Shown here: one piece after another, positions 1 to 45,493 of the stretch
Numbering within the stretch: the stretch's first letter is position 1
Layout of the letters: every line of letters starts with the position of its first letter
NCBI GenBank assembly: GCA_016873095.1
Contig: VGYC01000038.1
Span: 1-45,493 of the forward strand
Direction: 5' to 3'
Source: Planctomycetota bacterium
GTDB lineage: Bacteria > Planctomycetota > Planctomycetia > Gemmatales > Gemmataceae
DNA length: 45,493 nucleotides
Program-made: the position numbers and the translations under genes
The notes under the pieces: generated by a model
Database searches by the model: none
The model's input: the letters and a program-made list of their open reading frames with translations, nothing else
Told to the model about the DNA's origin: nothing

Positions 1-218
1 CCAACAATGCCGCCGAGCAAGCGCTGCGGCACGCGGTCATCTGGCGGAAGCTCTCGTTCGGCACGCAATCAGCGTCCGGCAGTCAGTTCGTCGAGCGACT
101 GCTGACTGTCATCGAAACCTGCCGCCGCCAATCCTGCAACGTCTTCGACTGGCTTGTCGAGGCAGTCCAAGCCCACCACAATCAACAAAGGGCAATATCT
201 CTATTGCCCGCGCCGTGA
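1..218 (+). CDS. IS66 family transposase, C-terminal end (partial)
   Basis: This reading frame is open from the window edge (first full codon at base 3) to TGA at 216-218 and has no start codon inside the window. The translation begins NNAAEQALRHAVIWRKLSFG, continues through SGSQFVERLLTVIETCRRQ and ends with LLPAP. This is the conserved C-terminal end of IS66-type DDE transposases (the N-N-x-x-E block followed by R-K-x-x-F-G and T-x-x-x-T-C-R). The catalytic core lies to the left of the window. The stop codon overlaps the GTG start of the TadE-like gene, and the non-coding tail and terminal inverted repeat expected after an IS66 transposase gene are not visible. The right end of the element therefore seems lost, and this is probably a remnant fused to the pilus locus. 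Confidence 0.88.
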   Translation, partial: NNAAEQALRHAVIWRKLSFGTQSASGSQFVERLLTVIETCRRQSCNVFDWLVEAVQAHHNQQRAISLLPAP

Positions 219-646
219 ACCAATACGCCGTTGTCTTACCGCTGCTGGTCGTCTTGCTAATCGGCATCTGGGAAGTCGGCCGCATCGTGGAAGTGCAGCA
301 ACTTCTGACCAATGCCGTGCGCGAGGGTGGCCGGCAGGCGTCAACCGGCGTCAAGACCACATCAGAAGTCAAGGATGCGGTCGTACGCTACCTGCAAGTC
401 AACGGCATCACTTCGGTTTCCGCCTCGGATGTGACCGTCACCCACATCACCAGCAGCGCCCGCTCCGACCCGACGGCGGCCAACCAGCTGGATCAGTTTC
501 GCGTCACGGTGACCATTCCCTTCAGCAGCGTGCGCTGGGTGATCCTGAATCAGATCACCAGCGCCTCGACGCTGTCGGCGTCAGCGGACTGGTATTCGAT
601 GCGCGATATTCCCATTACCGTCAATGCGTCGATTCCGCTGCAATGA
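215..646 (+). CDS. TadE-like pilus assembly protein, N-terminus probably truncated
   Basis: This 143-residue protein has one hydrophobic segment near its N-terminus (AVVLPLLVVLLIGIWEVGR) followed by QQLLTNAVREGGRQAS, the signature of TadE/TadE-like pseudopilins of the Flp/Tad secretion system. These proteins sit in the inner membrane and help assemble Flp pili. Family members normally begin with a basic stretch and an R-G-x-x-x-V-E motif before the hydrophobic segment. Here that part is missing, and the frame upstream runs into the IS66 transposase end without an obvious ribosome binding site. GTG at 215 is only the first available start. It is followed at 664 by a second, complete TadE-like gene. 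The family call is good; whether the gene is still expressed is doubtful. Confidence 0.75.
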   Translation: MNQYAVVLPLLVVLLIGIWEVGRIVEVQQLLTNAVREGGRQASTGVKTTSEVKDAVVRYLQVNGITSVSASDVTVTHITSSARSDPTAANQLDQFRVTVTIPFSSVRWVILNQITSASTLSASADWYSMRDIPITVNASIPLQ

Positions 647-663
647 CGCTGAGAGGTGCAGCG

Positions 664-1107
664 ATGCTGAAACCAGGAGCAGGGTCCAGACGTGGCGCAC
701 ACGCGGTGGAATTCGCGTTCGTGGCCTCGATTTTCCTGATGTTCGTGTTCGGCGTCCTGGAATATGGGCGGCTGGTCTTCACCCGGCAAGTGGTGATCAA
801 TGCGGCCCGTGAAGGCGCCCGCTACGCGGTCGTCAACATCACCGATGCCACGATCGTGACCGACACCCAGAACTACGTCAAGACGATGATGGCCGGCCAG
901 ACCAGCATGGTCACCAACTACAACTGCCAGGTGTACATGGCCGACAACACCGGCAAGAACATCGGCGCCGCCGGCAACGCTGCCTTCGGCCAGTACGTGG
1001 CCGTCCAGATCGACTGCGACTACAGCTCGCTGCTACCCTCCTTCTTGCTGATGAATCAGACCTTCAAGCTCAACAGCAAGGCGATGATGTTCAGCGAGGC
1101 GAACTGA
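664..1107 (+). CDS. TadE-like pilus assembly protein
   Basis: This 147-residue protein starts with basic residues and RRGAHAVEFAFVASIFLMFV, the R-G-x-x-x-V-E-F motif plus hydrophobic helix of TadE-type pseudopilins. It continues with VFTRQVVINAAREGARYAVV. A ribosome binding site GAGAGG lies seven bases before ATG 664. An alternative in-frame ATG at 643 overlaps the stop of the previous gene (ATGA), which would allow translational coupling. The protein is expected in the inner membrane as part of the Flp/Tad pilus apparatus. It is the intact counterpart of the truncated copy just upstream, and the TadG-like locus follows after 37 bases, so the three form one operon. Confidence 0.85.
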   Translation: MLKPGAGSRRGAHAVEFAFVASIFLMFVFGVLEYGRLVFTRQVVINAAREGARYAVVNITDATIVTDTQNYVKTMMAGQTSMVTNYNCQVYMADNTGKNIGAAGNAAFGQYVAVQIDCDYSSLLPSFLLMNQTFKLNSKAMMFSEAN

Positions 1108-1144
1108 CAAGACCGGATGCAAACGCGACAGAGAGAGATTCAGC

Positions 1145-3067
1145 ATGTGCATGCAGCAGCGGAAAGGTCGTCGGCGCGGCGCCATTGTGCCGATGGTGGC
1201 GATAGGCTTGATTGGCATCGTCGGACTGACGGCGCTGGCAATCGACATCGGCATGATTGCCGTGGCGCGCAGCCAGTGTCAGAACGCCGCCGACACGGCC
1301 GCCACGGCGGGTTGCCGGACCATCAATGGTAATGTGGTCGGCAACTACAATTTCCCTGCCATGCCGGCACAGGCCATTGCCGCCGCGACTGCCAACAGGG
1401 TCCTGGGCCAGCCCGTCCAGGGAAGCACTTCGTCGTACGCCAGCAGCGGCGGAGGCCAGTCCTTCTCATCCGGCCAGGTCACCATCGATTCGGGCATCTA
1501 CTACTACGTCTACGACGACAACAACCCCAAGAACGAAGGCTTCAAGCTGCAGATTCCCAGGACCGATACCTCCGAGCCCTACAGCGCCGTGCGCGCGACC
1601 GTGAGCAACTCCAGCGGCCTGGCCTTTGCCCGGGTCTTTGGGTCGACGACTTTCAGCACCAGCGCCACCGCCGTCTCCGTGCACCGGCCTCGAGATGTCG
1701 TCATCGTCATGGACCTGTCCGGCTCGATGCGCTTTCAGAGCCTCCCCGGGATCAACGTCAACTCGGGCACGGCCAATCCATCTTCCTCCAGCCGGCCGCG
1801 CACCGTCTCCATGAACCCGGAGAGCGTGTTTCCGACTTTTGGACATTACTCGGATACGAGCGCCGCCGCTCTGTCCGGCAGCACCAGCTACTCCACCGGC
1901 GCGGAAATGGTCGATCCAGGCAACATCTCGACGACCACGAATTCCGGTTCGCCGATCATCGCGGACTTCTATCAAAACGCAGCAGGCGTGGCGCCGGGTT
2001 CGGGCAACGTCGCCTTCGCGCGCGCCGCCGACAGCCAGGCCTCGACGCCCGGCGGCGACAACTACCTGAAAGCGAGCAACAATACCGGCGCCGCCTTCGG
2101 CAAGACCGCCACCGACATCGTCACCGGCACCGACAAGGACCTGAAGTTCGAGCGCAACGGCTACGCGGAATACGGCACCTCCTACAAGGGCTACACGGAA
2201 GGCCCAGGCTACTGGGGAAAGACTTTTTTCATCTGGCCCCCCGATCCGCGCGGCTCGACCCTCGATCCGAACAACGCCGCCAACCATGCCAACAACGGCG
2301 CCAGCGACTGGCGGCAGCGCTTCTTCTTCAAGTTCAACACCAGCACCAGCACGCTTGGCTGGCTGGATCACACCAGTCTGCTGTTCGACAGCGGCGGCGC
2401 GCCTGCCACGAACAGCAATCTCACGCCCACGCCTATCATTCGCCTGCCCAACACCACCAGGAGCATCACCGAGAACGGCGCCAGCGTCAACTACCGTTAC
2501 CGCATCAACTATGCCGCCATCCTGCACTGGCTGAGGAACCAGAATCCCAGGCCGTTCCCGACGCAGTTGCGGGCCGGCCGCATCCAGGTACTACGACGCC
2601 ATCCCTGATCCCAGCGATACGACCCTCAACAATCGCTGGTGGACGACGGCCACGCTCAGCAACATCAACGAGCGCTTCTGGAAGGACTACATCGATTTCG
2701 TCCTCGGTCTGCAGGGAACCGGCGCCGGCACGTACACGAACACAAATACCGATCCGAAAGGCAACAATCTCGGCAACGTGCCGCTTTCGGCGCTGATCGG
2801 CAACGGCGACTACTACTCGTGGGGCACCGTGCAAGTGTCGGCCAAGCCGGATCGTTTTGGCAGCGCCCTCGTCAACAAGAGCGGCGGCTACGCCAAGGAC
2901 ACGACCACGATCAACGTCAATTCGGTGTCCGGCTTCTCGCTACCCAGGACCGGCTCCTTTGTTCGTTTCGCCGGCCACAACCACATGCCGTACAAGGTCG
3001 TCAACTCCACCAGCACCAGCATCACGCTCGACACCGGCCTGACCACGGCGGTCGCGCATGGCGCTGG
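1145..3067 (+). pseudogene. TadG-like protein with von Willebrand A domain, frameshifted
   Basis: The N-terminus has basic residues, RRRGAIVPMVAIGLIGIVGL and a membrane helix, then SQCQNAADTAATAG, as in TadG-like proteins. A VWA start follows with the metal-site motif D-L-S-G-S about residue 190 (VVIVMDLSGSMRF) and the segment YWGKTFFIWPPDPRG typical of the planctomycete family. The frame opened at 1145 stops at 2608, but homologous-looking protein continues in another frame from about 2589 (YYDAIPDPSDTTLNNRWW), so one extra base around 2587-2588 breaks it. That frame fails again near the G-run at 3064-3068. The later VWA motifs are absent, so the domain is incomplete. Either this is a decayed gene or there are two compensating indels; see the following entry. 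Confidence 0.7.
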
Positions 3068-3967
3068 GGGAGCGGTCGTGTCACGGTGTTTGCGCGTGCG
3101 GTTGCCAAGGGCCGGTGGGGCGGCAGCGGCAACGGCATTATCGTGCTGGACCCGGTGGCGCAGAACGCGCTCGATTCCAACGGCAGCGGTTCTGGCACCG
3201 TGACCGGCGGCGCAAGCGTGCTGGTGAACTCAAAGCATGCCTCGTCCGCGGCCCGGACCAGCGGCGGCGGCTCACTCACGGCGCCGCGGTTTCAGGTCAC
3301 CGGCGGCACTGTCGGTACGTGTAACGGCGTCGTGGAAACCGGCGTCCCACCCACTCCCGATCCCCTTGCCTACTTGCCGCTTCCCAGCGTGCCTCCCGAC
3401 GGCAAGATGACGCAGACCGGCATCGGCAACGGCAACAAACGCTACGTGCTTTCACCCGGCCGCTACCGCAATCTGCCAAACTTCAACGTCGGCGACGAGG
3501 TGGTCCTGAGGCAAGCCAGCGCCGGCAATGACGGCATCTTCTTCATCGACGGCGGCGGCTTCACGTCCACCGGCGCCAACATCACCATGGACCCCACCAC
3601 CAGCGGCGGCGTCATGATCTACAACAATCCTGCCAACGCCTCGAGTTCGCAGGGCATCAACATTTCCGGCAATGCGGCCGGCACCGTCAATCTTAGCGCC
3701 CTGACCAGCGGCACCTACGCTGGCCTGCTGTTCTTTCAAAACCGGGTGGCCGGACAAAGCATGTCCGTTTCCGGCAATGGCAGCTTCACCCTCAAGGGCA
3801 CGTTCTATCTCGCCAAGGCACTGCTGCAGGTGACGGGCAACGGCACCGCCACCATTGGTTCGCAGTACATCAGCCGCTTTCTCAGCATGGGTGGCGGCGG
3901 CGCCGTCACCATCGACTACACCGACGACGGAACCGCCCGGACCCGGGTCATCTCGCTGGTCGAATAG
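3068..3967 (+). pseudogene. C-terminal part of a second Tad/pilus-type surface protein, fused out of frame
   Basis: Downstream of the G-run at 3064-3068 the coding signal moves to the frame ending at TAA/TAG 3965-3967. The translation contains RWGGSGNGIIVLDPVAQNAL, VPPTPDPLAYLPLPS, NDGIFFIDGGGFTSTG, GVMIYNNP and TYAGLLFFQNR, then repeated glycine/asparagine turns (GNGSFTLKGTFY, GNGTATIGSQYI). This resembles the C-terminal beta-rich region of another exported planctomycete protein with a TadG-type N-terminus, which is absent here. There is no convincing start of its own. Adding one G to the run would join this piece to the VWA piece, and removing one base at 2588 would join the first two, giving about 940 residues. 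Fusion by deletion or assembly error are both possible. Confidence 0.55.
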
Positions 3968-3975
3968 TGCGTGCG

Positions 3976-4410
3976 TCAATGCTCCGGCAACAATTCGATG
4001 GCCAGGAGCGTCACGAGCTGGGCGCTGAAGAGCCGCAGGTGAACGCCTTCCAGTGCATAGGCGATGAAGATCTCGTCGGCGACGAGAAACGCTCCCCACA
4101 AGAGCAGCGATGTCGTGAACGCGGCATACAGGACCGTGCGTCCCGTTCCCCGGCCACGCAAGGCGCAGTACGCCCGCCAGAACAGCACGACGGCAATCCC
4201 TTCCCAGAGAATGACGCCGGCGAACAACACGCCGTTCACCAGGTCAGGCGTCCCGTAGCGAGCTGTTGTGTCCCTGATGAATTGCCAGTTGCCCGAGGCA
4301 AAAGCCCAGGACTCGTCCAGGACGCCCAGCTCCTTGCCGGTGTCCGCCAGGTTGCCGAGAAAGACGGCGCTCAGCCAGATTGCCCAGAAAAGCAGCAAGG
4401 CTCGCTTCAA
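3976..4410 (-). CDS. hypothetical small integral membrane protein
   Basis: This 144-residue protein is rich in hydrophobic segments: ALLLFWAIWLSAVFLG at the start, LVNGVLFAGVILWEGIAVVLF in the middle, VLYAAFTTSLLLWGAFLVAD, and LVTLLAIELL at the end, so about four membrane helices. I do not recognise a named family. The only start in this frame is TTG at 4410, with no clear ribosome binding site. Just upstream lies a run of eight A (4409-4416, T on the coding strand), and an ATG-started frame from 4459 (MVNASGENDN) would join the protein after a one-base slip in that run. The true start is therefore uncertain. It converges with the Tad locus (9 bases apart). Confidence 0.6.
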   Translation of the reverse strand: MKRALLLFWAIWLSAVFLGNLADTGKELGVLDESWAFASGNWQFIRDTTARYGTPDLVNGVLFAGVILWEGIAVVLFWRAYCALRGRGTGRTVLYAAFTTSLLLWGAFLVADEIFIAYALEGVHLRLFSAQLVTLLAIELLPEH

Positions 4411-4482
4411 AAAAAAGCACGCGGACCACGTTATCGTTCTCCCCGCTTGCGTTCACCATCGAGCAGCGGTTATTTTATCGAG

Positions 4483-4758
4483 ATGGGAAAAACGCAGCGC
4501 CAGCCTGAGCCAGCCGGCGACGAGTGGTTCGCCTACATGCTGCGGTGCGGCGACGGCACGCTCTACACCGGCATTACCAGGGACGTGAGCCGTCGTTGCC
4601 GGCAGCACAATTCCGGAACCGCCTCACGGTACACGCGTAGCCGAAGGCCGGTCGTGCTGGTGTATCAGGAATCCCTCACCAGCCGAAGCCTGGCCTTGAA
4701 GCGCGAGGCAGCTATCAAGGCCATGTCACGGCGACAGAAGCTGGGCCTGTTCCGTTGA
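4483..4758 (+). CDS. GIY-YIG nuclease family protein
   Basis: This 91-residue protein has a single small GIY-YIG domain: FAYMLRCGDGTLYTGITRDV (the two beta strands with Y-M-L and Y-T-G-I-T), then a conserved arginine and RQHNSGTASRYTRSRRPVVLVY, and EAAIKAMSRRQKLGL. This matches the UPF0213/YhbQ-type single-domain family, whose members are small putative nucleases of poorly known role. ATG 4483 was chosen because the domain follows about 15 residues later. The same frame stays open far upstream without family similarity. It is transcribed divergently from the membrane protein before it and precedes the exported alpha-toroid gene by 25 bases. Confidence 0.85.
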   Translation: MGKTQRQPEPAGDEWFAYMLRCGDGTLYTGITRDVSRRCRQHNSGTASRYTRSRRPVVLVYQESLTSRSLALKREAAIKAMSRRQKLGLFR

Positions 4759-4783
4759 CGGGACGCCGGCGGAGGCTGAACAC

Positions 4784-5770
4784 ATGCGCATGCTTGTCAC
4801 GCTCGTCATGGCCGGTTGCCCGTCGGTGGCGCTGGCCCAGGCGGCGCAACCGAAACAGGATGCAGTCGAGGCCGCAATCGAGCGCGGTCTCGGCTTCCTG
4901 GTCAAGGACGCGCTGGCCTGGAAAGCCACACACAAGTGCGTGTCCTGTCAACATGCCGCCCTGGTCATCTGGTCGATGCGCGAGGCCAGGCAGCGCGGCC
5001 ATGCCGTCGATGACCCGGTGCTCGCCGAGTTGACGAAGTGGGTCGCCGAATCGGGCGACGGCAAGACCAGCGTGCCGCGGCCCAAGGGCCTGCCAAAGGC
5101 ACTGAACGCAAAGGCCGTCTGGTTTGCCCTCGTACTGGCGGCCGATCCCAAGCCGGATGCCGCCGTGCACAAGAGCTTGACCGCGCTGTGGAACACGGTG
5201 AAGAGCGACCAGGCCGAGAAGGGCAACTGGGTGTCCTGGCCCGAGACTCGACCGCCGATCTTCGGCAATTCAGATGACAGCATGACCGCCCTGGCGACGC
5301 TGGCGCTTCTGCCCGCGGTGGCGACCGGGCTCGATGGAGCGAAGGCGGCGCGTGACAAGGGCGTGCGCTGGCTCACCGAAACCAGGACTGACGACGATCC
5401 TCAGTCGATCGCCATGCGCCTGGTTCTCTGGAAGCGCCTCGGACGCCCCGCCAAGGAATGGGAGCCGCTGGCCCGGCGGATCAAGGAACGGCAAAACGCC
5501 GACGGCGGTTGGAGCCAGGCCAAGAACATGGCCAGCGACGCCTGGGCAAGCGGGCAGGCACTGTATGCGCTGGCTCACGCCGGCAGCAGCGCCAGGGACC
5601 CGGCCGTCGCGCGCGGCCAGGCCTTCCTCGTCAAGACTCAGCGTGCCAACGGCTCCTGGCCAATGACATCGCGACCGACCAAACCCGGCGACACCGGCTC
5701 CCCGGGGCTGATCCCCATTACCGGCGCCGGCAGCGCCTGGGGTGTTCTGGGACTTGTACGCAGTCGCTGA
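4784..5770 (+). CDS. exported prenyltransferase/squalene-oxidase-repeat-like alpha-toroid protein
   Basis: This 328-residue protein begins with a signal peptide (MRMLVTLVMAGCPSVALAQA). The rest is mainly alpha-helical with repeats like those of terpene cyclase/prenyltransferase toroids: AIERGLGFLVKD, GVRWLTETRTDDDPQS, RIKERQNADGGWSQ, DAWASGQALYALAHAG and GQAFLVKTQRANGSWPM. The N-x-D-G-G-W and Q-x-x-x-G-S-W motifs are the QW-type repeats. CVSCQH near residue 49 is not a CXXCH haem site. Planctomycetes have many such exported toroid proteins of unknown role; an enzymatic cyclase activity is not supported because the D-x-D-D acid motif is not seen. A GGAGG ribosome binding site lies eight bases before ATG 4784. 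Confidence 0.75.
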   Translation: MRMLVTLVMAGCPSVALAQAAQPKQDAVEAAIERGLGFLVKDALAWKATHKCVSCQHAALVIWSMREARQRGHAVDDPVLAELTKWVAESGDGKTSVPRPKGLPKALNAKAVWFALVLAADPKPDAAVHKSLTALWNTVKSDQAEKGNWVSWPETRPPIFGNSDDSMTALATLALLPAVATGLDGAKAARDKGVRWLTETRTDDDPQSIAMRLVLWKRLGRPAKEWEPLARRIKERQNADGGWSQAKNMASDAWASGQALYALAHAGSSARDPAVARGQAFLVKTQRANGSWPMTSRPTKPGDTGSPGLIPITGAGSAWGVLGLVRSR

Positions 5771-5807
5771 TCATCTGCAACGTGAGATATCCTTCGGTAG
5801 CAGCGGC

Positions 5808-6626
5808 ATGAGTGAGCATTCCTCGATCGAATGGACCGACGCAACCTGGAATCCGGTGCGCGGCTGCACCAAGATCAGCCCCGGATGCGCGCATTGCTAC
5901 GCAGAGACGTTCGCCGAGCGCTTTCGCGGCGTGGCCGGCCACCCGTACGAGCGCGGCTTCGACCTGCGCCTCGTGCCCGACAAGCTTGCCGAACCGCTGC
6001 GCTGGGCCGGCGCCCGTATGATTTTTGTCAACAGCATGAGCGACCTTTTCCACGAAAACGTGCCCGACGACTACATCCTCGACATCGCCCGCGTCATGCA
6101 ACTGGCCGGCTGGCACACGTTTCAGGTCTTGACCAAGCGTTCCGAACGGCTGCGCGATCTGCTGCGCGGCCGGCTGCGCTTTGCCGCCGAGTTGCCACAT
6201 ATCTGGTGGGGCGTCAGCGTCGAGAATCGACGCCACGGCCTGCCGCGCCTGGAGCACCTGCGGAGCGCCCCGGCCGCCGTGCGCTTCCTTTCCGTCGAAC
6301 CACTGCTCGAAGACCTCGGCACGCTCGATCTTGCAGGAATCCACTGGGTGATCGTCGGCGGCGAGAGCGGTCCCGGCGCCCGCGTGCTGCAGCCCGAATG
6401 GGTGTTCAGCGTCCGCGATCAGTGCCAGGCCGCCGGCATTCCCTTCTTTTTCAAGCAGTGGGGCGGCCGGCGCAAGAAGGCAGCCGGCCGGACACTTGCC
6501 GGCAGGACTCACGATGAGCTTCCCCAGCGCGACGCCGGCCGGATGCCGTCGGCGCCTCCGGCCAAGATTCGCCTGGCGATGATCGACGCCTTTCAGCCGA
6601 GTCACTGTCATGAAACGGCTACGTGA
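5808..6626 (+). CDS. DUF5131 (phage Gp37/Gp68 family) protein
   Basis: This 272-residue protein opens with SSIEWTDATWNPVRGCTKIS and PGCAHCYAETFAERF, giving the three-cysteine signature C-x6-C-x2-C of the Gp37/Gp68 (DUF5131) family. Further family blocks are IFVNSMSDLFHENVPDDYI, TFQVLTKRSERL, WWGVSVENRRHGLPRLEHL, RFLSVEPLLEDLG, HWVIVGGESGPGARV and PFFFKQWGGR. The three cysteines suggest a metal or Fe-S site, and family members have been proposed to resemble radical SAM proteins. Elsewhere they are often found beside a TcmP partner gene, which is absent here. The gene ends immediately against the stop of the convergent sugar dehydrogenase-like gene. Confidence 0.9.
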   Translation: MSEHSSIEWTDATWNPVRGCTKISPGCAHCYAETFAERFRGVAGHPYERGFDLRLVPDKLAEPLRWAGARMIFVNSMSDLFHENVPDDYILDIARVMQLAGWHTFQVLTKRSERLRDLLRGRLRFAAELPHIWWGVSVENRRHGLPRLEHLRSAPAAVRFLSVEPLLEDLGTLDLAGIHWVIVGGESGPGARVLQPEWVFSVRDQCQAAGIPFFFKQWGGRRKKAAGRTLAGRTHDELPQRDAGRMPSAPPAKIRLAMIDAFQPSHCHETAT

Positions 6627-8651
6627 TCATTTCGCCGCGCGGAACTCCAGGATGCCACGCCCGGACGCCGTCGTCGTCAGGAAATACACCTCGCCGTCCT
6701 CGTCCTCGCCGAAAGACAGGACGGGCACGCCTGGATCGGGGATGGGCCGGTTGGCGACGACGCGCTGCTTGCCTTCATCGTAGCGCAGGGCCCAGATCTT
6801 GCCCGTGATGTAGTCGGCGTACAGGTACGAGCCCTGGAGTTCCCGGAGGCGCTTGCCGCGATAGACCGGACCGCCGGTGATGGACTTGCCGATATCGTGA
6901 TGGTACTCCCAGATCGGGTCGATCAGGTCCTTGCGCGGCCCGACGCCGCGCGCACCGAACGGATGCAGACCCTCGCGGATGCTCCAGCCGTAGTTGCCCC
7001 CCCTGGTGATGATGTTGATCTCCTCGTAGAGGTTTTGCCCCACGTCCGCGGCCCACAGCTTGCCGGTCTTGCGGTCGAAGGCCATCCGCCAGACGTTGCG
7101 CAGTCCGTAAGCCCAGGTTTCGGGAAGCGCGCCGGCCTTGCCCACGAACGGATTATCCTCTGGCACGGCGTACATCTTGCCTGACGACTTGCGGTCCACA
7201 TCGATGCGCAGGATCTTGCCGAGCGGCGTCTTGAGGTTTTGCCCGACGTTGTGCGGGTCGTTGGCCGCGCCGCCGTCGCCCAGTGCAACGTACAGAAAAC
7301 CGTCGGGCCCGAAGCAGATGGTGCCGCCGTCGTGATTCCAGTAAGGACGGCGGACCGTCAGTAACACCTCCTCCGATTTCGGGTCGGCCTTGCTGGGATC
7401 ATCTTTGCTGACCTTGAAGCGCGACAGCACATTGGTCATCGGTGCTGCGCGCGTGGTATAGAACGCGAAGAACTGCCCGTTGCTGGCGTATCGCGGATGA
7501 AAGGCCAGGCCCAGGAAGCCTTCCTCGTTCTGCTTGTCGGAATAGACCACGCGCTTCTGGATGTCGAGAAAGATGTCGGTCTTTTTTGCCCCGGGACCGC
7601 CGGGGAATACGTGGACCACGCCGTGCTGCGTGGCGACGAACACGCGCTTCGAGCCGTCGCCGGCGTGCGTCAGCACCAGCGGCCGATGCGTGTTGACCTT
7701 GCCGTCGTCCGTCTCTCCCTTCCAGCCGGTCCACGTCAGGTCGGGAAACGCGACGGCTGTTTTCAGCTGCAACGGCGTCTCATCAATGTCATGTCCTGGG
7801 ACGCGGACGGGCACGGCGGTGAGCGTACCGGCCTTCATTTCCGGAACCAGAATCGACTTGCCGGTCGGTGCCAGGCAGATGTCGGCCGCCGACTCGAAGC
7901 CGGACGCCAGCAGCACCGGCTTCTGGCCGGGACGCGGGATGACGAACAGCTTGCCGTTCTTCCAGTCGCTGATGAACAGCCGGCCGTGCATGTCCCAGGC
8001 AAGCCCGTCGCCGCCGCCGAAACCGCCTGCGACCCTGGTGGCCGTCCCGTCGCCGATGCGGATGCGCTGCAGTTCGCCCGTGCCGAAATCCACCATGAGC
8101 AGGTGCGACTTGCCGTCCATGACCAGTCCGTTGGGCGTATGCAGCTGCGCTTGCTGCCGCTTGCCATGCGCCACCACGGTGATCTTGCCCTTCTGCGGCA
8201 CGCGAAAGAGTGCGCCGGCGCCGCCCTTGAGATCGCCCGAATCCGAAACATAGAGCGTCCCCTCCTCATCGACAGCGATGTCGTTGAGGAACGACGGGGC
8301 CCAGGGAAAATCGCGCTCGCCGCGAAACACCTCGGCCTTGCCCTTGGCGTCGATCCGCCAGATACGCTTGTTGTCGGTCACGAACAGCCATTGCACCCAG
8401 AAAACCATGCCCTTGGGATCGTCCAGTCCGGTGACGAACGGCACGGCCTTGTCCTTGACGAGGACAAGCACGCGGCCATCGCCATCCTTGCCGAACTCGC
8501 CGATCTCGGTGCTGTAGATGCGGCGATCGCCACCGACGGCCACCGACTCCGGATTCTTCAAGCCGGTGACCAGTGGCCTGGGTCGCTGTTCATCAGCCCG
8601 CGCGACGGGAATGCACAGAGCCAGCGAGGCAATGCAAACGATACGCAGCAT
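6627..8651 (-). CDS. exported PQQ-dependent sugar dehydrogenase-like protein with two beta-propellers
   Basis: This 674-residue protein has a signal peptide (MLRIVCIASLALCIPVARA). Residues about 25-290 form an NHL/SMP-30-like propeller (GLKNPESVAVGG, GLDDPKGMVFW, FLNDIAVDEEGTLYVSDSG, TPNGLVMDG). Residues about 310-670 form a glucose/sorbosone dehydrogenase (YliI/Asd-like) propeller with EEGFLGLAFHPRYASNGQFF, WNHDGGTICFGPDGFLYVALGDGG, PLGKILRIDVD, AYGLRNVWRMAFD, WAADVGQNLYEEINII and GGNYGW. Related enzymes oxidise aldoses in the periplasm with PQQ, but many planctomycete members lack a proven substrate. A strong AAGGAG lies five bases before ATG 8651. The join of the two propellers is unusual compared with E. 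coli YliI, which has only the second. Confidence 0.85.
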   Translation of the reverse strand: MLRIVCIASLALCIPVARADEQRPRPLVTGLKNPESVAVGGDRRIYSTEIGEFGKDGDGRVLVLVKDKAVPFVTGLDDPKGMVFWVQWLFVTDNKRIWRIDAKGKAEVFRGERDFPWAPSFLNDIAVDEEGTLYVSDSGDLKGGAGALFRVPQKGKITVVAHGKRQQAQLHTPNGLVMDGKSHLLMVDFGTGELQRIRIGDGTATRVAGGFGGGDGLAWDMHGRLFISDWKNGKLFVIPRPGQKPVLLASGFESAADICLAPTGKSILVPEMKAGTLTAVPVRVPGHDIDETPLQLKTAVAFPDLTWTGWKGETDDGKVNTHRPLVLTHAGDGSKRVFVATQHGVVHVFPGGPGAKKTDIFLDIQKRVVYSDKQNEEGFLGLAFHPRYASNGQFFAFYTTRAAPMTNVLSRFKVSKDDPSKADPKSEEVLLTVRRPYWNHDGGTICFGPDGFLYVALGDGGAANDPHNVGQNLKTPLGKILRIDVDRKSSGKMYAVPEDNPFVGKAGALPETWAYGLRNVWRMAFDRKTGKLWAADVGQNLYEEINIITRGGNYGWSIREGLHPFGARGVGPRKDLIDPIWEYHHDIGKSITGGPVYRGKRLRELQGSYLYADYITGKIWALRYDEGKQRVVANRPIPDPGVPVLSFGEDEDGEVYFLTTTASGRGILEFRAAK

Positions 8652-8710
8652 GAAGACTCCTTCGCGAGTGATTCACCGGCCTCACGTCGAACGTCGAACA
8701 GGATCAAACC

Positions 8711-8777
8711 ACGGATCACGCGAATGAGCACGGATCGAGAATCCCTCACGATTTGTTTTCCGATTCGTGTCATCCGT
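8711..8777. repeat. imperfect inverted repeat upstream of the sugar dehydrogenase-like gene
   Basis: The arms are 8711-8725 (ACGGATCACGCGAAT) and 8763-8777 (ATTCGTGTCATCCGT), which match at 13 of 15 positions when one is reversed. The gap between 8652 and 8870 carries the 5' region of the reverse-strand gene starting at 8651 and no gene of its own. The ACGGAT-CAC-G-GAAT wording resembles sequences repeated around planctomycete genomes, but only this one copy is visible here. Confidence 0.45.
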
Positions 8778-8870
8778 AATATGTTGATTGAGTGTCTGGC
8801 GCGAAGCCTACCCATGACAAGGTATGACACCGAGCGGCCAATCGGAAGAGGCGAGGAGCGGCGCAGCCGT

Positions 8871-10517
8871 TCACGTGATCGTGTGCACGATCATCGGCTC
8901 CTTGCTGCCGCGCAGCTGCTGCGGGCCCAGGCTTGCGAGCGGGACAGGGTTTTGCAGGGCTTTCCGGGTCGCCTCGCTCAGGACGAGGGTGGCGCCGCCG
9001 GTCTTGGTGAGTTCCTCGAGGCGCTGCGTGAGATTGACGGTCTCGCCGATGGCCGTGAATTCCATGCGCTTGGGGGCGCCGATGCAGCCGACCAGCGCCG
9101 GTCCCGTGTGAATGCCGACGCCGATGCGCAGCGGCGGCTGCCCATTCTTCTCCAGATCGCGATTGAGATGTTCCAGCCGTTCCAGCAGATCGCGCGCGGC
9201 GGCAACGGCCAGGTCGGCATGATCGGGGCGCGGCGGCGCGCCGAACAGCGCCATGAAGCCGTCCCCCAGAAACTTGTCCACCCAGCCGCCCTTGCCATCC
9301 ACGGCCTGCACCGACAGCGACAGGAAGCGATTGAGCAGACTCACGACGTGCTCGGGCGATTTGCCGGCGGACCGGCTCGTGAAGCCGCGGATATCGGCGA
9401 ACATCACGGTGATGTCCTGCACCTTGCCCCCCAGCTCGGAGTAGTTCCGCAAGATCTCGTCACGCCGGTCCGGTCCGACGAACAAACCGAAGGTTTCGCG
9501 CACGTGCTTGCCATGCCCCAGATCCTCCGCCATCTTGTTGAACGAATCGGTCAGCCGGCCCCACTCATCGGAGCGCAGGCCGGCAATGCGGACATCGAAA
9601 TTCTCAAGGGAGATCTCGCGGGTGGCGATGATGTGCTTCTCGAGCCAGCTCGCCACGTCACGCCCCACCATCCAAAAGATCATGCCGCCGGTGACGATGC
9701 CGAACACGACCACGCCCACCGACAGCGGGATCAAGCCGGCGAGGAACTTTGCGAGTTGTTCCGGATCATCCGGCGGCCACAGCAGGTTGGCGGCAATCAG
9801 GGTCAGCACGATGATCGGACCCAGCGCCACGGCGCCCCAGAGAAACCAGAGACGCAGCTGGAACGGCATCTGGATCGCGCCCTCGACCTCCACCGGCCGG
9901 ATGTCCGTGAAGATGCGCGGATACAGGTAGACCATCAGATAGCGCTCGAGAAACACGAACGCCTGAAAAGTCGTGACCACCGCGGACACGGAGAAGGAAG
10001 CCAGGAACTGCACCGGTATCATCGGCGAGAAGCGCGCATCGCCGCCGAGCAGGTAGATCATGATCGGAAAGAAGAAACCGCCCGGCAGCCACAGCAGCGC
10101 GTTGACATAGAGCTGGATGATCGGCAGGTTCACGAGCCGGCGCTGCGCCGCGCGCCTGACGTCCTCCGGCACCTCGCCGCGCTGCTGCGCTTGGAAGAAT
10201 CGATGCAGCGGCAGGATCAGCCACACGCACACGCCCATGCCCAGCAGCCACGTCAGTCCGGAATAGGTTACCGACGAGATCAAGAACGCCTGTTGCTGTT
10301 CCGCGGCCTTGCAAAAGCGCTCGACGATGAGATTCTCGTTATAGAGAAGGTTGGCGATGGACCACAGCGCATTGGGCCAGATGATGACGATGAAGAAGCA
10401 CACGACGGGGTGGTTCTCGGCCAGTCGCGTCCACAAGGTAGGCGCCGGCGGATGCGACAGCGAGCGGTCGCGGATGATCGTGCTGGCCTTCTTCGGGGCG
10501 CCATTCATTTCGCGCAT
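8871..10517 (-). CDS. membrane-bound adenylate cyclase (class III) with HAMP domain
   Basis: This 548-residue protein is predicted to make cAMP at the inner membrane. Six or so hydrophobic segments occupy residues 35-285 (PVVCFFIVIIWPNALWSIAN, LTWLLGMGVCVWLILPL and others). A HAMP linker follows (about 286-335, ending RLTDSFNKMAEDL). The catalytic domain has metal-binding aspartates in FADIRGF (D375) and LGDGF (D419), transition-state N495 and R499 in GETVNLTQRLEE, and the adenine-selecting pair K415 (VDKFLGDG) and T488 (EFTAIG). All key residues are present. The frame stays open upstream to 10769, but ATG 10517 (MREMNGAPKK) just precedes the first credible sequence; ATG 10508 is an alternative. 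It lies downstream of the carboxylase on the same strand, 190 bases away. Confidence 0.88.
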   Translation of the reverse strand: MREMNGAPKKASTIIRDRSLSHPPAPTLWTRLAENHPVVCFFIVIIWPNALWSIANLLYNENLIVERFCKAAEQQQAFLISSVTYSGLTWLLGMGVCVWLILPLHRFFQAQQRGEVPEDVRRAAQRRLVNLPIIQLYVNALLWLPGGFFFPIMIYLLGGDARFSPMIPVQFLASFSVSAVVTTFQAFVFLERYLMVYLYPRIFTDIRPVEVEGAIQMPFQLRLWFLWGAVALGPIIVLTLIAANLLWPPDDPEQLAKFLAGLIPLSVGVVVFGIVTGGMIFWMVGRDVASWLEKHIIATREISLENFDVRIAGLRSDEWGRLTDSFNKMAEDLGHGKHVRETFGLFVGPDRRDEILRNYSELGGKVQDITVMFADIRGFTSRSAGKSPEHVVSLLNRFLSLSVQAVDGKGGWVDKFLGDGFMALFGAPPRPDHADLAVAAARDLLERLEHLNRDLEKNGQPPLRIGVGIHTGPALVGCIGAPKRMEFTAIGETVNLTQRLEELTKTGGATLVLSEATRKALQNPVPLASLGPQQLRGSKEPMIVHTIT

Positions 10518-10707
10518 CACCTGCGGGCTGCTGACCTGTCCGTGATTCGTGCCGAACCGCGACACAAACTTGATTTTACGGATGGAATGCCACGGTAGAG
10601 ACTCTGTCACGTGGCAATCGACAGAAGATGCAAAGCGCCAGCGCCTGAAACGCCGGCAACCTCCTGGAAAACAGCGTGCGCTCTTCAATTTTGACGTAGG
10701 TGGAGAA

Positions 10708-12279
10708 CTATACCTGCAACACACCCGTCCGGAACTGCCGACCGTCGTCATGGCGGGTCGCGACCGCAAGTGCCGTCAGCAATGCCTGGCGCGTCGTGGC
10801 CGGTTCAATGATTGCGTCCACCCACAGCCGGGCGGCGGCATAGCGGACGTCGGTTTGCTCGTCGTAGCTGGCTTCCACCTTGCGGCGCAATTCTTCCAGT
10901 TCCGCGGCATCCGGTTCGTGGCCGGCGCGGCGCAGCGCTGAGACGGTGATGTCCAGCAGCGTGCTGGCGGCTTGCTCGCCGCCCATCACAGCGTAGCGCG
11001 CCATCGGCCAGGCGAAGATGAAACGCGGGTCGAAAGCCTTGCCGCACAGGGCGTAGTTGCCAGCGCCGTACGACCCGCCGAGGATGACTGTGATCTTCGG
11101 CACGACGCTGTTGGCAATGACGTTGACCAGCTTGGCGCCGGCGCGGATGATGCCGGCGTGCTCCGATTGCCGGCCAACCATGAAACCGTTCACGTCTTGC
11201 AGAAAGATCAGCGGCGTGCGCGTCTGGTTGCAATCCATGATGAAGCGGGCCGCCTTGTCGGCGCTATCGACGTAGATGACGCCGCCGAACTGCAGGGAAC
11301 CGTCGGGCAGCTTGCAGCGCCGCCGCTGATTGGCGACGATGCCCACCGGCACGCCCCCAAGCCGCCCGTAGCCGCATACGAGCGTCTGGCCGAATTCCGC
11401 CTTGTATTCGTCGAACGGCCCAGCGTCGAGTATGCATGGCAGCAGCTGGCGGACGTCGTGCTCCTGCCTGGCTTCTTCCGGAACCAGTTCGCCGATGTCC
11501 GCCGGCGGACGCGCCGTCGGCGCCTCGAAGTCGACCTTCTGCGCATCGGAGGGCAAGGCGGTGACGAGGCGGCGGAGGCGATCCAGGCATGTCGGCTCGT
11601 CGGGGTCACGGAAGTCGATGGTGCCGCTGATAGCCGCGTGCATCTGGGCGCCGCCCAGATCCTCGTGCGACACGGTCTGGCCGATGGCCGCCTTCACCAG
11701 CGCCGGACCGGCCAGATACAACCCGCTCCCATCCGTCATCAGCAGCTTGTCACACAGCACGGGCAGATAGCCGCCGCCGGCGACGCAGTTGCCCAGGATG
11801 GCGGCGAACTGCGGAATCCCCGCCGCCGAGATGACAGCGTTGTTACGAAAGATCCGGCCAAAATCGTCCTCGTCCGGAAAGACCTCGTCTTGCAACGGCA
11901 GGAACACACCCGCGCTATCGACGAGGTAAATGAGCGGCAGCCGATTTTCGAGGGCGATGCGCTGGGCGCGCAACACCTTCTTGGCCGTGAGCGGAAAAAA
12001 GGCGCCGGCCTTCACCGTCGCGTCATTGGCAATCACCATCACCTGCCTGCCGGCGACGCTGCCGATGCCGGTGACCACGCCGGCCGCCGGCGCCCCGCCC
12101 CAGTCGGCATACATGTTCCACGCCGCCCACAACCCCAGCTCGAAGAATCCGGCGTCCGCATCGAGCAGCCGGACCAGGCGCTCGCGCGCGCTGAGTCGCT
12201 TCTTGGCATGCTGACGCTCGATGGCCTTGGCGCCGCCGCCGAGCTTGATCTGCGCTTCTTCCTGGAGAAGGTCGTGCAT
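10708..12279 (-). CDS. acyl-CoA carboxylase, carboxyltransferase (beta) subunit
   Basis: This 523-residue protein belongs to the biotin-dependent carboxyltransferase family of the methylcrotonyl-CoA, geranyl-CoA and propionyl-CoA carboxylases. It would move CO2 from biotin to an acyl-CoA. Visible family blocks: GGGAKAIERQHAKKRLSARE, IGSVAGRQVMVIANDATVKA, RLPLIYLVDSAGVFLPLQDE, GNCVAGGGYLPVLCD, QTVSHEDLGGAQMH, then in the second half PVGIVANQRR, PLIFLQDVNGFMVG, ILGGSYGAGNYALCGKAFDP and AVMGGEQAAS. The order and the VFLPLQ/E-x-x-F-P-D segments look most like MccB-type subunits. No biotin carboxylase (alpha) gene is in the window. ATG 12279 has AGAGG just upstream; an earlier in-frame ATG at 12312 would add 11 residues. 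Confidence 0.9.
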   Translation of the reverse strand: MHDLLQEEAQIKLGGGAKAIERQHAKKRLSARERLVRLLDADAGFFELGLWAAWNMYADWGGAPAAGVVTGIGSVAGRQVMVIANDATVKAGAFFPLTAKKVLRAQRIALENRLPLIYLVDSAGVFLPLQDEVFPDEDDFGRIFRNNAVISAAGIPQFAAILGNCVAGGGYLPVLCDKLLMTDGSGLYLAGPALVKAAIGQTVSHEDLGGAQMHAAISGTIDFRDPDEPTCLDRLRRLVTALPSDAQKVDFEAPTARPPADIGELVPEEARQEHDVRQLLPCILDAGPFDEYKAEFGQTLVCGYGRLGGVPVGIVANQRRRCKLPDGSLQFGGVIYVDSADKAARFIMDCNQTRTPLIFLQDVNGFMVGRQSEHAGIIRAGAKLVNVIANSVVPKITVILGGSYGAGNYALCGKAFDPRFIFAWPMARYAVMGGEQAASTLLDITVSALRRAGHEPDAAELEELRRKVEASYDEQTDVRYAAARLWVDAIIEPATTRQALLTALAVATRHDDGRQFRTGVLQV

Positions 12280-12323
12280 GGAGCCTCTGGTTTGCTGGAT
12301 GCGGAACGTCATCTGCTGTCGTA

Positions 12324-12344
12324 GGACAAGCGGCTCGCTTGTCC
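12324..12344. repeat. perfect short hairpin in a divergent promoter region
   Basis: GGACAAGC and GCTTGTCC form a perfect eight-base-pair stem around the loop GGCTC, in the gap between the divergent carboxylase gene (start 12279) and the cytochrome gene (start 12441). It lies in the 5' leader of one or both genes. It could be an operator or a small repeat; there is no T-run to suggest a terminator. The flanking bases GTA and AC make it similar in style to the hairpin at 36215-36247. Confidence 0.5.
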
Positions 12345-12440
12345 ACAGTGCCCTCCAAGACATTGACGCCGCTGTCCCGCAAGATTCGACTACAATGACT
12401 GCCGGAAACGGCGTCACTGAATGACACCTCGGAGTGAACC

Positions 12441-13841
12441 ATGCGACGACACCTCGTGGCACTCATGTTGCTTGCAGTGTGCGGGCTCCACATTGGCGCC
12501 GATTCGTATCCCGGGAAAGTGCTTCGCGAGGAGGTGCCTCGCAAGGAGGCGCCTCGCAAGGAAATGCCGGATGCCGTTGCGCGTGGCCGGGATGCGCTTC
12601 GTGGCCAACCAGCCATGAACCCGGCGATGTGGTCTGCCTCCGCTCTCGACCGCGTCTGGCGGCAATGGGGCCTCAAGGAAAAACCCGCCGATTTTCAGCG
12701 GCGCTTGCGCGACCGCTATGGCCTGCATTCTGCCAGCTACGACAACGATGCGCTGCCCATGGGCTTGCACTGGTCGCGCGGCATCACCGGCAAGGGCGTG
12801 GTCAACGATTGCTTGCTGTGCCATGCCGGCGTCGTCGCCGGGCAGACCATCATCGGCCTGGGCAATGCCTCGCTCGATCTGCAAGGCCTGTTCGACGAAC
12901 TAAGCGCCTCGGAGACCCTGAGCATCAAGCTGCCCTTTCATTTCAGTCACGTGCGCGGCACCATCGATCCCATCGGCCCCGTCGCCTACCTCATGGGCCT
13001 CCGCGATGCCGATCTGAACGTGCAAAAGCCGGTGTCGCTCGACATCTCGGACAATGTGTGCAGCGACCCGCCGGCCTGGTGGCTACTCAAGAAAAAGAAG
13101 ATCCGCAACTGGACCGGCAGCGTGGACATGCGCGCCGCCCGCATCGACATGGTCAACCTGCTCACGCCCTTCAACAGTTCCGACCACATCAAGAAGCAGG
13201 AGCCGGTGTTCAAGGACATCCACGCTTTCATCATGACTGTCGAGCCGCCCAGGTATCCGTTCCCGATCGATGCCAGGCAGGCGGCGCGCGGCCGGGACAT
13301 CTTCAACCGCGCCTGCGCGCGTTGCCATGGAACCTATGGCCCGGACGCCAGGTACCCGAACAAGGTCGTGCCACTCGAGGACATCGGCACCGACGCGGCT
13401 CTTGCCCTGGCCATCACCCGGAAGAACCTGGACTACCTCAACAAGAGCTGGTTCGCCCAGGAGAAGGGGCCCGAGGGCCAGGATTTTCGTATCGCCGAGC
13501 AGCACGGCTATCAGGCCCCGCCCCTCGACGGCGTCTGGGCAACGGCGCCGTACTTTCACAACCGCTCAGCGCCGACTCTTTATAACGTCCTCAACTCCAG
13601 GACCAGGCCCAAGATCTTCACCCGCTCCTACGAAACCGGCAAGGATGACTACGATGCCATCAACGTCGGCTGGAAGATCGCCATACTCGACGAATCTCCC
13701 AGCCCGAAGCTGCACGCCATCGAACGCCGCAAGATCTACGACACCACGCTCCCCGGTCGCAGCAATGCCGGCCACACCTTCGGCGATTCCCTGAAGGAGG
13801 ACGAACGGCGGGCGGTGATCGAGTACCTCAAGGGGCTGTGA
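12441..13841 (+). CDS. exported dihaem c-type cytochrome, RoxA-like
   Basis: This 466-residue protein starts with a signal peptide (MRRHLVALMLLAVCGLHIGA) and carries two CXXCH haem sites, CLLCH at 124-128 and CARCH at 292-296. The C-terminal half has the segment QAPPLDGVWATAPYFHNRSAPTL and RKIYDTTLPGRSNAGHTFG, shared with the RoxA/cytochrome-c-peroxidase-like family, which includes rubber oxygenase. The function in planctomycetes is not known; it may be an electron-transfer protein or a peroxidase/dioxygenase in the periplasm. The charged run with PRKEAPRKE after the signal peptide is a likely linker. GGAG stands seven bases before ATG 12441. Its 3' end overlaps the convergent small gene by 14 bases. 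Confidence 0.82.
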   Translation: MRRHLVALMLLAVCGLHIGADSYPGKVLREEVPRKEAPRKEMPDAVARGRDALRGQPAMNPAMWSASALDRVWRQWGLKEKPADFQRRLRDRYGLHSASYDNDALPMGLHWSRGITGKGVVNDCLLCHAGVVAGQTIIGLGNASLDLQGLFDELSASETLSIKLPFHFSHVRGTIDPIGPVAYLMGLRDADLNVQKPVSLDISDNVCSDPPAWWLLKKKKIRNWTGSVDMRAARIDMVNLLTPFNSSDHIKKQEPVFKDIHAFIMTVEPPRYPFPIDARQAARGRDIFNRACARCHGTYGPDARYPNKVVPLEDIGTDAALALAITRKNLDYLNKSWFAQEKGPEGQDFRIAEQHGYQAPPLDGVWATAPYFHNRSAPTLYNVLNSRTRPKIFTRSYETGKDDYDAINVGWKIAILDESPSPKLHAIERRKIYDTTLPGRSNAGHTFGDSLKEDERRAVIEYLKGL

Positions 13842-14082
13842 CTACCGCGATGAACGCCTCCCCGGCACGTACAACGATCGGCTCCGGCAGGTCCACCCAG
13901 CCATCGTCGGCGACACGTGCGGTTGCCAGCATGCCGAGGCGGCTGCCGGTGGTGGCGTCGATCTTGTGAATCGTGACCTGCCGCCCAGGCGCGACACCTT
14001 CCAGCCGGAATTGGGGAATGACGCGGTCATCGGCAAACCGGAATGTGAACCAAGGATCTTCGTAAAGCGGGATCAACGCCAT
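13828..14082 (-). CDS. hypothetical small protein, translationally coupled
   Basis: This 84-residue protein begins MALIPLYEDPWFTFRFADDR and continues with GVAPGRQVTIHKIDATTGSRLGMLA and WVDLPEPIVVRAGEAFIAVV. It looks beta-rich, has no signal peptide or membrane segment, and I do not recognise it. The ATG at 14082 overlaps the stop of the upstream gene by one base (TGATG), a classical coupling arrangement; GTG at 14085 is the alternative. Its last 14 bases overlap the end of the cytochrome gene on the other strand. Confidence 0.65.
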   Translation of the reverse strand: MALIPLYEDPWFTFRFADDRVIPQFRLEGVAPGRQVTIHKIDATTGSRLGMLATARVADDGWVDLPEPIVVRAGEAFIAVVTAP

Positions 14083-14450
14083 CACTTCTGTCCCGGTCGC
14101 TCGCTGACCTGAAGACCCTGTTTACGGAGTTCCTCGGCGAGGCGGTCGGCGGACTGCGCCGCCTTCTCGGTATCCACGCCGGCGCGCGAGATCGCGGCAT
14201 ACCAGAGGCGCTCGCGATCTTTCGGGGCCAGCTTGTCCGGGTCCAGACCTAGCTCGAGTACGTCTTCAGTGTCCCAGCGAATCTTGCGCAGCCAGTTGGC
14301 CAGGTCGCGCCAGCTCAAACCGGCGGAGATGACGGTGCCGTCGGGCCGGCTGATGCGCCGGCCGATCATCAGATGCAGAAAACCGAGGAAGTTCCCCTTG
14401 GCGTGCTTGTTCTTTTTCACGTCCTCCAAGAACCCACGCAGCGCATCCAT
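14082..14450 (-). CDS. hypothetical soluble protein
   Basis: This 122-residue, mainly helical and charged protein (MDALRGFLEDVKKNKHAKGN, RDLANWLRKIRWDTEDVLEL, KDRERLWYAAISRAGVDTEK) is not a family I can name. The middle part reads like GRRISRPDGTVISAGLSWRDL. ATG 14450 is well supported by GGAGG six bases upstream. It is the first gene of a two-gene reverse-strand unit with the 84-residue protein and is divergent from the esterase gene, 221 bases away. Confidence 0.65.
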   Translation of the reverse strand: MDALRGFLEDVKKNKHAKGNFLGFLHLMIGRRISRPDGTVISAGLSWRDLANWLRKIRWDTEDVLELGLDPDKLAPKDRERLWYAAISRAGVDTEKAAQSADRLAEELRKQGLQVSERPGQK

Positions 14451-14671
14451 ACGAGGCCTCCAGCCTGTCGCCGGCGCAAGAGTAACGCTCTTGCAGCTGG
14501 CATGACGACGCTCCATTCGAAGTTCGGTGTAATTTACCCTCCTTCCCCAGCTTATCAAGCGATGATTCATCGGAATCTCCGAATCGTGCGCCGTCGGGAG
14601 CCACGTTCGGACGCTTCATATAATGAATGTCGACCACGCCGCGACATGACACACCAGCCGAGACACCACGC

Positions 14672-15892
14672 ATGATCAAGCGCACGAAGAGGTTAGCCAT
14701 TCTGGCTGCGGTGGCGCTGACCTTCGCTGCCGGGCCGGCACAAGGACAGGCACCGCTCAAGGAAAAAACTGTCGGCGCGCCGACACGACTCGACTGGCAG
14801 TTTGCTTCGCGCGGATTCTCGACAGCTGCAGCCAGGTTGCCGGCCAGTTACGACTCGCAGCAGCAGCGTTATCAGCTGTACGTGCCGCCGGTTTACAAGG
14901 CGAACAAGGCGTGGCCGCTGGTCGTGTTCATCTCCCCGGGCGATCAGCCGATGGGGTGGACGACCTGGAAAAAAGTCTGCCAGGAGAAGAAGGTCTTCTT
15001 CTGCTCGCCGTACGCAGCCGGCAACTCCTGCCCGGCGGGGCAACGCACGCGCATCGTCCTCGACATGATCGACGACGTTCGCCGGCAATACCGCATCGAC
15101 CCGGACCAGACCTATCTGAGCGGCTTTTCCGGCGGCGGCCGCATGGCCTGCGCCATCGGCTTTTCCCTGCCTGAATGGTTCGGCGGCGTAGCCCCGGTGT
15201 GCGGCACCAACCCCATCAGCGAACCGACCTATCTGCGGCATCGCGTCCGCGACCGCCTGTCCGTCGCCTTCATCACCGGAGTGAAGGACTTCAACCGCAA
15301 GGAGAACGAAGAGTACATGCAGCCTTGGTTCGAGGAACTGGAGATTCGCTCGCGGCTCTGGGTGGCGCCGGGCGTGGCCCACGCCATACCATCCGGCGAG
15401 ATCATGAGCCAGGTCTACGCCTGGCTGGAAAAGGACCTGGAGCGCCGCCGCCAGGATGCCAGGAAGCACTCGCTACTCGCCATGAACGCGGATGCAACCC
15501 CGACGCCGGAGCAGCAAGCGACGCGGCATCTCGAAGCAGCCGAGACAAGCCTCAAACAGGCCGACACCGCCTGGCAGGGCGTGACATTGCTGCAGGGCGC
15601 GGCGACGCGCTGGAGCAAGCTGGAGGCCGGTCAGCGCGCCCGCTCGCGCTTGAAGCAGATCCTCAATGACGAGAAGATCCTGGAAAGCGTCGCCAGGCAG
15701 GGAGCTGAGGACGAGCAGAAATCGCTGACCGCCCAGGGCCGCGCCCTCGAACGCTTCGGCGCCAGCGAGCAGGCCCTGCAAGCCTGGGAATCCCTGGCGA
15801 AGTACCATCCGGACACGCCAGCCGGCAAGTTCGCTGCCGAACGAGTGCGGCTGTTGCGCGTGAAGGTCAAAAGTTCAGGAAAGTTGAAATAA
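14672..15892 (+). CDS. exported alpha/beta hydrolase (PHB depolymerase/feruloyl-esterase-like)
   Basis: This 406-residue protein has an N-terminal signal peptide (RLAILAAVALTFAAGPAQG). The hydrolase domain shows RYQLYVPPVYKANKAWPLVVF, a nucleophile elbow G-F-S-G-G-G with Ser153 preceded by RIDPDQTYLSG, and a likely catalytic histidine in APGVAHAIP (His237). This fits the PHB-depolymerase/esterase (LpqC-like) family, which acts on polymers or esters outside the cell. The last 130 residues are helical with a tetratricopeptide-like look (QATRHLEAAETSLKQADTAW, ALQAWESLAKYHPDTPAGKFA). ATG 14672 was chosen because the signal peptide starts there. It leads a close forward run with the acyl-CoA dehydrogenase 23 bases later. 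Confidence 0.78.
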   Translation: MIKRTKRLAILAAVALTFAAGPAQGQAPLKEKTVGAPTRLDWQFASRGFSTAAARLPASYDSQQQRYQLYVPPVYKANKAWPLVVFISPGDQPMGWTTWKKVCQEKKVFFCSPYAAGNSCPAGQRTRIVLDMIDDVRRQYRIDPDQTYLSGFSGGGRMACAIGFSLPEWFGGVAPVCGTNPISEPTYLRHRVRDRLSVAFITGVKDFNRKENEEYMQPWFEELEIRSRLWVAPGVAHAIPSGEIMSQVYAWLEKDLERRRQDARKHSLLAMNADATPTPEQQATRHLEAAETSLKQADTAWQGVTLLQGAATRWSKLEAGQRARSRLKQILNDEKILESVARQGAEDEQKSLTAQGRALERFGASEQALQAWESLAKYHPDTPAGKFAAERVRLLRVKVKSSGKLK

Positions 15893-15915
15893 CCTCGTGG
15901 ACAGAGAAGCGTGAC

Positions 15916-16974
15916 ATGCCCGTCGTTTCGCAGCTGCTGGACGAACTCGCTGCGTCGGCTCGCCAGGCCGATGAGACTCCCGCATGGCCCGAGGCATCCT
16001 GGAACGTGGTGCGGCGCACGGGCATCCTGCGCGCCAACATCCCCGCTGAACATGGCGGCGAACCGCACAGCAGCAGCGAATTGCTGGAAGCATATGAGAG
16101 CCTGACGGGGGCGTGTCTGACGAGCAGTTTCATCCTGTCGCAGCGCGACGCCTCGATTCGACGATTGCTGGACCTCGGTTCGGCCGACATCCGCGCCCAG
16201 CTGTTGCCGCCGCTCGCTCGTGGCGAGACGTTCACGACGGTTGGCCTGTCGCAGCTCACCACGTCGCGGCAGCATGGCAAGCCCTCCCTTACGGTGAGGA
16301 CCGACGGCGACGCTACCATCTTCGACGGCGTCATCCCCTGGGTCACCGGCGCCAGCCGCGCCGAGCACGTGATCATCGGCGCCGTATCGGAAGACGGCGG
16401 GCAGGTGCTCGCCGTGTTGCCGATGGATTCGCCGGGCGTCAGCGTCGGTCCGCCGCTGGAGCTGATGGCGATGCAGGGATCGATGACGGCGGAAGTTCGC
16501 TGCCGGGAGGTTCGCGTGGCGCGACACTGGCTGCTGGCCGCGCCAGGGCAGGCGGCGTTGCAGGCGTCGCGCGGCGGCACCGGCGGTCTGGAAACGTCCT
16601 GTCTGGGCCTGGGCTTGACGGCCGCCGCCGTCAGTTTTCTGCGCGCGGAAGCGGTACGGCGGTCCGACCTAACCGACGACGCTGAACGTCTGGACCAGCA
16701 ACGGCAGGAGTTGCGCGGCGAGCTATTTCAGATGGCGGCGGGCCAGGCGAACCCGAAATCGGCCCAGTCACTGAGAATGCGGGTGAATACTCTTGTTCTC
16801 CATGCGACGCAGGCCGCGCTCACGGCCAGCAAGGGGTCCGGCTTTCTGCTCAGCCATCCCGCGCAACGCTGGGCCCGGCAAGCGCTATTCTTCCTAGTCT
16901 GGTCCTGCCCGGCCACCGTGGCGTCGGCGACCATGACGTATTTCAGCAATCCGGCCGCTTGCGGCCTGGCGTGA
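15916..16974 (+). CDS. acyl-CoA dehydrogenase-like flavoprotein
   Basis: This 352-residue protein shows the acyl-CoA dehydrogenase fold pattern: an N-terminal helical part with GILRANIPAEHGGEPHSSSE, a middle beta part (TTVGLSQLTTSR, DGVIPWVTGASRAEHVIIGA, MQGSMTAEVRCREVRV) and a C-terminal helical part with LVLHATQAALTASKGSGFLL. It is a little shorter than typical members (about 380) and the usual catalytic glutamate region is not obvious, so the substrate cannot be stated. Relatives range from fatty acid oxidation to FMN monooxygenase-like roles. It sits between the esterase and the sarcosine-oxidase-beta-like gene with only 12 bases before the latter, so the three are probably cotranscribed. 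Confidence 0.72.
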   Translation: MPVVSQLLDELAASARQADETPAWPEASWNVVRRTGILRANIPAEHGGEPHSSSELLEAYESLTGACLTSSFILSQRDASIRRLLDLGSADIRAQLLPPLARGETFTTVGLSQLTTSRQHGKPSLTVRTDGDATIFDGVIPWVTGASRAEHVIIGAVSEDGGQVLAVLPMDSPGVSVGPPLELMAMQGSMTAEVRCREVRVARHWLLAAPGQAALQASRGGTGGLETSCLGLGLTAAAVSFLRAEAVRRSDLTDDAERLDQQRQELRGELFQMAAGQANPKSAQSLRMRVNTLVLHATQAALTASKGSGFLLSHPAQRWARQALFFLVWSCPATVASATMTYFSNPAACGLA

Positions 16975-16986
16975 TGGAGAATCTTG

Positions 16987-18201
16987 ATGGAGCGCATGTG
17001 GCGCACGCACGATCTGAAGAATACCTACGACGTGGTCATCGTCGGCGGCGGCGTTCATGGCCTGGCTATCGCCTACTATCTCGGCAAGCGCGGCATGAAG
17101 CGCATCGCCATCCTCGACAAGGGCTATCTCGGAGGCGGCGCCAGCGGCCGCAACACCGCCATCATCCGCTCCAATTACCGCACGGCCCAGGGCGTCGCCT
17201 TCTACGACGAAAGCGTCAAGCTCTACGAGAACCTGTCTCTCGACCTGGATTACAACCTGATGTTCTCGCAGCAGGGACATCTCACGCTGGCCCACACCGA
17301 TCGCGGCGTGACCACGCTGCGCGAACGGGCCGAGACGAATCGTCTGCTCGGCGTCAACAGCCGGCTCATCACACCAAAGGAAGTCGCCGAAATGGTCCCC
17401 GGCATGGACGTGAGCGCGTCGGCACATCAGCCGATTCTTGCCGGCCTCTATCATCCGCCAGGCGGCATCATCCGCCATGACGCCGTCGTCTGGGGCTATG
17501 CCCGCGGAGTGGACCGCATGGGCATCGAGATCCATCCGCAGACCGAGGTGACGGCCATCAAGACGACGTCTACCGCGGGCAACTCCGGCCGCCGCAAGGT
17601 TGACGGGGTCCTCACCAGTCGTGGCACGATATCGGCGCCGGTCGTCGTCAATGCTACGGCCGGCTGGTGCTCGATCATCGCCAACATGGTCGGTATCGAT
17701 CTGCCCATCGTCACGCATCCGCTGCAGGCGCTGGTCACCGAGCGGTTGAAACCGTTCCTGCACCACGTCATCGTCTCGGCCACGCTGCACGTTTACATCA
17801 ACCAGAGCGATCGCGGCGAGGTGGTCATCGGCGAGGAGATCGACCCTTATCCGAGCTACCGGCTGACATCGACATTTCGCTTTCTCGAGAACGCCGCGGC
17901 GCACACGCTCGAATTGTTCCCGTGCCTGGCGCGCGTCAAGGTATTGCGGCAATGGGCCGGGCTGTGCGACATGCCGCCGGACTTCGCGCCGATCATGGGG
18001 ACGGTGGACGAGGTGGAAGGCTTCATTCTCGACGTGGGCTGGGGAACCTACGGCTTCAAGGCCGCCCCAGCCGCCGGCCATCGCATTGCCGAGCTGATCG
18101 CCACCGGCAAGACGCCACCGGTCTTGCAGCCGTTCGCGCTGTCGCGTTTCGCCAACATGGAACCCGTGGGCGAGAAGGCGGCAGCGGCCGTGTCGCATTG
18201 A
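16987..18201 (+). CDS. soxB: sarcosine oxidase beta subunit-like FAD-dependent oxidoreductase
   Basis: This 404-residue protein has an N-terminal dinucleotide-binding motif YDVVIVGGGVHGLAIAYYLG, the GGGASGRNTAIIRSNYRT segment typical of the beta subunit of heterotetrameric sarcosine oxidase, and a GGIIRHDAVVWGYARG region whose His164 lies where the FMN-linked histidine is found in that family. The C-terminal half has LQALVTERLKPF, GEEIDPYPSY, QWAGLCDMPPDFAPIMG and WGTYGFKAAPAAGHRIAELI. The subunit binds FAD and oxidises an N-methyl amino acid or a similar amine to give H2O2. GGAGA six bases before ATG 16987 supports the start. The partner subunits alpha and gamma are encoded 18 kb away at 36391-40079. 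Confidence 0.85.
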   Translation: MERMWRTHDLKNTYDVVIVGGGVHGLAIAYYLGKRGMKRIAILDKGYLGGGASGRNTAIIRSNYRTAQGVAFYDESVKLYENLSLDLDYNLMFSQQGHLTLAHTDRGVTTLRERAETNRLLGVNSRLITPKEVAEMVPGMDVSASAHQPILAGLYHPPGGIIRHDAVVWGYARGVDRMGIEIHPQTEVTAIKTTSTAGNSGRRKVDGVLTSRGTISAPVVVNATAGWCSIIANMVGIDLPIVTHPLQALVTERLKPFLHHVIVSATLHVYINQSDRGEVVIGEEIDPYPSYRLTSTFRFLENAAAHTLELFPCLARVKVLRQWAGLCDMPPDFAPIMGTVDEVEGFILDVGWGTYGFKAAPAAGHRIAELIATGKTPPVLQPFALSRFANMEPVGEKAAAAVSH

Positions 18202-18293
18202 ACCCGTGGATCCGCGTTACCTGTACTTGCCTGGATGAACGGCGCCGGTCAATAATTGAGTCGGACACGCTCGCGTACTTGTGGATGGCGGTC

Positions 18294-18932
18294 ATGCGTT
18301 ACCGAGTGAAAGAGATTTTCTACACCCTGCAAGGCGAGGGAGCGAACACCGGCAAGCCGGCCGTGTTTTGCCGGTTCGCGGACTGCAACCTGTGGTCGGG
18401 CAAGGAAGCGGACCGAGCCAGCGCGATTTGCCGGTTCTGCGACACCGATTTTGTCGGCATTGACGGCGCGGGCGGTGGCGCATTTGCGGAACCAGACGAT
18501 CTCGCGAATGCCGTCGCCGGTTGCTGGCCATCGGGATCGGGCGACGGCCAGCGCATGGTCGTGTTCACCGGCGGCGAGCCGTTGCTGCAGCTTGACGAAG
18601 CGCTGGTCAAGGCCATGCATGCGCGACACTTCACGGTGGCCATCGAGACGAACGGCACGTGCCAGCCGCCGCCCGGCATCGACTGGATCTGCGTCAGCCC
18701 GAAGGCCGGCGCGCGGCTGGCGCTGCGCGTGGGAGATGAATTGAAGCTGGTGTTTCCGCAGGAGGGGGCCGTGCCGGCGGAATTCGAGGGGCTGGCGTTC
18801 CGGCACTTCTTCTTGCAGCCGCGCGACGGGCCAGAGCGCGAACGCCACACGCAACTTGCCGTTCGTTATTGCCTCGAACACCCGCGCTGGCGCTTGAGCC
18901 TCCAGACCCAGAAGTACCTGGGCATTCCGTAG
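18294..18932 (+). CDS. queE: 7-carboxy-7-deazaguanine synthase
   Basis: This 212-residue protein is a radical SAM enzyme of queuosine/7-deazapurine synthesis that turns 6-carboxytetrahydropterin into 7-carboxy-7-deazaguanine. It starts MRYRVKEIFYTLQGEGANTG, characteristic of QueE, and carries the QueE-specific cluster pattern C-x14-C-x2-C (Cys31, Cys46, Cys49), with the last cysteine followed by DTDFVG. Further blocks are VVFTGGEPLLQLDEAL, FTVAIETNGTCQPPPGIDWI and CVSPKAG. ATG 18294 begins the conserved part; an in-frame ATG at 18285 would add three residues. No queC, queD or queF is in the window. rpsB follows 191 bases later. Confidence 0.93.
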   Translation: MRYRVKEIFYTLQGEGANTGKPAVFCRFADCNLWSGKEADRASAICRFCDTDFVGIDGAGGGAFAEPDDLANAVAGCWPSGSGDGQRMVVFTGGEPLLQLDEALVKAMHARHFTVAIETNGTCQPPPGIDWICVSPKAGARLALRVGDELKLVFPQEGAVPAEFEGLAFRHFFLQPRDGPERERHTQLAVRYCLEHPRWRLSLQTQKYLGIP

Positions 18933-19123
18933 CGCCTGGGGCCTGAATGCGTCAGCACGCGCGACTGGTCAACTGGTTGGCCGGTTGGCTGGTTGGCCGG
19001 TTTGCAAGAACTGCTGGACATTCCCGACGGCTGATTCCTACAATGGTCTTTTGGTTCTCGCGGTCGCGCGGTGCGGCGCGAACGCGCAACGTAAATGGCG
19101 AATATCGTGCGGGAGGATGTTGC

Positions 19124-19942
19124 GTGGCGATTGTTCAGGTGCAGGACTTGATCGAAGCGGGCGTTCACTTCGGGCATCGGGCCAGTCGCTGGAACCCGAA
19201 GATGCGGCCATTCATTTATGGCAAGCGCAACCTCATCCACATCATCGATCTGCGTGAAACGGTTCGCGGCCTGCTGCGGGCCTACCGTTTCCTGGCCCAG
19301 CTTTCCAGCCGCGGCAGCCTCGTCCTGTTCGTCGGCACCAAGCGGCAGGCCAAGGAAGCCATCGAGCGCGAGGCCAAACGCTGCAAGATGCCCTACGTCA
19401 ATGAGCGCTGGCTGGGAGGCACCTTGACCAACTACCGCACCATCCGCGACCGCCTCAAGCGGCTGCACGAACTGGAGGCGTTGTGGCTGCCCGCCGGCGA
19501 GAAGCCGGACAAGATGGACATGACCGCGTACATGCAGACCATGCTCAATGAGTCCGGCAAGCTGGACTTTGCGAGGTCGCCGGAGTCGGCCGCCATCCGC
19601 GGCTACAGCAAGAAGATGGTGGCCCAGCTCAATCGCGAGCTTTCCAAGATCACCCGCAACCTCCAGGGCATTCGCGAGATGAACCGCCAGCCGGACGCCC
19701 TGGTCGTGGTCGATCCGCACCGTGAGGATATTGCCGTCAAGGAAGCGCAGCGCATGGGCGTGACCACGGTGGCCCTGATCGACACCGACAGCGATCCTGA
19801 TAAGGTCGATCTGCCGATTCCCGGCAACGACGACAGCATTCGTTCCATCGAATTGATGCTGGCCAAGCTGTCGGATGCCGTGCTGGAAGGCCGCGCCTCG
19901 CTGCCTCCCGAGCAAGCCAGCCCGCGCGGCCGCGCCGGGTAG
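19124..19942 (+). CDS. rpsB: 30S ribosomal protein S2
   Basis: This 272-residue protein of the small ribosomal subunit has the conserved blocks [71 protein letters not shown] and [20 protein letters not shown] strong GGGAGGA stands six bases before the GTG start at 19124. Compared with E. coli S2, the region between KRLHELE and QGIREM is longer by roughly 35 residues ([20 protein letters not shown] and neighbours), an expansion I think is shared by relatives. It forms the usual rpsB-tsf pair, but the two genes are separated by 220 bases that carry a palindromic repeat. Confidence 0.95.
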
Positions 19943-19961
19943 GCTTGCGAACGCGCACTGG

Positions 19962-20033
19962 GTAGTGGAATTCGCAAGAATTCCGAGAATGGTGCCGCAG
20001 GCAAGAAGTCGGAATTCTTGCGAATTCCGCTAC
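19962..20033. repeat. 72-bp palindromic element between rpsB and tsf
   Basis: Two 25-base arms at 19962-19986 and 20009-20033 are reverse complements at 24 of 25 positions, around a 22-base loop. Each arm contains GGAATTCGCAAGAATTCC, itself nearly palindromic. The AT-richer arms differ from the GC-rich neighbouring genes and from the other repeat family in this window. It may be a miniature mobile or REP-like element, or a processing/attenuation hairpin inside the rpsB-tsf operon. No T-run follows. Confidence 0.8.
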
Positions 20034-20162
20034 GGCTGGCGAGTCGCATGCCTGGCGAACCCGTAAGTCAACTCGCTTGTCGTTTCTTCGTGCCGCGTTA
20101 TTTCGATATTTCAACGGAACCCCATCCGCTCAGGCAGAGCGGGCTACATTGTGAGGATTGCC

Positions 20163-20996
20163 ATGAGCATTGCCGCCAACGACGTCAAGACGCTTCGCGA
20201 ACGCACCAACGCGCCCTTCATGGATTGCAAGGCCGCACTCACCGACGCCGGCGGCGACATGGAAAAAGCCATCGAGATCCTGCGCAAGAAGAATGCCAGC
20301 ATTCAAGCCAAGAAGGGTGAGCGTGAAATCGCCGAGGGACGCATCGGCGTCTTCATCGACCCGGCCAAGAAGATCGGCGCTATCCTGGAAATGCGCTGCG
20401 AGAGCGCCCCCGTCGCCAAAAACGACATGTTCATCAAGCTGACCGACGACCTGGTCCGGCAAGTCGCCCTCAAGGAGCCGGCCAGCGTCGAGGCACTAAT
20501 CGCCCAGCCGTTCATCGACGACGCCAAGAAGACGGTGCACGACCGCATCGGCGATGTCATCGGCCTGATCCGCGAGAACATGAAGCCGCATCGCTTCATC
20601 CGGCTCACCGGCCTGCTCGGCGCCTACATTCATCACGACGGCTCGGTCGGCGTGTTGCTGCAAGTTGAGGGGGACAAGGCCGAGGCGCAACTGCTGCGCG
20701 ACGTGTGCATGCACGTGACGGCCAAGAACCCGGCCGCCGGCCGCCGCGAGGAGGTCGATGCCGCCATGCTCGAAAAGGAGAAGGAGATCGCTCGCGCGCA
20801 GGCCGCCGCCACCGGCAAGCCAGCCAACATCGTCGAGAAGATCGTCGAGGGCAAGATGAAGACCTGGTTCGCCGAGAACGTTCTCGTCGAGCAACCCTTC
20901 GTCAAGGACGACTCGAAGACCGTCGGCGACCTTCTCAAGTCGGCCAACGTCAAGCTGGTTCGTTTCGTACGCTACAAGGTCGGCGAGTTGACGTAA
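20163..20996 (+). CDS. tsf: translation elongation factor Ts
   Basis: This 277-residue protein recycles EF-Tu-GDP to EF-Tu-GTP. The N-terminal UBA-like helix motif NDVKTLRERTNAPFMDCKAAL is clear, followed by DAGGDMEKAIEILRKK and the core with GAYIHHDGSVGVLLQVEGD and VCMHVTAKNP. The C-terminus has AENVLVEQPFVKDDSKTVGDLL. GAGGAT precedes ATG 20163, and an in-frame GTG at 20151 is an alternative. Its length and order after rpsB are standard. Confidence 0.95.
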   Translation: MSIAANDVKTLRERTNAPFMDCKAALTDAGGDMEKAIEILRKKNASIQAKKGEREIAEGRIGVFIDPAKKIGAILEMRCESAPVAKNDMFIKLTDDLVRQVALKEPASVEALIAQPFIDDAKKTVHDRIGDVIGLIRENMKPHRFIRLTGLLGAYIHHDGSVGVLLQVEGDKAEAQLLRDVCMHVTAKNPAAGRREEVDAAMLEKEKEIARAQAAATGKPANIVEKIVEGKMKTWFAENVLVEQPFVKDDSKTVGDLLKSANVKLVRFVRYKVGELT

Positions 20997-21101
20997 AGGT
21001 TGACCGAGCCGTTCGCGCGCTACCCAACTGCGTGCCTCATCGTTGCGAGAGAATCGCCGTTCGGCGTCGCTCCTGCCGTCGGCCCTCGACGGAGAATCTC
21101 G

Positions 21102-21665
21102 ATGAAGCAGCGCATCCTGTCGGCCTTGTGCGCGGCGATGTTGCTGGTCGGCGTCTTGTCCGCCGGCGAAGCCCTTAGGTCCGGCCCGCAGGTCGGCAGC
21201 AGCAAGATCCCGGCCTTCAACCCGCTCAATTGCACTGGCGCACACGAAGGAAAGAGGACCTGCCTGGTCCGCTTGAATGGCGGGAATCCGGTGGCCATGA
21301 TCTTCGCCCGAGACGTCAGCGCACCGTTGACGCGCCTGATCAAGATGATCGACGAGGCTACCGCTCGAAACTCGAAAGCACGCATGGGCAGCTTCGTGGT
21401 CTTTCTGAGCGACACGATTGGCAGCAAGCAACTCAAGGAACTGGCGACAAGAGAACGGCTCAGGCATTGCGTGCTGAGCCTTCATGCCCCCGACGGTCCC
21501 AAGGGCTATGGCCTCGCCAGGGAGGCGGACGTCACCGTCGTGCCTTACCGCAACCGCCACGTCATGGCCAACCACGCCTTCCGCAAGGGTGAGCTGAACG
21601 ACGCGGCCATCAGCAAGATCCTGGCCGACGTGCCCAAGATTCTCCCCAAGGCGAAAGCCAGATAG
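21102..21665 (+). CDS. exported thioredoxin-like protein lacking the CXXC motif
   Basis: This 187-residue protein has a signal peptide (MKQRILSALCAAMLLVGVLSAGEA) and a thioredoxin-like pattern: a beta strand after KIPAFNPLNCTGAHEGKRT, then PVAMIFARDVSAPLTRLIKMID, SFVVFLSDTIGSKQLKEL and EADVTVVPYRNRHVMANHAF. The usual redox motif is not present; a C-L-V-R segment stands near it. This looks like a planctomycete-specific exported family of unknown role. GGAGA lies just upstream of ATG 21102. It lies 105 bases after tsf and only 9 bases before the methyltransferase, so the latter two may share a transcript. Confidence 0.62.
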   Translation: MKQRILSALCAAMLLVGVLSAGEALRSGPQVGSSKIPAFNPLNCTGAHEGKRTCLVRLNGGNPVAMIFARDVSAPLTRLIKMIDEATARNSKARMGSFVVFLSDTIGSKQLKELATRERLRHCVLSLHAPDGPKGYGLAREADVTVVPYRNRHVMANHAFRKGELNDAAISKILADVPKILPKAKAR

Positions 21666-21674
21666 CCGGGCACC

Positions 21675-22430
21675 ATGGAGATGTTGCGGATCAGCGAGCG
21701 TGACATTCGCCGGCACGCGCCCTCGACCGCGCTGTCGGCCTGCTGGCGCCAGTGGCGTGCGGAGCGACGTCTGGCACGGGGCGGCGTCCACTTTCGCGGC
21801 ACCGATTGCCAGGCCATCGCCGACGCTTACGCCGCCATGTCGGACCAGGATTTCGACGCCATCAATGCCCGTCAGGACTGGGCCAACTGGCGGACCATCC
21901 CGCGGGCCATGTCAACGCACGTGCCTGATCGGCCGCTGCGCGTCATCGACCTCGGTTGTGGCGCCGGCAGTTCCACGCGCGTGCTGGCCTTCTACTGCCC
22001 CGCCGGCTCGCGGATCACCGGCTACGAATTGGTTCCGGCGCTGCTTGACGTCGCGTGCCGACGGGCCTACCGGCATCGCGATGGTCGGCCTGCCGATGTC
22101 GCGTTCGTCTGCCAGCCCGTCACCGACGAACTGCGTGCCCGCGACGGTGGCCGGCTGCCGGACGGCAGCGTGGATCTTGCCAAGGCCAGCGGCATCGTCG
22201 GCCATCACCTGAGCGCCCAATCGGTACAGCCGCTGATCGGTGAGCTGCGCCGGGTCATCTTGCCGGATGGCATTGCCATGCTCGACGTCGGTCCGGAATT
22301 GCCGGCCGACGTGTTGACCCCCCTTCTGGCCGGGCACGGCTTTACCCACCTTGGCAGCAAGAAGAGCTGGTTCCTCGACCCGACGGCGCAGCTGATTTTT
22401 TGCCGGCAGTCAACCACCGGCACGGCCTGA
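21675..22430 (+). CDS. SAM-dependent methyltransferase
   Basis: This 251-residue protein has the class I methyltransferase motif LRVIDLGCGAGSSTRVLAFY, the acidic residue of the next strand in ITGYELVPALLDVACRRAYR, then FVCQPVTDELRARDGGRLPD and SVDLAKASGIVGHHL. These fit a Rossmann-fold methyltransferase. The C-terminal part (RRVILPDGIAMLDVGPEL, LLAGHGFTHLGSKKSWF) matches the end of such domains. The substrate is unknown; nothing nearby points to a specific pathway. Two in-frame ATGs at 21675 and 21681 are possible starts. Confidence 0.75.
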   Translation: MEMLRISERDIRRHAPSTALSACWRQWRAERRLARGGVHFRGTDCQAIADAYAAMSDQDFDAINARQDWANWRTIPRAMSTHVPDRPLRVIDLGCGAGSSTRVLAFYCPAGSRITGYELVPALLDVACRRAYRHRDGRPADVAFVCQPVTDELRARDGGRLPDGSVDLAKASGIVGHHLSAQSVQPLIGELRRVILPDGIAMLDVGPELPADVLTPLLAGHGFTHLGSKKSWFLDPTAQLIFCRQSTTGTA

Positions 22431-22498
22431 TTCTTTGACACAGCGTTGATCGCAACCTACACTTGCGCGGTGTCCTAGTACCCAGATGGGAGATCCTC

Positions 22499-22606
22499 AT
22501 GCCTCTGCAACTGCTGTGCGCCCTGGTGGGAATGATGCTGGTCCTGGGAGTGTACTTCTGGTTCGTCCGCAAGCCGGAACAGACGAAGCAACCAGACCAA
22601 CCGTAG
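22499..22606 (+). CDS. small membrane peptide, 35 residues
   Basis: ATG at 22499 is preceded at six bases by a good ribosome binding site GGGAG (22488-22492). The product MPLQLLCALVGMMLVLGVYF continues as WFVRK and ends in a polar tail rich in Gln and Pro. This is one transmembrane helix with a short cytoplasmic tail. No known family is recognised. The strong binding site and lone helix make it a good candidate small gene that ordinary callers would miss. It is followed by a double hairpin at 22625-22661. Confidence 0.6.
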   Translation: MPLQLLCALVGMMLVLGVYFWFVRKPEQTKQPDQP

Positions 22607-22624
22607 AATGTGAGGGAGGCAGTC

Positions 22625-22661
22625 GGGACGGCGGTTCCCAGTTCGGGAATAGATCCGTCCC
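22625..22661. terminator. nested hairpin between small peptide gene and cysteine desulfurase gene
   Basis: GGGACGG (22625-22631) pairs with CCGTCCC (22655-22661), and inside this TTCCC (22635-22639) pairs with GGGAA (22645-22649) around AGTTC. The stem is long and GC-rich, but no T-run follows on the plus strand, so it is only a possible terminator or a leader structure for the downstream gene at 22687. Confidence 0.45.
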
Positions 22662-22686
22662 TCTGTCGTGAACTCCCGAGCATTTA

Positions 22687-23802
22687 ATGGACCTTATCTA
22701 TCTGGACCATGGCGCCACCACGCTGCTGCTGCCGGAAGTGTGGGAGGCCATGCGCCCATTTCACTTCCAGCGCTCCGGCAATCCCGCCAGCAGCCACCAC
22801 GCCGGCCGCAGCGCTCGCCGGGCCCTCGAAGACGCTCGTGAGCGCATCGCGCAGCGCCTTGACGCCCAGCCGGACGAGGTCCTCTTCACCAGCGGCGCCA
22901 CCGAGGCGAACAACCTCGCCATTTTCGGTCTCGCCGGCCAACCTCCCAACCGCATCGTTGCCAGCTCGATCGAGCATCCATGTGTGAGCGAGCCGGTTCG
23001 CCAGTGCGCCGCTGCCGGCTTCGAGGTCCAGTGGCTGCCGGTGACAGCCGATGGTCTTGTGCCGGCGGATGCCCTGCGAAATGTCGCATGCGGGCTTGCC
23101 TGCGTGATGCTCGCCAATCACGAAACCGGGGCCGTGCAACCGGTGACCGAACTGGCGGCCAGCGTGGCCGGGCGGGCGGCTTTTCATTGTGACGCGGCAG
23201 CGGCCGTCGGCAAGCTGCCCGTATCTTTTCGGCGGCTGGGCGTCACCGCCCTGACACTGAGCGCTCACAAGTTTCACGGACCCAAGGGTATCGGTGCTCT
23301 TGTGCTCCGCCGTGGCGTGCGCTTGCAGCCACGGCTGTTCGGCGGCCATCAGCAGTATGGGCTGCGCCCGGGCACCGAACCCGTCCCTCTGGCCGTCGGC
23401 ATGGCGACTGCCCTCGAACTGGCCTGTGCCCAGCTTGCCGAGCGGCATGAGAAGGTTGTGAGCCTGCGGAATCACTTTCTCGAGATCGTTCGCCGGGCGG
23501 CGCCGATCGTGGTCAATGGGCCCGAAGACGGCGGCGTGCCGCACACGCTGAACGTGTCGTTTCCCGGCTGCCGCGCCGATATGCTGCTCATGACGCTCGA
23601 CCTGGCGGGTGTGGCCTGCGCCACCGGTTCGGCGTGCTCGAGCGGTTCGCTGCTGCCGTCGCCCGTCCTCAAGGCGATGGGTGTGGCCGATGACGCACTG
23701 CGCTCCGCCCTGCGCTTCACCTTCAGTTTCGTGCTCACGCAGGCCGAGGTGGCGGAAGCGGCACGGCGCGTGGTTGACGTGGTGACAAAGCTGCGGCGCT
23801 AA
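22687..23802 (+). CDS. cysteine desulfurase, NifS/IscS family
   Basis: This 371-residue PLP enzyme takes sulfur from cysteine for Fe-S clusters or thio-modified molecules. Key elements: IYLDHGATTLLLPEV at the N-terminus, FTSGATEANNLAIFG, a conserved His97 in SSIEHPCV, ANHETGAVQPV, the PLP lysine K195 in LSAHKFHGPKG, and the sulfur-carrying Cys317 in ATGSACSSGS. The C-terminal RFTFSF is shorter than the R-F-S-x-G-x-x-T of IscS. It is without isc/suf partners here, so its role may be general or tied to tRNA thiolation. In organisms with selenoproteins such enzymes can also feed selenide supply, but nothing here shows this. Confidence 0.9.
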   Translation: MDLIYLDHGATTLLLPEVWEAMRPFHFQRSGNPASSHHAGRSARRALEDARERIAQRLDAQPDEVLFTSGATEANNLAIFGLAGQPPNRIVASSIEHPCVSEPVRQCAAAGFEVQWLPVTADGLVPADALRNVACGLACVMLANHETGAVQPVTELAASVAGRAAFHCDAAAAVGKLPVSFRRLGVTALTLSAHKFHGPKGIGALVLRRGVRLQPRLFGGHQQYGLRPGTEPVPLAVGMATALELACAQLAERHEKVVSLRNHFLEIVRRAAPIVVNGPEDGGVPHTLNVSFPGCRADMLLMTLDLAGVACATGSACSSGSLLPSPVLKAMGVADDALRSALRFTFSFVLTQAEVAEAARRVVDVVTKLRR

Positions 23803-23812
23803 TTGATCGCAA

Positions 23813-23897
23813 GGGAGGGCGAGGCTCCTGCCGAGCCGTGGAGTTACAAGCACGCGGGTTCACGGCTCGGCAGGAGCCTCGCCCGCCTCGCCCTCCC
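23813..23897. repeat. dispersed palindromic repeat, copy 1
   Basis: Left arm from 23813 and right arm up to 23897 are complementary over about 28 bases, with an extra gcctcg in the right arm. Core words are GGGAGGGCGAGGCTCC and GGAGCCTCGCCC. It lies in the gap between the cysteine desulfurase and the peptidase C26 gene. The same element recurs at 24666, 36305, 39256 and 41503. Confidence 0.88.
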
Positions 23898-23936
23898 GAC
23901 CATCGACCATTGTCTGACCGCAAGCGCGAGGACAGC

Positions 23937-24638
23937 ATGGCTCCCGTGATCGGCATCACGACGTATCCGAGTAACGAGGATGGCTCGTTCACCTTGCCGG
24001 CGTTATACGTAGCGGCGGTGCGCCGGGCCGGCGGCCTGGCCCTGCTGATTCCGCCCGGCGAACCTCGGCTTGACGCGCTTCTTGACCGACTCGACGGCGT
24101 GCTGCTGACGGGGGGCGGCGACCTGGATCCGGCTCTCTATGGCGGCCAGCACCATGATACGATTTACAATGTGAGCGCCGAGCGCGACGCGTCCGAGATC
24201 GCCTTGGTGCGCTCCTGGTTGCCGCGCCGCAAACCGCTCCTGGGCGTGTGCCGCGGCTGCCAGGTCGTCAATGTCGCTCTGGGCGGGACGCTCATCGAGC
24301 ATCTGCCGGACGTGGTGGGCGATGAGGTGCTGCATCGCCTGCCGCCGCGCCGGCCAGGACCTCATGACATTCGCCTCGGAGCGGACTCGGCCCTGGCCGG
24401 CGTGATCGGCCAGACGACTTTCCCGGCCGCGTCCTGGCATCACCAGGCAATCCGGCAACCGGCGCCGACACTGCGGCCCGTCGCCTGGGCGCCGGACGGC
24501 GTCATCGAAGGTGTCGAGATGCCGGACCATCCCTGGCTGCTCGCCGTGCAATGGCACCCGGAACTCACTGCCGAGGTGGATCTGTTACAGCAGCGCTTGT
24601 TCACCGCACTGGTCCAGGCCGCCCGCCAAATGGCATGA
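23937..24638 (+). CDS. gamma-glutamyl-gamma-aminobutyrate hydrolase-like (peptidase C26)
   Basis: This 233-residue class I glutamine amidotransferase-like hydrolase belongs to the PuuD/peptidase C26 family, which removes gamma-glutamyl groups, for example in putrescine breakdown. The catalytic triad is visible: Cys105 in LLGVCRGCQVVNV, and His207 and Glu209 in VQWHPE. Other blocks are MAPVIGITTYP, DGVLLTGGGDLDPALYGG, TLIEHLPDVVG, ASWHHQAI and DGVIEGVEMP. GAGGA just before ATG 23937 fixes the start; the frame upstream runs through the palindromic repeat. No other polyamine genes are nearby, so the substrate is not established. Confidence 0.85.
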   Translation: MAPVIGITTYPSNEDGSFTLPALYVAAVRRAGGLALLIPPGEPRLDALLDRLDGVLLTGGGDLDPALYGGQHHDTIYNVSAERDASEIALVRSWLPRRKPLLGVCRGCQVVNVALGGTLIEHLPDVVGDEVLHRLPPRRPGPHDIRLGADSALAGVIGQTTFPAASWHHQAIRQPAPTLRPVAWAPDGVIEGVEMPDHPWLLAVQWHPELTAEVDLLQQRLFTALVQAARQMA

Positions 24639-24955
24639 GTCGCTGAGCGCACATGGTCGAATCTCGGGAGGGCGAGGCGGCGAGGCTCCTGCTGAGCTGT
24701 AAAACCGCTTGTTCATAGTTGATCCACGGCTTGGCAGGAGTCTCGCGCTCCCTTTTCAGTCGTAATTCTTGCGATGAATCTTCACCAAGCCAGCGCGGGA
24801 AAGATCATCTCGAGGACCGTCGCGGCGTAGAGGTGCCGGAGCGTTTATTCGGCCTGTTTCCGATCCTCCACAGATTTGATCCGCGAGGTATTCGTCCTGA
24901 CTTGTTCAGCCACGCCGATGCGCGACGCTCGCGCTACCAGCAATTGTATGGCAAT
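24639..24955. other. 317-base gap without a gene
   Basis: Between the peptidase C26 gene and the end of the reverse-strand Tudor-like gene this stretch holds palindromic repeat copy 2. From 24753 to 24955 I see no reading frame with protein-like sequence, no strong hairpin and no promoter-like signal that I can support. Confidence 0.5.
24666..24752. repeat. dispersed palindromic repeat, copy 2 (diverged)
   Basis: The left part begins GGGAGGGCGAGG and contains a duplicated GGCGAGG, then CTCCTGCTGAGCTG. The right part is GGCTTGGCAGGAGTCTCG and ends CGCTCCC. Several mismatches compared with the copy at 39256 show an older copy. It occupies part of the 24639-24955 gap. Confidence 0.75.
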
Positions 24956-25279
24956 CTAGAGTCTCTCAACCCGGACCATGCTGATGGTGGACCATTCTTC
25001 GTCGCCATCATCATACTTGATGTGGATCCTTGCACCGTCTTGCTCATCGACTTCCCCAGGGAAATAGGCCGGACCACCCTTGTAGCGGCCAAAGACCCGG
25101 GAGCCTGCCTTGATGTCCAGGGGCGCAATTTGCTTGGCGGTTACCAGAGCCTGGTCGCCGTCGTCGAACAGTACATGGTACTTGTCTCCCTCCTGCAGCC
25201 TGATCACTGCGGGATAGAAAAAAACCTCGGGATACCACTGAGCCAGGATCCTTTGACCGACCGACCAGGTCGCAGCCAT
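24956..25279 (-). CDS. Tudor/Agenet-like small protein
   Basis: This 107-residue protein carries two similar beta-barrel-like halves: MAATWSVGQRILAQWYPEVF with FYPAVIRLQEGDKYHVLFDD, and AGSRVFGRYKGGPAYFPGEV with DEQDGARIHIKYDDGDEEW. The pattern (V-x-A-x-W/Y, short strand, F/Y-P-x-x-V, Y-x-V-x-F/Y-D-D-G-D) is that of Tudor, Agenet or DUF4537-type barrels, which bind modified peptides or nucleic acid partners in eukaryotes. A role in bacteria is not known. GGAGG seven bases before ATG 25279 supports the start; an open frame upstream to 25447 looks non-coding. Confidence 0.65.
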   Translation of the reverse strand: MAATWSVGQRILAQWYPEVFFYPAVIRLQEGDKYHVLFDDGDQALVTAKQIAPLDIKAGSRVFGRYKGGPAYFPGEVDEQDGARIHIKYDDGDEEWSTISMVRVERL

Positions 25280-25589
25280 GGACGCACCTCCAATTCTCGC
25301 CGAAAAAATCCATGCAGGCCGTGGGGGCGTGGTCGTCTGAAAGCTACCACGTGTATTGCCCCAGCACCCACCACGCGGAGCTTGCATCACGACAAGCATG
25401 CCCGCGATCATGAACACCATTCTGGCCATCACTCCCGGCGAATACAAGTGCGTGGCCTGCTTTTGCGAACCCGCATTTGCGAAACGAAGAATGGCTGGCG
25501 TGGGCGCGCTGCTGTTTGCTACACTTCATAGGTGCCTGTGCTACATCTGTCGCAGGCCTTGCGAAGCCATTGCCGACTGCTGGATTGCC
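25280..25589. other. 310-base divergent intergenic region
   Basis: It separates the start of the Tudor-like gene (reverse) from the ATG of the AhpD-like selenoprotein candidate (forward). The forward frame is open from 25356, but the residues encoded before 25590 are cysteine-rich and unlike any family, so I treat them as non-coding. The region should carry both promoters; I could not assign specific boxes. Confidence 0.45.
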
Positions 25590-26165
25590 ATGACCTGGAT
25601 CAAGACCACTTCGCCGCAAGACGCCGGAGGCGACATGCTACGCATCTACCAGGAGGTGCAGGCACTTTATCCGCTCGAGTACCGGGAGGTGGTGCCGGCG
25701 GTGCAGCGGGGCGATGGCACGGCGGACAGCATCGTGGCGGCGCATAGCCTCATTCCCGAGGCGATGCGGCACGCCATGTCGGCGTTCGGCGTGCTGCTGT
25801 CTCCGGACTTGCCGCTGACGCGGCGGCAACACGAGATGATCGCCACGGTCGTGTCGGTGCTGAACGATTGCTTCTACTGAAAGGAGAGCCACGCCGAGTT
25901 CCTTCGCCGGGCATCGCTGGACGAGGAACTCGCCGCCGCGTTGCGGCGGGACTACACGACGGCGCCGCTCTCCGACGCGGATCGGGCCATGCTCGATTTC
26001 GCCGCCAAGTTGACGCGCCATGCCTACAAGGCGACGCGCGCCGACCTCGACGGCCTCCGCAGCCACGGCTTCGACGACCGGGCCATCCTGCAAATCACAC
26101 TGATCGCGAGCTGGTTCAACTACATCAATCGCGTGGCGGACGCGCTGGGAGTGGGCAGGCAATGA
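25590..26165 (+). CDS. AhpD-like peroxidase-related selenoprotein, in-frame TGA read as selenocysteine (candidate)
   Basis: ATG 25590 opens a frame that meets TGA at 25878-25880 and continues in the same frame to TGA 26163-26165. Together they form one 191-residue carboxymuconolactone-decarboxylase/AhpD-type protein, matching the usual length of peroxidase-related AhpD-like enzymes. The text around the TGA is [16 protein letters not shown]-[TGA]-KESH. Glu82, Cys94, Sec97 and His101 have the spacing of the AhpD active site (Glu118, Cys130, Cys133, His137 in M. tuberculosis): 12, 3 and 4. So the TGA is at the second redox cysteine, giving C-x-x-U. Coding continues cleanly afterwards ([37 protein letters not shown]). 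A SECIS-like hairpin follows. Expected role: reduction of peroxides or thiol-disulfide exchange. A sequencing error or nonsense mutation is the alternative. Confidence 0.82.
25895..25932 (+). promoter_or_regulatory. candidate bacterial SECIS element for the AhpD-like gene
   Basis: A nine-base-pair stem is formed by CGAGTTCCT (25895-25903) and AGGAACTCG (25924-25932). Inside, CCGG (25907-25910) pairs with CTGG (25917-25920), with one G-T pair, and closes the loop GCATCG (25911-25916). The loop begins 30 bases after the TGA at 25878-25880 and its first base is G. A bacterial SECIS is expected to have its apical loop about 16-37 bases downstream with a G in the first two loop positions. The structure lies within coding sequence, as bacterial SECIS elements do. 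Confidence 0.7.
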
Positions 26166-26211
26166 GCTGGCAACTCCCGGTCTGGTACGGAACCAAGGGA
26201 TGTCACTGATG

Positions 26212-27249
26212 TCACTGGCCGCGCGAGGCCGTTCCGTCGCTGGAGCCCATGATGGGGACTCCTGTCGGCAGCGGTCGGCCCGCAACCTCCATGCCATTGT
26301 GATAGAGCACATCGCGCAGCTGACGGAACAGGCCAAAGCTATCCGGATAGACCCAGAACGTCACGACCGTATGATCAGGTAGGGCGCCTTCCAGAGCCTG
26401 ACGGAAGCTGGAGCCTGATTTGAGAGCTTGCTCGAACGTCTCGCCGCGGTTGTCGGTGATTGGCTCCAGCACCCAGCGATGGAACAGGACCGAAGCCAGA
26501 TAGCCCTGGCGTTGCACGCCATAGTTCAGGCGAAAGGCGCCGATGGAGCTGGTCACCGCGACGGCGCGACCGCGTCGTTCCAGCTGGTCTTGCAGATCGC
26601 GCACCTGATGCTCGATTTCGAGGAGAAACGCCGGCAGGTCGATGAACGTGACGCGACCGCCGCGGCACTCGAACATCAGCTCGTCGGTCGCGACCGGCTT
26701 GCTGAGCGGCGTGCGAAACCGCAACACCTTGTTCTTGAGCGGCATCTGGTCGAGCTCTTTGATCTGCCGCAGCAATTCTTCCTGATGTTTTTTCAGGTCG
26801 GCCAGCGCGAGGGGCGGGCCGGCGGGGGGGCTGGCGGGCGGGCTGACGGAAGGGCTCTTGTCCCCCTCCGCCTCCAGCAGCGCGCGGCCGACAAGTTCTT
26901 CTTGCTCGCGCTTGCTGGTCAGGGAGGCCAGCTCCAGCGTGACGTGCTGGGTCTTGCTCTGGACCTTCTCGATATCCTTGAGCTGCTCAAGAAGGCGAAG
27001 ACGCGTCTTCTCCAGTTCCGCCCTGGCGAGCAGCAACTCGCGGCTGAGCGGATCATCGGCGGCCTTGAGCGGCGCGTCGTCCGGGGGCGTCTGCCTGGTG
27101 TTCTCCATCGACGCATGGTAGGCTCGCGCCCCCACCCAGGCCACCAGGATCAGGCGGATGATGATTCCGCACAGATTGGCGACCAGGTCCAGGAACGAAT
27201 CAAAGTTGAAGGTGACCTCCGCGGGAGGAGGCCGCCGGCGTCGGTACAT
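26212..27249 (-). CDS. ExbD/MotB-like membrane-anchored coiled-coil protein (third gene of ExbB operon)
   Basis: This 345-residue protein starts with MYRRRRPPPAEVTFNFDSFL, then DLVANLCGIIIRLILVAWVG, a single helix with an aspartate at its start, as in ExbD/MotB-type partners. Residues 60-180 form a charged coiled coil and a proline-rich linker. The C-terminal domain has DELMFECRGGRVTFIDLPAF, VTSSIGAFRLNYGV, and VVTFWVYPDSFGLFRQLRDV with GRPLPTGVPIMGSSDGTASR. This family is, to my knowledge, restricted to planctomycetes. No peptidoglycan-binding OmpA domain is visible. ATG 27249 was selected; a TTG at 27276 is another option. It lies 49 bases after the 736-residue gene. Confidence 0.7.
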   Translation of the reverse strand: MYRRRRPPPAEVTFNFDSFLDLVANLCGIIIRLILVAWVGARAYHASMENTRQTPPDDAPLKAADDPLSRELLLARAELEKTRLRLLEQLKDIEKVQSKTQHVTLELASLTSKREQEELVGRALLEAEGDKSPSVSPPASPPAGPPLALADLKKHQEELLRQIKELDQMPLKNKVLRFRTPLSKPVATDELMFECRGGRVTFIDLPAFLLEIEHQVRDLQDQLERRGRAVAVTSSIGAFRLNYGVQRQGYLASVLFHRWVLEPITDNRGETFEQALKSGSSFRQALEGALPDHTVVTFWVYPDSFGLFRQLRDVLYHNGMEVAGRPLPTGVPIMGSSDGTASRGQ

Positions 27250-27298
27250 GGTGTTTCCGGGGTGTTTCCAGGGCAAAAGTTCTTCCTTTTGCCTTTCC

Positions 27299-29509
27299 TT
27301 ATCTCCCCTCCTCTTGTGCGTTTTCGCGAGTCATCGGCAGGTGCAACGACTCCAGCATCGGGTATGCCAGGTAGTAGGACCGCAAGCCGCCGGGTTGAAT
27401 CTGGAAGCGCAGCACCGGGCGATAGGGCGGCTCCCCCTGCCGGACCGTGGCCTGGCGACGCGCGATCAATTTCGTGATAGTCTGCACCAGCTTGTGATTT
27501 GGGTCCGGCCGCATCGGCAGGTCGCCATTTTCGAAGCGAATGCCCCACGGCTGGATGACGATGGCTTCCTCGGTGCACTCGAGCACGATCGCATAATCGC
27601 GATTGCCCAGCATCCGGCTGAGTGGCACCACCGGCCGCGCTTTGGGCTTGGCCGTGCCGAAACGTGGGCCACCCAGATACGGCAAGCCCGGTCCATCGCC
27701 CGACTCGGCGTCCGGCGGCGGCGGCAGCCCGATGCGCGGCGGAGGCTCATTCGCTGAATGGTCTTCCGGCGCGGATGTGTCCGGACTCGCTGTGCCGGCA
27801 GGCGACGACGGCCTGCCCTGCCACGGTCCCGCAGCACCTGGTTTGGGCGATCCTTCTGTCGGCGAGGTTGGCCCCTGTCCTCTCGGGAGCGCGCCGGGTT
27901 CCGACATTTCTGCTCCGCCCGTGCGTGGTCCGTTTGGTGCTTGTCCGCCTGGTGCTTGTCCGCCTGGTGCCTGTCCGCCGGCATTGCCGAAATCGATGGA
28001 CGCCAAGCCAGGCGGCCAACCCGGATTGACGCTGCCTTTTGCGGCGCCGCCTTGCCCTGGGCCCGGTGCGGTCGATGAATCGGCGGGCCAGCCAGGCGTC
28101 ACGCTCTTCCATGGACCGGATAGTTTGCCATTCTGCCCGCGTGGCACTCCGCTTGCGTTTGACTGGCCGCCGCTCGTCGCATTCCCGGTACCCTCTGAGG
28201 GAAACGCGGCATCAGGCTTCGAGCCCTTGGCGATGCCGCCGCCGATGACTGTTCCTTCACCCGAGCCGCCACCGTCGCCGCCGTTGAAGCCCAGCTTCGG
28301 AAGCGAAGGCGAGCCAGTGGCGACGCCGACACCCGGTGTCGTGCCAGCGCCGGAGCCAGTGCCCGCTGCAGATGGCGTCATACCAGTGGTAGCGCCGTTG
28401 CCGTCGTTCAAGGCGGTTCCCGGAGGGGCGCCGCGGTTGCCGCTGTGGAAGCCGGGCAGGCCGCCGTCGCCGTCGCGATGGGACGTCAGCGGCGGTGGCA
28501 CGCGCGGCGGGCCAAGGACGCTGGCGCTGCCGGGCTGGGCGATGCTGCCTACCGCGGGCGGTGCCTGCCAGGGCTGCGCCGGCCGCGGCTGCGCCGCCAG
28601 GCGTTCCTCCGAGGCAAAGTCAAATTCCCAGTCGGCCTCGACCAGTTCGTAGCCGTAGTCGATGCTCGATCCGCGCAGGGCGCCCTGGGCCAGCGTGTAG
28701 GCGGTGATGCCATCGGGCCGGACCAGGAACAGCAGATACGCGCGCTGAGGCGCCTCGGCACGCCGGTCCACCTCGGTGCGGATGGCAGCAAGACCGATCG
28801 CGTAGTCTGGAAGCGTCCGCGGCTGGGGATAGAACGTCAAGCCGGAGCGGTTGCATTCCACGTAGACAGGCTTGCGGGTATCGCCGCGCTTGCCGCCGTA
28901 GGGGACCAGCGAGAACGCCTGCTCCTGTCGTCGGCGCGCGAGCTTCAGCGCCTCGAGCGTCTGTTCGAGCTCGATCAAGTCGCGGGCCAGTTGCTGGATG
29001 GCCTGCTGCTGCTGGGCCTGCTGCTGGATGGCCTGTTGCTGCAAGGCTTGTTGCTGCAGCGCGTGCGCTTTCTCCTCGTCGCGCCTGGTCTTTGCGATGG
29101 CACTGCGCCACTGGGCCATGCTGGCGCGTAGCCGATCGAGATCCTCCTTGCCGCGAGCCAGCGCTTGCGCGGCGGCCTGATGTCGCGCTTGCTCCAGGCG
29201 CAGATTTTCCACCGCGACCACGGACTGACTCCGCAGATTCTTGAGCTGTGTTTTCAACTGCTCGAGCTGGGCGGCGAGCAGCGCGTGCAGGGCGTGGCGC
29301 TGCCGCTCCCACTCCTCGCGGCGTCTGGCCATCTCGGTTTCGTCAAGTAGCTGGGCGAGCTCTTGTGCCGCCAGCGCCTTGTTGCGGGCCACGATCTTGG
29401 CCCGGCGATCGATCACGAGCAGCAACAGAATCAGCGAGCCCATGGCGCACAACAGGACCGCCAGGAACGGGAACGTGCTCACCTGCAAGCCGGAGCGGCG
29501 GCGTCTCAT
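27299..29509 (-). CDS. membrane-anchored coiled-coil protein with Gly/Pro-rich linker (second gene of ExbB operon)
   Basis: This 736-residue protein begins MRRRRSGLQVSTFPFLAVLL, with one membrane helix (LCAMGSLILLLLVID). A long coiled coil follows (about 40-210), with a glutamine-rich block of QQQALQQQAIQQQ type. Next come a domain with RKPVYVECNRSGLTFYPQ and AYLLFLVRPDGITAYTLAQG, a Gly/Pro/Asn-rich linker of about 250 residues including a GGQAP triplet repeat, and a C-terminal domain with RDYAIVLECTEEAIVIQPWG. The two end domains share a V-x-E-C-x-x-x-x-hydrophobic pattern with each other and with the 345-residue partner. Its ATG overlaps the stop of the ExbB-like gene (ATGA), so the genes are coupled. 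Confidence 0.72.
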   Translation of the reverse strand: MRRRRSGLQVSTFPFLAVLLCAMGSLILLLLVIDRRAKIVARNKALAAQELAQLLDETEMARRREEWERQRHALHALLAAQLEQLKTQLKNLRSQSVVAVENLRLEQARHQAAAQALARGKEDLDRLRASMAQWRSAIAKTRRDEEKAHALQQQALQQQAIQQQAQQQQAIQQLARDLIELEQTLEALKLARRRQEQAFSLVPYGGKRGDTRKPVYVECNRSGLTFYPQPRTLPDYAIGLAAIRTEVDRRAEAPQRAYLLFLVRPDGITAYTLAQGALRGSSIDYGYELVEADWEFDFASEERLAAQPRPAQPWQAPPAVGSIAQPGSASVLGPPRVPPPLTSHRDGDGGLPGFHSGNRGAPPGTALNDGNGATTGMTPSAAGTGSGAGTTPGVGVATGSPSLPKLGFNGGDGGGSGEGTVIGGGIAKGSKPDAAFPSEGTGNATSGGQSNASGVPRGQNGKLSGPWKSVTPGWPADSSTAPGPGQGGAAKGSVNPGWPPGLASIDFGNAGGQAPGGQAPGGQAPNGPRTGGAEMSEPGALPRGQGPTSPTEGSPKPGAAGPWQGRPSSPAGTASPDTSAPEDHSANEPPPRIGLPPPPDAESGDGPGLPYLGGPRFGTAKPKARPVVPLSRMLGNRDYAIVLECTEEAIVIQPWGIRFENGDLPMRPDPNHKLVQTITKLIARRQATVRQGEPPYRPVLRFQIQPGGLRSYYLAYPMLESLHLPMTRENAQEEGR

Positions 29510-30834
29510 GCAGCTTTCCCCGGCCTCGGGCCCATCGCCTGACTGCCACCGGTGCGCGCCGACAGCAGATGAATGGCGGCCGTCAAGCTCTCGACCGCCT
29601 GCTCGAATGTCCCGGCGCTGGCCAGCGCGGCCAGGTTGCGCTGCAACGTGTCCTGCAAGCGCGTGAGCTGGCTGTCGTCCTCGTGCAGGCGGGCCAGCAT
29701 GTCGCCCTGTGCCGCGAGCCGCTCCGCCACCTGTGCCATTGCCGCCTGGTGTTCGCGGCCCGTATCGCGCAGCACAGTCGCCAGCGCGGTCAGACCCTCG
29801 TACAGGGCACGGCTGCGCTCCACGGCCTGCTTCTCGACTTCGGCGAGCCGCTGGCTGTGGCTGGCCAGTGTCCGCTCGATGGCGCTTTCCATGACGGCGC
29901 GCAGCTTCTCGCCCTCGCGCTGGGCGCCTTCGTTCCAGTGCTTTTCGGCGGATTGCAGGCTTCGCGCCCAGATGGCTGCCTGTTTCTCGACGAGCTGCTC
30001 GGTGGCCTTGACCATGAGCTGCAAGTTCTGGCGGAAGGCGTGGCTGGCGCCGTCCGCGTCCGGGCCGGTGCGCTCGAAGCGATGCGCCAGCCGATCATCG
30101 ACGAAGGCATCGACGCTGGCCAGCGTGCGCTGCTCGAAGCGGTCGACGAGGTAGTTGAGGAACATCAGGATCATCGTCAGGCCCAGCGCCAGCGCCGTGG
30201 TATCGAACGCCTTGGACAGGCCGTCGGTCACGGTGCTCAACGATTTTTCGAGAACCTCGGGAGTGACGCCGACAATGGCCTGCGTGATGCCCAGTACCGT
30301 GCCCAGGAAGCCGAGCATGGGGATGGCCCAGGTGATGAGCCGGACCATGGCGAAGCTGCTGTCCAGCGCGATGGCATCGTTGTCGGACAGGGCCCGCATT
30401 TGGTCGTCCAGCCCGTGGGCCGAGTTGCGGCCGCGGACAAAATCGAGCAGCCCCAGCACGCGCCGCCACACGAGCGAGTTCCGCGCCACCCTTCCGGACT
30501 GCCAGAGCTCATTGGCCAGCGTCTCGGCCTCCTGCACCGGCGCCGGCTGACCGTCCCACGCCGGCACGTTGATCGAGCGGAACGCGGCCCGCTCTTTCGC
30601 CTGGGCCAGCAACTTGCCGACGAGCAGGCCAAGCCCGCAACAGAAGAGCACCACCTCGGCATGCTCGACGGGATGCTCGACGTAGCGGCGCAGCTCGGTG
30701 TCCTCGAACGGCCCGTACAGGATGATCGCCAGCACAGCGACGCCGAGCGGCAAGCCGAAGACGAACGCTGCCAGGTTGGCCAGCGCCGGCCGCCGCGAAG
30801 CACTAGACAGTCCGGGACTCTTGCCATTGCTCAT
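29506..30834 (-). CDS. MotA/TolQ/ExbB proton channel family protein
   Basis: This 442-residue protein has an N-terminal helix (AAFVFGLPLGVAVLAIILYG) and a second (VVLFCCGLGLLVGKLLA). The TolQ/ExbB core is FAMVRLITWAIPMLGFLGTV followed by LGITQAIVGVTPEVL, and SKAFDTTALALGLTMILMFL followed by NYLVDRFEQRTLASVDAFV. Family members form a proton- or sodium-driven stator in the inner membrane with a MotB/ExbD/TolR-type partner. The long C-terminal tail (about 270-410) is coiled coil (NEGAQREGEKLRAVMESAIE, SQRLAEVEKQAVERS). The next two genes on the same strand are single-helix coiled-coil proteins, the likely partners. The intergenic region to pyrE (30835-30996) is divergent. Confidence 0.85.
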   Translation of the reverse strand: MSNGKSPGLSSASRRPALANLAAFVFGLPLGVAVLAIILYGPFEDTELRRYVEHPVEHAEVVLFCCGLGLLVGKLLAQAKERAAFRSINVPAWDGQPAPVQEAETLANELWQSGRVARNSLVWRRVLGLLDFVRGRNSAHGLDDQMRALSDNDAIALDSSFAMVRLITWAIPMLGFLGTVLGITQAIVGVTPEVLEKSLSTVTDGLSKAFDTTALALGLTMILMFLNYLVDRFEQRTLASVDAFVDDRLAHRFERTGPDADGASHAFRQNLQLMVKATEQLVEKQAAIWARSLQSAEKHWNEGAQREGEKLRAVMESAIERTLASHSQRLAEVEKQAVERSRALYEGLTALATVLRDTGREHQAAMAQVAERLAAQGDMLARLHEDDSQLTRLQDTLQRNLAALASAGTFEQAVESLTAAIHLLSARTGGSQAMGPRPGKAA

Positions 30835-30996
30835 GACATTGCCTCACTTCGCCCCTACGGCGAACGGATCACTATATTTACATCGACCGTGCGGGAGGGG
30901 GGAGGATAGCGTTTTCCCTCAACCCGTCAAGCCGCCGCGGAATGGACGCGAATCCACCAAAACTGGAGCACCCAGGCGACCTGGGCAGATATCGAC

Positions 30997-31542
30997 ATGG
31001 CTGACAACCGAACGCGCCTGCTTTCTCTGTTCCGCCAGCGTGCCTTCTCCTTCGGCAAGTTCACGCTTGCCTCGGGCAAGGAAAGCAGCTACTACGTCAA
31101 CAGCAAGAAGGCGCTGTTCAACTCGGAAGCACTGGCCCTGCTCGCCGACGCGCTCTGGGAAAAGACCAAGGACCTGGACATCCAGGCAGCCGGCGGGCTC
31201 GAGGTCGGCGCCATCCCCATGGCTGTCGCTCTGGCGCAGCGCTATCATCTGGAAGGACGAGCCCTGGAGGGCTTCTTCGTCCGCAAGCAGGTGAAGGACC
31301 ACGGCAGCAAGGACCGCATCGAGGGCGTGGTCCCGCCGGGCAGCCGAGTGGCCGTCCTCGACGATGTGCTCACCACCGGCGGATCGGTACAACAGGCGAT
31401 CACGGAGCTAGAAAAGATTGGCGCCCGCGTCGCCGCCGTCATCTGCATCGTGGACCGTCTTGAAGGCGCCTGTGAACTGCTGTCCCCGCGCTACAACTAC
31501 CTGCCGATCTTCACCATCCGCGATTTCGGCATCGAGCGTTAA
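30997..31542 (+). CDS. pyrE: orotate phosphoribosyltransferase
   Basis: This 181-residue enzyme forms OMP from orotate and PRPP in pyrimidine synthesis. The N-terminus has SFGKFTLASGKESSYYVNSK (a PyrE signature), then AAGGLEVGAIPMAVALAQRY, AFFVRKQ-like GFFVRKQVKDHGSK and the PRPP loop VAVLDDVLTTGGS (residues 118-130). The C-terminal CIVDRLEGACELL fits. It is divergent from the ExbB operon and not linked to other pyr genes here. Confidence 0.93.
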   Translation: MADNRTRLLSLFRQRAFSFGKFTLASGKESSYYVNSKKALFNSEALALLADALWEKTKDLDIQAAGGLEVGAIPMAVALAQRYHLEGRALEGFFVRKQVKDHGSKDRIEGVVPPGSRVAVLDDVLTTGGSVQQAITELEKIGARVAAVICIVDRLEGACELLSPRYNYLPIFTIRDFGIER

Positions 31543-31562
31543 GGCGCCATGCCGACCGACAT

Positions 31563-32408
31563 TCACTTGCGGAAAAAGAACTCCTCCGCGGTTCGGCGGA
31601 GTAGCCAGTCCTTGTCATCGTCGCTGAGGCACTTGAGACGACGGCGGACCAGGTCGATGCTGTCGCGATAGGTGTGCTTGTCCTGCACCTGGAAGGGGCA
31701 ATCGCTTTCCCACATGCAACGGCGCGGGCCGAATGCTTCGACGACGCGCTGGATCAGCGGCGCCAGGTCGGTGTACGGCGGCGCTTTCTTGCCGAGCGCG
31801 TAGAAGGCGCCCACCTTGAGCATGACGCGTTTGTGCTTGGCCAGCGCGCACAGCGCCTTCACGTCCTTGTCGGCGATCTTGCCGTTGGCGCCGATGCGGC
31901 AGATGTGGTCGATGATCACCGGCGTGTCCGGGAACTGCTTGCACATGCGATCCAGTTCGGGCAGGGCGTCCGGATTGATGAGACAGCTCATCGCCAGGTT
32001 GAGCTTGGCGCCGGCCTTGAACATGCGGCCATAGCCTTCGGGCTGCAGCCAGCGTGCTGGCGGCTGCCGGCTCAGCTCGGGATGAATGCGAAAGGCCCGC
32101 ACCCGCCGCCTGGCCAGCTCCGCCATGCGCCGTTCCGGCTCCTTGGCGAGCGGATCGATGACGGCCGTGCCGGAAAACACCTCCCGGTACAGGTCCATGG
32201 AGTCGAGCATGTAGCTGTTGTCGAAGCCGTAGAAGCTCATCTGGATCAGGTTGATGCGCGTCACGCCCTCGGGCCGGCTGTGCTTGAGCAATTCCTCCGG
32301 CGTGAACGAACGCGGCATCATCTGCTCGCGCTTGTAGCCCCTGGCGAGCGGATAATGGGACGTGTCCGGAGTCCAGACGTGGACATGTGCGTCGATGAAG
32401 TTGCTCAT
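31563..32408 (-). CDS. amidohydrolase family protein (TIM-barrel, 2-pyrone-4,6-dicarboxylate lactonase-like)
   Basis: This 281-residue protein starts MSNFIDAHVHVWTPDTSHYP, with His8 and His10 forming the metal-binding HxH motif of amidohydrolases. Further features are VIDPLAKEPERRMAELARRR, HPELSRQPPARWLQPEGYGR, TPVIIDHICRIGANGK, and a C-terminal ESDCPFQVQD, where the aspartate would complete the metal site. This resembles the amidohydrolase_2 family. The substrate is unknown. It converges with pyrE, 20 bases away. ATG 32408 is chosen because the HxH motif follows directly; the upstream ATG 32444 would add 12 residues that look non-coding. Confidence 0.8.
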   Translation of the reverse strand: MSNFIDAHVHVWTPDTSHYPLARGYKREQMMPRSFTPEELLKHSRPEGVTRINLIQMSFYGFDNSYMLDSMDLYREVFSGTAVIDPLAKEPERRMAELARRRVRAFRIHPELSRQPPARWLQPEGYGRMFKAGAKLNLAMSCLINPDALPELDRMCKQFPDTPVIIDHICRIGANGKIADKDVKALCALAKHKRVMLKVGAFYALGKKAPPYTDLAPLIQRVVEAFGPRRCMWESDCPFQVQDKHTYRDSIDLVRRRLKCLSDDDKDWLLRRTAEEFFFRK

Positions 32409-32587
32409 GGGGGGTAGTGTAAATAGGCGGGGACGAAGAGGCAACGCCCCAGTTTGCCGTGCCTGGCACAGCGTGCGCAGTCACGAAGCAATGAGGCAAA
32501 AGACGCACAAGTCGCGGACGATCATGCGTAGCTGGGGTAGAATCGCCTGGACTGGAGTCGCCCGGCGATCCTTGCGGGGGGCTGAAG

Positions 32588-33853
32588 ATGGGACCAGCAG
32601 TTGCGTGGAAAGTGTGCGGGACCTTGTTGACGCTGGGGCTTGCTTCCCCGCTGGCGCAGGCACGAGACGACGACTTCGCGGCGCTGCAGCGCATGATCCT
32701 GCCCGGCAAGGGGGATTCACGCTGGCTCGGTGTCGCCTGGCAGCCGGCCAGCAACATCTGGGCGGCGCGGCAGAAGGCGGCGCGCGAGGGCAAGCCCATC
32801 TTTCTTTGGTACATGGCCGGCGAACCGCTGGGCCCGTGCTGAGCGCAGGGCTACCTAGACGGCCGTGCTGCCGTCAATCGCGTCGCCGCCGACATCAACG
32901 ACAAGTGCATCAACATTCCCATCAACGGCCACATGCTCTCCTGGCTGGCGAAGACCGACGGCGTCGCCGGCGCGTTCATCAAGGCCAATCGCCATCCCTC
33001 CGGCGGCAACTGCTTCGTGCTCACCACGCCAGGCGGCAAGAAGCTGGCAGGCGGCAACGGCCCGCAAGGCGCCGAGCACGCGCTCAAGCTTGGCTTCGAA
33101 CAATGGCAAAAGCTCAGCGAAGCAGAACGCAAGAATCTGCCGCCCGGCCAGGAGATTCAGCCGCCCGAGGCGAAGCGCTGCGCGCCGCCACCGGGCGGGC
33201 TGATCGTGGCCACCTACGTCCGCAACCTGAAGCGCGATGCCGATGGCAAGCTGGCCCGCATCACCCGCGACGACATCAAGGACCGGAAACGCTATCCGGA
33301 CTGGAGCATGGTCTACACCGAGCCGGCGCGGTTCAACCTCTGGCTCACCGAGACGGAGTGGAAGTCGTTGCTCCCCGCCGGCGCCGACCGGGGCAAGGTC
33401 ATCGAGGTGCCGGAACCCATTCGTCGTCGCATCTTCTGCTACCACCTGGCCGACGGCACCTACGGCCTGCCGGGGCACTGGCAGCCGGCGCACATTCGCT
33501 CCGGCACGATGTCGCTGACCGTCGAAGAGACTTCGCCGCTCCTGCGTCTACGACTGCGCGGCGCCGCGCTGCTGGCCACGGATGCCGATCTCGCCAAAGC
33601 CCATCACGGCTACGACGTCAAGCTCGACGGCCTGCTGGAATACGACCCGGCCAAGAAGCGGTTCACGCGCTTCGACATCGCGGCCATCGGCGACTGCTGG
33701 GGCGGCGACTGGGAAGGCGGCCGCTTCAAGCGTCCCGGCCGAGCGCCGCTGGGCGTCGCCTTCCAGCTTGTTCCCGGCAATAGCGCGGTGGATCGCGTGC
33801 CGCCGCTGGTGCACATGGACCGAAAACAGGTGTACGACGCCTACTTTCGATAG
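32588..33853 (+). CDS. exported thioredoxin-like selenoprotein, in-frame TGA read as selenocysteine (candidate)
   Basis: ATG 32588 (GGGGG upstream) opens a frame with a signal peptide (CGTLLTLGLASPLAQA) and the thioredoxin-like strand GKPIFLWYMAGEPLGPC. TGA 32840-32842 comes directly after this cysteine. The same frame then runs on to TAG 33851-33853, giving 421 residues with Cys84-Sec85. AQGYLDGRAAVNRVAADIND and VAGAFIKANRHPSGGNCFVL follow naturally as the rest of the thioredoxin-like domain. The GPC-[TGA] site occupies the position of the CGPC motif, whose first cysteine is leucine here. The rest (TYVRNLKRDADGKLARITRD, WLTETEWKSLLPAG) is a second, unrecognised region with PEPIRRRIFCYHLADGTYGL, and ends FQLVPGNSAVDRVPPLVHMD. 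A hairpin follows TGA at the expected distance. Expected location: periplasm. Confidence 0.75.
32858..32875 (+). promoter_or_regulatory. candidate bacterial SECIS element for the thioredoxin-like gene
   Basis: GACGGC (32858-32863) and GCCGTC (32870-32875) form a perfect six-base-pair stem around the loop CGTGCT (32864-32869). The loop begins 21 bases after TGA 32840-32842 and has G at its second position, followed by T. Both the distance and the loop G fit the bacterial SECIS model. The stem is shorter than at 25895-25932, and such hairpins are not rare in GC-rich DNA. Confidence 0.6.
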
Positions 33854-33900
33854 CGAAATGATCGTTGCGTAAGTCCGTGAGCAGTCGCCAGCAAGAAATG

Positions 33901-33924
33901 CGTGGCTCCTGCCCAGCCGTGGAG
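33901..33924. repeat. fragment of the dispersed palindromic repeat (left arm)
   Basis: The stretch beginning CGTGGCTCCTGCCCAGCCGT resembles the left arm of the repeat seen at 39256, with two substitutions. No matching right arm follows. It lies between the second selenoprotein candidate and the DUF1501 gene. Confidence 0.45.
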
Positions 33925-33963
33925 CAGAGCCCGATCTTCTTTGTTCGCGCCAGCATTGAAGTA

Positions 33964-33981
33964 TGGTAGAATTCTCTACCA
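33964..33981. promoter_or_regulatory. perfect palindrome upstream of the DUF1501 gene
   Basis: TGGTAGA and TCTACCA are perfect seven-base inverted arms around ATTC, 15 bases before the GTG start and just ahead of the ribosome binding site GGAGG (33987-33991). It is AT-richer than its surroundings. The shape and place suggest an operator for a dimeric regulator, or an element of the 5' leader. Confidence 0.5.
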
Positions 33982-33995
33982 AATATGGAGGCTAC

Positions 33996-35402
33996 GTGTT
34001 GATCATCCACGATGCTGCCACGAGGCTGTGCGATCAGCTGACGAGACGCGATTGGCTGCACATTGGCGGACTGGCGGCACTCGGTCTGACAGCACCGCTG
34101 CTGTCGCAAGCGCGCGGCCAAACGCGCGGATCGCCAGGGCGGGCCGGGTCGTTCGGCAAGGCGCGGTCCTGCATCATCGTGGGATTGACAGGCGGGCCGC
34201 CACAGCACGAGACGTGGGATCCGAAGCCGGAGGCCCCGGAGGAGATTCGGGGACCGTTTCGCCCGATCGCGAGTTCCGTTCCGGGGCTGCAGGTCTGCGA
34301 GTTGATGCCGCGGGTTGCCCAGCAAGCGCATGAGTTCGCGGTGTTGCGGGCCGTGTCGACGCGTGACAACGCCCATTCCTCGAGCGGCTATTACATGCTG
34401 ACGGGCGTGGCGCATGTGCCGCCGAACGCCGAGAGCGTGCGGCCCGGCGCCCCCAACAACTGGCCGAGCTTGGCGGCGCTGGTCAATCGGCTCAAGTCGC
34501 TGCCCGGAGGCATGCCCGCTTCGGTGGTGCTGCCCGAGCACATCTGGAACGATGGCAACATTCCGTGGCCCGGCCAGGATGCCGGCTTTCTCGGCCGCGC
34601 CGCCGATCCATGGCTCGTGCATTGCGATCCGTCGGCGGCGAACTTTCAGATCCCGACCGTCGCGATGCCGCCCGAGATGACGCCGCTGCGCTTCGATGAA
34701 CGCCGCTCGCTCCTGGAGCAGGTCAACCGACATCTCGCTGGACTCGAGCGGAGTTCCGCAGCGGTGAACTACGGTCATCAGTTCCGGCAGGCTGTCGACA
34801 TGATGCGGACCGGCAACGTGCGCCGGGCCTTCGACCTGCAGCAGGAACCGGCGGCCCTGCGTGATCGTTACGGTCGATCGCGCTATGCGCAGAGCGTGCT
34901 GCTGGCGCGGCGGCTGGCCGAAGCCGGCATCTCCCTGGTCCAGATCAACTGGACACGGATGGGGCCAAATCTGCCGAACCAGGGCGGCTGGGACACGCAT
35001 GAAAAGAACGCCGAATCGCTGCGCGGCCACCTGATGCCGCTCCTGGATCGCGCAGTCAGCGCCCTGATCGAGGACCTCGCGGAGCGCGGCCTGCTCGAGG
35101 AGACACTGGTCGTGTGGATGGGCGAATTCGGCCGCACTCCGCGGCACAACGCCAACGGCGGGCGCGATCACTGGGGCTCGGTCTTCTCGCTGGCGCTGGC
35201 CGGAGGCGGCGTCCGCGGCGGTGTCGTCCATGGCGCGTCGGATCGCATCGGCGGCTACCCGCGTGAAGGAATGGTCACGCCGCAAGACCTCACGGCGACC
35301 ATTCTCCACCTGCTCGGCATCGCGCCGGGGACCGAAGTCCACGACTCCCTCGGCCGCCCCTTCGTCGCGAGCCGCGGCGAGGTGATCCGGCAAATCGTGT
35401 AG
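33996..35402 (+). CDS. DUF1501 domain protein with Tat signal
   Basis: This 468-residue protein begins with a twin-arginine signal (LTRRDWLHIGGLAALGLTAP). The DUF1501 domain of the alkaline-phosphatase-like superfamily follows: KARSCIIVGLTGGPPQHETW, NAHSSSGYYMLTGVAH, NNWPSLAALVNRLKSLPGG, NQGGWDTHEKNAESL and VVWMGEFGRTPRHNANGGRD with HWGSVFSLALAGGGVRGGVV. Many planctomycete genomes encode dozens; they are probably sulfatase-like exported hydrolases, often next to a DUF1549/DUF1553 cytochrome gene, which is missing here. GGAGG (33987-33991) stands four bases before GTG 33996 and seven before TTG 33999; both are possible starts. Confidence 0.88.
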   Translation: MLIIHDAATRLCDQLTRRDWLHIGGLAALGLTAPLLSQARGQTRGSPGRAGSFGKARSCIIVGLTGGPPQHETWDPKPEAPEEIRGPFRPIASSVPGLQVCELMPRVAQQAHEFAVLRAVSTRDNAHSSSGYYMLTGVAHVPPNAESVRPGAPNNWPSLAALVNRLKSLPGGMPASVVLPEHIWNDGNIPWPGQDAGFLGRAADPWLVHCDPSAANFQIPTVAMPPEMTPLRFDERRSLLEQVNRHLAGLERSSAAVNYGHQFRQAVDMMRTGNVRRAFDLQQEPAALRDRYGRSRYAQSVLLARRLAEAGISLVQINWTRMGPNLPNQGGWDTHEKNAESLRGHLMPLLDRAVSALIEDLAERGLLEETLVVWMGEFGRTPRHNANGGRDHWGSVFSLALAGGGVRGGVVHGASDRIGGYPREGMVTPQDLTATILHLLGIAPGTEVHDSLGRPFVASRGEVIRQIV

Positions 35403-35678
35403 AGACTGGCGCATTCGAGCTGGCGACGCCTGGCTGAAGGTACAGACAAAGCATGATGCAACTCATCGGTTTGCTGCTCTTGTCGATTATCGCGGTCTTC
35501 CCGCCGGGCCCCTGAGCGAGTCACAAGTGGCCTGGATCGCCGAACAACTGCGGCACGCACCATGCCGTCAAGGCTACGAGCGTGCGCAAGGCTTTCCAGC
35601 ATGCCCCGCCATCCATAACCTGATACGGATGTGTGAGGAGTTTTCTGCTGAGAATAGAACACCGAAGGAGATAGCACC
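35403..35678. other. 276-base gap between DUF1501 and thiol peroxidase genes
   Basis: A very short open frame starts at 35453 with a hydrophobic stretch (MMQLIGLLLLSIIAVF) and stops at TGA 35513-35515. The frame beside it reads SESQVAWIAEQLRHAPC with no proper start. Neither looks like a complete gene, so I leave this gap unassigned; it may hold a decayed small gene and the promoter for tpx. Confidence 0.4.
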
Positions 35679-36203
35679 ATGGAGAAGCGCGCCAACGCCG
35701 TCACGTTCAAGGGCAGCCCGCTGACGTTGATCGGCCCGCAGCTGAAGGCCGGGGACCAGGCCCCTGATTTCGCCGTTGTCAACGGCAGCCTGGAAGTCGT
35801 CAACATCGGCAAGACCCCCGCCAAGGCCCGCATGTTCAGCGTCGTCCCCTCGCTCGATACCCCGGTGTGCAGCGAGCAGACGAAGCGCTTTGACAAGGAG
35901 ATCTCTGCCTTGAAGGACAAGGTCGCTGTCTACACCGTCAGCCTGGACATGCCGTTCGCGCAGAAGCGCTTCTGCACTGCGGAGAACATTGCTTCCGTCC
36001 AGTCGCTGTCGGACATTCATAACGGCTCGTTCGGCAAGAGCTACGGGGTCCTGATCGAGGGGCTGCCGATCCCGCTACTGTCGCGAGCGATCTTTGTCGT
36101 GGACAAGGGTGGCAAGATCACCTACTGCGAGTACGTCCCCGAAGTCGCGCAGCACCCCAATTACGACAAGGCCATCGAAGCGCTGAAGGCGGTCGCGGGC
36201 TAG
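35679..36203 (+). CDS. tpx: thiol peroxidase (atypical 2-Cys peroxiredoxin)
   Basis: This 174-residue Tpx-type peroxiredoxin reduces H2O2 and organic peroxides using thioredoxin. The peroxidatic Cys64 sits in PSLDTPVCSEQTKRF and the resolving Cys99 in QKRFCTAENI, both with the Tpx spacing. VTFKGSPLTLIGPQLKAGD at the N-terminus and LLSRAIFVVDKGGKITYCEY match. A strong AAGGAGAT lies seven bases before ATG 35679. It directly precedes the sarcosine oxidase alpha gene (187 bases), which fits removal of its H2O2 product, although a hairpin at 36215-36247 lies between. Confidence 0.93.
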   Translation: MEKRANAVTFKGSPLTLIGPQLKAGDQAPDFAVVNGSLEVVNIGKTPAKARMFSVVPSLDTPVCSEQTKRFDKEISALKDKVAVYTVSLDMPFAQKRFCTAENIASVQSLSDIHNGSFGKSYGVLIEGLPIPLLSRAIFVVDKGGKITYCEYVPEVAQHPNYDKAIEALKAVAG

Positions 36204-36214
36204 GGACCTTGTTG

Positions 36215-36247
36215 GTAGGCGAGGCTGCAGTTGGCAGCGTCGCCTAC
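36215..36247. terminator. long hairpin after tpx, possible terminator or repeat
   Basis: GTAGGCGA (36215-36222) pairs with TCGCCTAC (36240-36247), and GCTGC (36224-36228) with GCAGC (36234-36238) around AGTTG, with a single G-G mismatch. It begins 11 bases after the tpx stop. There is no T-run, so factor-independent termination is uncertain. Confidence 0.5.
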
Positions 36248-36304
36248 GCACGTTGCCCGATTTCTAATCTGGAATCCAAGTTACGAAGGTGAAGTCGGAA
36301 TCTC

Positions 36305-36373
36305 GGGAGGGCGAGGCTCCCGCCGAGCCGTGAACAGTCATCGACTTCCGGCCGGGCAGGAGTCGCGCCTTCC
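36305..36373. repeat. dispersed palindromic repeat, copy 3
   Basis: The left arm is GGGAGGGCGAGGCTCCCGCC and the right arm has GGCCGGGCAGGAGTCGCGCC. It lies in the gap between tpx and the sarcosine oxidase alpha gene, ending 17 bases before the latter's ATG, so it would lie in its leader. Confidence 0.75.
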
Positions 36374-36390
36374 GATCATGGCGAGCCGAA

Positions 36391-39231
36391 ATGTCGGAGG
36401 GGCCGCGGCTGAGCGTGTTCACATTTGAGGGGCGTGAGATTGCCGCGCTCGCGGGGCAAAGCATAGCCGCCGCGCTGTACGCTGCCGGGGTGCGCGTGTT
36501 CTCGCGCAGCTTCAAGTATCATCGGCCGCGCGGCTTGCTGTGTGTCGCCGGCGATTGCCCGAATTGCCTGATGCGAGTCGATGGCGTGCCCAATGTCCGG
36601 ACCTGCATTGAGCCGGTACGCGGCGGCCAGACCGTCGAGCGGCAAAACGCCTGGCCCTCGCTGGATTTCGATATTCTGCGCACCTTCGATCGCCTGGACC
36701 GTTTTCTTCCGGTCGGCTTCTATTACCGACAATTCCACAAGCCGCGCTGGCTGTGGCCGCTCGTCGAGCCATTGATCCGCCGAGTTGCCGGCCTCGGCCG
36801 CATCGATGTCCATGCCACGCCGGACGTTGACAGCGAGGTGACGTTCCTGTCGGCCGACGTCTGCGTGATCGGCGGCGGCCCGGCGGGGCTGGCGGCAGCC
36901 CAGACCGCAGCACACGCCGGCGCCCAGGTCGTACTCATCGATCGCCAGCCGCGTCTCGGCGGCCATCTGCTGTTTGCAGATGGCGACGGCGCGGGCCTGG
37001 AGAAATCTCTGGCCGCCATCGGCAAGCTCCCCGGCTTGCAGACGTTGACGGATGCCTTCGCCTTCGGGATCTACGAGGGCAATCTGGTGGGCGCCTTCCA
37101 GGGCCATCGCCTCCTGAAGATTCGCGCCGCGCAGATTGTCGTCTGCACCGGGGCCCGGCAACGGCCGTTTCTTTTTCACAACAACGATCTCCCGGGCATC
37201 TTCCTGGGTGACGGCGTCTTGCGACTGGCACGGTGCCACGGCGTTCTCGCCGGGCAGCGCGCCGTCGTCGCCACCGACAACGACGAGGGCGCCAGCCTGG
37301 CCCGGCAACTGGACGAACTGGGCATCGAGGTCGTCGGCCTGGTCGATTCGCGTCGGGATGTGCCGGCGGACAACGGTCGCTGGCCGGTGTTCCCCGGCAG
37401 CCGGATTGTCGCGGCCCGTGGCAGCAAACGGCTGCGTCGCGTCAAGATCGGACCGGTCGAAGACGATGGCACAGTCTTGCGGTCAACGCTGGCCTGCGAT
37501 CTGCTGTGTCTGGCGTCGTTGCGCGTCCCGGCCCATGAGTTGCTGCTGCAAGCGGGAGCGCGCTTCGTCCGGGCGGATGGCGAATGGCGGCTCGACAAGA
37601 CGCCGGCCGGCCTGTTCGCGGCCGGCTCGGTTGCCGGGACTGCCGAACTGGATGGGGCGATCCTGGAAGGGCGCGACGCCGGTGCTCGGGCAACCGCGGC
37701 TCTCGGCTTCCCGTCCGCGGCTGATTTCCGGCCGGCGCTGCTGGATGAGACATTGGGCGAGCCGCACGCCGGTCAGCGACGGGCCGCGGCGCCGCTCGGT
37801 CCGCCGGCCGACAAGAATCGCAAGGCCTTCGTGTGCCTGTGCGACGACATGACCGACAAGGACCTGTATCGCGCCGTCGAAGAGGGCTTCGATCATATCG
37901 AAACGTTGAAGCGCTATGCCACGGTCGGCATGGGCCCATGCCAGGGCAAGGTGTGCGGCCTGACTTCCAGCGAAGTTTGCGCTCGCGCCACGGGCAGGGA
38001 CGTGAATGCCGTTGGCGTGACGACGAGCCGGCCGCCGGCGGTGCCTGTCGAGCTGCGCGTGCTGGCCGCCGAGCGCCGTCATCAGCCGGTGCGGCGGACG
38101 CCGTTGCATCACTGGCACGAGGCTACCGGCGCGCGCTGGCTGGATGCGGGCGCGTGGAAACGGCCGGAGAGCTACGGCGACCCGGCCGGCGAGGTTCGCG
38201 CGGTGCGCTCGCAAGTGGGGCTCATCGACGTGAGCACACTGGGCAAGATCGAGGTGCGCGGGCCGCAGGCCGTCGAGTTGCTCGAGCGTGTGTACGTCAA
38301 CACCTTTGCTGATCTGAAGATCGGCCGCACGCGCTATGGCCTCATCTGCACCGAGGAAGGCATCCTCTGGGACGACGGCGCTGTCGCGCGGCTTGGGCCG
38401 GATCGGTTTTACCTGACGGCCACGACCGGCAACGCCGAGGCAGTCTACCGCTGGTTGCTGATGTGGCGCGATACCTGGCGGCTGGATGTTGCGGTGCAGA
38501 ACCAGACAGCGGCGCTGGCCGCGATGAATCTCGCCGGCCCGCTGGCGCGCGATGTGCTCGCGCCCTTGAGCGACATCGACATCGGCGCGGGGGCGTTCCC
38601 CTATCTCGGCTGCCGCGAAGGGCGCGTTGCTGGAACGCCGTGCTTGCTGATGCGCCTCGGCTTCGTCGGTGAACTGGGCTATGAGATTCACTGTCCCAGT
38701 GCCCTGGCATGGTCGCTGTGGCAGCGCTTGTACGAGGCCGGCAGCCCATACGGCTTGCGACCCTTTGGCGTCGAGGCTCAACGCATGCTGCGTCTGGAGA
38801 AGGGGCACATCATCGTCGGTCAGGACACCGATGCCTTAAGCACGCCGCTGGAGGCCGGTCTCGAGGGGCTTGTCAAGTTCGCCAAGCCGGCGTTCCACGG
38901 CAAGGAACCGTTGCTCTTCTTACGCCGGCGCGGCGCCCGCATGGCGCTGGTCGGCTTTCAACTGGCTGACGAGCGGCTGCCGCTGGAAGCCCGGGACTGG
39001 ATGACCGGCTGGGAGGGTTGCCAGGTTGTCGAGAACGGCATGCCGGTGGGACGGGTCACCAGTTTCCGTTTCAGTCCGACATTGAATCAGTACATAGGCC
39101 TGGGCTGGGTGCCGGTGCACTGCGCCGACGAGGGCAGCCGCTTTCACGTGCGCTGGAACAATCTCGACGCGGCCGCTGAGGTCGTGCCGACGCCGTTCTA
39201 CGATCCAGCCGGGCTACGACTGCGAAGCTAG
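36391..39231 (+). CDS. soxA: sarcosine oxidase alpha subunit-like protein with added Fe-S sites
   Basis: This 946-residue protein has the architecture of heterotetrameric sarcosine oxidase alpha. A 2Fe-2S ferredoxin-like N-terminus holds four cysteines as C51-x4-C56-x2-C59-x12-C72. An NAD/FAD-binding domain starts at VCVIGGGPAGLAAAQTAAHA (about 158). A second domain carries FVCLCDD and GPCQGKVC (Cys482, Cys484, Cys517, Cys522), a BFD-like Fe-S or zinc set absent from classical sarcosine oxidase. A C-terminal glycine-cleavage-T/GcvT domain begins near 560 (ALPLHHWHEATGAR-like, GYEIHC, GMEAQRMLRLEKGHI-like). The substrate could be sarcosine or a related methylated amine or amino acid, with a tetrahydrofolate-linked methyl transfer. 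The gamma subunit follows at 39390. Confidence 0.85.
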   Translation: MSEGPRLSVFTFEGREIAALAGQSIAAALYAAGVRVFSRSFKYHRPRGLLCVAGDCPNCLMRVDGVPNVRTCIEPVRGGQTVERQNAWPSLDFDILRTFDRLDRFLPVGFYYRQFHKPRWLWPLVEPLIRRVAGLGRIDVHATPDVDSEVTFLSADVCVIGGGPAGLAAAQTAAHAGAQVVLIDRQPRLGGHLLFADGDGAGLEKSLAAIGKLPGLQTLTDAFAFGIYEGNLVGAFQGHRLLKIRAAQIVVCTGARQRPFLFHNNDLPGIFLGDGVLRLARCHGVLAGQRAVVATDNDEGASLARQLDELGIEVVGLVDSRRDVPADNGRWPVFPGSRIVAARGSKRLRRVKIGPVEDDGTVLRSTLACDLLCLASLRVPAHELLLQAGARFVRADGEWRLDKTPAGLFAAGSVAGTAELDGAILEGRDAGARATAALGFPSAADFRPALLDETLGEPHAGQRRAAAPLGPPADKNRKAFVCLCDDMTDKDLYRAVEEGFDHIETLKRYATVGMGPCQGKVCGLTSSEVCARATGRDVNAVGVTTSRPPAVPVELRVLAAERRHQPVRRTPLHHWHEATGARWLDAGAWKRPESYGDPAGEVRAVRSQVGLIDVSTLGKIEVRGPQAVELLERVYVNTFADLKIGRTRYGLICTEEGILWDDGAVARLGPDRFYLTATTGNAEAVYRWLLMWRDTWRLDVAVQNQTAALAAMNLAGPLARDVLAPLSDIDIGAGAFPYLGCREGRVAGTPCLLMRLGFVGELGYEIHCPSALAWSLWQRLYEAGSPYGLRPFGVEAQRMLRLEKGHIIVGQDTDALSTPLEAGLEGLVKFAKPAFHGKEPLLFLRRRGARMALVGFQLADERLPLEARDWMTGWEGCQVVENGMPVGRVTSFRFSPTLNQYIGLGWVPVHCADEGSRFHVRWNNLDAAAEVVPTPFYDPAGLRLRS

Positions 39232-39255
39232 ATGATTGTTGACAGCGGTCCATGA

Positions 39256-39326
39256 GGGAGGGCGAGGCTCCTGCCGAGCCGGACAATAACCAAAGGTTTG
39301 CGGCTCGGCAGGAGCCTCGCCCTCCC
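39256..39326. repeat. dispersed palindromic repeat, copy 4 (best preserved)
   Basis: Arms 39256-39281 and 39301-39326 are perfectly complementary over 26 bases, around a 19-base loop. It lies between the alpha and gamma subunit genes of sarcosine oxidase, so it could affect their relative expression. It creates the false protein start with MREGEAPAEP that runs into the gamma gene. Confidence 0.92.
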
Positions 39327-39389
39327 GGGATTTTGCAGCTTCGTGGCCCGGCGCGAGCCTGGCTCGCCTGGACCTCCCGAGATTCGGTG

Positions 39390-40079
39390 ATGAAGATGAC
39401 AGATGAGGCTCCACTGGCGCGATCGCCCCTGCACGTCTGGCAAGAAGCTCACGGCGCGCGCTTTGGCGAGCGCCATGGATGGCGGCTTGCGGAATCGTTC
39501 GCGGCCCAGCGCTCGGACCTGTTGCTGGTCGATGTCACGCCATTCGCAAAGCTGGCTTTCACCGGCTACGAGATTCTGGACCTCTCTCACACGCATTTTC
39601 CCGACCCGCAGCCAGGGCGGGTTGTCGCCGTTTCCGGGGCGAAGCCGGGCTGGCTGTGCCACCAGTCAGACGAGCAGTTGCTCTTTCTGTCCACGCGGCT
39701 AGAAGCGGAAGGGTTCGCGAGTTTTCGCTTGCCCGGACAGCCGGAGCACAAGCGCATCACGACGTGGGACATGACGTCGGCATACGCCGGTTTCCTGCTG
39801 ATCGGCAGCGACGTCAGCGACGTCGCCAGGCTCCTCGGCGGCCATCTCAACCTGGGCAGCAGTCCGTCGATCCTGTCGCCGGGTAGCTGTGTCGAGACTG
39901 GATTCTACGGCGTCCCCTGCCTGCTGGCGCGAGCGCCGGACGACCGGCCTGTCGTCGGCATGTGGGTCGCCTGGGACGTTGCCGAATACGTCTGGGACCG
40001 ACTGCTGCAGATTGGCGCGGCGCATGGCCTGGCGGCGGCAGGGGGCGATGTGCTGCGTGAATTCGGCTGGCAAGCATGA
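39390..40079 (+). CDS. soxG: sarcosine oxidase gamma subunit-like protein
   Basis: This 229-residue protein has SARSPLHVWQEAHGARFGER-like opening text (SPLHVWQEAHGARFGERHGW), RSDLLLVDVTPFAKLAFTGY, RITTWDMTSAYAGFLLIGSD, LLGGHLNLGSSPSILSPGSC and WVAWDVAEYVWDRLLQIGA. It looks like the GcvT-like gamma subunit of heterotetrameric sarcosine oxidase, which contacts the beta subunit and is of normal length (about 200). ATG 39390 is chosen since the frame upstream comes from the palindromic repeat; ATG 39396 is another candidate. The alpha gene ends 158 bases before. No delta subunit (soxD) is seen in this window. Confidence 0.75.
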   Translation: MKMTDEAPLARSPLHVWQEAHGARFGERHGWRLAESFAAQRSDLLLVDVTPFAKLAFTGYEILDLSHTHFPDPQPGRVVAVSGAKPGWLCHQSDEQLLFLSTRLEAEGFASFRLPGQPEHKRITTWDMTSAYAGFLLIGSDVSDVARLLGGHLNLGSSPSILSPGSCVETGFYGVPCLLARAPDDRPVVGMWVAWDVAEYVWDRLLQIGAAHGLAAAGGDVLREFGWQA

Positions 40080-40123
40080 CATCGCGCTTGTAATTCAATG
40101 TCACGAAGGTTAAACTCCAAGTC

Positions 40124-40873
40124 ATGGCCGACCCTTTCTTCAAGCATATTTCTTGCCGCAAGGAACCAGGAATCCTGGTCATCGTCCTCACGGATGCGAA
40201 AATCCAGGGCGACGATCTGGCAGATTCAATCCGACAGAGTCTACTCGCCGCGGTCAGCCATCATGCGGTGAACAAGGTCATCATTGACTTTCACAATGTC
40301 ACTTACCTGCGCAGCGCCGGATTCCGGCCGTTGTTGAGCCTGCACCGGAAGTTGAATGAGACACGTGGCCGCATGGTCTTTTGCAATCTCTCCCCTGAGA
40401 TCCTGGAGGTCTTCACCGTCACGCGACTCATCAGCTCGACGCGGTCGAACTCAGCCCCGTTCGAGCGGGCCGTTGATCTGGCGGACGCTCTCGCCCGCTT
40501 TCGCCACCACACCAGCCGCATCGAACAGGATGTGCTGGTCATCCGCCTCACCGAGTCGCGATTGCACGGAGACGATCTGGCCGACGACCTGAACGAGGAG
40601 ATGCTGGCCACGGTGAGCGGCACTGCCAGCACACGGGTGGTTCTCGATTTCACCGACGTCGAAGCACTATCGACAGCCTGCCTGCGACCGTTGCTGAACC
40701 TGCGCAAGGATCTGCAAAGCAAGGGAGGCAAGCTCGTGCTGTGCAACCTGCGGCCGCTGGTGGCCGAGGTGATGTCCGCGACACGGCTCATCAATTCCGG
40801 CAACGCGGGGCCGGCGCCGCTGGACGCGGCGGCGGATGTCGCCGCGGCCATTGCTGTCGCCAAGTTGCCATAG
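40124..40873 (+). CDS. tandem STAS-domain protein (anti-sigma-factor-antagonist type)
   Basis: This 249-residue protein carries two STAS domains of about 105 residues (roughly 1-110 and 128-235). Each has the strand-helix pattern: GILVIVLTDAKIQGDDLADS then KVIIDFHNVTYLRSAGFRPL, and DVLVIRLTESRLHGDDLADD then RVVLDFTDVEALSTACLRPL. In single-domain relatives (SpoIIAA, RsbV) the serine in the D-x-S-x-x-L position is phosphorylated by a kinase. Ser and Thr-Ala-Cys are seen in the corresponding spots (RSAGF and STACL). No partner kinase or phosphatase gene lies nearby. Confidence 0.82.
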   Translation: MADPFFKHISCRKEPGILVIVLTDAKIQGDDLADSIRQSLLAAVSHHAVNKVIIDFHNVTYLRSAGFRPLLSLHRKLNETRGRMVFCNLSPEILEVFTVTRLISSTRSNSAPFERAVDLADALARFRHHTSRIEQDVLVIRLTESRLHGDDLADDLNEEMLATVSGTASTRVVLDFTDVEALSTACLRPLLNLRKDLQSKGGKLVLCNLRPLVAEVMSATRLINSGNAGPAPLDAAADVAAAIAVAKLP

Positions 40874-40919
40874 TTTGCTCGCCGGCCGCAACGAACCGAC
40901 ACTCAACTGAGAGGTTGCC

Positions 40920-41318
40920 ATGTGGAGCTGTCCCAGGTGCCGCGAAACGGTGGAAGATGAATTCGAGGTCTGCTGGTCGTGCGGCAGCGACCGCGAAGGC
41001 GAGGTGAGCCCCGATTTCGTTCCGGAGAGGGAAGGTATTATCTCCGAGCAGACCTATCAGGCGGTGCAGGCCGCAGCCCCGCAAACGGACCTGATGACGG
41101 TTGGACTGTTCCCGAACGCGTCCGAGGCACACATGGCACGATCGCTGCTGGAAGCCGAGGGAATTCACGGCGTGGTGATGGACGAATTATCGAACGTCAT
41201 CTGGCAAGCCCCGCTGGACGCCGTGCCGCTGCAAGTGGCGGCCAGGGACGCCGATCGTGCCCGCGCCATCCTGGCACAGGTCCACCACACCCCTCCACCC
41301 GAGCCGGAAAGCGAGTGA
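40920..41318 (+). CDS. zinc-ribbon and DUF2007 domain protein
   Basis: This 132-residue protein has an N-terminal zinc ribbon MWSCPRCRETVEDEFEVCWS with CG (C-P-x-C and C-W-x-C-G) and a C-terminal DUF2007 domain (MTVGLFPNASEAHMARSLLE, VVMDELSNVIWQAPLDAVPL, and AARDADRARAIL). DUF2007 is a small domain of unknown function often joined to zinc ribbons. GAGAGG five bases upstream supports ATG 40920. It follows the tandem STAS gene closely. Confidence 0.85.
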   Translation: MWSCPRCRETVEDEFEVCWSCGSDREGEVSPDFVPEREGIISEQTYQAVQAAAPQTDLMTVGLFPNASEAHMARSLLEAEGIHGVVMDELSNVIWQAPLDAVPLQVAARDADRARAILAQVHHTPPPEPESE

Positions 41319-41502
41319 GCAACGCTCACTCATGCCGACCATGACCTCTGGCGCGCCAGGGGGCATGTCATCCTCTCGCTGGTCAAAAAACAATCAGCAC
41401 TGAGCACACGCTGGCGAAGCGTGCAGCAGTCCATTGCGAAATGCCTGCGATTTTCGGGCCGATCGCTTGAGATCGTCACGGCACAATATGTGCTAATGGT
41501 CT

Positions 41503-41581
41503 GCGGCTCTGCCGCAGCCGTGAAATCGGTTGGTGCTTGTCGCTCGACGGCTCGGCAGGAGCCTCGCCGCCTCGCCCTCCC
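41503..41581. repeat. dispersed palindromic repeat, copy 5 (decayed left arm)
   Basis: The right arm (41548-41581: CGGCTCGGCAGGAGCCTCGC and beyond) is well preserved, whereas the left arm (41503-41523) has changed to GCGGCTCTGCCGCAGCCGTG. It ends 18 bases before ATG 41600 of the DUF1559 gene and creates a false N-terminal extension (GSAGASPPRPP) in that frame. Confidence 0.7.
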
Positions 41582-41599
41582 AAGACTCGTAGGAACCCT

Positions 41600-42640
41600 A
41601 TGCAGCTTGCATTTATGTGCCGTCATCGTCGCGGTTTCACCTTGATTGAGCTGCTGGTTGTCATCGCCATCATCGCGGTGCTCATCGCGCTGCTGGTTCC
41701 GGCGGTGCAGAAAGTTCGCGAGGCAGCCGGGCGGACGCACTGTCTCAATAATCTCAAGCAGATCGGGCTGGCCATCCACAATTACGAAGGATCGCTCAAG
41801 GTCTACCCGCCGAGCTTCGAGAATCCACCCGGCGTCGTGCTCTCCGGCAACAACGGCTCCTGGTCAATCCACGGACGCATTCTGCCATTCGTGGAGCAGG
41901 ACAACGCCTACAAGATGATCAACCTCAACATGGCCTGGGACGCCCAACTCGCCAGCGGTGTGCCGACCATGCGCATCCCGATCTACTTTTGCCCGCAAGA
42001 AATGTACGACCAGGTTCGGACAAAGGGCGGAGCTCCGTTTGTGTATCCGCACACCTACGGCTTCAATTTCGGGACCTGGCATGTCTGGAATCCGGCGACG
42101 AACGAGGGGGGCGACGGCTCGTTCTATCCCAATAGCCGGCTGAAACCGGCGGCCAGCTTTCCCGATGGGCTGAGCAACACGCTATGCGCCGCCGAGGTCA
42201 AGGCCTTCACGCCGTATTTTCGCAACACCGCCGACCCCGGCCCCGTTCCACCGAACGACCCCGCTGCCCTCAGCGGCTGGGCCACGGGGGCGCAGTTCAA
42301 GCTGGGGACCACTATCAACGACAACACCGGGCACACCGAATGGCCCGACGGACGAGTGCACCATAGCGGCTTCACGACGACCTTCACGCCGAACACTTTC
42401 GTCAAGTACGTTCCCTCCAATGGCATGACCTATGACGTCGACTACAACTCGCGCCAGGAAGGTCAGAGCGCCACGCAAATCACCTATGCCGCCGTCACCT
42501 CACGGAGCCATCACGGCAGCATCGTCAACATCCTGTTGATGGACGGCTCGGCCCGCGCGGTCACCAGTACGATCAGTCTGACCACCTGGCGCGCCCTGGG
42601 AACGCGCGGCGGCAGCGAAGTCATCGGCAACGATTTTTGA
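41600..42640 (+). CDS. DUF1559 prepilin-like protein
   Basis: This 346-residue protein starts with a short basic leader and RRGFTLIELLVVIAIIAVLI, the type IV prepilin cleavage and methylation site, with the glutamate at +5 and a helix of about 20 residues. The DUF1559 body shows NNLKQIGLAIHNYEGSLKVY, NGSWSIHGRILPFVEQDNAY, FPDGLSNTLCAAEV and SRSHHGSIVNILLMDGSARA. These proteins are planctomycete/verrucomicrobial pseudopilins of the type II secretion-like class and are highly multiplied in these genomes. AGGA precedes ATG 41600 by six bases; upstream codons derive from the repeat. Confidence 0.93.
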   Translation: MQLAFMCRHRRGFTLIELLVVIAIIAVLIALLVPAVQKVREAAGRTHCLNNLKQIGLAIHNYEGSLKVYPPSFENPPGVVLSGNNGSWSIHGRILPFVEQDNAYKMINLNMAWDAQLASGVPTMRIPIYFCPQEMYDQVRTKGGAPFVYPHTYGFNFGTWHVWNPATNEGGDGSFYPNSRLKPAASFPDGLSNTLCAAEVKAFTPYFRNTADPGPVPPNDPAALSGWATGAQFKLGTTINDNTGHTEWPDGRVHHSGFTTTFTPNTFVKYVPSNGMTYDVDYNSRQEGQSATQITYAAVTSRSHHGSIVNILLMDGSARAVTSTISLTTWRALGTRGGSEVIGNDF

Positions 42641-42729
42641 GCCGGCCTTCACCTTCCGGCCATGCCGGTCCAGGGCCAGCGTCGCCGAAATCCCTGCGGC
42701 ACGGCGGCAGACTTGCTACACTAGGCTGA

Positions 42730-44061
42730 ATGCCTGCCGACGCCATGCACGATTGCTCCCTGTCGGATCGCGAGCAGACTCGCAACCTGCTCATCTACGC
42801 GGCCAACTGGTGCCTGATCTACTTCGCTTCACCGGTCGTCTATGTTGGCATTGTCCAGGCCACGCTGCTCAAGCGGCTGGGCTTCAATGATTTGCTTTCC
42901 AACCTGCCGGCGGCCGTGTACCTGTTCACGACGCCATTGCCAGTTGTCATCGTCTGGCTGTTTCCGCAGACGCGGATGCTGAAACCATTGATGGTGACGT
43001 GTTGCTTGACGAACGCCGCCATGTGTCTGGTCGTCGTTGCCGCCCTGCTTTTTGGCGATGCGAACACGATCCTGCTCGCCCTGATCAGCGAAGTGGGCGT
43101 GCTCGGTTGCACCGCGGGCGTGCAGGTGACGTGTTTGTGGGAGGCGATCGGCAAGGGAGTGTCCGAGGCGCGACGCGGCCAGGTGCTGGGGTTGGCATTC
43201 GGGGTCGGCCCGTTCTTCGCCGTGCTGGCGTCGCTGGCGACCAACGTCCTCCTTTCCGGAAGGCTGCCGGGGCTGGACGTTGAGCTGATCGCCGTCGATT
43301 TTCCCTGGAACTTCGCGATTCTCTTTCTGGCCGGCGTGCCGGCGATGGCGCTGGCAGCGCTTCTGTCCAGCCGCTTCGTGGTGCCGCCGGAGTCCGACGA
43401 GCGGCCGCGACACAACACCGGCCTGTCGTTTATCGACTACTTCGGCAGCCGTCTCATCGTGCTGGCAGCGCTGGCCTACATTCTCGTTTATTCCGGCTTT
43501 CAGGTGCTGCAGAACGTGTCGCTGTACACGCAGGTGGCGATCGGCGAGTCGCCGGACCGCTACGCGGGGTTGCAGCTGGCCCTGCGCTTCGGCTTCAAGA
43601 TCGCCGCCGGCTTCTTGCTCGGATGGCTGCTGCTGCGCAGCAATCCCAAGACGCTGCTGATCGTGACGGCGGCGATCGTGCTCGCGGGCGTGGCCTGGGC
43701 GGCCGGCCTGCCGGGACACTGGTACCTGCTCAGTTTCGGCATCCTGGGGGCCGGCGAACTCTTCGGCGTCTACTATCCAAATTACATTCTCGGGTGCTCG
43801 CCGCGCGAGCGCATGCGGCAGTACATGGCGCTGACCAGTCTCATCACCATGCCCGTCGGCTTTGCTCCCTTGCTGTACGGCAGGATCTCCGACAGCCTCG
43901 GCACGGTGGACAAGTCCTTTGGCTTTCAGATGAGCTTCCTGGCATCGGGAGTCATCCTGACCATCACCATCCTGCTGGTGTCGCTGGGCTTGCCGGCGCG
44001 GCCGAGAGTCAAGCCGCTGACGGAAGCTCAGTTTCAGGCGCAGCCCGGGAGCGAGGCGTGA
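42730..44061 (+). CDS. MFS-like transporter
   Basis: This 443-residue integral membrane protein has about twelve hydrophobic segments, for example NLLIYAANWCLIYFASPVVY, LMVTCCLTNAAMCLVVVAAL, ALISEVGVLGCTAGVQVTCL, LVYSGFQVLQNVSLYTQVAI and YLLSFGILGAGELFGVYYPN. The charged loop with PRERMRQYMALTSLITMPVG matches the MFS-type pattern between helices 8 and 9, and GRISDSLGTVDKSFG near the end also fits. The substrate is unknown. ATG 42730 is used; the ATG at 42745 would shorten it by five residues. It stands alone between two unrelated genes. Confidence 0.75.
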   Translation: MPADAMHDCSLSDREQTRNLLIYAANWCLIYFASPVVYVGIVQATLLKRLGFNDLLSNLPAAVYLFTTPLPVVIVWLFPQTRMLKPLMVTCCLTNAAMCLVVVAALLFGDANTILLALISEVGVLGCTAGVQVTCLWEAIGKGVSEARRGQVLGLAFGVGPFFAVLASLATNVLLSGRLPGLDVELIAVDFPWNFAILFLAGVPAMALAALLSSRFVVPPESDERPRHNTGLSFIDYFGSRLIVLAALAYILVYSGFQVLQNVSLYTQVAIGESPDRYAGLQLALRFGFKIAAGFLLGWLLLRSNPKTLLIVTAAIVLAGVAWAAGLPGHWYLLSFGILGAGELFGVYYPNYILGCSPRERMRQYMALTSLITMPVGFAPLLYGRISDSLGTVDKSFGFQMSFLASGVILTITILLVSLGLPARPRVKPLTEAQFQAQPGSEA

Positions 44062-44159
44062 GGCCGTAAATCCCGCGGGCATGCATGGTTCTCTCATGTT
44101 CGGCTGCTAGATTAGCTGCGGCCCTGCCATTTACCCCACGAATCTCAGGGAGAATGACG

Positions 44160-45431
44160 ATGACAAGAGCATGTCAATGGGCACTGGGTTTGACACTGGC
44201 GTTGCTGATGGCCACAGCCGCGCCGGGACAGGAGAAGAAGCGGCGCGGCGGCCGCGGCGCGGGCGGTTTCGGCGGCGGGCAAATCATGTTGCTCGGCCAG
44301 AAGTCCGTTCAGGAAGAGCTGAAGCTCTCCGAACAGCAACTCGAGAAACTGACGGAACTATCGAAGAAGAACCGTGAAGGATTCAAGGACCTCTCGTCGG
44401 AGGAGCGCCGCAAGAAGCTGACCGAAACGAATGCGGCGAACACCAAGGCGCTGGCGGCAATCTTGAAATCGGAACAGAGCAAGCGGCTCAAGGAAATCAG
44501 CCTGCAAACGCGCGGCGGCAGCGCCCTGGCCGATCCGGAAGTCGCGTCGGCCTTGAAGCTGAGCGACGAGCAGAAGGAGAAAATCAAGACGATACGCGAG
44601 GAGTCTCGCGGCAAGGGGCGCGGCGGCTTCTCGCCGGAAGCTCGCAAGGCCGCTCTGGAAAAACTCATGGGCGTGCTGACGGATGAGCAAAAAGCCACCT
44701 GGAAGACCATGACCGGCGAGCCCTTCAAGGGCGAGATCCAGCCTTTCGGCCAGGGCAAGGGCCGCAAGAAGGGGGCCACGCCGCGCAAGAAGAATGTGCT
44801 GGAAGACGTGAATTTCTTCGCGCAGGACGGCGAAAAAGACAAGAAGCCGGCGGCGACCAAGGACAAGGATAAGGGCAAGGGCCCGAAGGGCTTTGGCAAG
44901 GGCAAGGGGCCGAAGGGCTTCGGCAAGGGGCCATGGGCCGGGAAGGACAAAGGCAAAGGTCCAAAGGGGTTCGGCAAGGGGAAGGCGCCGTGGGCCGGGA
45001 AGGGCATGGCCAAGGGCAAGGGGCACAAGGGCTTCGGCAAATACGCCGGCCGTGGCGGCTGGGCGGGCGGCCATGGCAAGGGTTCCCGGCGCTCCGCCTG
45101 GTCGCGGCACAAGGGCGGCCGGCACATGGCCTTCGGGCCGCGGCATCATCGCGGGCATCGCTCGGCGATGAGCCGGCACGGCCATCATCGCCACGGCTGG
45201 GCCGGACGGTCGGGACGCGGCATGGGGCCGCGTTTCGGGAAGCATGGGCCACGCCATGGCTCGGCCGGACGTCATCACGGCAAGCGCCGGCCATCGGCGC
45301 GCGGCTGGAGCGGACGCGGTCCGGGGGCCTCGTGGAGACGCGGACCATCATCCAGCTCGCGTGAAATCCGCGCCGATCTGGAGCGAATCGAAAGGGCGCT
45401 AGCCGACCTGCAACGCCGGCTCCGCCGTTAA
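44160..45431 (+). CDS. exported Spy/CpxP-like protein with long Lys/Gly/His-rich tail
   Basis: This 423-residue protein has a signal peptide (MTRACQWALGLTLALLMATA). Residues about 25-190 are helical and charged, with SVQEELKLSEQQLEKLTELS, LKLSDEQKEKIKTIREESRG and VLTDEQKATWKTMTGEP, a pattern seen in CpxP/Spy-like periplasmic proteins with LTxxQ repeats. From about 215 the sequence is low complexity: KGKGPKGFGKG units repeated five times, then Arg/His/Gly-rich stretches to 395, and a final helix REIRADLERIERALADLQRR. AGGGAGA precedes ATG 44160 by six bases (ATG 44154 is nearby). Its role is unknown; the basic tail would suit binding to an acidic surface or nucleic acid. Confidence 0.65.
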   Translation: MTRACQWALGLTLALLMATAAPGQEKKRRGGRGAGGFGGGQIMLLGQKSVQEELKLSEQQLEKLTELSKKNREGFKDLSSEERRKKLTETNAANTKALAAILKSEQSKRLKEISLQTRGGSALADPEVASALKLSDEQKEKIKTIREESRGKGRGGFSPEARKAALEKLMGVLTDEQKATWKTMTGEPFKGEIQPFGQGKGRKKGATPRKKNVLEDVNFFAQDGEKDKKPAATKDKDKGKGPKGFGKGKGPKGFGKGPWAGKDKGKGPKGFGKGKAPWAGKGMAKGKGHKGFGKYAGRGGWAGGHGKGSRRSAWSRHKGGRHMAFGPRHHRGHRSAMSRHGHHRHGWAGRSGRGMGPRFGKHGPRHGSAGRHHGKRRPSARGWSGRGPGASWRRGPSSSSREIRADLERIERALADLQRRLRR

Positions 45432-45493
45432 GGCGTTCAAAAATGAAAGGGCGAGGTAAGCCGGCAAACGGAAAAACTCATTTCATCACAGAG

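Follow-up and report, generated by a model that had tools for sequence, protein, structure and literature searches.

The DNA analysed here, a stretch of 45,493 nucleotides referred to as the window, raises the question of whether an in-frame TGA at 32840–32842 ends a gene or is read within one as selenocysteine (Sec). Beginning with the ATG at 32588, the frame on the + strand runs through 84 codons to the TGA and then through 336 codons to a TAG at 33851–33853, and reading of the TGA as Sec gives a protein of 421 residues before the TAG stop (32588–33853). The codon immediately 5′ of the TGA encodes Cys84, in the context GEPLGPC-TGA-AQGY, exactly as described in a sequence-only reading of the locus, which took the product for a candidate exported thioredoxin-like selenoprotein with adjacent Cys and Sec. 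That claim is now supported by the conservation of the TGA, by a covarying hairpin behind it, by the presence of selA, selB and selD and by the modelled fold, and we conclude, with a probability of roughly 0.95, that 32588–33853 encodes a selenoprotein of the Planctomycetota/Verrucomicrobiota family described below.

Reading frame and conservation of the TGA codon

The GC contents at the three codon positions are 0.67/0.56/0.82 on the 5′ side of the TGA and 0.68/0.48/0.85 on the 3′ side, and both resemble those of the downstream neighbour (0.70/0.51/0.81); the likeness of the two sides bears out the earlier claim that the frame stays open for 336 codons with protein-like content. This neighbour is a DUF1501 protein (E = 6.4e-92) at 33963–35402 on the + strand, and the divergent neighbour upstream is an amidohydrolase (PF04909, E = 8.6e-34) at 31566–32408 on the − strand. 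A longer rival open reading frame (ORF) in another frame, 32362–33783, was rejected, as its codon-position GC of 0.80/0.67/0.53 shows the wrong phase.

Standard annotation would take the TGA as a stop, and the ORF listing contains a 306-residue ORF that begins with the ATG at 32933 and ends at 33853; the TGA would then be a true stop, a sequencing error or the mark of a broken gene, and the 306-residue ORF a separate gene or debris. We regard this as extremely improbable, since the codon-phase GC runs on across the TGA, the start at 32933 falls at residue 116, within the modelled thioredoxin fold, and the TGA is found at the same codon in many independent genomes, including the complete chromosome of an isolate (NZ_CP042425.1, locus L248).

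The conservation of the codon was followed by searching the read-through protein, that is, both halves as one query, against 95 genomes of the same family, with the window's own included. Matches were obtained in 45 of the 95. The two nearest relatives show 62 and 61% identity across residues 19–420 and carry one TGA each; four family members were found in the host genome of the window gene, likewise with one TGA each. The full-length relatives that were examined form one frame through the TGA, which answers the earlier concern that the halves might turn out to be separate genes.

The site was counted in 69 loci of the 95-genome search, comprising most of the full-length rows and all four non-TGA rows that cover the site; rows that were split or partial were left out, as were five weak but long ones (each listed with one TGA). 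The 79 segments of these loci, some of which overlap, have TGA in 75 cases and Cys, Asp, Ser and Arg in one case each. A second set was made up of 29 loci from other genomes, taken from a profile search of the phylum, and of at least 79 loci from a contig scan with the seeds LWEMDGH and DDW[YF]QRRR, both of which come from the main subgroup; TGA was no selection criterion, and all 109 segments from the 108 loci picked regardless of TGA have it at the site. When both sets are joined, TGA occupies the Sec85 codon in 158 of the 162 distinct segments, which excludes chance. Twenty further loci, several of which were fetched because TGA was missing, gave 21 segments (TGA 13, Ser 5, Asp 2 and Pro 1), among which the alignment of L256 and L257 around the Sec site is unsure by a few residues. 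Across all sets, including these 20 loci added partly for being without TGA, the 179 distinct near-full-length rows have TGA in 167 cases, Ser in six, Asp in three and Cys, Arg and Pro in one each. One member, L077, carries a second TGA.

TGA also terminates genes of the family (terminal stops: TGA 61, TAG 56, TAA 42), so that UGA is not simply reassigned. The TGA counts, the terminal stops and the codon-phase GC together led us to reject a broken gene, a sequencing error, two genes and a reassigned UGA. Judged by comparison of sequences, the TGA at codon 85 is maintained as a sense codon.

The hairpin downstream of the TGA

A perfect hairpin, GACGGC-CGUGCU-GCCGUC, is found at 32858–32875 on the + strand, with a stem of 6 bp, a 6-nt loop whose second base is G, and a distance of 21 nt from the TGA to the loop, precisely as the sequence-only reading had it. 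The model of the bacterial SECIS element in PMC13188914 comprises a loop of 3–9 nt, a stem of 4–16 bp, a G at loop position 1 or 2, a distance of 16–37 nt from the UGA and a minimum free energy of −7.5 kcal/mol or lower, and the window hairpin agrees with it in loop, stem, G, spacing and energy. Folded alone, the hairpin reaches −9.1 kcal/mol (z = −2.82; three of 200 shuffles as good). The whole downstream region of 48–57 nt was no stabler than its shuffles (z = 0.45 and 0.56). As folding of the single sequence was unremarkable, comparison among relatives had to decide.

Defining a SECIS-like hairpin as a stem of at least 5 bp with a loop of 3–14 nt, a G in loop place 1 or 2, a position 16–37 nt from the TGA and an energy of −5 kcal/mol or lower, such a hairpin was found 3′ of 127 of 158 Sec codons, compared with 612 of 1896 control codons in the same genes. 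In the main subgroup, where the TGA is followed by Asn-Asn, the gapless consensus (n = 101) folds at −6.63, compared with a control mean of −0.04, and none of 67 controls is as low; for the subgroup of 18 members to which the window gene belongs, the consensus folds at −3.99, compared with 0.0 in controls, again with 0/67 as low. The consensus hairpins of three small subgroups were no better than controls, with 20/67 controls as low for GCUTAG, 7/67 for NEPLGVCUSA and no structure in the subgroup termed 'other'.

Covariation was examined in 97 distinct 39-base stretches from the main subgroup, with slid partners serving as controls. The stem cells are paired in 90.7% of cases, compared with 33.7–44.5% for slid partners; cells altered on both sides number 113, compared with 9–30; and the covariation score is 0.606, compared with 0.107–0.168; in none of 500 shuffles was either this degree of pairing or this score attained. 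All 97 sequences have G as the second loop base, which alone proves nothing because this G occupies the second position of a conserved Arg codon; it is the covariation of the stem that carries the argument. On this evidence from aligned sequences, the hairpin downstream of the TGA is under selection as an RNA structure.

Selenium machinery

The genome of the window contains SelB (381.4 bits; cut-off 242.25), SelA (571.4 bits; cut-off 267.9) and SelD (286.6 bits; cut-off 125), with selB and selA adjoining on contig C81. A complete selC was not found in its assembly (548 contigs, 95.5% complete), in which no selC match reached E ≤ 1e-9; of 17 weak RF01852 matches, the six best that were checked were Leu, Ser or no called tRNA. 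By BLAST, however, an exact copy of 40 bases of a relative's selC, forming its 5′ half and ending at the anticodon loop, was located at G000:C6:70507-70546 (8508–8547 of locus L170), and the 3′ half was not found in the assembly. Nor did a complete selC emerge when two regions, the contig stretch with selAB and the locus of the half gene, were scanned with Rfam. The half gene may be due to an assembly break, a remnant of integration or a rearrangement; a remnant of an attachment site is no more than a guess, and no integrase was found next to it among the seven ORFs looked at. Near the half gene, at 9665–10405 of L170 on the + strand, a single ORF combines a low-molecular-weight tyrosine phosphatase domain with a SUI1 translation-factor domain. 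The sequence-only reading had counted a lack of selB and selC as evidence against itself: selB is present, and selC is represented in the assembly by its 5′ half only.

The incomplete selC lends some support to readthrough without selenium, in which a near-cognate tRNA (Trp, Arg or Cys) would read the UGA, as do three TGA-bearing genomes in which no good match to SelA was obtained. This view sets itself against the covarying SECIS-type hairpin and against SelA, SelB and SelD in the genome, and among the relatives selC is found at E ≤ 1e-9 in 77 of the 95 same-family genomes, with a UCA anticodon loop in all 30 of the genes fetched. In the phylum sample, moreover, a TGA-bearing match at E ≤ 1e-20 was obtained in 87 genomes, of which 84 have SelA (E ≤ 1e-70), compared with about 155 of the 305 others; the corresponding Fisher p of 1e-17 is merely a guide, because the genomes are related and the 305 may hide carriers. 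The three exceptions are G308 and G358, without a good SelA match, and G374, with a SelA match of only 2.6e-20. Selenium-free readthrough is therefore considered very improbable, and insertion of Sec at 32840–32842 is the reading followed below. By the established route of bacterial Sec insertion, SelB carrying Sec-tRNA would bind the hairpin and insert Sec85 at the TGA.

Distribution and members without Sec

When 392 genomes of the phylum were searched with a profile and up to four candidates were scored in each, 229 genomes gave a match at E ≤ 0.001, many of the weak matches probably being only thioredoxin-like, and at least 87 genomes proved to have a strong TGA-bearing member. At least 79 titled loci come nearly all from Planctomycetota, with many Gemmataceae, or from Verrucomicrobiota (Akkermansiaceae, Roseibacillus and Verrucomicrobiales); labels that fit neither phylum, among them Rhodobacteraceae, are few and may reflect mis-binning. 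The isolate Limnoglobus roseus PX52, whose complete chromosome is the record NZ_CP042425.1 named above, carries a member with the site GHPLGCG-U-NNVV, and plasmid records gave no family match. In the genome G062, where 18 of 21 candidates were scored, 15 family matches were found, and on its contig C62 (locus L059) seven family genes of several subgroups lie on one strand at 3283–13502, each with one TGA; one of the seven is the 61% relative of the window gene. Such an expansion, with up to 15 matches per genome and seven genes in a row, lies outside the Thermodesulfobacteriota, Synergistota and Clostridia, which are named as the richest in selenoproteins in PMC13188914.

Where Sec is absent, the site holds Ser, Asp, Arg or Pro in 11 rows, compared with Cys in one (n = 179); the latter, L018 (G033:C23), has the sole true Cys (TGC) at the Sec position. 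Three of the 11 rows (L256, L257 and L259) belong to genomes in which SelA was not matched (G268, G191 and G390, which are 86, 86 and 61% complete), whereas matches to SelA, SelB or selC are present in the genomes of the remaining eight; disappearance of the machinery is therefore not enough by itself to account for the loss of Sec. In a tree built by a quick method, with long branches flagged, the rows without Sec fall in several places, with seven changes; the tree is unrooted and hence does not show the direction of change. We consider it as likely as not that this is a large exported family whose ancestor had Sec and whose Sec cannot, in practice, give way to Cys. The pattern is not absolute, since L018 has Cys at the site and thioredoxin-like proteins with Cys occur farther afield.

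According to PMC12013277, Cys homologues now seem to exist for every known selenoprotein, and families that lack them may be filtered out. The scarcity of Cys forms here runs counter to this assumption behind current selenoprotein finders, and it makes the question 'why selenium?' testable. Annotation pipelines would probably record genes of this kind as truncated.

Protein architecture and active site

The N-terminal region, about residues 1–26 (32588–32665, + strand), is a probable signal peptide, with Lys8, a hydrophobic core and the sequence PLAQA followed by RD; of 156 relatives to which a crude test was applied, 147 have a hydrophobic 11-mer ahead of the domain. An AlphaFold2 model built with 65 relatives (pLDDT 89.0, pTM 0.88) places a thioredoxin-fold domain at about residues 43–177 (32714–33118, + strand), which superimposes on 3f9u_A (VIA-align Z = 10.6, r.m.s.d. 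2.6, 117 residues aligned) and on poplar thioredoxin h (3d21_A, Z = 9.4). With the whole model as the query, Foldseek gave no match at E ≤ 0.001, the best being DsbH (2ju5) at E = 0.023. The C-terminal β-rich domain, residues 196–421 (33173–33850, + strand), has a pLDDT of 87.3 when folded alone; Foldseek gave no match to it in the PDB at E ≤ 0.001, and its best VIA-align score, Z = 6.3 to OmpA, is not convincing.

In the model, strand 71–75 leads into the loop with PLGPC-Sec, and helix 86–106 starts directly after Sec85; alignment with 3ira sets Sec85 against the leading Cys of CHWC (a weak match, E = 0.0071). The motif L-G-P-C-U had earlier been taken for the CGPC site of thioredoxins with Leu in place of the first Cys, and here the assignment has to be revised: Sec85 itself takes the place of the attacking first Cys, just before the helix, and the register that would make Cys84 the second Cys of CGPC is rejected on both the 3ira alignment and the model. 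Cys84 (TGC, 32837–32839, + strand) is the likely partner of Sec85, since 59 of the 65 aligned members have exactly one Cys at −1 (31 members) or −2 (28 members) of the Sec column, never at both; five Sec members and the Cys member L018 lack Cys at these positions. At +3, where the window gene has Gly, Cys is found in only two of the 65 members (L086 and L090); in these two the site is of UxxC type and both −1 and −2 lack Cys, the partner Cys apparently having moved to the opposite side. As regards the cis-Pro that faces the active site in classical thioredoxins, the alignment shows Pro in none of the 65 members at columns 140–142, immediately ahead of strand 142–146, and in 30 of them at column 137.

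Proposed function

The protein would be exported to the periplasm or beyond, where Sec85, ahead of the active-site helix of the thioredoxin fold, may act as the attacking selenolate and Cys84 may resolve the intermediate through a selenenylsulfide with Sec85, in keeping with the Cys at −1 or −2 of most relatives; the β domain may supply substrate or partner specificity. A putative periplasmic selenol oxidoreductase activity linked to thiols or peroxides is the function that we consider fairly probable. The main rival is a selenoprotein that handles a soft metal (Hg, Cu or As), with the Cys-Sec or Cys-x-Sec pair serving to bind or deliver it in place of thiol or peroxide redox chemistry, as suggested by several CU-motif metal and organometal selenoproteins in Table 1 of PMC13188914 (MerB-like SaoL, HgcA, CopZ-like form 2 and MbdU). 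Against metal handling stand the position of Sec at the nucleophile of the modelled thioredoxin fold, the five of 65 members that have Sec but no Cys at −1 or −2, and the finding of no metal-resistance family beside the gene among the best 25 of 113 Pfam families listed, and we take it to be possible but rather unlikely.

Neighbouring genes were surveyed in 120 of 125 flanking ORFs at 34 loci, which were picked by length, with five of more than 900 residues dropped, and some of which may be spurious. No Pfam family occurs in more than three of the 120, DUF1501 being found in two ORFs flanking relatives, and derivation of the function from gene neighbours was given up for this reason.

Comparison with known families

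In the accessible part of the 2026 review PMC13188914, where planctomycetes are not mentioned, none of the 119 prokaryotic selenoprotein families of Table 1 fits, except by the motif name of TsoC, the 'NEPxGxxU motif selenoprotein' (NF045708). One subgroup, with NEPLGVCU, fits that name literally; identity with TsoC found no support from profiles, as NF045708 matched none of the 65 members at E ≤ 0.1, and the window protein and eight relatives gave no match even at E ≤ 1, in a copy of NCBIfam from which the model may be absent. Selenoproteins in two planctomycetes from Porphyra are reported in PMC4807772, and a term search of PMC5029168 gave no match. Within the accessible parts of PMC13188914, PMC4807772, PMC12013277 and PMC5029168 the family is apparently uncatalogued, and the supplement of PMC4807772 may list a member. 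The thioredoxin-like selenoprotein Sec.1 (PF13192), with the motif CxU in PMC13188914, resembles the main subgroup, which likewise has Cys-x-Sec; PF13192 was not among the matches of the 65 members at E ≤ 0.01.

Of the members with listed scores, none came up to a Pfam or NCBIfam cut-off; the best E values among the remaining members of the 65 were 7.8e-5 for PF13899, 8.6e-4 for PF03190 and 0.0063 for NF041383, which by scaling lie below the cut-offs. Thioredoxin_7 (PF13899) and Thioredox_DsbH, DUF255 (PF03190) share with the family the thioredoxin fold and the order GKP, strand, loop, Cys or Sec, and helix, and at E ≤ 0.01 they touch six and seven of the 65 members, respectively, with listed scores of 14–17.7 bits compared with a cut-off of 27. 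Unlike them, the new family is almost without a CxxC-type site and has the additional C-terminal β domain. The Trx7/PDZ selenoprotein (NF041199) and the VPGUxxT selenoprotein (NF041383) are thioredoxin-like selenoproteins by name and model; at E ≤ 0.1 they touch three and seven of the 65 members, respectively, and the listed members score 10.5–14.4 bits compared with cut-offs of 300 and 275.

Mammalian thioredoxin reductase carries the sequence Gly-Cys-Sec-Gly in a flexible C-terminal tail and can form a selenenylsulfide. It shares the adjacent Cys-Sec pair with the protein of the window, but whereas the pair lies in a C-terminal tail in the reductase, here it is placed at the start of a helix in a thioredoxin fold.
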